33,430 nucleotides of DNA from Deltaproteobacteria bacterium (GTDB lineage Bacteria; Desulfobacterota; Binatia; UTPRO1). The notes under the pieces are model-generated. The model did no database searches and was not told the origin of the DNA. It worked only from the letters and a program-made list of their open reading frames with translations. Below are positions 1-33,430 of this stretch, in pieces. The stretch spans positions 1 through 33,430 of the forward strand of contig JAJCZP010000085.1 in NCBI GenBank assembly GCA_029262315.1, written 5' to 3'. Numbering within the stretch: position 1 is the first letter of the stretch; each line of letters begins with the position of its first letter. The translations under genes and the position numbers were made by a program.

Positions 1-2
1 CA

Positions 3-134
3 CGTCTCAATACCGCGGTAGATGCGATCCAGGAACGTTTCGGAGACGCCGCGCTCCGTCGTGGGCAGGCGACGGTCGAGCGTGCTGGGCTGTCGCTGCA
101 AGTGAAGCGCGGCGACGAGGAAACGACCCCATGA
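3..134 (+). CDS. C-terminal end of a probable Y-family DNA polymerase (DinB-like), partial
   Basis: A reading frame open from the left edge of the window ends with TGA at 132-134 and gives 43 residues. It contains the segment LNTAVDAIQERFGDAALRRG. This resembles the extreme C-terminus of DinB-type polymerases, in which a helix of the form 'hD.hreRFG..a..rg' follows the little-finger domain. DNA polymerase IV performs error-prone translesion synthesis. Only the last fragment is present, so no catalytic residue can be seen and the call rests on this short motif. The stop lies 25 nt before the next gene on the same strand, so the two may be cotranscribed. Another protein ending in a similar helix cannot be excluded. 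Confidence 0.5.
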   Translation, partial: RLNTAVDAIQERFGDAALRRGQATVERAGLSLQVKRGDEETTP

Positions 135-159
135 GCAGAGACGAAGGGAAGGCCCCACC

Positions 160-1143
160 ATGCGTGATTCACTGACCCGAAGAGCGTTTCTGCGAGGCGT
201 GGGAGCCGTCGCGGCGACGAGCGTGATCGCAGGGCGACTGACTCCCGGAGAGGCCCGGGCCACGACCCCGCGCGGCCCGGGGAGCGTGCGCTTCGGCGTG
301 CAGACGCCTCCGCAGCATACGAGCTACGCGGAGATCGAGCGCGTGTGGCGCGACGCCGACGAGCTCGACCTCGACTCGGCGTTCGTCTTCGATCACTTCA
401 TGCCGATCTTCTCGGATCCGGACGGCGCCTGCTTCGAGGGGTGGATGGTGCTCGCGGCGCTGGCGGCGCAGACGAAGCGTATTCGCGTCGGTGTGCTGGT
501 GACGGGCAATACCTATCGCAACCCGACGTTGCTGGCGAAGATGGCCGCGACGGTCGATCACGTCAGCAATGGGCGCCTGATTCTCGGTATGGGCGCGGGG
601 TGGTTCGAGCGCGAGCACACTGCCTACGATGTGCCGTTCTACGGGCCCGGTGAGCGCGCGCGCCGGTTGGTGGAATCCGTGACGATCGTGAAGCGGCTGT
701 TCACGCAAGAACGGACGACTTTTGACGGGAAGTACTACAGCGTGCAGGATGCGCCCTTCGAGCCGAAGCCGATTCAGCGGCCGCATCCGCCGATTCTCAT
801 CGGGGGGATGGGGCCGAAGGTGATTCAGCCGCTGGCCGCGCGGGATGCCGATATCTGGCACTTCTTCGTACGCGGGGGAGACGCCGCGGAAGCGGGTCGT
901 CTCTGCGCCGCCTTCGACGACATCTGCCGGACGGTCGGGCGAGACCCGGCGGCGGTCGAGCGGTCGACGTCGCTCAGTAGTACGGCATTCAGCGCTATGG
1001 GGGTGCCGAAGACACGCGAGTACCTCCGTGCCCTCGTCGATGCCGGTGTTCAGCACTTCATTCTGTCGCTGTATCCGCCCTACGATCGCGACGTCCTGCG
1101 ACGTTTTGCCGAGGAAATCGTTCCGGCATTTCGCAGCGTGTAG
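160..1143 (+). CDS. Tat-exported LLM-class (luciferase-like, F420-type) oxidoreductase
   Basis: The 327-residue protein belongs to the luciferase-like monooxygenase superfamily, a TIM-barrel fold that uses FMN or coenzyme F420. Visible family features are FGVQTPP near residue 45, the DSAFVFDHF strand-helix, the NGRLILGMGAGWFEREH segment and the KPIQRPHPPILIGGMG segment. The N-terminus is a twin-arginine signal: TRRAFLRG at residues 6-13 followed by a hydrophobic, Ala-rich stretch. The folded, cofactor-loaded enzyme is therefore predicted to be exported. The ATG at 160 follows a purine-rich GAAGGGAAGG stretch. Substrate and the choice of F420 or FMN cannot be read from sequence; family members without a signal peptide are cytoplasmic. 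The next gene appears to have its own promoter. Confidence 0.9.
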   Translation: MRDSLTRRAFLRGVGAVAATSVIAGRLTPGEARATTPRGPGSVRFGVQTPPQHTSYAEIERVWRDADELDLDSAFVFDHFMPIFSDPDGACFEGWMVLAALAAQTKRIRVGVLVTGNTYRNPTLLAKMAATVDHVSNGRLILGMGAGWFEREHTAYDVPFYGPGERARRLVESVTIVKRLFTQERTTFDGKYYSVQDAPFEPKPIQRPHPPILIGGMGPKVIQPLAARDADIWHFFVRGGDAAEAGRLCAAFDDICRTVGRDPAAVERSTSLSSTAFSAMGVPKTREYLRALVDAGVQHFILSLYPPYDRDVLRRFAEEIVPAFRSV

Positions 1144-1193
1144 CAAGTCGCGTAGCGGGTACGAGGTTCTTGGGCCTTTCCGGAGAAAGCGGG

Positions 1194-1226
1194 TTGACCC
1201 TCCGGTGTGCGATTGCATACACCGGA
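1194..1226 (+). promoter_or_regulatory. Candidate sigma-70 promoter with an overlapping palindromic operator
   Basis: TTGACC at 1194-1199 is a near-consensus -35 box. After 17 nt comes ATACAC at 1217-1222, a weak -10 box preceded by an extended TGC. The inverted repeat TCCGGTGT (1201-1208) and ACACCGGA (1219-1226) covers the spacer and the -10 box, the usual place for a repressor site. The secreted-protein start at 1263 lies about 35 nt downstream of the expected transcription start. This is a sequence-only prediction. Confidence 0.4.
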
Positions 1227-1262
1227 AGCACTCTTGTTCGTTCACTCCTAGGGGGAGACTCA

Positions 1263-2114
1263 ATGCGGATCGTATTCACCATGGCGGTTGCCGCCGTCCT
1301 GTCCATCGCTGCATTCACCGCGCAGGCGGATCACGTCGAGCTCGAGAAGAAAGACCTCAAGTGCCAGACCGCGATCGGTATCGAGACGCGTCGCTTCGTC
1401 GACCTGCGCCACGAGGCGCAGGTGCTCTGCCAGAACGCGGGTGACGGATGCAATACCGAGCGTCGTGATCGCGCCATCGCGCGCGCCGGCGATCGACTCG
1501 CAACCGTGTTGGGACGGAAGTGTGGAGGCGTCGACCTTGGCGCGTTGCATTTTCCGGGCAAGTGCGACGATGCAGACGGCGCTCCGTTCTCGGTCGACAA
1601 TCTGGTGGCCTGCATCACCGAGTCGCAGGAACGTGGTATCGACGCGATCCTCGCCGTGGTCGGAGGCTCCGCTGATCGGGGGCATCCACGACGCTGTCTG
1701 CGGAACATCCGGCGCCAAGCGCAGACGTTCACCGAGCGGAAGCTGCGTGCCCGGACCCGCTGCCTCGACCTGCAGGTGAAGGGCAAGATCGCGCCGTTTC
1801 CCGAGGTCGATTGCCGGGGCGACGTGCCGACGGGACACCGCAAGACCGACAGGCTCATCAACAAAGCGACGGCGCGGTTGTTCGATGTGTTGCGCCGCCG
1901 CTGCGGCCAGGTCGATCTCGAGGCCCTCGGGTTTCCGGGCGCGTGTCCGGCCGGTGCCGGCACGTTCGCGCTCGCGGACCTACAGGACTGCGTCCTGACG
2001 GTGAGCTGTGAAGCGGTTGACGACTTGATCGGTGCTGGTTTTCCAGCCCCGACGCCAACCCCGACTGCGACCGGAACCCCGACGCCGGTCCCGACGCCCA
2101 CCGGACCCGTATGA
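1263..2114 (+). CDS. Secreted Cys-rich protein with internal duplication and Thr/Pro tail
   Basis: The 283-residue product has a clear Sec signal peptide, with cleavage predicted after AQA at residue 22. I do not recognise the family. The mature part consists of two homologous halves, about residues 34-131 and 145-258. Both halves contain CGxVDLxALxFPGxC (C87-C101 and C214-C228), followed by a further Cys at 117 and 243. Before this, each half has a helix rich in Arg bounded by Cys. The conserved cysteines suggest disulfides and an extracytoplasmic location. The C-terminus (about 262-282) is a run of Pro-Thr repeats, of the kind seen as linkers or glycosylated tails in secreted proteins. The ATG at 1263 was preferred to an upstream TTG because it follows GGGGGAG and starts the signal peptide. 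No enzymatic motif is visible. Confidence 0.8.
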   Translation: MRIVFTMAVAAVLSIAAFTAQADHVELEKKDLKCQTAIGIETRRFVDLRHEAQVLCQNAGDGCNTERRDRAIARAGDRLATVLGRKCGGVDLGALHFPGKCDDADGAPFSVDNLVACITESQERGIDAILAVVGGSADRGHPRRCLRNIRRQAQTFTERKLRARTRCLDLQVKGKIAPFPEVDCRGDVPTGHRKTDRLINKATARLFDVLRRRCGQVDLEALGFPGACPAGAGTFALADLQDCVLTVSCEAVDDLIGAGFPAPTPTPTATGTPTPVPTPTGPV

Positions 2115-2121
2115 GAACGCC

Positions 2122-2171
2122 GACCCGAGACTTGCGTTTCGCCACATCGTGGCCGACGTAAGTCTCGGGTC
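2122..2171 (+). terminator. Long hairpin after the secreted Cys-rich gene
   Basis: The arms GACCCGAGACTTGCG (2122-2136) and CGTAAGTCTCGGGTC (2157-2171) pair over 15 bp with one G-T wobble. A second small stem, GCCAC/GTGGC (2141-2145 with 2149-2153), sits in the loop. The structure starts 7 nt after the stop codon at 2112-2114. There is no strong T-tract, so termination may be imperfect. Confidence 0.6.
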
Positions 2172-2227
2172 GCTTGTCTGACCCCGCATCGCGTAGGCGC
2201 CGAGCGCTCGCAGCGCGCGCCTCCCAC

Positions 2228-2294
2228 CACTCGCGCCGCGGGTGCTTTCCACTCGCGCCGCGGGTGCTTTCCACCGACCGCGCCGCGTGTTCTC
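2228..2294. repeat. 22-bp tandem repeat, 2 perfect copies plus one degenerate
   Basis: The unit CACTCGCGCCGCGGGTGCTTTC occurs exactly at 2228-2249 and 2250-2271. A diverged third copy starts at 2272. It lies between the convergent secreted-protein gene and the L,D-transpeptidase gene, just beyond the latter's stop codon. No function is evident; it may be a slippage-prone spacer. Confidence 0.7.
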
Positions 2295-3357
2295 AGCGCG
2301 AGACCGTAGCGTCGGCTGCCGGCGTGCGCGTAATGTCGATGGGCATGCCTAGGCGTGACTGTACGGCCGCTTTCAAGCGCTCGCGGTCGATACTGTTGGA
2401 CAGGCCGGCGAGCGCGACCTCGGAAAACGCATGTGCTTCGAGGTCGTCGTACCGCTGATAGATGTCCCGGTGGACCTCGACGTAGATACGGTCGTCGGCA
2501 CGCCCGAGCTTGACGGGCTGGTAGACGAACTCGCCGGACGTGCCGCGATCCACCAGTGTGTAGAGAAAGGCGACGTCTTCCGGATAGAGGCGGACGCATC
2601 CATGCGTGGTCAGCCGGCCGACCGTCCAGGGGTCGTTCGTGCCGTGGATCAGGTAAGTGTCGAGCGAGAGTCGGATGCGGTGTTTGCCGAGCGGATTGTC
2701 CGGTCCCGGGGGTACGACCCGACGTGGATGCTGCATCTTTCGGTAGATCGAGTCCGGGACGACCCAGGTCGGGTTGGTGTCCTTCGAGGTTACGGTGAAG
2801 GGCTCGATGGGCGTCTGCCAGAGCGAGTCTCCAGCGCCGATCGGCCAGGTGAGCACCGGAACCTCCTGTCCCGGCGATGTGATGTCCGGGAACATGAAGA
2901 GGCGGAGTTCGGCGACGTTGAAGAGGAGACCGCGGCGTGTCCCCTTCGGCAAGATCCAGCGCGTCGGGACGACGATCTCGGTTCCGACTTTCGGTTCCCA
3001 CTCGTCGATGCGCGGGTTGGCGTCTCTGAGCGCGCGGAAGCCGATGCCCATGTCGCGCGATATCGTGAGCAGGTCTTCACCCGCCGATACCTCGTGGAGC
3101 TGCGTCAGCCCGGCGAGATCGGGGAGCTCGTGGCTCGCTCGGATGCGGGTCATGAAGCTACCGATTTTCGCGGCTGGGGCGGCGCTGTCGACCAACTCGC
3201 GAGGAGTCAGGAGGGGCAGTCCCTCCTCGGTGGGTGTGCCAGCTGCGGCGCCTACGGCGGTGAGCACCTCCGCGTGACGTTGCTGATCGATGGGCGCGAC
3301 GCAGGCGGCGAGCAGCCCGCACGCGACGAGCGTCATGAGCGTGATTCGAAGGTTCAT
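2293..3357 (-). CDS. L,D-transpeptidase lipoprotein with LysM-like domain (YkuD family)
   Basis: The 354-residue protein is predicted to be a lipoprotein. The signal peptide ends in lipobox L16-A17-A18-C19. A LysM-like region (about 88-130) contains VSAGEDLLTISRDMGI and a VGTEIVVP end, expected to bind peptidoglycan. The YkuD catalytic domain follows, with IHGTND and then TTHGCVRL. Cys254 is the predicted nucleophile and His252 its neighbour. Such enzymes make 3-3 peptidoglycan cross-links or attach lipoproteins to peptidoglycan. The ATG at 3357 overlaps the TGA of the upstream methyltransferase (ATGA, 3354-3357), indicating translational coupling. It was chosen over an upstream in-frame start because the signal peptide begins there. 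The last residues lie next to the 22-bp repeats. Confidence 0.9.
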   Translation of the reverse strand: MNLRITLMTLVACGLLAACVAPIDQQRHAEVLTAVGAAAGTPTEEGLPLLTPRELVDSAAPAAKIGSFMTRIRASHELPDLAGLTQLHEVSAGEDLLTISRDMGIGFRALRDANPRIDEWEPKVGTEIVVPTRWILPKGTRRGLLFNVAELRLFMFPDITSPGQEVPVLTWPIGAGDSLWQTPIEPFTVTSKDTNPTWVVPDSIYRKMQHPRRVVPPGPDNPLGKHRIRLSLDTYLIHGTNDPWTVGRLTTHGCVRLYPEDVAFLYTLVDRGTSGEFVYQPVKLGRADDRIYVEVHRDIYQRYDDLEAHAFSEVALAGLSNSIDRERLKAAVQSRLGMPIDITRTPAADATVSR

Positions 3358-4382
3358 GGTTTTCGTGCCACGACGACTTTGGAGACGAAGTGGGGTTCGA
3401 CGGCCTCGATCTCGAAGCCGCACTCACCGAGCATTTCCGCGAGATCGTCCTCGACGTACTCCCGGTAGAATGGCTCGTGGAAGTTCCGCGCGAATCGACC
3501 GAGGAAGAAGGCCAGCGGCCCGCTCTCGGCAAGCTGGGCTGAGTCCGCAATGACGAGTAGCCCGCCTGGCTCGAGGACGCGGTACGCTTCGGCAAGGACC
3601 TGGCGGCGCACGGTGCGGGGGAGCTCGTGGAAGAGGAAGACGCTGGTAGCGATCGTGAAATAGCCGTCGCGGAAGGGCATGTTCTCCGCGTTCTCCGCGA
3701 TCAGGGACACGTCGGAGACGTCGTCGAGGACGTTCCGCGCCTCGTGCAGATAGTACGGGCTGATGTCCAACCCCGTGAGCGGCAGATTCGGATGGGCGGT
3801 GGCGATCTGGGCGAGCGAACGACCGGTGCCGCACCCGATGTCGAGCAGCCGGGCCGTTCCTGTCTTCCGAACCGCGAGCTCACGCGAGATCGGGGGAATG
3901 ATCTGCCGGCGCATTACGTCCGCCGTGCCCGCGAACAGCAGCTCGACGGAGACGTCGTAGATCTCCGCCGACCGCCGGCTCAAGTAGCCGTCGGTCTGCC
4001 AGTGGAAGTTCCGACGGTAGTATGCCGGGTAGCGTTCCGGCCGGGCTTCGGTCGGGAGATCGCGATGGTCACGAGCCGAGATGCGCTTGATGACGGACGG
4101 GAGATCGCTCAGCAGTTTCGGGAGTGCCCACGCGTACCGTCCGAAGGGGATCTGGAAGAGCAACTCTCGTGGGTAGAGTCCGACCTCGACATTGGCAAGG
4201 TCGCGTTCGAGCAGTGTGGCGTATCGCTCCTGGAGCGCGTGGGCGGCCTCGGCCGCGGGCGCCTCGTCCGAGGCGCTCAGGGCAGAGACCAGCCGTCGCA
4301 GGCGCGCGATCGGGAACATGATCGACCACTGCTGCGCGTGGTAGGCGGTGCGCCAGAACGACGTTGGGAGGTCGGCTTCCAC
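3354..4382 (-). CDS. SAM-dependent class I methyltransferase
   Basis: The C-terminal half carries a Rossmann methyltransferase domain: motif I LLDIGCGTGRS, then LTGLDISPYY (acidic residue binding the SAM ribose), the acidic AENMPFRDGYF segment, and YRVLEPGGLLVIADS after it. The N-terminal 150 residues are mostly helical and have no domain I recognise. The substrate is unknown. The gene overlaps the L,D-transpeptidase by 4 bp, so an envelope-related substrate is possible but unproven. The start is uncertain. The GTG at 4382 (342 residues) is preferred because an upstream TTG at 4547 would add an Arg/Pro-rich, repeat-encoded extension over the 26-bp repeats at 4440-4506. Neither start has a good Shine-Dalgarno site. 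Confidence 0.85.
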   Translation of the reverse strand: MEADLPTSFWRTAYHAQQWSIMFPIARLRRLVSALSASDEAPAAEAAHALQERYATLLERDLANVEVGLYPRELLFQIPFGRYAWALPKLLSDLPSVIKRISARDHRDLPTEARPERYPAYYRRNFHWQTDGYLSRRSAEIYDVSVELLFAGTADVMRRQIIPPISRELAVRKTGTARLLDIGCGTGRSLAQIATAHPNLPLTGLDISPYYLHEARNVLDDVSDVSLIAENAENMPFRDGYFTIATSVFLFHELPRTVRRQVLAEAYRVLEPGGLLVIADSAQLAESGPLAFFLGRFARNFHEPFYREYVEDDLAEMLGECGFEIEAVEPHFVSKVVVARKP

Positions 4383-4439
4383 GTAGGTAGGGTACCCGAG
4401 CTGTGCTACCGCGCAAACCGTGCTTCGTCGCGCGCGCCT

Positions 4440-4506
4440 GTGGCCGAACGCAGTGTCGGCCGGTGGTGGCCGAACGCGGCGCCGGCCGGTGGTGGCCGAC
4501 GCCGCG
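4440..4506. repeat. 26-bp tandem repeat, two copies plus a partial third
   Basis: Copies start with GTGGCCGAACGC and end with CGGCCGGTG at 4440-4465 and 4466-4491. A partial copy follows at 4492-4506. The first two differ at a few central positions. The array lies between the OmpA-type lipoprotein gene and the methyltransferase gene, both on the minus strand. It is probably intergenic, but it would be coding if the methyltransferase began at the TTG at 4547. Confidence 0.65.
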
Positions 4507-4553
4507 TCTCGCGCCGCGTTCCCCGCTCTAGGGGGGCGATGCGGCAATCCCGA

Positions 4554-5291
4554 CTAGACGGAGGGTTGAATAACGAGGACGGGCGCCACGGAGGCGCGAC
4601 CGGCCTCTGCCTGGAGGCCGCTGTCGGGCTGCACGTATACCTCGACCCGCCGGTTCCGTGCCCGGCCCTCTGCCGTTTCGTTCGTTGCCACCGGGTTGCC
4701 CTCGCCCGCACCTCGTGTGCGGATACGAGACGGGTTCACGCCCGCGTTGATGAGCGTGTTGGCGACGGCCTCCGCGCGCTGCTCGGAGAGGCGCTGGTTG
4801 AACTCCGCGCTGCCGACAGCGTCGGTGTTGCCGACGACCATCACGTCGGTGCGTTGGTTCCGGTTCAGGCTCTGCCCGACGCGCATGATGCGATCCTTCT
4901 GACCGGGGTAGATGGTGGAACTTCCGGTGTCGAAGAGTGTATCGCTGTCGAGCGTCATCAGAATCGAGTCTTCGTTTCGGGTCACTCGATCGTTGGTCGC
5001 TTGCTGGTTGACCACAATTGCGTCGAGCTCGCGCTGTTGCCGATCCATGTACGAGCCGATCAGCCCACCCGACAGCGCGCCCACACCGGCCCCGATGCCG
5101 GCACCGATCGCGGCTCCCTTGCCGCCGCCTGCCAGCGCGCCGAGTCCGGCGCCGGCCGCCGCGCCGGCGAGCGCACCGTAGCCAACGCCCTTAGTGGTGT
5201 TGGGATTCTCTTGCATGGCGGCGCAGCTCGCTAGCGAGAGAAAGGTCACGCTGATTACGATCGTGATGGCCCTATTCTTCCAGGTTTGCAT
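4554..5291 (-). CDS. OmpA-family peptidoglycan-binding lipoprotein with glycine zipper
   Basis: The 245-residue product has a signal peptide with lipobox L20-A21-S22-C23. A long glycine-zipper segment (about 37-85, repeated GALAGAAAGAG-type motifs) can insert in or associate with membranes. After a helical stretch comes an OmpA-C domain (about 130-235) with VVGNTDAVGSAEFNQRLSEQ and RARNRRVEVYV. The conserved Asp and Arg of that domain bind diaminopimelate in peptidoglycan. The protein likely ties outer membrane and cell wall together. The ATG at 5291 has a strong AAGGAG Shine-Dalgarno site 8 nt upstream and starts the signal peptide, so upstream in-frame starts are rejected. A C-terminal tail of about 15 residues follows the domain. 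Confidence 0.92.
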   Translation of the reverse strand: MQTWKNRAITIVISVTFLSLASCAAMQENPNTTKGVGYGALAGAAAGAGLGALAGGGKGAAIGAGIGAGVGALSGGLIGSYMDRQQRELDAIVVNQQATNDRVTRNEDSILMTLDSDTLFDTGSSTIYPGQKDRIMRVGQSLNRNQRTDVMVVGNTDAVGSAEFNQRLSEQRAEAVANTLINAGVNPSRIRTRGAGEGNPVATNETAEGRARNRRVEVYVQPDSGLQAEAGRASVAPVLVIQPSV

Positions 5292-5380
5292 GCTCAACTC
5301 CTTGTCGTTTCGATGAATGCCGCCGGCTCGCGCCCGCGGACACCAGACATTATCGTGCGTCATCCAATCCGCAAACCAAC

Positions 5381-5403
5381 CCGTGCCACCCTGGGGGGCA
5401 CGG
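5381..5403 (-). terminator. Rho-independent-like terminator after the glycine-zipper lipoprotein gene
   Basis: Read on the minus strand, CCGTGCC pairs with GGCACGG (5397-5403 and 5381-5387) around a 9-nt loop. It is followed by the T/G-rich GTTGGTTTG. The hairpin begins 3 nt beyond the stop codon at 5406-5408 and separates this gene from the OmpA-type gene. Confidence 0.6.
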
Positions 5404-5405
5404 GG

Positions 5406-5825
5406 TCATTCCCAGCCGATGACGCGGTAGCCGCGCTCGGCGAGACAGATGTTGACCGCGTTCTTGTAGGTGCCACTCGGTTCCGGTGCGCTGAAGAGCG
5501 AACTCACCAGCCCGGCTGCCGCACCGCCCGCTGCCCCCGAGGCGGCCCCGCGGCCGGCGTTACCCCAGATCGCACCACCAGCGGCGCCGGCGGCGGCCCC
5601 GACGGCGCCGCCAGTCACGGTCCGCTTTGCGGTATCGCCGGTTGCGCGGGACTGCACGAGCCCGTCCGCGACGTGTTTGCACTCCTCGATGTCGCGGCGG
5701 GCTACGGCGTGCCCCACCTCGTTCAGCTTTGGGTTTGGATACAGGACTGGCCGGCGTGTGGCGCACCCGGATACGGCGATGAGCGCCGCCCCGACTATCG
5801 ACATTTTCCAGACCAGAGTTCCCAT
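5406..5825 (-). CDS. Small glycine-zipper lipoprotein
   Basis: The 139-residue protein has a lipoprotein signal ending V18-S19-G20-C21. The centre (about 68-105) is a glycine zipper of the Rick_17kDa or SlyB-like kind, with repeated GGAVGAAAGAAGGA-type motifs. Two further cysteines (in EECKH and NICLAE) could form a disulfide. Such proteins usually sit in the outer membrane and help maintain the envelope; no enzymatic role is expected. The start could be the ATG at 5825 or an in-frame ATG at residue 8; neither has a strong ribosome site. It is separated from the OmpA-type gene by a terminator, so the two similar zipper proteins are probably transcribed separately. Confidence 0.85.
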   Translation of the reverse strand: MGTLVWKMSIVGAALIAVSGCATRRPVLYPNPKLNEVGHAVARRDIEECKHVADGLVQSRATGDTAKRTVTGGAVGAAAGAAGGAIWGNAGRGAASGAAGGAAAGLVSSLFSAPEPSGTYKNAVNICLAERGYRVIGWE

Positions 5826-5879
5826 ACCGGCTATTCTTTCATGTCCTCTCGCTTCGAGAAGTTCTGCAATTGCAAGGTC

Positions 5880-6317
5880 TTACGCTGCTTGCAGCTCGCT
5901 CGTGCAGTGCGCGCACCGCGAAGCCTTGATCGGTACCGAAGACAAACACTGGGGGCAGTCTTTGGTTGTGGGGTCGGCAGGGGCCTCTTCCTTTTGCAGG
6001 CTGTTCATCGCACGCACGACCATGAAGATCGCGAAGGCCACGATCAGGAAATCCAGCGTCGTGCCCAGAAACACGCCGTAGTTGATGGTGGCTGCGCCCG
6101 CCTCTTTGGCGAGTGCGAGTGTGGCGAATTCCCCCTCGCCGAGATTGACGAAGAGATTCGAGAAGTCGACCCCTCCCAGCGCGAGGCCGATTGGTGGCAT
6201 CAGCACGTCGGCGACGAACGACGAGATGATCTTTCCGAACGCACCGCCGATGACGATACCGACGGCCATGTCGACGACGTTCCCCCGCATTGCGAACTCT
6301 TTGAATTCTTTCAGCAT
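5880..6317 (-). CDS. mscL: Large-conductance mechanosensitive channel with zinc-ribbon tail
   Basis: The first 108 residues are a typical MscL: N-terminal amphipathic helix ([13 protein letters not shown]), TM1 with the glycine-rich pore [16 protein letters not shown], a periplasmic loop, and TM2 [18 protein letters not shown]. MscL opens under extreme membrane tension and releases solutes during osmotic downshock. The usual C-terminal helix is followed by a Cys4 zinc ribbon (C121, C124, C135, C138; spacing CxxC-10-CxxC), which Escherichia coli MscL lacks. The ATG follows a perfect AAGGAGGT ribosome site. It lies 79 nt downstream of the acyl-CoA ligase on the same strand but has its own strong translation signal. 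Confidence 0.97.
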
Positions 6318-6396
6318 AGCGTACCTCCTTGTAGTTCCCGGAGTGGCCCCGGGGTGTAGGCGTTGGCAGTTGTACAGGCGCAGTATCGTGGCACGA

Positions 6397-7944
6397 TCAC
6401 TCGCTCGCTGGCTCTGGAAACCGCTCGCGCAGGATTCGTTTCAGAATCTTTCCCGCAGGGTTGCGCGGGATCTCGTCGATGAAGCGAACGTTCTTGGGCA
6501 GCTTGAATCGTGCCAACTTCCCCCGGCAGTGCTCGAGGACGGTTTCCTCGGTGAGCCCGTCGTCCTCCTTCACGACGATGGCTAAGGGAGACTCGCCCCA
6601 TTTCACGCTCGCCTGGCCCACGACAGCGACCTCCCGCACCTGGGGGTGCGCGAGAATCACGTTCTCGATCTCGGCCGGATACACGTTCTCGCCGCCGGAG
6701 ATGATCATGTCCTTCTTGCGGTCTTGAATGTAGATGAGGCCGTCTTCGTCGATGGTGGCCAGATCGCCCGAGTGCAGCCAGCCGTCGCGAACGGTTTCGG
6801 CGGTTGCTTCTGGCCGATTCCAGTACTCCTTCATGATGTGCGCGCCCCGGATGATCACTTCGCCGGTTTCGCCGGACGCGACGTCCGTCCCCTTGGCATC
6901 GACGACGCGGACGTCGGTGTGGAAGAACGGTCGCCCAGTCGAGCCGGCCTTGGTTACGGCTTCTTCGGGGCTGGTGAGGCAAGCCGGACCACAGGTCTCG
7001 GTCAGACCGTACACTTGATGGATCGGTATCCCGCGCGCGGTCCACGCTTCAATGAGAGTCACCGGCACCGGCGCGGCGCCGCTCATGATCCAGCGCAGCG
7101 TCGACAGATCAGTCGTTTCGATCTCGGGGACGAGCAGCATGAAATTCAGCATGGCCGGTACGGCAAGGAGAACAGTGATTTTCTCGCGCTCGATGGTGGT
7201 GAACAAGAGGGTCGGATCGAATGCACGCATGATGACCGACGTCGCGCCTTTGTAGACGTTGCCGGTCAGCGGCGTGAGCGCGCCGACATGGAAGAGCGGC
7301 AGCACGACGATGTAGCGATCGAGGTAGCGGACGTCCGCCGTCGCGCCGCTCGTGATGCATGCCCAAAGGGCCGACGCGTGCGTGTGCACGGCGCCTTTCG
7401 GGAGACCCGTCGTGCCCGACGTGTACATGATGTAGAGTTCGTCGTGCTCCTCGGCGACTGGTTTCGGTTCCACATCGGAGGCGGCGTCTTGTAGGGCGGC
7501 GTAGGAGACGGCGAAAGCGGCGCGGCTGTCGGCGTCGCCGACATGCAGCCATTGGGTGACCGCCGTGCCGTCGGCGCCACGTTGGTGGAGATCGGCCACG
7601 ACGTCCGCGAACTCGCCATCGTAGATCGCAACTGTCGCGCCGCTGTCCTCGAGAATGAACGCCAGTTCGTCGGCGACGAGCCGCCAGTTCAGGGGCACCA
7701 CGATGGCGCCGATCTTCGCGATCGCGAAAAAGCTCTCGACGTACTCAACCCCATTCATCATGAGGAGGGCGACGCGGTCGCCCTTGCGGACGCCGAGCGT
7801 CTGCAGTGCGTGTGCCGTCCGATTCGCTCGGGCGTTTATCTCGCCGTACGTGAAGCGCCGTTCCCGTTCGACCTCGATCACGGCCTCGAGATCTCGGCTC
7901 AGCTGCGCACGTTTTGCCAGCACCAGTCCGATGTTGTTCTTCAT
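6397..7944 (-). CDS. Acyl-CoA synthetase (AMP-forming, ANL superfamily)
   Basis: The 515-residue enzyme should activate a carboxylic acid to acyl-AMP and then to acyl-CoA. Motifs seen in order are the phosphate loop [11 protein letters not shown] starting at Y174, YGLTETCG (adenine and Mg binding), DGWLHSGD (ribose-binding Asp), the hinge [19 protein letters not shown] segment, and the C-terminal catalytic Lys499 in NPAGKIL. Length and motif order are those of long- or medium-chain fatty acid CoA ligases; chain length cannot be inferred. It diverges from pdxH across a 132-bp intergenic region. No good Shine-Dalgarno site precedes the ATG, which lies close to the start of the intergenic space. 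It is clearly distinct from the FadD19-like ligase at 9722-11371. Confidence 0.93.
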
Positions 7945-8076
7945 GGGGGCGAACCATACTAGACATCGCGTCCAGTGCTAGGGCGTGGAGGCGTTCCAAC
8001 CGTGCGTGGTGGGTCCGAGAGTGATCCGTGACTGTCTCTGGTTGCTCGCGCCGGGTGCCCCCCATAAGCTTCGGCC

Positions 8077-8655
8077 ATGGCCGTCGATCCGATTGCGCGT
8101 TTCCGTCGCTGGTTCGCCGAAGCATCCCGGGCGCGGGTGCCGCTCCCAGAAGCGATCGCGCTTGCCACAGTCTCCGCTGCGGGCCGGCCGTCGGTGCGTT
8201 TTGTCCTGCTGAAACAGGTCGACAGGGACGGGTTCGTGTTCTTTACCGATGGCGGGAGTCGGAAGGGTCGGGAGCTGGCGCGAAACCCGTATGTGTCGTT
8301 CGCCTGCTACTGGGATCGCATCGGCAAGCAGGTGCGGGTGGAAGGGCGCGTCGAGCCAGTGACGCCGGACGAGGCCGACGCCTACTGGGCGACCCGTCCA
8401 CGCGGGAGCCGACTGGCGGCATCGAGCTCCAGCCAGAGCCGTCCTCTGGCGACGCGGAGCGTGTTGGTGCGTCGCTGGCACCAGCTTCAGCGGCGACATG
8501 TCGGCGGCGTCGTGCCGCGGCCCCACGCCTGGATGGGGTATCTCATCGTGCCGACCGCGATCGAGTTCTGGACGCGCGGCAAGGATCGCTTGCACCATCG
8601 CGAGCTCTTCCGTCGCGGGCGCACCGGCTGGCGGCGGAGGTTGCTGCAGCCATGA
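8077..8655 (+). CDS. pdxH: Pyridoxamine 5'-phosphate oxidase
   Basis: The 192-residue FMN enzyme oxidises pyridoxamine or pyridoxine 5'-phosphate to pyridoxal 5'-phosphate, the last step of PLP synthesis and salvage. Family motifs are all present: RFVLLKQVD, FFTDGGSRKGREL, QVRVEGRV, YWATRPRGSRLAA followed by SSSQS, and the C-terminal EFWTRGKDRLHHR with a terminal Leu-Leu-Gln-Pro. Length fits the family (about 190-220). The start ATG at 8077 opens directly on the conserved N-terminal helix. The stop TGA overlaps the ATG of the next gene (ATGA at 8652-8655), so translation of the two is coupled. Confidence 0.96.
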   Translation: MAVDPIARFRRWFAEASRARVPLPEAIALATVSAAGRPSVRFVLLKQVDRDGFVFFTDGGSRKGRELARNPYVSFACYWDRIGKQVRVEGRVEPVTPDEADAYWATRPRGSRLAASSSSQSRPLATRSVLVRRWHQLQRRHVGGVVPRPHAWMGYLIVPTAIEFWTRGKDRLHHRELFRRGRTGWRRRLLQP

Positions 8656-9713
8656 CGGCCGCGGCCGATCTGTTCGCCTTGCTCGAGGAGTTCGCCCCCG
8701 AAGAGTTTCACGTCGTACGGCGTCGTGACTTCGGGTTGACGGCCTTCATCGCACTCGACGATCTTCGCCTGGGGCCAGCGTGCGGTGGCATTCGCTGGCG
8801 GAGTTATCCCAGCCCAGAGGTGGGCGCGCGTGACGTGCTGCGCCTGGCGCGGGCGATGACCTACAAGAACGCCCTGGCTGGCCTCGACTTCGGCGGTGGC
8901 AAGACGGTCGTGCTTCGCGACGCCGCGATGGATCCCGCGCGGGCGTTTCCCGCGCTCGGCGAGGCCATCGATGGACTCGGTGGGCGCTACGTGACGGCGT
9001 GTGACTACGGTACCACGGTGCGCGAACTGGCCCTGGTGAAGACCCGGACCCGTTACGCGCTTGCCGAGGGGAGCGACGGTGCCCTCGACATGGGGACGGC
9101 AACGGGAGTGCTTTCCGCGAGTCGGGCGATCTGGCGACGGCTGGCATCCGCACCGACGCTGCACGGTGCGCGGGTGGTCGTGCAGGGTGTGGGTGATGTC
9201 GGGCTGCCGTTGGTGCGACTGTTGCAGGCCGAGGGTGCCGACGTGGCGTTCACGGAAGTCGACGAAGGCAAAGCGGCGCACTGCTCGGCGACTACGGGTG
9301 CGGCTCGGATCGCGGCGGACGCGTTCGTTGCCTCCGAGATGGACATCTTCTGCCCGTGTGCGGTTGGCGAGGTGGTGACGGAAGAGCTCGCGCGTACGCT
9401 GCGCGCGCGCGGCATAGCCGGTGCGGCGAACAATCAGCTGGCGACCGAGGCGGCCGGCGTAGTGCTACGTGACCGCGGGGTGCTCTACGTCCCCGACTTC
9501 GTCGCCAATGCCGGTGCCGTGATCGTTGGGTTCGAGACCGGCGCGGGGCGAGAGGCGTCGGCTCTCGACGTCGTACGCCAGATCGAGGCGCGGGCAGAGC
9601 GGGTGTTTGATCACGCGGAGACCGCCGGCACGACGACTGCGGAGGCTGCCCTCGCCTTGGCACGCGAACGCCTCGATGCGTCCAGCAGCGGGGGCGGGCT
9701 TCGCCGGTCGTAG
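8652..9713 (+). CDS. Leucine/valine (Glu/Leu/Phe/Val family) dehydrogenase
   Basis: The 353-residue protein belongs to the NAD(P)-dependent amino acid dehydrogenases. These reversibly deaminate an amino acid to its 2-oxo acid and ammonia. The catalytic region is YKNALAGLDFGGGKTVV, with Lys72 and Lys84 at the positions expected for substrate and catalytic lysines of leucine dehydrogenase. The Rossmann domain begins at VVVQGVGDVGLPLVRLL. The later GAANNQLAT and YVPDFVANAGAVIVG segments are also typical. Length matches leucine dehydrogenases (about 350-370), shorter than glutamate dehydrogenases, so leucine or another branched-chain amino acid is the best substrate guess. The ATG at 8652 overlaps the pdxH stop; a much longer in-frame extension reaching back to 8028 runs antisense-like through pdxH in another frame and is rejected. 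Confidence 0.92.
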   Translation: MTAAADLFALLEEFAPEEFHVVRRRDFGLTAFIALDDLRLGPACGGIRWRSYPSPEVGARDVLRLARAMTYKNALAGLDFGGGKTVVLRDAAMDPARAFPALGEAIDGLGGRYVTACDYGTTVRELALVKTRTRYALAEGSDGALDMGTATGVLSASRAIWRRLASAPTLHGARVVVQGVGDVGLPLVRLLQAEGADVAFTEVDEGKAAHCSATTGAARIAADAFVASEMDIFCPCAVGEVVTEELARTLRARGIAGAANNQLATEAAGVVLRDRGVLYVPDFVANAGAVIVGFETGAGREASALDVVRQIEARAERVFDHAETAGTTTAEAALALARERLDASSSGGGLRRS

Positions 9714-9721
9714 GGACGCAT

Positions 9722-11371
9722 CTACTCGTTGCCGGCCAGGGCCGCAGTCGCGGTGTCCTTCGCCCACTTGTAGTCGGGCTTGCCGGTGGGGGCGCGCATC
9801 ACCGCATCAACGAAGACGACCGCACGCGGGAGCTTGTAGCGTGCCAGTTCTTTGGCGGCGGTCTCACGGAGTTCTTCCTCGTCGGCGGTCGCCCCCGGCT
9901 TCAGCGCCACGACGGCCGTCACCTGCTGGCCCCAGCGCTCATTCGGCGTGCCGGTGACGAGGACGTCGTGGACCGCGGGATGGCGTTTGAGTGCTTGCTC
10001 GACCTCTTCTGCGAACACCTTCTCGCCACCGGTGTTGATGCAGACCGAGTCTCTGCCGAGTACCTTGATGCTGCCGTCGGCATTCATCTGCGCGCGATCG
10101 CCCGGAATGGAGTGTCGGATGCCATCGATCATCGGATAGGTGCGCGCAGTCTTCGCTTGGTCCCCGAGGTAGCCGAGCGGCATGTGGCCGGTGCGTGCGA
10201 GCCATCCAATGGCCTCATCACCAGCCGAGAGCCGGCGCGTGAGGCCTTCGTCGAGGACGAAGGTATGCTCGTCCATCTTGAAGGCGCTTGGAACGCCGCT
10301 GTCTTTGGTCGTGAACGTCGCACCTTGCGCCCCGGTTTCCGACGCTCCGAAGCCGTCTGCGACGATGATGTTCGGCAGCAGCTCGAGGAATGCTTCTTTG
10401 TTCGCTGGGGACAGGATGGCGCCGCCGGAGCCGATGATCATGAGACCCGAGAGGTCGTAGGTTTTCTGCTTGAGCTGATCGATCAAGGGGCGTGCGAAAG
10501 CATCGCCGACGATCGAGAGCGAGAGGGCGCGTTCGCGCTCGACGGTGCTCCAGATGTCATCGGGATCGAGCTTCTTGGGATTGGTCTGGATGAGGACCGT
10601 GCCGCCACTATGGAGCGTGATGAACGACGTCCAATGGCCGGCGCCGTGCATGAGCGGTGGTGCGGGGAGGAGACGTACGGCCTCGCCGCCTGGGGCGCGT
10701 TGCAGCACTTCGGCCATGCTCGTGACCGGCTCGCTGCCAGGCACACGCCCGCCGAGTGCCGCGAAGAAGATGTCTTCGGAGCGCCACAGCACGCCCTTGG
10801 GCATGCCGGTCGTGCCGCCAGTGTAGACCATGTAGAGGTCGTCGTCGGTCGTGACCAGATCGAGCTTGGTATCGCTGGCACCCGCCAGGGCCTCCTCGTA
10901 GTCCTGAGCCCCCGGAAGGAGCGGCTCACCGCTCCCGTCGTCGACCTGGAGAAGCAGTGCCATCGGCGGCAGGTCGATGAGGATACGCTGGAGCGTCGGT
11001 GCGAAGCTCGCGTGATAGATGATGGCGCGGGCGCCCGAGTCCTGGAAGAGATAACGGAGCTCGTCGTCCACGTACCGATAGTTGACGTTCATCGACACGG
11101 TCCGCGCTTTTGACGCGCCGATCATACCCTCGAGGTACTCGTTGCCGTTGTACATGTAGAGGGCGACGTGGTCCTGTCCAGACTCCCAGGGGGAAAGCTC
11201 GGCGCGCTCGCGGTGGCAGCCGAGCCCCGCGTCGACCAGGAGATGGGCGAGCTGACGGGTCCGGCGCTGCAGATCGCGCCACGTCGTGCGCCGTGCGGGG
11301 GTGACGATCGCCTCGCGATCGGGAATCGTATCAGCGATCGCCTCGTTCAGGTCGGCCAATGTATACGCCAT
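9722..11371 (-). CDS. FadD19/FadD17-type acyl-CoA synthetase
   Basis: The 549-residue ANL-superfamily ligase has the phosphate loop YTGGTTGMPKG, FGASETGAQG, the INTGGEKVFAEEVEQAL hinge region, and catalytic Lys531 in PTGKPDYKW. The combination of YMYNGNEYLE, NVNYRYVDDELRYLF and the TGKPDYKWA ending matches the actinobacterial FadD19/FadD17 group, whose best-known members activate steroid side-chain acids. That relationship suggests a branched or cyclic acid substrate but does not prove it. A segment at about 52-66 (HRERAELSPWESGQD) adds residues compared with FadD19. A GGAGAGGA ribosome site precedes the ATG. The gene lies 32 nt after the phosphatase gene and is probably the last gene of a three-gene operon. 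Confidence 0.93.
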   Translation of the reverse strand: MAYTLADLNEAIADTIPDREAIVTPARRTTWRDLQRRTRQLAHLLVDAGLGCHRERAELSPWESGQDHVALYMYNGNEYLEGMIGASKARTVSMNVNYRYVDDELRYLFQDSGARAIIYHASFAPTLQRILIDLPPMALLLQVDDGSGEPLLPGAQDYEEALAGASDTKLDLVTTDDDLYMVYTGGTTGMPKGVLWRSEDIFFAALGGRVPGSEPVTSMAEVLQRAPGGEAVRLLPAPPLMHGAGHWTSFITLHSGGTVLIQTNPKKLDPDDIWSTVERERALSLSIVGDAFARPLIDQLKQKTYDLSGLMIIGSGGAILSPANKEAFLELLPNIIVADGFGASETGAQGATFTTKDSGVPSAFKMDEHTFVLDEGLTRRLSAGDEAIGWLARTGHMPLGYLGDQAKTARTYPMIDGIRHSIPGDRAQMNADGSIKVLGRDSVCINTGGEKVFAEEVEQALKRHPAVHDVLVTGTPNERWGQQVTAVVALKPGATADEEELRETAAKELARYKLPRAVVFVDAVMRAPTGKPDYKWAKDTATAALAGNE

Positions 11372-11403
11372 GGGGAGTCCTCTCCTGCGCAGTTGCGCGA
11401 TAC

Positions 11404-12159
11404 TCAGGTACGCTCGAGAACGCGAGTCTCGAGGAGTGCCAACGTCGCGTCGGCGACGCCGGCGGCGCGTGCGTAGTCGCGCATCGATCCGTATTTCTCG
11501 CGCACCCGGGCGAGCAGTGTGATCATCGTCTCCGGTTCGGCATGCATCGTGTCGGGCGGCAATGCCGCCAGCATGTCCTGGTAGCCTTTCGACGCGAGCA
11601 GGCGCTCGATGATGGCGTCGAGATTTTCCCGCGATGCGGCGTAGTCGGCGACGATGACGTCGTCACGTACACCGAGGATGCCGAGCAGTACGGCCGAGAT
11701 GACGCCAGTCCGATCCTTGCCCGCGGCGCAGTGATAGACCGCGGCCTGCGGTGCCTCGGCGAGTACCGTGATGCACCGGGCGATTGGCTCGCGCGCGAAT
11801 TCGGCGAGCAGAAAGTAGCGGTCGGCGAGTGTCGCCAGGTCGGCGGTTTCGGCGGCTTTGTCGCGGACGGCGCCATCGAAGAGTGGCACATGATGAAAGC
11901 GGACCGCCTCCGTGGCGAGTGGGCCTTGCCCGTCGAGTTCGAGTTCGCTCGTCGAGCGAAGATCGACGACGTCGCCGACGCGGAGATCATCGCGAAGGCG
12001 CGCGACATCACGGGTGCTAATGTGGTGGAGGCCGTCGCTCCGGAAAAGCTGTCGCCACCGAAGGGTCCGGCCGTCCGCGGTCGGATAGCCGCCGAGGTCG
12101 CGGAAGTTCAGGCAGCCGTCGAGGTCGATCAGGCGTTCCACGTTGAAGGCGGTGCTCAC
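11404..12159 (-). CDS. Protein-tyrosine/dual-specificity-type phosphatase (HCxxGKDRTG family)
   Basis: The 251-residue protein has the Cys-based phosphatase signature H143-C144-A-A-G-K-D-R150-T-G. Upstream is the LNFRDLGGYPT segment and then LFRSDGLHHIS, both characteristic of the Y_phosphatase3 group. Members of this group, including MptpB- and SiwI-like enzymes, act on phosphotyrosine, phosphoinositides or small phosphorylated molecules. The start is the GTG at 12159, which overlaps the TGA of the kinase-like gene by 4 bp (GTGA). Longer in-frame readings that run back to 12768 encode Arg-rich junk antisense to that kinase and are rejected. The tight coupling to a small-molecule kinase-like gene and a CoA ligase suggests a metabolic rather than signalling substrate. 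Confidence 0.88.
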   Translation of the reverse strand: MSTAFNVERLIDLDGCLNFRDLGGYPTADGRTLRWRQLFRSDGLHHISTRDVARLRDDLRVGDVVDLRSTSELELDGQGPLATEAVRFHHVPLFDGAVRDKAAETADLATLADRYFLLAEFAREPIARCITVLAEAPQAAVYHCAAGKDRTGVISAVLLGILGVRDDVIVADYAASRENLDAIIERLLASKGYQDMLAALPPDTMHAEPETMITLLARVREKYGSMRDYARAAGVADATLALLETRVLERT

Positions 12160-13226
12160 TCCGCGAGCAAGCGGGTGAGAAAAGGCGTGACGGTGTTGTT
12201 GGTCGCGAAGTCGGAGTCGGCGGGGAAAATGCCAGCGCCGATCAGCTGCTCGGCCACGCGGATCATGATGACCCCGAAGCGGAATGCCGCGAATATCTCG
12301 TAGTAGTGCAGGTGTCGCACGGTCCGTCCGGTGAGTGCTTCGTACCGTGCAACGGTTTCCTCGTGGCTCGGAAAGCCTTCGAGGCGCGGCGTGTTGATAC
12401 CCTCGCTGTGGTGGCGGTCGAGAAAGAGGTACCAGGCGAGATCCTGCTCGGGATTGCCGAGTGTGACCATCTCCCAGTCGAGCACGGCGACGCACTTTCC
12501 CTGGTCGAAGATCATGTTGCCGATGCGAGCGTCTCCCCAGCACAGGCCGACCGGCTCGTCGGTCGGCTGGTTCTCGACGAGCCATTCGAGTGCCGGCTCG
12601 CAGGTTGGATGGCTCTTGCCGTTCAGTGCCCACGACAGAAAGTCGCGATAGTAGGCGAGCTGACGCTCGAGCGGCGTCCGGCCCTCGACCGGCGTATCGA
12701 CGAAGTCGAGACCCAGCGCCCCGACGTCCAGCTTGTGGATCGCGGCCATCGCTTCCAGCCCGCTCCACCAGATGGAGGTCCGCTCGTCGGGCGAGATCTC
12801 GGTGACCCAGCCCCCCGAGTGGTACGGCGGAGAGTCGGTGGGGATACGGCCGTCCACCCGGCCCATGACGAAGAAGGGTGCGCCGAGGATGCTTTCGTCT
12901 TCCTCCAGCCAGAACATGCGCGGGAGTGGGATGCCAGCCGGCCGCAGGATGTCCATGACGCGGTACTGTTTGGCGATTTCGTACTCGGGAAACACCGTCG
13001 CGCCGCGAGGCTCGGTACGCACGACAAGCCCCTCGCTACGGGCGACGCCCTGCTCCTTCCAGGCGAGGTCGAACAGGAGCGTGTCGCTCGAGAAGCCAGT
13101 CGCGCTCGGATTGGAAAGATTCGCGACGGTGAGGTCGGTGGCGTCGGGAAGTTTGGTCGCCAGCCACTTGGTGAGAAGTGTCTGCGACTCGTCGAGGCTG
13201 CGACCTTGGGGGCGTTGAACAGTCAT
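12156..13226 (-). CDS. Aminoglycoside-phosphotransferase-like kinase (ACAD10/FadE36-type)
   Basis: The 356-residue protein has the APH/choline-kinase fold: an N-terminal lobe with VVRTEP and an AAIHKLDV helix, then the catalytic loop WGDARIGNMI (W230-N237, in place of HGDxxxxN), and the metal-binding DWE starting at D250. The arrangement is that of the phosphotransferase domain found in ACAD10/ACAD11 and the mycobacterial FadE36 group, linked to hydroxyacyl-CoA metabolism, rather than of true antibiotic-resistance enzymes. Replacement of the catalytic-loop His by Trp is notable; the catalytic Asp232 remains. The next two genes encode a phosphatase (4-bp overlap) and a CoA ligase. The ATG at 13226 has a weak ribosome site; an upstream in-frame extension is not supported. 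Confidence 0.88.
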   Translation of the reverse strand: MTVQRPQGRSLDESQTLLTKWLATKLPDATDLTVANLSNPSATGFSSDTLLFDLAWKEQGVARSEGLVVRTEPRGATVFPEYEIAKQYRVMDILRPAGIPLPRMFWLEEDESILGAPFFVMGRVDGRIPTDSPPYHSGGWVTEISPDERTSIWWSGLEAMAAIHKLDVGALGLDFVDTPVEGRTPLERQLAYYRDFLSWALNGKSHPTCEPALEWLVENQPTDEPVGLCWGDARIGNMIFDQGKCVAVLDWEMVTLGNPEQDLAWYLFLDRHHSEGINTPRLEGFPSHEETVARYEALTGRTVRHLHYYEIFAAFRFGVIMIRVAEQLIGAGIFPADSDFATNNTVTPFLTRLLAE

Positions 13227-13368
13227 GGCGTGACCGGTGGGTACAGCGAGGGGAGGTTGTATGGCGTTTCCCTGGCGCCGTCCACCAGCCGGCGAGCGGC
13301 GCAGGGGGTTGGAGCGCACTGAAGCGTGACCCTCAGGGTGGCGCGTGATGCTTTTGGGACAAGGGTGA

Positions 13369-13396
13369 GCCGGCCGCTCCGTGCGGAGCGGCCGGC
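13369..13396 (-). terminator. Perfect 12-bp hairpin between the repeat-protein gene and the kinase operon
   Basis: GCCGGCCGCTCC (13369-13380) pairs perfectly with GGAGCGGCCGGC (13385-13396) around the tetraloop GTGC. It lies 76 nt beyond the stop of the 13472-14089 gene and 142 nt upstream of the kinase start. It could terminate leftward transcripts from the secreted cluster. There is no clear T-tract. Confidence 0.6.
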
Positions 13397-13471
13397 GGTT
13401 CAACCGCATGAACGGTCAGGGAGAGGCTCCGTGGCCGTCGAGTCGTGGAGGGTGCCGCGGGCGGCCGACTG

Positions 13472-14089
13472 CTAGGGGCAGGGCACGCAAGCGAGCGGAC
13501 AATCTTCCGGGCAGCGCTCGTGGCTCTCACCGGGTGCCGCTCCGAGTTCGCACACCCCGTTCCCGCAGGTCGGGATGACCTGGGTGCAGAAGAGCGGAGG
13601 GCAATCGCTCGAGCAGTTGCACGAGATTTCATCACCTCCGCACGCGCCGTCGCCACAGACGGGGCAACACGGCGTTACGTCGACAGTGGCCGGTGCGCAC
13701 AGTAGGCTGGAGCGGCGACGAACCTTCACCGTCTCGGTGCCGAACTGATCCGTTACTGATACGGTGCGCAGGTTCTGTTTGTTTCCTGGCTTCACCTTGT
13801 AACACTTGAACGGGTAGACGGCAGCGGGATCGACGGGATCGGGATCCAGGGCGGGTCCGAAGGGCGCCGGCCTCTTGTCTGTTGGCAGGCAGAGCAGCGC
13901 CGGCTTCACGACGACCGTCTCGGATGTTCCCCACTGGTCCGCGACGACGACTGTTTTCTTTACCTTGTCCCCCCTGATCGGATAGCACTGCAGGTGGTTG
14001 TGATCCGTATCGAACTGGGCGGTTGCCGTTCCGGTGATCCCGAGAACCAGCACTACCGCGAGTAGCTTGCTGCTTCGACCGATAAGCAT
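13472..14089 (-). CDS. Secreted protein with two Cys-paired beta repeats and CGxGxC tail
   Basis: The 205-residue product has a signal peptide ending ATA at about residue 24. Two repeats follow, at 32-72 and 93-132. Each has the pattern xCYxhx ... DQ[WF]GTxxVxV ... LLCxP, with Cys35/Cys67 and Cys96/Cys131. This resembles the DUF7450-type repeat, and more copies occur in the two proteins upstream. The C-terminus (140-205) is very Cys-rich. It contains two motifs of the form CGDGACGGDE...C..DC and CGNGVCELG...C..DC, similar to calcium-binding-like motifs in deltaproteobacterial secreted proteins. The role is unknown; it may bind ligands at the cell surface or outside. The ATG follows AAGGAG. 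Confidence 0.8.
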   Translation of the reverse strand: MLIGRSSKLLAVVLVLGITGTATAQFDTDHNHLQCYPIRGDKVKKTVVVADQWGTSETVVVKPALLCLPTDKRPAPFGPALDPDPVDPAAVYPFKCYKVKPGNKQNLRTVSVTDQFGTETVKVRRRSSLLCAPATVDVTPCCPVCGDGACGGDEISCNCSSDCPPLFCTQVIPTCGNGVCELGAAPGESHERCPEDCPLACVPCP

Positions 14090-14392
14090 GGTGACGACTC
14101 CTTTCGTGCGAACACGAGCGAGACGTCGTGAGCGGCAGGAATCGGTCGGCGCGGCAGACGAGGGGCACGACGTGGCTCAGGTCCGCTCTACCTTTCGCCG
14201 TACATCCATCGCGCACGGCGGGTCAAGGGAAATCGTTGGCGCTCTTGCCGAACCCCACGACAGCGACCCGCTTGCCTGCGAGCTGGTCAGATCCATGGAA
14301 TCGTTGTGACGTTCGCCGCCACGGACTCGCGGATCCCCGGAGATGTCACCCCCGCGCGCCCACCAGGAGCGCGGGGGGTGTTTGCGTCGGCG
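14090..14392. other. 303-bp intergenic region between two repeat-protein genes
   Basis: This stretch contains the ribosome site and presumed promoter of the 13472-14089 gene and the hairpin at 14348-14379. I see no other coding or RNA gene. Open frames crossing it are short, and I recognised no protein in them. Confidence 0.5.
14348..14379 (-). terminator. GC-rich hairpin after the EGF/repeat protein gene
   Basis: ACCCCCGCGC (14348-14357) pairs with GCGCGGGGGG-T (14369-14379), with one extra G bulging out. It starts 14 nt beyond the TAG at 14393-14395 and so separates this gene from the smaller repeat-protein gene. Confidence 0.55.
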
Positions 14393-15496
14393 CTAGGGCG
14401 AACAGGTGCTCCCGAATGGTCCGGTCGTCTGTTGTCCGCCGCAGATGAACGTCACCCCGTCTCCGATGCTGCAGGCCCACTCGCCCGTGTTGGGGCAACA
14501 CGCGTGGCCTTCCAGGCAGATCGGGTTTTGGTGCTGCCCCGGTTCAGCGAGCGGATCGCAGCATGCGGGAGCAGGCGGCACTGTGATCGGGACGCATAGC
14601 TCACGAGCTCGCCTAACCTGCAGTGCGCCGTTGCCGAACTGATTGTCGACAAACACCTTCTGGTTCGCGCGCGGTCCCGCCTTGAGCTGGTAGCACATCA
14701 GCCGGGCCGCGCCCTCGAGGATTCCCTCGCCTTGCTTGTCGACAGGGAGGCAGAGCCGAAGCGGTTTCTTGATGTTCGTTGTTCCGACGCCGAACTGATC
14801 TTCGACCGACACGCCGGCTACGCGTCGTCGGCCGCCGCGTACACTGTAGCATTGGTAGTGGTCGACGAGCGGTAGATCGAGTGGCGTGGCCGGATCTGTC
14901 AGACTCTTGGCCGAGGGTACGAGCAGCCGCTCGGGGCGTCGCAGATCGACGACGAGCGTTCCGAACTGATCTTCGACGACGACGTCGCGGCGCCCTTCGA
15001 AACGCGGCTCACTACGACGAACCTCGTAGCCAACGAGGTGATCAGCATCACCGGGTGCGGTCGGGTCCTCGTTGTTCTTGTTGACCGGGGCGCACAGGAG
15101 CTTCGGTCGACGTACCTTCACGGTACCCGGCCCGAAATCATCGACGAGATCCACCATGCGCGGAGTGAACGAATTACGACCCACGTCGTAGCACTGGAAG
15201 TGGCTTGGCCGTGTCGCGGGGCACTCGGGGAACTGGCACCCGGGGGGCACGCGGTCGAGGGCCGTGCCGTCCGGGCAAGTTTTCTTGTCGTCCGTGCAGC
15301 TGGCGACCTCGCAGAGGGGGCCTTCGAACCCTGGCGGACACTGACACGTGTTCGGTGCCACACAGACGCCAGCGTTCTGGCAGGGCGGAGTGCAGCTCGT
15401 CGCCAACCCGGCGGCTGCGGCACCGGCAGTTCCCAACGCCGCGACGAGGGAGAGCGTAGCGAGGGCGGCGAGTCTCAGTGCGCGAGTGGCGATCAT
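14393..15496 (-). CDS. Secreted EGF-like protein with four Cys-paired beta repeats
   Basis: The 367-residue protein starts with an Ala-rich signal peptide (to about residue 30). An EGF-like module follows at 35-62 (CTPPCQNAGVCV, then CQCPPGFEGPLC). Then come four repeats of the same type as in the downstream gene, at about 98-141, 153-197, 213-254 and 267-303. Their signature is CY...D[DN]FG/DQFG...LCxP. Repeat 2 has lost both Cys (GYEV and LLVPSAK) while keeping the DQFG core. A C-terminal Cys-rich stretch (310-367) follows. The ATG at 15496 has an AAGGAG site and starts the signal peptide, so upstream in-frame starts are rejected. A surface or extracellular binding role is likely; the function is unknown. 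Confidence 0.82.
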   Translation of the reverse strand: MIATRALRLAALATLSLVAALGTAGAAAAGLATSCTPPCQNAGVCVAPNTCQCPPGFEGPLCEVASCTDDKKTCPDGTALDRVPPGCQFPECPATRPSHFQCYDVGRNSFTPRMVDLVDDFGPGTVKVRRPKLLCAPVNKNNEDPTAPGDADHLVGYEVRRSEPRFEGRRDVVVEDQFGTLVVDLRRPERLLVPSAKSLTDPATPLDLPLVDHYQCYSVRGGRRRVAGVSVEDQFGVGTTNIKKPLRLCLPVDKQGEGILEGAARLMCYQLKAGPRANQKVFVDNQFGNGALQVRRARELCVPITVPPAPACCDPLAEPGQHQNPICLEGHACCPNTGEWACSIGDGVTFICGGQQTTGPFGSTCSP

Positions 15497-15599
15497 GGGG
15501 ATCTCCTTGTTCCGGGTTTCTCTCTGATGCGGGTAAACATCCGACAGTGGAAACGGCAGGTTCGTGAAATCGTCTTTGCGTCCCATGACGTCCTCTCAG

Positions 15600-17942
15600 C
15601 TACAGCGCTGAGATCGCTAGCACGTCCGACGGGATGCAGAGCAGCTTCGCCTGTCCGGCGAGTACCTCGTCGGGTTCGGGGAAGAGATTCCCTGGCGCCG
15701 TCGTGACGACGCGTTTCCGCACTTTGTCCTGGCGAACCTTCGTTCCGGTCGGCGGATTGCCGATGAGTGCGGCGGCGTCGGTGCTGGTGAGCTTGCTGGA
15801 GATCTTGGCCTGGTAGCAGACCAGCGCCTGGGAGATGGTCGCTGTCGACTGCGAGATCACGGCGGCCGTGAACCGCGGTGGGTCGATGGCCATCTTGTCG
15901 ACCGGGGCACAGATCTCTGTTGGTTTCTTCAGGTCGAACAGGCAGGTTCCCTCGACCGCGAACCCGGCGAACGACGGGTTGCCGTCCGGGTCGTCCGCAC
16001 AATAGATGTCGAGCGCAGCATCCCCGAGGAAGGTCTGCAGATCCTTCCGAAACTTGCCCGCGGGCGCCTGGTCGCTGGCGATCTTCGCGGTCTTCGCCTG
16101 GTAGCACTTGAAGTGGGTCGGGTCGCCAGTCGGTGCATCCGCGGTGCTCTGCTCGTCGGCCCCCGCCGGAAGGAGCAGACTTCGCACCCGCTTGGTTTCG
16201 AGGAAGAGGGTGCCGAAGCGGTTGGTGATCTCGTAGAGACGTTTCGGTGCTTTGACGGCCTTCGCGAACCCACTCCCCCCGTCGGTGCCGATGCCTTCGC
16301 GCGCTTCCTTCATCTTGTACTTGAGGTAGTGGAGATCGGGATTGGCGGCGGCAACGCCGTCGGTGCTCGCCGGATGCCCGAGCCCATCCTCCTTGCGGAT
16401 GAGGTAGTTCTCGGGGTCGTCGACCGCGCTGTTCGCGAGCGTCGTGTCATCGAGCTTGATGTTCCAGTCTTTCGGAAAGACGTTCTCAGTCAGCAGCCCG
16501 ACGATGGAAAACTTGGACCCCTTGGCCTTGTAGAAGACCAGCGTGTCGGCGGTCGGCGGCGCCGGCGTCCCGGCCGGGGTGGGCGTAGCGGAGGCGATCG
16601 GGGTCGGCGTGCTCGTTGGCGTGGACGTCGCGGTCGCCGTCGTGGTGGCTGTTGGTGTGGTTGTGGCTGTGACGCTGGCCGTCGGGGTACTCGTCGCCCT
16701 TGGGGTGGGGGTCGCCGTCGCTGTTGCGGTGGAGGTCGCCGTCGCTGTTGCGGTGGAGGTCGCCGTCGTCGCGACCGTCGCTGTTGGCGTCGGTGTGGGG
16801 ACTGGGGTCAGTGTCGCCGTCGGGGTCGTCGTGGCCGTCGCGGTGGCGGTTGGTGTTGTGGTCGGTGTTACTGTTGGCGTCAGCGTTGCAGTCGGCGTCG
16901 TCGTGGCAGTCGTGGTTACGGTCGGCGTTGGTACTGGTGGTGCGCCAACGGCGTCCGCGAACACTTGAAGCAGGCCAGCGCCGTACGCGATCGCTTCGGC
17001 GTACAGGTGCCGCCCGTAGAGCTGCAGCATCGACTCGCTGCCGATGTTCGCGACTCCGTTGAACTCGGTGGGAACCACGGGGCCACCATCGCCGCCCGTG
17101 TTCTCGATGTAGCCGAACCCCTGCCAACGCTTGGCGCCGCCTGGTCCGCTGTTGTCGATCGACACCGTCTCGTCGATGATCCACCAGTCGTCGAGGCACA
17201 GAAGATCGCAGTCGAACTCGCCGACTCGATCGATCTCGAAGTAGTCGTCCCCGAAGAAGCCGCCGTCGGACCAGTGCAGCGACGGAAACATGTCTTTCAG
17301 CTCGCTGGCCGGCTGGCTCGCCGTCGTCTCACTGATGTCCGCCTGATAGTCGGTGAGGTCGTAGACGACCCGCGCGATTGCTTTCACGTAGGCTTCCGCC
17401 GTCGCCGGTACGACCGTCTCCGCCACGACACCCGAGTAGTCGTAGGTGGCGAAGTTTGCCGGCCCGAAGTCCTCGAAATCCTCTTCGAGCGGGTGATCGT
17501 CGTCGTGAGTATGCGCCGGAGACGTCATGTCCTGGACGAAGTGCAGTGCCCGCCCCATGCGATGAAACGCGGCATCGGTGCCGATGAAGTTGGTGTTCCC
17601 GTACTCGACGATGGCCGCATCGTACTGCGTCTGGGAGTTCTCCCATGCCGGTCCCGATCCGAAGGCGAACGAGGGCGCCGCATCGGTCTCAGGGTTGTAG
17701 AAATGGCCGAGTGACCGCGTCGCTGGTACATCTTCGTTGTCACAGCCGTTGCCAACCTCGGTTCGGAAGGCCGGCGTGAAGAACGGGTTGCCGAGGATGT
17801 CGACCGACGTGTGCCCCATCTCCCGGTGCACGAACACGTTCTCGTGCGCGAGTGCCGGCGCTGCATCGAACGCGACGAGCGTGACCACGCACGCCGCAAT
17901 TCCCACGGCCCGCATTCCTCCCGCGATTCCGGTCGCGCGCAT
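15600..17942 (-). CDS. Secreted phospholipase C/S1-P1-like protein with Thr/Pro linker and Cys-paired repeats
   Basis: The 780-residue protein has a signal peptide ending APALA at residue 32, leaving His33 as a possible mature N-terminus. Residues about 33-330 resemble the zinc-dependent phospholipase C/P1 nuclease fold. H134-F-V-Q-D138-M-T-S-P142-A-H144 fits the HYxxDxxxPxH zinc motif, and further His lie at 39, 44, 80 and 127. Residues about 333-462 are a linker of repeated Thr-Ala/Thr-Pro. The C-terminus carries three repeats like those in the next two genes (about 540-596, 613-682 and 709-773). The first lacks both signature cysteines. The architecture suggests an exported hydrolase tethered or bound through its C-terminal repeats; substrate and activity are unproven. 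The start lies 2 nt after the HEAT gene stop. An internal ATG at residue 10 is a possible alternative start. Confidence 0.8.
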   Translation of the reverse strand: MRATGIAGGMRAVGIAACVVTLVAFDAAPALAHENVFVHREMGHTSVDILGNPFFTPAFRTEVGNGCDNEDVPATRSLGHFYNPETDAAPSFAFGSGPAWENSQTQYDAAIVEYGNTNFIGTDAAFHRMGRALHFVQDMTSPAHTHDDDHPLEEDFEDFGPANFATYDYSGVVAETVVPATAEAYVKAIARVVYDLTDYQADISETTASQPASELKDMFPSLHWSDGGFFGDDYFEIDRVGEFDCDLLCLDDWWIIDETVSIDNSGPGGAKRWQGFGYIENTGGDGGPVVPTEFNGVANIGSESMLQLYGRHLYAEAIAYGAGLLQVFADAVGAPPVPTPTVTTTATTTPTATLTPTVTPTTTPTATATATTTPTATLTPVPTPTPTATVATTATSTATATATSTATATATPTPRATSTPTASVTATTTPTATTTATATSTPTSTPTPIASATPTPAGTPAPPTADTLVFYKAKGSKFSIVGLLTENVFPKDWNIKLDDTTLANSAVDDPENYLIRKEDGLGHPASTDGVAAANPDLHYLKYKMKEAREGIGTDGGSGFAKAVKAPKRLYEITNRFGTLFLETKRVRSLLLPAGADEQSTADAPTGDPTHFKCYQAKTAKIASDQAPAGKFRKDLQTFLGDAALDIYCADDPDGNPSFAGFAVEGTCLFDLKKPTEICAPVDKMAIDPPRFTAAVISQSTATISQALVCYQAKISSKLTSTDAAALIGNPPTGTKVRQDKVRKRVVTTAPGNLFPEPDEVLAGQAKLLCIPSDVLAISAL
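16562..16944. repeat. Degenerate Thr/Pro-coding tandem repeats (linker of the PLC-like protein)
   Basis: The minus strand encodes about 130 residues of Thr, Ala and Pro in irregular dipeptide and short multi-residue repeats. On the plus strand these are GTCGC/GTTGG/GTGG-type runs. The repetition is coding, not a CRISPR array, because the units are short and irregular with no spacers. Such runs are prone to slippage and usually encode flexible, possibly glycosylated linkers. Confidence 0.85.
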
Positions 17943-17944
17943 GC

Positions 17945-18919
17945 TTACCGAGCCCCCGCGATCGCGAGCCGACGCCGCGCCGAGAGCGCGACCGGCCGGG
18001 TGCCGTCGGCGAGCGTGCGGATGACCGCGCGCGCCTCGGGGGTGTCGATGTCGGTGAGTTCTTCGAGGGCCCAGCGGTTGGCGATGCGGCTCCGCCCACG
18101 AGCGATGGGAAAGAGCATCGTGACCTTCTCCGCCGCGGATAGCGACCCCATGTCGCGTACGGTGATCGCAATCGTTGCGTAGCTTTTCCAGCGTCCGCCT
18201 GGATCGTCGAGGATCGCCTGCAGTCGGGCGCGCGACGCGGCGTCGTCGAGGTAACCCAGCCCGAATGTTGCTTGCTTCTGCGCCCCGGGATTGTCGCTGG
18301 CGATCGCGGTCAGCAATACGTTACGCCCGCTCTCGTCTCCCAGCATCGCCAGCGCGATCGCCGCCACAACCCGGACCTCCGGATCGGCATGCGCCAGAAA
18401 CGGGCGTACGCGGGCGCGATCGGAGCGCGCGCCGATCTTCCCCAGGGTCGCGAGCGCTGTCTTGAGAACCCCCAGATCTTCAGCCGACTGCAGCAGCGTG
18501 CGCATGCGCGGGCGGGCGCGCACGTCGGCGAGAATGCGGAGGGCCGTCGCCGCGCGCCGGCGAACCTCGACGTCTGAATCCGTGGTCGCGGTCAGCACCG
18601 CGGGTACGCCGTCCGCATCCCGCAGTTCGGCGATCATACTGCACGCGAACACCTTCTCGCCGCGGTTGCCGGTCTCGGCGACGTTGCGAAGAACCACGAG
18701 CGATGGCTCCCCACGTGCGGCGATCGCATCGGCAATGCGTTCGCGATCGGGGCGCGAGGCCGCCTGCCATTCTCCGACGAGGGCGCGCGGGCCCATGGCG
18801 GCGAAGCGATTCTGCGATTGAACTTCAGCGCTGCCACCGAGGAGAAGGACGAGCATGAGCGCGAGCGCCCACGAGCCTAGCATCGGGGCCCGCGCGCTCT
18901 TGCGGGCAAGGGAGGGCAT
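17945..18919 (-). CDS. Exported or membrane-anchored HEAT-repeat protein
   Basis: The 324-residue protein has an N-terminal hydrophobic helix (SWALALMLVLLLGGSAEV), either a signal peptide or an anchor. The remainder consists of helical repeats of the HEAT/PBS-lyase type. Examples are the stretches around GVPAVLTATTDSDVEVRRRA, the ADPEVRVVAAIALAMLGDES segment, and QKQATFGLGYLDD. These form right-handed solenoids that bind proteins or other ligands. No catalytic residues are seen. The stop TAA is 2 nt from the ATG of the PLC-like gene, indicating one transcript. The HEAT protein could therefore assist the folding, export or binding of that secreted protein, which is inference. An alternative start at residue 13 would shorten the N-terminus. 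Confidence 0.85.
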   Translation of the reverse strand: MPSLARKSARAPMLGSWALALMLVLLLGGSAEVQSQNRFAAMGPRALVGEWQAASRPDRERIADAIAARGEPSLVVLRNVAETGNRGEKVFACSMIAELRDADGVPAVLTATTDSDVEVRRRAATALRILADVRARPRMRTLLQSAEDLGVLKTALATLGKIGARSDRARVRPFLAHADPEVRVVAAIALAMLGDESGRNVLLTAIASDNPGAQKQATFGLGYLDDAASRARLQAILDDPGGRWKSYATIAITVRDMGSLSAAEKVTMLFPIARGRSRIANRWALEELTDIDTPEARAVIRTLADGTRPVALSARRRLAIAGAR

Positions 18920-19028
18920 GCGGGGGATCCTCGACGAACAGGGCAGCCGATGTCAAGGCCGCACGCCTTTGAGGGCCGTGCGCTGGGCGCCTCTTGGAAC
19001 GCCATCGTGGCGCAGCTATGGTCCCACC

Positions 19029-19499
19029 ATGGCTACCCTCTCTGGACGAGTGCTCAACTTCATGAGTCGACGGCTGCCGTGGCTGGGGCGGCAGGGGACC
19101 CGGCGCCAGGTCGCACAGTTCCGCGCCAGTGCGGGAGCCAAGGGCGGCGAGCTGATGGGTCGACCCGTATTCATCCTCGATGTCGTCGGGCGGTCGAGTG
19201 GCGAGCCGCGGCCGGTTGCGCTCATGCTCGCGCGCCGTGGCGACGATGTGCTCGTCACCGGCTCGAACGGCGGCAACCCCGTCGCGCCCAATTGGTACAA
19301 GAACTTGAGCGCCGCCGGTGAGGCGTACGTGGAGGTTGGCGCCGATCGCTGGGCCGTCGACTTTCGCGAACTCGACGAAGGGCCGGAGCGTGCAGAGTGT
19401 TGGAAGATCCTCGTCGAGGCCTATCCCGACTTCGCGTCGTATCAGGAGCTTACCGATCGACGTCTTCCGGTCGCGGTCCTTTCTCGCAAGCCGGGCTGA
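19029..19499 (+). CDS. Deazaflavin (F420)-dependent nitroreductase-family protein
   Basis: The 156-residue protein resembles the Ddn/nitroreductase family of split-beta-barrel enzymes, which use reduced coenzyme F420. Typical sequence is VVGRSSGEPRPVALML (the GRxSGxxRxxPL-like motif), then VTGSNGGNP, APNWYKNLSA and a YVEVG strand. Mycobacterial relatives reduce quinones, nitroimidazoles and other enone or aromatic acceptors. The substrate here is unknown. The start ATG at 19029 was chosen over a longer upstream reading because it opens directly on the conserved helix and the extra residues overlap the HEAT gene start region. No good Shine-Dalgarno site is visible. The gene diverges from the HEAT gene across a 109-bp gap. 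Confidence 0.88.
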   Translation: MATLSGRVLNFMSRRLPWLGRQGTRRQVAQFRASAGAKGGELMGRPVFILDVVGRSSGEPRPVALMLARRGDDVLVTGSNGGNPVAPNWYKNLSAAGEAYVEVGADRWAVDFRELDEGPERAECWKILVEAYPDFASYQELTDRRLPVAVLSRKPG

Positions 19500-19571
19500 C
19501 GCGCGGTCACGTCGGCGGCTGCGAGAGCGTCGCCATTCGCTTGGTGTGATGACGGGCGCCGTTTTCTCGGC

Positions 19572-20870
19572 ATGATGACGGGCGCCGGTCGCTGGAGCGT
19601 TGCCGTCGTCGGCCTTCTGGCAGTCGCTGGAGCGTCGACCGCCTGCCGTCGGCCGCCGCCGCCGACGGACGTCGTCCTCGTCACGCTCGACACGACCCGG
19701 CGCGACCACCTCGGGGCTTACGGCTACGCCGGCGCCTCGACGCCGGAACTCGACCGCTTCGCTTACGGTAGCGATCTCTATACACGGGCGTACGCCAGCT
19801 CGTCGTGGACGATTCCGTCGCATGCGTCCATGCTGACCGGCCTGTACCCGAGCGATCACGGCGCGCGGCTTCGCAGTGTGGCCGGCCCGGAGGCTCCGGT
19901 GGCGATGTTGCGACCCGAGGTGACCACACTCGCCGAGCACCTCCACGCGCACGGCTACGCGACCGGCGCGTTCATCGGGGCCCCGCTTCTCGACAGCCGC
20001 TTCGGGCTCGATCAAGGCTTCGACGTTTATGATGATGACTTTCGTGGAGAGGGCGCCGCTGTCGGACGACAGGCCGACGAACTCACCGCCCGGGCCGTTG
20101 CCTGGCTCCAAGTGCAGCACGATCGGCCGATCTTTTTGTTCGTCAACTATTTCGATGCCCACAAGCCCTATCGTCCGTCCGAGCCGTGCCGCGTGCGACA
20201 TGAAGTGGACGACCCGAATCCTCTGGCCCGAGCGCGGGCGCTGTACGATGCGGAGATCTGCTTCATGGACGGCCACTTCGGGGCGCTTCTCGACGCGCTA
20301 GCGCATGCCGGTCGTCTCGACGCGGCCGTCGTCGCTGTGGTTGCCGATCACGGCGAAGCCTTCGGGGAGCACGGCGAGCACTCGCACGGCAAGAGCCTCA
20401 TCGAGCCGTTGATCCGCGTTCCGTTGCTCGTGAAGCAGCCGCGGCAGCGACGGGGGAGGCGACGCGAGGAGCTCTTCGAGGCGCGCCGCTTGTTCGAGTT
20501 GTTGCTGGACGAGGCGGGCGTTCCGCGACCACTGGTCTCGTCCGCGCCCGCGGTGATCAACGACGGGCTCGTCAGCGAGCTCATGGTCGGGCTCGGAGCG
20601 GGCCGACGCGCCCCGCTCCGAACTGTCATCGTATGGCCGTGGAAGCTGGTCCGTCCTCCGGAGGGCGAGCCCCAGCTCTTCGACCTTGGCTCCGATCCGG
20701 GAGAGCACCGAAACCTGTGGGGCCAGCCCGGACACGAAGCCGGCGCACGACTCGATGCGAAGCTCACCACGTGGCTTACGGCACGGGCCTCCGGCGTGGA
20801 GGACGCGGCGCCCGCCGCGATGGATCCTTCTATGGAGAAACGCCTGCGTGCGCTCGGGTACGTGTTCTAG
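19572..20870 (+). CDS. Sulfatase/alkaline-phosphatase-superfamily lipoprotein without formylglycine Cys
   Basis: The 432-residue protein is a type I sulfatase-fold member. Metal-site segments are VTLDTTRRDHLG (D40), and VVADHGEAFGEHGEHSHG further on, with RVPLL after it. The active-site region is SSSWTIPSHASMLTG. In true sulfatases this would be CxPSR, but here Thr80 replaces the Cys/Ser converted to formylglycine, and His84 replaces the Arg. The protein therefore cannot be a classical sulfatase; a Thr nucleophile as in phosphotransferase or phosphodiesterase members is plausible. A hydrophobic N-terminus ends in AGASTAC (Cys25), probably a lipobox, giving an envelope location. No strong ribosome site precedes the double ATG. 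A 15-bp direct repeat (19547-19561, 19573-19587) overlaps the start. Confidence 0.9.
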   Translation: MMTGAGRWSVAVVGLLAVAGASTACRRPPPPTDVVLVTLDTTRRDHLGAYGYAGASTPELDRFAYGSDLYTRAYASSSWTIPSHASMLTGLYPSDHGARLRSVAGPEAPVAMLRPEVTTLAEHLHAHGYATGAFIGAPLLDSRFGLDQGFDVYDDDFRGEGAAVGRQADELTARAVAWLQVQHDRPIFLFVNYFDAHKPYRPSEPCRVRHEVDDPNPLARARALYDAEICFMDGHFGALLDALAHAGRLDAAVVAVVADHGEAFGEHGEHSHGKSLIEPLIRVPLLVKQPRQRRGRRREELFEARRLFELLLDEAGVPRPLVSSAPAVINDGLVSELMVGLGAGRRAPLRTVIVWPWKLVRPPEGEPQLFDLGSDPGEHRNLWGQPGHEAGARLDAKLTTWLTARASGVEDAAPAAMDPSMEKRLRALGYVF

Positions 20871-20983
20871 GGGCGGGCGTTGCCTGCGCGCTGGTGGGAT
20901 CCTCGCGCGAGCCGTTGCCAAGTCTCGAGCGCACGAGTAGCGTGGCGCGCCTATCCATAGAGGGCAAGGGGGAGGACGTCGCA

Positions 20984-21547
20984 ATGAAGCTGCAAGGCAA
21001 TGCGCTCCGGCCGGGGATGATCATCGAGCACAAGAATCGCCTGTGGCGTGTCGTGAAGTATCAGTCGACGCAGCCCGGCAAGGGCGGTGCCTATGCGCAG
21101 GTGGAGCTCTCGGAGATCGGCGCAGGAACCAAGCTCAACGAGCGATTCCGGTCTTCGGAAGACGTCGAGCGTGTACGCTTCGAGCAGCAGGCCCATCAAT
21201 ACCTGTTCGCCGACGGCGACATGCTGACCTTCATGGATGCCGAGACCTTCGAGCAGATTGCGCTTCCCCGCGACGTCCTCGGAAACGCCGCTGCCTACCT
21301 GCAAGACGGGATGGAGGTCATGATCGAGTCGCACCACGGCCAGCCGATCAGTGTCAAACTTCCCGACCAGGTCACCCTCGAGATCGCCGAGACCGAACCT
21401 ACGGTGAAAGGGCAGACGGCCACGTCGTCCCCGAAGCCCGCCGTTCTGGAGAACGGCGTGCGCGTCATGGTTCCGCAGTTCATCAACCAGGGTGACCGGA
21501 TCGTCGTCACCACGGAAGATTCGACGTATTTGAAGCGCGCCGACTGA
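20984..21547 (+). CDS. efp: Translation elongation factor P
   Basis: The 187-residue EF-P rescues ribosomes stalled on consecutive prolines. Domain I has the loop TQPGKGGAYAQVEL with Lys33 at the tip, the position that is post-translationally modified in many bacteria. Domains II and III follow, ending with the typical VPQFINQGDRIVVTT and DSTYLKRAD. A Shine-Dalgarno site AAGGGGGAGG lies before the ATG at 20984. Proline-rich proteins in this window, such as the Thr/Pro linkers and the Pro-rich part of the DUF2339 protein, are likely clients. No EF-P lysine-modifying enzyme is encoded here. Confidence 0.97.
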   Translation: MKLQGNALRPGMIIEHKNRLWRVVKYQSTQPGKGGAYAQVELSEIGAGTKLNERFRSSEDVERVRFEQQAHQYLFADGDMLTFMDAETFEQIALPRDVLGNAAAYLQDGMEVMIESHHGQPISVKLPDQVTLEIAETEPTVKGQTATSSPKPAVLENGVRVMVPQFINQGDRIVVTTEDSTYLKRAD

Positions 21548-21606
21548 CACCGACGAGATCCCGGTGCGTGACCGAGCAGGCCTCGCCAGGTTGCGGGATC
21601 CGCTGC

Positions 21607-24600
21607 TCAGAGCCACTGCCTGAGGCGCGTGGCGTAACGCGAGTAGCACCAGGCCGCGATCAACAGGCAGGCCGCGAGCAGTACGAACGTGGCGGGCTTG
21701 GTGAAGTCACCGAGTCGCTGGGTGTCGACGACGAAGACACGTAGCAGGCAGAGCGCAAGTGCGGCGAGCGCCGTGCGGCGGTAGAGACCGGCATGGAACC
21801 CAAAGCCGAGAGCCATGACGAGGCCGGCGAGCAAGGACCAGCCGATGGTCACGTACTGGTGGTCGACCCCGAAGACGGGCGACTGTCGAATGGCGACCAT
21901 CCCGATGGTGACGGCGAGCCCGACGACGAGTGGGCGGGCGTACTTGTCGACAGTGCCGCTGCCCGACGGGAGCAGCGGGCGTACGCGAAGGCAACGCTCG
22001 AACGCGATCGCTTCCGCGACGAGTGTCAGCGCGGGCCAAAGCGCGTCGTGTGTGGATGATGAGCGCGCGATCCGTTCGATGAGATACACCCCGGTGAGCA
22101 GCAGGTAGGCGAGCGAGACTCCGCCGCCCGCCCGCCCACGAATGTGTGACGCCGCGACCAGCAGCACGAGCGCGAGCCCGGCGCGCAGTGGGTCGGCCCA
22201 CGGATCGCCGATCCGCTGGTCGATGTACGTGCTCCACAAGAGCAGGCCGAGCACGTACAGGACGGTCGCGCTTGGAAGGGCAAGAGGCCGCAATGCCTCC
22301 CGCAGATGGACCCGCGCCAGGAACCCGTCCTGCACGACTGCCAGGCCAAGCGTCAAGCCAACGATCAGGAGCGTCGTCGCGGAGCCGAGAGAGACGGCGC
22401 CGGGAAGCGGCCGGATGATGTAGAGCTCCGCATACGTCGCAAGGACGAGCACCGTTCCGGCGACGTAGAGGCCGGCGTGTCGACGGAGCGCGCCGATGGT
22501 GCAGAGCGCGATGCCCGTGGCCACGAGACCCAACGCCTGATCTACCGGCAACGCGATGGCGGTTCCGACGTAGGTCCACAGCACGAGACCGAGCGCCACT
22601 GATAGCGCGATGACGTCGGGTGCGGCGCCGCCACGCGTCCAGGCCACGCGCTCCTGGCTCGCGAAGCCGACACCGAGGGCGATGACCCACGGCAGGAGTT
22701 GCCCGATGGCGTGGGGCGACCTACCAGTGGCCACGGTGATGGCGCTGCCCAGTGCGATGGCGACGATCGCCTGCGAGACCCACGCCGCGGCACCAGCGTC
22801 GCGCGAGCCGAGTCGCCGGGACGCTGCCCAGAGCAGGGCGATCGCGATCGTCCAGTCGAGCGCCGGCATCCACCAGCGGAGTTCCAAGACGAGTTCCGGC
22901 GCCGCGAAGTGCGTCGTCAAACCCAGGTCGAGGAGCCAGAGGTGGCCTGCCAACGCGGCGGCACCCGCGGCGAGGAGCACGACGCTCCGCCGGGCGATCC
23001 CGGCCGCGAGGAGTCCGACGCACCAGAGCCGCAACCAGAGCATGTTCTCCATCCCGGCGCCGGCCGTGTGGCGATGGGTCAGCGTCCACAGCAGGGGGCC
23101 GGCGACAGCCAGCGTCGCGACCTGTGTGGTCAGCCGGACGCCAGCGAGAAACTCACGACCGGTATGAGCGGGAAGCGACAGGATGCGGTCACCAGCAACG
23201 AACACCAGTACCGCAATCAGTATCCACGCGAGGTAGAGCACGACATGGCCGGTCGGTAGCGTGGGGCAGAGCGTGAAGAGAGCAAGGGTGGCGGCGCCGA
23301 GTGCCAATCCGGTGACGTCGGGGGTGCGGCGCTGGGTGGCTCGCATCGTGCTCACGAAACCGAGGAGCGCGATCCACCCGGCGGCGGCGGTCGCCCATCC
23401 CGTCCACGGATCGATCACCACTCGCGTCCTGTGCTGCCAGAGCAGCGCTTCGGCCAGTGGGGCGATGCCGGCGAGCGCCACCGCGCCCTGCACGACAACA
23501 TGCGCGGGGAGGAGTACGCGGCTGGCGCGTAGGTACGCCACCACCGGTGAGAGCACGAGGACGGTAGCGAGGACCAGGAGGCCGGGATTCGGCGCACAGA
23601 ACGCCATGATCTCGTGTACGAGGATCAGTGCGCCACCGATCGCATGCGCGGTCGCGAGGTGGGGCGCCACTCGCACGTAGACGGCGTCGAAACCGCACGC
23701 CAATGGGCGGAGGAGCGGACCGCTCGCGGCGCCGCCGCTCCATTCTTGAAGGGCACCGGGGCGATACCAGAGATCTTCGAGACTGGCCTTCACCAGGTAG
23801 ACGAGGGCGATGAGGAGGCCGCCCAGGAAGATCGGCAACGACGCTTCCGTCGGCGGACGAATGAGCCAGTAGTGGAGGAAGTTGAGGGCGAGCGCCGCCT
23901 GCGCGAGCAGGTGGAAGACCCAGAGGCGGGTGCGATGCGCCGCGAGGAGAAGGACGAGTGCCTCCATCGCCAGAACCTCACTCAGCGCGAGTGCATCGAA
24001 GTAGGCGCACGCTCCGATGGTTGCGAACACGATGGCGAGCGGCGGATAGAGGTCGGCGTCGGGATTGGCGACGTGCCGGTGCACGCGTGCGAGGACAGCC
24101 TGCACGATGGCGAATGCGAAGAAGAACCAGTGGATGGCCGTGGCGTCCGGTGTCCGAGTGTAGAGGAACGAGACCAGCGCCGCGTAGAGAACGACATTGG
24201 TCGGGCCGATGGCGCGACCAGAGACCTGGTCGATGGACGTCCCAGTGTCGCGCGCGGTGCCCCGCCGCCGCCAGGCAAGTTCGGCCGCCGCGAAGATGAA
24301 GTAGTACGACGAGAGAAAGCCGATACTGAGCCAAAGCTCGGACGGCGCGAGATGGGCTCCCGCCGCGGTGCGCCCGAAGAGGACCCACAGCAGATGGGAT
24401 GCGTACGAGCCGACGAGCGCGAGCAGTGAGAACGGTGGCCAGGAATTGCGAACGTGGAGTGCGGCGGCAAGGCATGCGAGAAACGCGATCGCCACGAGTG
24501 GCCACGCGTCGGCGTGGGTGGTCGCCACGAAGATCGAGACGTGCCCCAGGAAGACCGTAAGCCCGGCGGCGGCCTGCGACCTCCAGCGGTCGGCGAGTAT

Positions 24601-25305
24601 GAACAGGGGCACGAGGCCGAGCGTCATCCAGGTGACTGCCACCGGAAGCGACACACATCGCGTTGGCTCGATGAAGTGCGCGGCGAAGGAAACGAAGTAG
24701 GCGAGTGTCAGCCCTCCGATCATGACCGGGCGGGCGAACCGCTCGAGGCTCTTCTCCTGCCACTTTCCGACCGCGAAGACACCGAGGGCGAAGGCGTAGG
24801 CGATGGCAGTCGTGCCACCGGGGGTGAGGCGGGGATGGACGAGGTTGACGAAGTACGCGATCCCGATCGCGAGTAGCCCGAGGCCGACGTTGCGAAGCCA
24901 GAGCGAGCCAATGCGCTCTTCGAGTGAGAGCGCCGCCGTTGCCGGTGTCGAATTGATATCGGGGCGTTGCTTCGCCGCCGGCTCCGGCGACCCGGTGGGC
25001 GGTGGCGGTACTGGCGGGGGGGCCATGGGCGGCGGCGGCGCGGGATGCTCGAGTGGTTTCGGAGGCGGGGGTGGAGCGGTGCGCGGTCGTGTTGGCGGCT
25101 CGGGGATCGCGACGACCGGCCTATCGGCGGGATTCTCTTCTGCCGCCGTTTGCTTCGGCATTGCCGTGCCGAGACGTTCGGAGAGTATGGCGAGACGCTG
25201 TTCGTGCCGCGTGACTCGTGCGCGTAGCGCACGCAGCTGGGTTCCCACGTAGATCGCGGGCGCGAACAGCGCGGCGACGGCGCACATCACGATAAGCGAG
25301 ATCAT
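21607..25305 (-). CDS. Large polytopic membrane protein, DUF2339 family
   Basis: The 1232-residue protein has an N-terminal hydrophobic helix, then a charged coil-like segment (RALRARVTRHEQRLAILSE). A Pro-rich region (about 62-120, runs of APPPP/PPP) leads to the conserved LEERIGSLWLRNVGLGLLAI start of the DUF2339 membrane domain. More than twenty hydrophobic segments fill the rest of the protein. The biochemical role of this family is unknown; it is predicted to act in the inner membrane. The ATG at 25305 was chosen because an AAAGGTG site lies 10 nt upstream. The start is 4 nt after the stop of the MFS-acyltransferase gene, so the two form an operon. The Pro-rich segment would need EF-P. 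Confidence 0.88.
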   Translation of the reverse strand: MISLIVMCAVAALFAPAIYVGTQLRALRARVTRHEQRLAILSERLGTAMPKQTAAEENPADRPVVAIPEPPTRPRTAPPPPPKPLEHPAPPPPMAPPPVPPPPTGSPEPAAKQRPDINSTPATAALSLEERIGSLWLRNVGLGLLAIGIAYFVNLVHPRLTPGGTTAIAYAFALGVFAVGKWQEKSLERFARPVMIGGLTLAYFVSFAAHFIEPTRCVSLPVAVTWMTLGLVPLFILADRWRSQAAAGLTVFLGHVSIFVATTHADAWPLVAIAFLACLAAALHVRNSWPPFSLLALVGSYASHLLWVLFGRTAAGAHLAPSELWLSIGFLSSYYFIFAAAELAWRRRGTARDTGTSIDQVSGRAIGPTNVVLYAALVSFLYTRTPDATAIHWFFFAFAIVQAVLARVHRHVANPDADLYPPLAIVFATIGACAYFDALALSEVLAMEALVLLLAAHRTRLWVFHLLAQAALALNFLHYWLIRPPTEASLPIFLGGLLIALVYLVKASLEDLWYRPGALQEWSGGAASGPLLRPLACGFDAVYVRVAPHLATAHAIGGALILVHEIMAFCAPNPGLLVLATVLVLSPVVAYLRASRVLLPAHVVVQGAVALAGIAPLAEALLWQHRTRVVIDPWTGWATAAAGWIALLGFVSTMRATQRRTPDVTGLALGAATLALFTLCPTLPTGHVVLYLAWILIAVLVFVAGDRILSLPAHTGREFLAGVRLTTQVATLAVAGPLLWTLTHRHTAGAGMENMLWLRLWCVGLLAAGIARRSVVLLAAGAAALAGHLWLLDLGLTTHFAAPELVLELRWWMPALDWTIAIALLWAASRRLGSRDAGAAAWVSQAIVAIALGSAITVATGRSPHAIGQLLPWVIALGVGFASQERVAWTRGGAAPDVIALSVALGLVLWTYVGTAIALPVDQALGLVATGIALCTIGALRRHAGLYVAGTVLVLATYAELYIIRPLPGAVSLGSATTLLIVGLTLGLAVVQDGFLARVHLREALRPLALPSATVLYVLGLLLWSTYIDQRIGDPWADPLRAGLALVLLVAASHIRGRAGGGVSLAYLLLTGVYLIERIARSSSTHDALWPALTLVAEAIAFERCLRVRPLLPSGSGTVDKYARPLVVGLAVTIGMVAIRQSPVFGVDHQYVTIGWSLLAGLVMALGFGFHAGLYRRTALAALALCLLRVFVVDTQRLGDFTKPATFVLLAACLLIAAWCYSRYATRLRQWL

Positions 25306-25309
25306 GTGG

Positions 25310-27187
25310 TCACCGCACCTTTCCGCGGAGCCCAGAGACTGCTTCCTGCAGCGTCTCCGCCGTGGCCGCGCTGGGTTGCACCGGCGCGCCACACACGAAC
25401 TCGATGCGCGACCACACGCGCCGGAAAGGTCGTCGCATCGCCGGGCCGCCTTCGCGACTGAAGAAGCTGCCCCAAAGACCGCTAAGCGCCATCGGCACGA
25501 CCGGCACCGGAGTCCGCTCGAGGATCTGCTCGATGCCCGGGCGGAACGGGTTCAGGTCGCCGGTGGCGGTAATGCGGCCCTCGGGGAAGATGCAGACCAA
25601 CTCGCCGCCGGCGAGCGCCTTCGCAACCTCGTCGAGCGCACGCTCCTTCATTACTGGATCCTCCTTGGCGGACGCGATCGGGATGGCGTGGGCGGTTCGA
25701 AAGACGAAGTTGAGCAACGGCGTGCGGAAGATCCTGTGATCCATGACGAAGCGGATCGGACGCCGAAACGAGGCGGCGATCACCACCGCATCGACGAAAC
25801 TTACGTGGTTGCAGACCAGCACGGCGGCACCCTCGTCGGGGACGTGTTCTAGCCCGCGCTGGCGCACGCGATAGATCGTGTGCACCAACAGGAAGATGAT
25901 GAAGCGCATCAGAAACTCGGGGACGAGGGTATAGATGTAGACGGCGACGCCGGCGTTCACGATGGCCGTGAAGAGGAAGAGTTGCGGCACGCTGAACCCG
26001 GCCTGCCGCAGGGTGACGGCGAGGATCGCCGCCATCACCATGAAGAAGGCGCTGATGATGTTGCTGCCGGCGATGATGCGCGAGCGGTGCTCGGGATTGC
26101 TGCGGTGCTGCACGAGAGCCAAGAGAGGCACGATGAAGAAGCCGCCGAAGATGCCGATCGACACCAGGTCTGCGATGAGCCGCCAGTGACACTTCCCACC
26201 GAGGAACTCGGCGACCCCCATGGACCCTCCCGGCGTGGCCGCGAGCGCATGTGCTGCGAGATACAGGTCGAGCGCGAACAGCGAGAGACCAATCGAGCCG
26301 AAGGGGACGAGGCCGATCTCGATCTTGCCACCCGAGAGTCGTTCGCAGAGCAGACAGCCGAGGCCGATGCCGATCGAGAAGACGGCGAGCAGGAGCGTGA
26401 CGACGCTTTCGTCTCCGCCGAGGATCTCGCGCCCGAGTTCCGGGAACTGCGCGAGGAAGAGCGCGCCATAGAACCAGAACCAGGAGATGCCGAGGATCGA
26501 CAAGAAGACGGTGCGATTCTCGTGTGCGAAGCGGATCGTGCGGAGCGTTTCAGCGAACGGGTTGCGGCCGATGCGCAGTGAGGGTGCCGGCGCCGGTGCT
26601 GGCGGTATCCGGCGGCTGCTGGCCCAGCCGATTGCTGCGAGTGCGATCGTCGCGACCGCGGCGATCGTCGGCCCCCAACTGGGGAGACTCACCAGCACGC
26701 CGCCGAGGATCGTGCCCAGCAGGATGGCGACGAAGGTCGCACCCTCGATGAGCGCGTTGCCGCCGACCAACTCCTCTTCACGCAGATGTTGCGGAAGGAT
26801 GCTGTACTTGACGGGGCCGAACAGTGCCGACTGGGCGCCCATGAGGAACAAGGCGACGAGGAGCAAGGGAACGTCGCGGCGCGCGAACCCGACGGCTGCG
26901 ACGCACATGATGCCGATCTCCAGCACCTTCACGGCGCGGATGATGCGTGACTTCTCGAACTTGTCCGCGAGCTGACCAGCGCTGGCCGAGAACAAGAAGA
27001 AGGGCAGGATGAAAACGGCCCCCGCGAGGTTGACGAGCGTGTGGCTCGACAGCGCGGAGGTCGTCATCCCGAATGCGAACAGGATGACGACGGCATTCTT
27101 GAAGAGGTTGTCGTTCAGGGCTCCCAGGAACTGGGTCCAGAAAAACGGCCCGAATCGTCGGGCACGAAGCAACGTACTCTCGCTCAT
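25310..27187 (-). CDS. MFS-transporter/1-acylglycerolphosphate acyltransferase fusion (Aas-like, no ligase domain)
   Basis: The 625-residue protein has an N-terminal major facilitator module (about 1-410, twelve predicted membrane helices) resembling the lysophospholipid transporter LplT. The C-terminal PlsC-type acyltransferase has the catalytic NHVSFVD (H461, D466) and the FPEGR motif (534-538). In Aas systems, lysophospholipid imported by LplT is re-acylated. Here the acyl-ACP synthetase domain normally fused at the C-terminus is absent: the protein ends about 45 residues after the acyltransferase core. A separate acyl donor such as acyl-CoA, made perhaps by the ligases nearby, is possible. 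The ATG at 27187 is preceded by GGGAGAGGA. It diverges from the sigma-54 activator gene and is followed by the DUF2339 gene 4 nt later. Confidence 0.93.
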   Translation of the reverse strand: MSESTLLRARRFGPFFWTQFLGALNDNLFKNAVVILFAFGMTTSALSSHTLVNLAGAVFILPFFLFSASAGQLADKFEKSRIIRAVKVLEIGIMCVAAVGFARRDVPLLLVALFLMGAQSALFGPVKYSILPQHLREEELVGGNALIEGATFVAILLGTILGGVLVSLPSWGPTIAAVATIALAAIGWASSRRIPPAPAPAPSLRIGRNPFAETLRTIRFAHENRTVFLSILGISWFWFYGALFLAQFPELGREILGGDESVVTLLLAVFSIGIGLGCLLCERLSGGKIEIGLVPFGSIGLSLFALDLYLAAHALAATPGGSMGVAEFLGGKCHWRLIADLVSIGIFGGFFIVPLLALVQHRSNPEHRSRIIAGSNIISAFFMVMAAILAVTLRQAGFSVPQLFLFTAIVNAGVAVYIYTLVPEFLMRFIIFLLVHTIYRVRQRGLEHVPDEGAAVLVCNHVSFVDAVVIAASFRRPIRFVMDHRIFRTPLLNFVFRTAHAIPIASAKEDPVMKERALDEVAKALAGGELVCIFPEGRITATGDLNPFRPGIEQILERTPVPVVPMALSGLWGSFFSREGGPAMRRPFRRVWSRIEFVCGAPVQPSAATAETLQEAVSGLRGKVR

Positions 27188-27276
27188 TTCCTCTCCCTCG
27201 AGCTTTCGGGTCGGCATCATCCTCATGACCGATATACGCAGGAGACATGCCACGCTCTGGCGGAGCGCCGCAGGCA

Positions 27277-27297
27277 AGGTAATTCAGTAACTTACCT
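27277..27297. promoter_or_regulatory. Palindromic putative operator between divergent genes
   Basis: AGGTAA and TTACCT flank a central TTCAGTAAC, which gives a 21-bp inverted repeat. It lies 90 nt upstream of the MFS-acyltransferase start and 51 nt upstream of the sigma-54 activator start. Its size fits a dimeric repressor of the TetR/GntR kind. No regulator of that kind is encoded in the window. Confidence 0.45.
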
Positions 27298-27348
27298 CTC
27301 TTTGACCTGCTGCCAGGCCTCTCCGCGCACTGTCGCACTTGACGCTGA

Positions 27349-28944
27349 ATGCCCATGGGTGTCCATTCAATGTACATGGACTTCCTCAACCCAGCGGAAA
27401 GAGTCCAAGCCGCGGCGATCGCCGAACTGGCGTACAGCAATCCATTCATGCCCGAGCGCATCACGCACGAGCGGGCTGTGCTGGGCGACGACTTCGCGGC
27501 AGCCGAGGCAGTGTGGACCCTTCGCGCCGGCCGTGCCGTCCAGAACGTCAACCTGGAGTTGCTCCGAGAGCGCGCCGGACGCCTTGCCACGGTGTTGCGC
27601 GAGCGGCTCGTTGCGGGGGCCCGCACCACGGCCAAGGACCTCGAACTCTTCGAGGACGTTGTCTTGTACGTCCTCTACGATCGCCACGAGGGCGCGCTCT
27701 GGGAGCTGATCGACCGCGGCCTCGGACGCGGCCGTGTCGGAGCGTGGGACGCCTTTCGCCGCGATGCCGAGCGGCTCCTCGACGTTCCCGGGATCGAGCT
27801 ACCCTCGCGCCGGGGGCTTCCCGCGCTGTTCGCGGGCTTCTTTCAGGTCCGCCGCGCGTTCCACCATATCTTCTCGGACATCATCGGTGGATCGATGCCC
27901 GCCGCCCGGCTTCGCGCCGCGGTGTGGGAATCGATCTTCACCTACGACATGCGGCGCTATCGGCGTGCGCTGATCGACCGCATGGGCGACATGACGACAC
28001 TCATCGTCGGTCCCTCGGGTACCGGCAAAGAACTGGTGGCGCGCGCGATCGCACTCTCGCGGTATATTCCGTTCGACCCGGATCGCGGACGCTTCGCGGA
28101 CCAGAGCGGCGTGACCCTCCACCCGCTCAACCTCTCTGCGTTGTCGCCAACACTGATCGAATCCGAACTCTTCGGGCATCGTCGGGGCGCCTTCACCGGC
28201 GCGCTTGCCGACCGGGAGGGATGGCTCGAGGAGTGTGGACCGCTCGGTACCGTCTTCCTCGACGAGATCGGGGATGTCGACCCCAGTATTCAGGTCAAGC
28301 TCCTTCGTGTGCTCCAGACGCGAACCTTCGAGCGGCTTGGCGACACCAAGCCGCTCAGTTTTCGCGGTAAGATCATCGCCGCGACCAACCGCGATCTGTC
28401 ACGCGAGATTCAGGTCGGCCGTTTTCGCCAGGACTTCTATTACCGTCTCTGCGCCGACATGATCGAGACACCGTCGCTCGCCGAGCAGCTCCGCGATGCG
28501 CCTGAGGAGCTGCCGCACCTGGTCCTCTTCCTCGTCGAACGTATCGTCGGCGAGGCCGAAGCCGAGGCGTTGGCGCAGGAGGTCGCGGCCTGGATCGAGC
28601 ACCATCTTGGGCTGAGCTACCCGTGGCCGGGCAACGTACGCGAGCTCGAGCAGTGCGTGCGGAACGTCCTCATTCGCCGCGAGTATCGTCCTCCGACCGT
28701 CCCTCCCAGTGGCACTCGCGAGGCGTTTGTCGCCGGCATTGCGAACGGGACTCTGACCGCCGACGAGTTGCTCGCTCGGTACTGTACGCTCGTCTATGCC
28801 GACACGCGCAGTTACCAGGAGACAGCGCGCCGCCTCGGTCTCGACCGCCGCACGGTGCGGAAGAAGGTGGATCTCGCGCAGGTCGAGGCGCTCGACGGAA
28901 GTCTCGCCGCCATCTCCGGTCGCAGGATCTCGCCCAGCTCCTAG
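27349..28944 (+). CDS. Sigma-54-dependent transcriptional activator (enhancer-binding protein)
   Basis: The 531-residue regulator has a central AAA+ domain with Walker A GPSGTGKE (221-228), the sigma-54-contacting loop GAFTGA (280-285), Walker B TVFLDEIGD, and YPWPGNVRELEQC. A Fis-type helix-turn-helix follows near the C-terminus (SYQETARRLGLDRRTVRKK). The N-terminal 190 or so residues are not a recognisable response-regulator, GAF or PAS domain, so the input signal is unknown. The protein is expected to bind upstream of sigma-54 promoters and remodel the holoenzyme. The start may be the ATG at 27349 or the downstream in-frame ATG at residue 10; both lack a clear ribosome site. The LLM gene starts 87 nt after its stop. 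Confidence 0.9.
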   Translation: MPMGVHSMYMDFLNPAERVQAAAIAELAYSNPFMPERITHERAVLGDDFAAAEAVWTLRAGRAVQNVNLELLRERAGRLATVLRERLVAGARTTAKDLELFEDVVLYVLYDRHEGALWELIDRGLGRGRVGAWDAFRRDAERLLDVPGIELPSRRGLPALFAGFFQVRRAFHHIFSDIIGGSMPAARLRAAVWESIFTYDMRRYRRALIDRMGDMTTLIVGPSGTGKELVARAIALSRYIPFDPDRGRFADQSGVTLHPLNLSALSPTLIESELFGHRRGAFTGALADREGWLEECGPLGTVFLDEIGDVDPSIQVKLLRVLQTRTFERLGDTKPLSFRGKIIAATNRDLSREIQVGRFRQDFYYRLCADMIETPSLAEQLRDAPEELPHLVLFLVERIVGEAEAEALAQEVAAWIEHHLGLSYPWPGNVRELEQCVRNVLIRREYRPPTVPPSGTREAFVAGIANGTLTADELLARYCTLVYADTRSYQETARRLGLDRRTVRKKVDLAQVEALDGSLAAISGRRISPSS

Positions 28945-28954
28945 GATCTGCGGG

Positions 28955-28969
28955 GGGCGGCTACTTGCA
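28955..28969 (+). promoter_or_regulatory. Weak candidate sigma-54 promoter (GG-N10-GC)
   Basis: GG at 28955-28956, 10 nt, then GC at 28967-28968 within TTGCA (28965-28969) fits the core spacing of a -24/-12 promoter. The -12 half (TTGCA) is a good match, whereas the -24 half sits in a G-run and is poor. It lies directly after the sigma-54 activator gene and 63 nt before the LLM oxidoreductase start, so the location is right for a target of that activator. Confidence 0.25.
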
Positions 28970-29031
28970 ACGGGTGAAACTACCCCACGCACCGTTTTCG
29001 TAGTAGAGAGGGCGGCCAAAGGAGAATCGGC

Positions 29032-30129
29032 ATGGACATCGGCATACTCGGAATCTTCCAGAACTTTCGCGGCGAGCGTGATGATGGCGCGCTGATACGT
29101 GGCGAGATGGAGGTCGCCCTGCTCGCCGAGGCGCTCGGGTTCGACAGCTATTGGGCTCCCGAGCACCACTTCTTCGACTACTCGATGTGTCCGGACAACA
29201 TCCAGTGGCTGACCGGGATCGCGGGCAAGACCAGTCGGATCAAGCTTGGTACCGCGGCGGTGATCATGCCGTGGAACGATCCCTATCGGATCGCGGCGAA
29301 GATGGCGTTGTTCGATCAACAGTCGGGCGGACGTGCGCTGCTGGGCTTCGGACGTGGCCTGTCGCGCCGCGAGTATGCGAGCTTTGGGATTCCGATGGAC
29401 GAGGCGCGCGGGCGTTTCGACGAGGGCACCGAGATCATCGTGCGCGCGCTCGATGGGGGGTACATCGAGGCGGATACGACGTACTTCAAGCAGCCGCGCG
29501 CAGAGATTCGCCCACGCCCAACGGCAAGCTTCAATGACCGGCTCTACTCGATCGGCGTGTCGCCTGATTCGGCAGTGCAGGCGGCGGTCCTCGGATCGCG
29601 CCTCATGGTCCTGGCGCAGCAGCCGTGGGAAGTGTTCCGCGACACGGCCCTCATTCCGTACCAAACGAAATGGCGCGAGCTGCGGGGCACCGAGCCGACA
29701 CCGCCGGTCTGTGGCCAGCTCATGTACTGCGATGCCGATCCTGCCAAAGCAGCCGAGCGCGGTGAGACCTACGTGAAGAATTACTTCGCGTCGGTCGTCG
29801 AACACTACGAGATCGCCGGCAAGCACTTCGAGGGCACCAAGGGCTACGAATACTACGCGTCAGCGGCCGAGATGATCAGCGCCATCGGGCTCGACGATAT
29901 GGCCACCATGTACGCCGGCGTGAACTCCTTTGGTACGCCCGATCAGATCATCGAGAAGATCGAGGAGCAGCGCAGTGTCCTCGATTGCGACGTCGACGTG
30001 CTCGCGATCCCGATGTACGGCGGCATGACCGATGAGGAGGCGCTGGCGTCGATGCGCCTGTTCGCCGAAAAGGTCATGCCGACGCTCCGCGCCACGGCAC
30101 GTACCGCCCCGACTCGTCACACGGCCTGA
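29032..30129 (+). CDS. LLM-class flavin-dependent oxidoreductase (cytoplasmic)
   Basis: The 365-residue protein is a luciferase-like TIM-barrel oxidoreductase. Typical sequence includes FDSYWAPEHHFFDYSM, TSRIKLGTAAVIMPWNDPYR, the GRALLGFGRGLSRREYASFG segment, and a GTPDQIIEKIE helix. There is no signal peptide, unlike the LLM protein at 160-1143. Such enzymes act as FMN- or F420-dependent monooxygenases or dehydrogenases; the substrate is unknown. The start ATG has a strong AAAGGAGA site 8 nt upstream. It lies just downstream of the sigma-54 activator and a possible sigma-54 promoter. The C-terminal 15 residues are a low-complexity Ala/Thr/Arg tail. Confidence 0.9.
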   Translation: MDIGILGIFQNFRGERDDGALIRGEMEVALLAEALGFDSYWAPEHHFFDYSMCPDNIQWLTGIAGKTSRIKLGTAAVIMPWNDPYRIAAKMALFDQQSGGRALLGFGRGLSRREYASFGIPMDEARGRFDEGTEIIVRALDGGYIEADTTYFKQPRAEIRPRPTASFNDRLYSIGVSPDSAVQAAVLGSRLMVLAQQPWEVFRDTALIPYQTKWRELRGTEPTPPVCGQLMYCDADPAKAAERGETYVKNYFASVVEHYEIAGKHFEGTKGYEYYASAAEMISAIGLDDMATMYAGVNSFGTPDQIIEKIEEQRSVLDCDVDVLAIPMYGGMTDEEALASMRLFAEKVMPTLRATARTAPTRHTA

Positions 30130-30151
30130 GCGGTCGGCGCGTGGGGCGTGC

Positions 30152-30373
30152 TCACCCCAGCGGTGTCAGCGCGCCCGTGACGAGGTTCAGCGCGAAGCTC
30201 TCGGTCGATCCGTCGTCGAAATCCGCGTCGAGATCGAAGTTGTCGTCCGTATCTGCGGCCGAGGCTGCGCCGTCGCGCGGCCGGCCGTCGTTGTCGACGG
30301 TCAGGCCGTCGAACGTCATGTCGAAGTTGCCCTGCGGCGTGGCGATCACCACCGGACCGCCGTCGAAGAGCAC
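30152..30373 (-). CDS. Small acidic ORF downstream of anti-sigma gene
   Basis: A GTG-initiated reading frame of 73 residues begins 2 nt after the stop of the anti-sigma gene, with the same orientation. The third codon positions are very GC-rich, as in real genes of this window. The product is Asp-rich (TDDNFDLDADFDD) with no signal peptide or known domain. I do not recognise it. It may be a third gene of the sigma/anti-sigma operon or non-coding; the weak GTG start and the size limit confidence. Confidence 0.4.
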   Translation of the reverse strand: MLFDGGPVVIATPQGNFDMTFDGLTVDNDGRPRDGAASAADTDDNFDLDADFDDGSTESFALNLVTGALTPLG

Positions 30374-30375
30374 GG

Positions 30376-30963
30376 CTACGCGGGCGCCTCGACTATCAGC
30401 AGGAGGCAGCCACCATCGGAGCGGAGCGCGGCATGTTCGGTGCCACGGCCGGCGAGGTGAAAATCACCGCCCGTGATCGTGCGTTCGCCGACGATGAGAT
30501 CTCCTTCGATCACGTAGCAGTGCTCCACCCCCGCGTGGATGTGCGTTTCGGCAACGGCGCCGGGGTGCATGCGGATGAGGTAGCTCGAGGAGCGATCGCC
30601 GCCACCCGTGGCAAGATCCTTCCTCAGGATTCCGGGTTGAATCTCGAGCCACTGGCCCTCGGCGGTACCAACGAAAGCCATCGCGCCGGACATGGTGCCC
30701 ACGGTCTGGTCCGCGGCGCGTCGCCCGAGTCGCCGTACTTCACCGAGGAGGCGAGCGCGTACCGCCGACGATCCGGCAACCGGTGTGGCGGCAAGCGAGA
30801 GATCGTTGGCCACGCTCGTGAACGCAGCAAGCTCATCATTGCAGCGCGAACAACCACCAGCCAGGTGCCGTTCGAACGCCGGGGCCTCCGTGGGCCCGAG
30901 CGCGCCAAGCGCGAACAGTGCGGCATTCTCGCACATCGTCTCGTCTGACTGTTCGCGTGTCAC
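30376..30963 (-). CDS. ChrR-like zinc anti-sigma factor with cupin domain
   Basis: The 195-residue protein pairs with the upstream ECF sigma gene. The N-terminal anti-sigma part has H33-x4-C38-x2-C41, a zinc-binding motif with one more residue than the classic HxxxCxxC. The C-terminal part (about 100-190) is a cupin: ETHIHAGVEHCY supplies His141, His143 and Glu147, and His177 follows. This resembles ChrR, which inhibits its sigma factor and releases it upon oxidative or photo-oxidative stress. There is no transmembrane segment, so it is a soluble cytoplasmic regulator. The GTG at 30963 overlaps the sigma factor's TGA (GTGA) and is preceded by GGGAGC, which supports this start. Ligand and metal are not determined. 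Confidence 0.9.
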   Translation of the reverse strand: MTREQSDETMCENAALFALGALGPTEAPAFERHLAGGCSRCNDELAAFTSVANDLSLAATPVAGSSAVRARLLGEVRRLGRRAADQTVGTMSGAMAFVGTAEGQWLEIQPGILRKDLATGGGDRSSSYLIRMHPGAVAETHIHAGVEHCYVIEGDLIVGERTITGGDFHLAGRGTEHAALRSDGGCLLLIVEAPA

Positions 30964-31559
30964 AGTAGCTCCCGTCCGTGCTGAGCGAGCACCTTCTTCA
31001 GTCGCAGCATACCAAGACGGATGCGCGTTTTGACAGTCCCGAGTGGCATGTCGAGCTCGGTGGCGATCTCGCTGTGGCTAAGCCCCCGGAAGTAGGCGAG
31101 CTCTATCGTTGCTCGTTCGTCGTGACTCAGTCGTGAGAGGGCGCCGATCACTATCCGCCGTCGCTGCCCGAAAGCGGCCTCTTCGTCGGGGCCCTCGGCG
31201 TCGGAGCTCTCCGCCTGCGCGGCCTCGAGCGGCGCCGAACCGGACGGGCGAGAGGTTCTCGAGCGCAGCCGATCGATGGCGCGACTGCGCGCCATCGTGA
31301 GGAGCCACGCGATCGGCGTCCCCCGCGTACGATCGAACGTCGCGGCCTGGCGCCACGCCTGGAGGTACACGTCGAGCGCGACCTCTTCGGCGTGTTGACG
31401 ATCGCCGAGGATGCGGAGCGCCAGCCCCTGTACCGCTGTCGCCGTCCCGTCATAGAGGCTGGCAAGCGCCTGCTCGTCGCCATCGACGACGCGTTCGATC
31501 AGGAGGGAGAGCGCGTCCACGTGGATGCTCCTGACGGCGGTATTGGCGCTGAATGGCAT
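30960..31559 (-). CDS. ECF-family RNA polymerase sigma factor
   Basis: The 199-residue protein has sigma region 2 (from about residue 17, LSLLIERVVDGDEQALASLY, with the HAEEVALDVYLQAWRQ helix and TPIAWLLTMARSRAIDRLRS) and region 4 (about 140-195, LSHDERATIELAYFRGLSHS then GTVKTRIRLGMLRLK). It lacks sigma regions 1 and 3, as ECF factors do. It should direct RNA polymerase to promoters of the CATCC-N17-CGTA kind seen beside it. The ATG at 31559 is used here. A GTG at 31520 (residue 14) has an AGGAG site 7 nt upstream and is a serious alternative. The next gene on the strand is its anti-sigma factor, with a 4-bp overlap. Confidence 0.93.
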   Translation of the reverse strand: MPFSANTAVRSIHVDALSLLIERVVDGDEQALASLYDGTATAVQGLALRILGDRQHAEEVALDVYLQAWRQAATFDRTRGTPIAWLLTMARSRAIDRLRSRTSRPSGSAPLEAAQAESSDAEGPDEEAAFGQRRRIVIGALSRLSHDERATIELAYFRGLSHSEIATELDMPLGTVKTRIRLGMLRLKKVLAQHGRELL

Positions 31560-31579
31560 GACGCTTTGCCTCGTTGGTG

Positions 31580-31607
31580 TCTACGAATCATGGAGTCGGA
31601 TCGGATG
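31580..31607 (-). promoter_or_regulatory. Predicted ECF promoter of the sigma gene (CATCC-N17-CGTA)
   Basis: On the minus strand CATCCG (31602-31607) is followed after 16 nt by CGTAGA (31580-31585). The same motif with the same spacing occurs twice on the plus strand upstream of the DUF4331 gene. It lies 21 nt upstream of the ATG at 31559. It predicts autoregulation of the sigma gene. Confidence 0.6.
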
Positions 31608-31690
31608 TGAGTTCTTTGCCGTGCCCGTGGAAATACGCCTCCGGTCCCGCTGGGCGACGTAACTTCTATCACGCGCGCTCTAGTCGAAAC

Positions 31691-31718
31691 CATCCAGGTG
31701 CAACGGGATCGGCGTACG
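31691..31718 (+). promoter_or_regulatory. Predicted ECF promoter, distal, for the DUF4331 gene
   Basis: CATCCA (31691-31696) is followed by 16 nt and CGTACG (31713-31718). It matches the sigma-gene motif in both boxes and in spacing. It lies 101 nt upstream of the DUF4331 ATG. Confidence 0.5.
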
Positions 31719-31730
31719 ACCGTTTCGCTA

Positions 31731-31758
31731 CATCCGATCGTCCGGCCCCCTCCGTAGT
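31731..31758 (+). promoter_or_regulatory. Predicted ECF promoter, proximal, for the DUF4331 gene
   Basis: CATCCG (31731-31736), 16 nt, then CGTAGT (31753-31758). It is the closest of the three copies to the sigma-gene site (identical -35 box, CGTAG in the -10 box). Transcription would begin about 55 nt before the ATG at 31820. Confidence 0.6.
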
Positions 31759-31819
31759 GTCAGTCGAACGCGGGCCCGCGTCGACACACGACACTCAAAA
31801 ACGAACGGAGGAACACAGC

Positions 31820-33391
31820 ATGAAATACCAACGTCTTGGACGCGGTCTCCTGACCGCAAGCTTGGCACTCGCAATTGCGACCGGGCATGCCTCGGCCGCG
31901 AGTCACCGCGAGGCCCCACTCATGACTCTCGACCCGGGTGCAGACATCAGCGACGTCTACGCGTTCGTCTCGTACGACGAGGACAACGTCGCCCGTCCAC
32001 TCGCAGAACGGAAGGTGACGCTGATCATGAACGTGGTTCCCGGCCAGGAGCCCAGCTCAGGACCGAACTACTTCGGATTCGACGATGAAGTATTGTACTC
32101 GATCAACGTCGACAACGATCGCGATGGTCTCGCGAACGACGTTCGCTACGAGATTCGCTTCGACACGGAGGTCGTAAGTCCGGGGCAGTTTCTGGCCACG
32201 GTGGGCATTCCCCCGGTGACGGCGCTCGAAGGTGCTGGCGCGGCTGGCATGGCGCTCCGTCAACGGTTTCACGTCGTCGAGCTGCGCGACTGTGGTACCG
32301 GGCAACGCGTGTTTCGTTGCAAGACGGAGACCCAGCTTTTCGAAGGGGCCTGGAAGCCGACGGTACCCTCGAACATCGGTCCGGCGACGATGCCCGATTA
32401 CGAGGGGCTGGCGGCGCAAGGCGTCTTCGCCGACGAGGCGACCGACATTCGCGTCTTCGCGGGGCAGCGTGCGGAGACGTTCTCGATTGATCTCGGAGCG
32501 GTGTTCGACACGATCAACCTTCGGACAGAAGGGGGCATCCCCATCCCTGGGGTCCGACCGCCGCTGCCGGTGCAGCGCGCGTCGGAGGACGCCGACGACT
32601 TTTCCGACCCGTTCGGGGTGAATGCGTTCAGCGGCTTCAACGTCAACACGATCGCGATCGAGGTGCCGATCTCGCGGCTGACGGCCGACGGCCTGGTCCC
32701 GACGGCGGACACCGGCACGATCGGAGTGTACGCCAACACGTTTCGGCGCCGGACCACGACGCGGCGGGGCGACCCGGGCATCAACCCACGGCGTGCGATC
32801 GAGCTCCGTGACTCGAAGGGTCGCTACCAGCAGGTGTCGCGTATGGCGAATCCGCTCGTGAACGAGCTGATCATCCGGATCGGACGCAAGGACTTCTGGA
32901 ACGCGACCTTTCCGGAGCGTGAAGAGCTTTTCCTCGACGCCTATCGCGATCTCGACGTGGCGGCTGCGCTGGAGTTGGTTTCCGGGGTGCCCGTGCCTGC
33001 CACGCCGCGCGAGGACGTCGTCCAGCTACTCACCAAGTACGCGGGACAGGACCCGGATCCGAACGTCGGTCCATTCTCTGAGCTTCTCCGTCTCGACATG
33101 ATGGTTCCACCGACCGCTGTCGATGGGATCAAGCGGCTCGGGCCGTTCGCGCACGATGCGGCCATGCCGCCCAATCCGACGCCCGATCCCGCGGGATTTC
33201 CGAACGGACGTCGCCCGAACGACGACGTCACTGATCTGGTCGTACGCGTTGCCGGAGGCGCCAACTACTTCGACAACTTCGTCGGTGACGGTGTGGGTGT
33301 GCAGGAATTGGGCATCACGCCCGCGTTTCCATTCTTGCCGACGCCGTACGATGGCCGCAACCGTCGTCATCGGGATCCGGGCGAGGAGTGA
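31820..33391 (+). CDS. Secreted DUF4331 protein
   Basis: The 523-residue protein has a Sec signal peptide ending ASA (about residue 26). It then begins with the family hallmark ASHREAPL, followed by DPGADISDVYAFVS and DDEVLYSINVDNDRDG. Other family regions are FAGQRAETFSIDLGAVFD, the NVNTIAIEVPISRL segment, QVSRMANPLVNELI, and a C-terminal GGANYFDNFVGDGV segment. The function of DUF4331 is unknown; the protein is expected to be periplasmic or extracellular and mainly beta-structured. The ATG at 31820 follows GGAGGA and starts the signal peptide. The gene is divergent from an ECF sigma factor/anti-sigma pair and has two matching ECF-type promoters, so it is probably the main target of that sigma factor. 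Confidence 0.9.
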   Translation: MKYQRLGRGLLTASLALAIATGHASAASHREAPLMTLDPGADISDVYAFVSYDEDNVARPLAERKVTLIMNVVPGQEPSSGPNYFGFDDEVLYSINVDNDRDGLANDVRYEIRFDTEVVSPGQFLATVGIPPVTALEGAGAAGMALRQRFHVVELRDCGTGQRVFRCKTETQLFEGAWKPTVPSNIGPATMPDYEGLAAQGVFADEATDIRVFAGQRAETFSIDLGAVFDTINLRTEGGIPIPGVRPPLPVQRASEDADDFSDPFGVNAFSGFNVNTIAIEVPISRLTADGLVPTADTGTIGVYANTFRRRTTTRRGDPGINPRRAIELRDSKGRYQQVSRMANPLVNELIIRIGRKDFWNATFPEREELFLDAYRDLDVAAALELVSGVPVPATPREDVVQLLTKYAGQDPDPNVGPFSELLRLDMMVPPTAVDGIKRLGPFAHDAAMPPNPTPDPAGFPNGRRPNDDVTDLVVRVAGGANYFDNFVGDGVGVQELGITPAFPFLPTPYDGRNRRHRDPGEE

Positions 33392-33402
33392 GGCCACGGG
33401 TC

Positions 33403-33430
33403 GGCGTATCCGCGAAGGCGCGGATACGCC
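33403..33430 (+). terminator. Perfect 12-bp hairpin after the DUF4331 gene
   Basis: GGCGTATCCGCG (33403-33414) pairs perfectly with CGCGGATACGCC (33419-33430) around the loop AAGG, 11 nt after the stop. The window ends at its last base, so a following T-tract cannot be seen. Confidence 0.7.

Follow-up and report, generated by a model that had tools for sequence, protein, structure and literature searches.

In the window (the whole stretch of DNA analysed, 33,430 bases), an ECF sigma factor gene and a DUF4331 gene diverge from a gap of 260 bp between their ATG codons (31560-31819), and the same pair of short boxes recurs three times within this gap. This raises the question of whether the boxes are promoters that join the two genes into one regulatory unit. 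A first-pass annotation had proposed such a unit, with a ChrR-like anti-sigma factor, a possible third acidic ORF and DUF4331 as its output. Judged by sequence comparison, the locus is very probably an autoregulated module of a SigK-like ECF sigma factor and a ChrR-like cupin anti-sigma factor, with DUF4331 as its conserved output. The features are collected in Table 1.

Table 1. Features of the locus, with positions in the window, strand and basis of assignment.
Feature	Position	Strand	Basis
Third acidic ORF, 73 aa	30152..30373	-	no Pfam/NCBIfam match; matches inside larger frames
Anti-sigma gene, 195 aa, ChrR-like, N-terminal anti-sigma domain and C-terminal cupin	30376..30963	-	Cupin_7, PDB ChrR
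ECF sigma factor gene, 199 aa, SigK-like	30960..31559	-	Sigma70_r2 and r4, NCBIfam, PDB
Predicted sigma promoter, CATCC-N17-CGTA	31582..31607	-	exact match; relatives' sigma upstream regions share motif
Possible second, distal DUF4331 promoter, CATCC-N17-CGTA	31691..31716	+	exact match; unsupported by comparison
Predicted proximal DUF4331 promoter, CATCC-N17-CGTA	31731..31756	+	exact match; sites in 5 closest orthologues
DUF4331 gene, 523 aa, predicted module output	31820..33391	+	PF14224
Strong hairpin just after DUF4331 stop	33403..33430	+	perfect 12-bp stem; contig end cuts element

The sigma protein has regions 2 and 4 only (PF04542 and PF04545/PF08281), and the anti-sigma gene adjoins its gene. 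Its best PDB chain was SigK (4nqw, E 1.7e-31), followed by RpoE of Rhodobacter (2q1z, 3.7e-23), and the match to SigW (5wuq) was weaker (E 2.6e-13). SigK was also the best NCBIfam match (PRK09646), at 172.2 bits and thus under the cut-off of 226, and the protein contains no cysteine, hence neither Cys 133 nor Cys 183 of SigK. These domains and matches bear out the identification of the protein as an ECF sigma factor. In alignments region 2 resembled that of SigK and region 4.2 that of Rhodobacter RpoE (PLGTxKxRIRL), a combination consistent with a promoter that has ATCC and CGTA in common with the PSPTO_1043 motif described below. The neighbouring protein matched the ChrR cupin-like domain (PF12973 Cupin_7, 1.9e-13) and, weakly and over nearly its full length, ChrR itself (PDB 2z2s, E 1.5e-4). 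Its cupin residues H141, H143, E147 and H177 were invariant across seven aligned anti-sigma factors and stand at the same residue numbers as the four cupin metal ligands given for ChrR (PMC6852236). The ChrR-like designation made earlier thus holds, although the score against TIGR02451 (ECF11/ChrR) was only 31.1 bits, below its cut-off of 124.5. The predicted N-terminal zinc site is incomplete compared with ChrR, whose ligands are H6, H31, C35 and C38: the window protein has H33-x4-C38-x2-C41, one residue longer, and no His near position 6, where C11 might substitute. Among the aligned relatives, the CxxC is absent from the L118 anti-sigma factor.

The third acidic ORF, which had been put forward as a possible module component, does not appear to belong to it. 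It has no Pfam or NCBIfam match and is not conserved: in 98 genomes its other matches lay only within larger open frames of three genomes of the same family (G002, G004 and G005), all lacking a sigma relative at E 1e-20, and no counterpart was found beside sigma genes. It is probably a remnant of a longer gene. Elsewhere in the window, a sigma-54 activator domain protein is encoded at 27349-28944, its first ~200 residues having no Pfam match at E 0.01, and a luciferase-like monooxygenase gene lies beside it (29032-30129).

All three CATCC-N17-CGTA sites noted earlier, one towards sigma and two towards DUF4331, are present and exact. The -10 box of the minus-strand site stands 22 nt from the sigma ATG, with a GAGG ribosome-binding sequence within this distance; the proximal plus-strand site begins 89 bp ahead of the DUF4331 ATG, which has GGAGG upstream. 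An Rfam search of 31400-31900 gave no match at gathering scores. The three sites are the only matches in the entire window, in which 100 dinucleotide shuffles gave a mean of 0.14 matches and a maximum of 1. The description of the pattern as rare by chance was nevertheless too strong without independent evidence. When any 5+4-base dyad with any gap of 14-20 and at least three copies in 260 bp was counted, some triple dyad occurred in 81 of 2000 shuffles of the gap (4%), and 41 of the 252 unshuffled 260-bp tiles from the rest of the window also had one. Since the motif was picked post hoc and shuffles and tiles also yield triple dyads, the repeat alone is modest, suggestive evidence. As we read the sequence data, what is decisive for the case is conservation in relatives, not the repeat itself.

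Relatives of both genes were therefore compared. Sigma relatives gave 62 matches at E <= 1e-20 in 40 of the 98 genomes, and DUF4331 profile matches were present in 32 of the 98. Named genomes supplied seven DUF4331 loci, with Nitrospirae, Nitrosomonas, a gammaproteobacterial MAG and a deltaproteobacterial MAG among the sources; L067 and L073 of G067 are one contig, and G481, whose coordinates agree with those of G067, probably represents an identical assembly. The sigma set comprised 59 genes, the window's own included: 56 of the 62 matches and those of L062, L065 and L068, with six weak matches left out (G017, G024, G037, G044, G060 and G069). The DUF4331 set comprised 28 genes, again including the window's own, which the window protein matched at E 1e-5 within the fetched loci; more distant profile matches were left out.

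A dyad search of 56 non-redundant sigma upstream regions, from which the window's own was excluded, returned ATCC..CGTA as the commonest 4+4 dyad at gaps of 16 or 17, in 25 of 56 regions in the sense orientation compared to 5 of 56 antisense. With gaps of 10-25, the commonest 5+4 dyad, ATCCA-N15/16-CGTA (16 of 56 regions), was the same site. Within 250 bp upstream, NATCC-N16/17-CGTA was present at 26 of 58 other sigma genes (shuffles: mean 0.26, maximum 2) and at 18 of 27 other DUF4331 genes (mean 0.12, maximum 3), and it ranked first of 288 letter-permuted dyads of the same spacing in both sets. Counts peaked at spacings of 16 and 17 and were 0 at both 15 and 18. Upstream of other genes in the same loci the motif occurred in 13 of 298 cases in sense and 12 in antisense, five of the 13 being sigma genes missed by the filter. 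The boxes are thus conserved between orthologous loci; an absence of such conservation had been named in advance as grounds for abandoning the proposal. The exact form, CATCC-N16/17-CGTA, was found in sense within 350 bp upstream of the window's sigma gene and 11 others, and antisense to sigma genes over the same distance only as the window's own two DUF4331 sites. Of the motif as originally written, ATCC and CGTA therefore stand, and the first C and the fixed spacing of 17 do not, leaving a core of ATCC-N16/17-CGTA.

Sigma genes scoring at least 160 bits carried NATCC-N16/17-CGTA in 11 of 12 cases, or 10 of 11 when the window's own is excluded. The two bases after ATCC, which were not used in selection, were always A or G and then A in the 11 sites of these 12 closest sigma genes. 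A cupin-type anti-sigma match adjoins all 11 closest other sigma genes, including that of L062, which has no site. The five closest DUF4331 orthologues (59-70% identical) all had the motif, starting 69-89 bp before the start codon. In the closest of them (L107, 70% identical), the boxes are near-identical (ATCCGATCG...CTCCGTAGTG): where the window has CATCCGATCG...CTCCGTAGTG, the L107 site reads GATCCGATCG...CTCCGTAGTG, and its spacer is shorter by one base. The L107 locus also has a CATCC-N16-CGTA pointing away from DUF4331 (7574-7598). These counterparts are to the proximal plus-strand site. The distal site, which had likewise been read as a DUF4331 promoter, is unsupported by comparison, since the 27 other DUF4331 genes each have at most one sense site within 250 bp, and the tandem is peculiar to the window.

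Of the other genes, 32 of the 58 for sigma, that of L062 among them, and 9 of the 27 for DUF4331, such as those of L063 and L066, had no motif in the 250 bp before their starts. In L102 and L112, where DUF4331 has no site, one stands before the preceding same-strand gene instead. Antisense sites exceeded the shuffle level: with the window's own left out, they occurred in 5 of the 58 sigma regions and 6 of the 27 DUF4331 regions. Three of the latter (L065, L068 and L079) face a divergent sigma gene; the other three (L106, L107 and L110) lack one and are unexplained. Six further sigma genes reached through DUF4331-bearing genomes (L224 and L226-L230) had no site facing sigma, L224 and L229 having one on the opposite strand; the sigma-facing sites of L222, L223 and L225 belong to the set already counted. 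The case is weak in Nitrosomonas and the gammaproteobacterial MAG, where the DUF4331 genes of L063 and L066 have no site, L064 has one at -170, and the sigma relatives have no site facing sigma. When four DUF4331 upstream regions were aligned with MAFFT, the boxes failed to line up. A 15-locus test of DUF4331 upstream regions found no site in G025, G032, G050 and G063, all four without a sigma relative at E 1e-20; it was left uncounted because of poor start choice, the sites of L088 and L089 being missed and no frame being obtained for L086.

The two genes also co-occur. Both were present in 26 of the 98 genomes, DUF4331 only in 6, sigma only in 14 and neither in 52 (Fisher p 1.5e-8); by genus the counts were 19, 4, 6 and 26 (p 5e-6), the p values serving as a guide only because the genomes are related. 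Six of the six DUF4331-bearing genomes reached from the named loci had a sigma relative, only 35-37% identical in two of them; the genome of L062 is outside this count. Of the 26 DUF4331 loci, 10 had a sigma gene within the same fetched stretch, a rough figure because L106, L110 and L117 were cut longer, sigma being already known there, and contig ends shorten several loci. The genes are divergent in L062, L065, L068, L102, L108 and L112 and on the same strand in L106, L110, L114 and L117. In L106 and L110 the sigma gene lies 3' of DUF4331 with other genes between, and the site before DUF4331 is kept; it is also kept in L101, L107 and L111, where no sigma gene was found near DUF4331 in the fetched stretch. 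A DUF4331 protein search of 395 genomes of the phylum returned the own genome only among the matches listed (21 of 395, with at most three candidates scored per genome), which is not evidence of absence because the profile search found DUF4331 in G008, G011, G025, G032 and G034. Two of the loci have two tandem sigma genes, with cupin and RskA anti-sigma matches between and after them (L117, 5679-8411; L124, 5249-7906). In L108 (5437-5947) the sigma gene was matched in two pieces, reflecting a frameshift or an assembly error, and the divergent DUF4331 gene, seen as L079, keeps its site.

To gauge the number of targets, the own genome (5.92 Mb, 298 contigs) was scanned with gene calls from a home-made codon score. 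Exact CATCC-N17-CGTA occurred 40 times compared to 17 for a reversed control. The combined patterns CATCC-N17-CGTA and MATCCR-N16/17-CGTA gave 83 distinct sites, 65 in called genes and 18 between. For seven of the 83, the window's three included, a gene begins on the same strand within 300 bp. A larger regulon was not recovered: of the four non-window sites, L191 and L192 are implausible as promoters, their boxes ending 6 and 1 bp before the start, and the genes downstream of L160 and L175 look, by eye, like a glutamate-1-semialdehyde aminotransferase and a succinate dehydrogenase membrane subunit. Since hardly any other copy of the motif stands where a promoter is plausible, the regulon is probably very small. 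On the best reading of the scan, DUF4331 would be the conserved target and, in the own genome, nearly the only recognisable one.

The identity of this target was upheld by a PF14224 match at E 8e-90 (302.5 bits against a Pfam cut-off of 27, profile positions 2-421), the single match of the family in the own genome. By eye the N-terminus has an apparent signal peptide, and the product thus appears to be exported. The DUF4331 profile had no match among PDB sequences at E 0.1, and an AlphaFold2 model from seven sequences had a mean pLDDT of 39.6 and was not used for a fold search. The 45-nt fold at the hairpin after the stop codon (-26.9 kcal/mol, z -4.5) is a likely terminator. Because the contig stops exactly on the last base of the hairpin, the assembly probably broke there, and with this hairpin 3' of its stop DUF4331 may be a single-gene transcript in the window. 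Elsewhere, a HupE/UreJ_2 or NicO (nickel/cobalt-type) transporter match lay in the fetched stretch of 14 of 26 DUF4331 loci, eight of which also had a TPR protein match; these domain names rest on domain scans of example loci. L106 (5942-12181) and L110 (6096-12351) have the one-strand order DUF4331, TPR-length ORF, NicO, small ORF, sigma, RskA-type anti-sigma, where the small ORF of L106 is NicO-like below the Pfam cut-off and RskA_C was found in the L106 anti-sigma factor, with its homologue in L110. By analogy with such neighbours, DUF4331 may have a metal-related envelope function, which is a hint. The HupE-like genes of the own genome lie near none of its listed motif sites.

The locus has the gene content of a sigma/anti-sigma module, the promoter boxes are conserved at both genes, and sigma and DUF4331 co-occur. 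We infer that transcription starts from the predicted sites and that the anti-sigma factor is inhibitory. The ChrR-like protein, probably soluble as ChrR is, would keep sigma inactive until a signal altered its cupin or zinc-binding part. The freed SigK-like sigma would then direct RNA polymerase to ATCC-N16/17-CGTA promoters, of which one would face its own sigma/anti-sigma operon, giving positive feedback, and one or two would face the divergent gene for the apparently exported DUF4331 protein. By analogy with ChrR, whose family is characterised by a response to singlet oxygen, the signal is possibly an oxidant, and by analogy with the HupE/NicO neighbours in relatives it is possibly a metal.

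It is unlikely that only sigma is autoregulated, with the plus-strand sites due to chance or to another sigma factor of the same class and DUF4331 transcribed mainly from another promoter. ECF promoter classes do overlap, since the promoter of a ChrR-linked sigma factor, TGATCC-N16-CGTA, also contains ATCC and CGTA, and the distal site has no counterpart in relatives. Against this, a DUF4331-facing site recurs in most other DUF4331 genes, including the five closest, no sigma-70-like promoter was found in 31400-31900, and the genome has one match to the window sigma at E 1e-20, namely itself (32 of 42 candidates scored, with more distant ECF factors outside the test). That the boxes are instead operator half-sites for a DNA-binding repressor or activator is very improbable: some operators are also two boxes at a fixed spacing, but these boxes are non-palindromic and mostly face the gene (27 of 59 sigma genes in sense versus 6 antisense, and 19 of 28 DUF4331 genes versus 7, the window's own included). 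They also tolerate only the two spacings of the core motif and match the -35 and -10 elements described for a ChrR-linked ECF factor. A pattern picked by eye in 260 bp could be coincidence, and the shuffles with some triple dyad lean that way, but the dyad search, the upstream counts and the permutation ranking contradict this reading and make it equally hard to credit. The autoregulated module with DUF4331 as its output is thus the preferred reading.

Known systems resemble this module in parts. The -10 box of Bacillus SigW is CGTA, common to the window boxes, but its -35 box is different and SigW is the weaker sigma match. The -35 box of SigK is CCATCC. Though SigK is the best PDB and NCBIfam match of the window sigma, the score lies below the cut-off, the window anti-sigma factor is of the cupin type rather than RskA_C, and the target is DUF4331 rather than mpt70/mpt83; L106 and L110 pair a related sigma with an RskA-type anti-sigma 3' of DUF4331 on the same strand. 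Mycobacterium SigK-RskA is placed in ECF18 by one paper (PMC7509140) and in ECF19 by another (PMC7406223), and the conserved Cys 133 and 183 of SigK, which the window sigma lacks, are given as present in 94% of ECF18 and 56% of ECF19 (PMC7509140). RpoE-ChrR of Rhodobacter sphaeroides (ECF11) and PSPTO_1043/1042 have, like the window, a sigma gene beside a cupin anti-sigma gene, although SigK, not RpoE, is the nearer match of the window sigma. The -35 box had earlier not been matched to a characterised group near this sigma factor; a close precedent is the motif TGATCC-N16-CGTA reported for the RpoE-ChrR-like PSPTO_1043, which has a site upstream of its own gene (PMC5507510). The window shares ATCC and CGTA with it but has ACATCC or CCATCC and a spacing of 17. 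In the excerpt that describes the RpoE-ChrR core regulon, DUF4331 is not named.

Autoregulated ECF/anti-sigma pairs with cupin sensors are already known. A literature search found no paper naming DUF4331, and the link of a SigK-like sigma group to this family may be unreported, although the 2021 ECF reclassification could already list it. Tentatively, and with some doubt, DUF4331 together with HupE/UreJ or NicO transporters and a TPR protein might make up an envelope system that has so far gone unrecognised, that perhaps serves a transition metal and that a SigK-like ECF group controls as its own in several phyla. The anti-sigma factor would then have been exchanged, being a ChrR-type cupin protein in some lineages and of the RskA type in others, with no change in promoter code or in DUF4331 as target. 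The loci suggest that one promoter code and one target are kept with two kinds of anti-sigma sensor. For DUF4331, a family of unknown function, the comparison supplies neighbouring genes, a promoter signature and a sigma factor as its likely regulator, and its role may therefore be approached through what activates that sigma factor.
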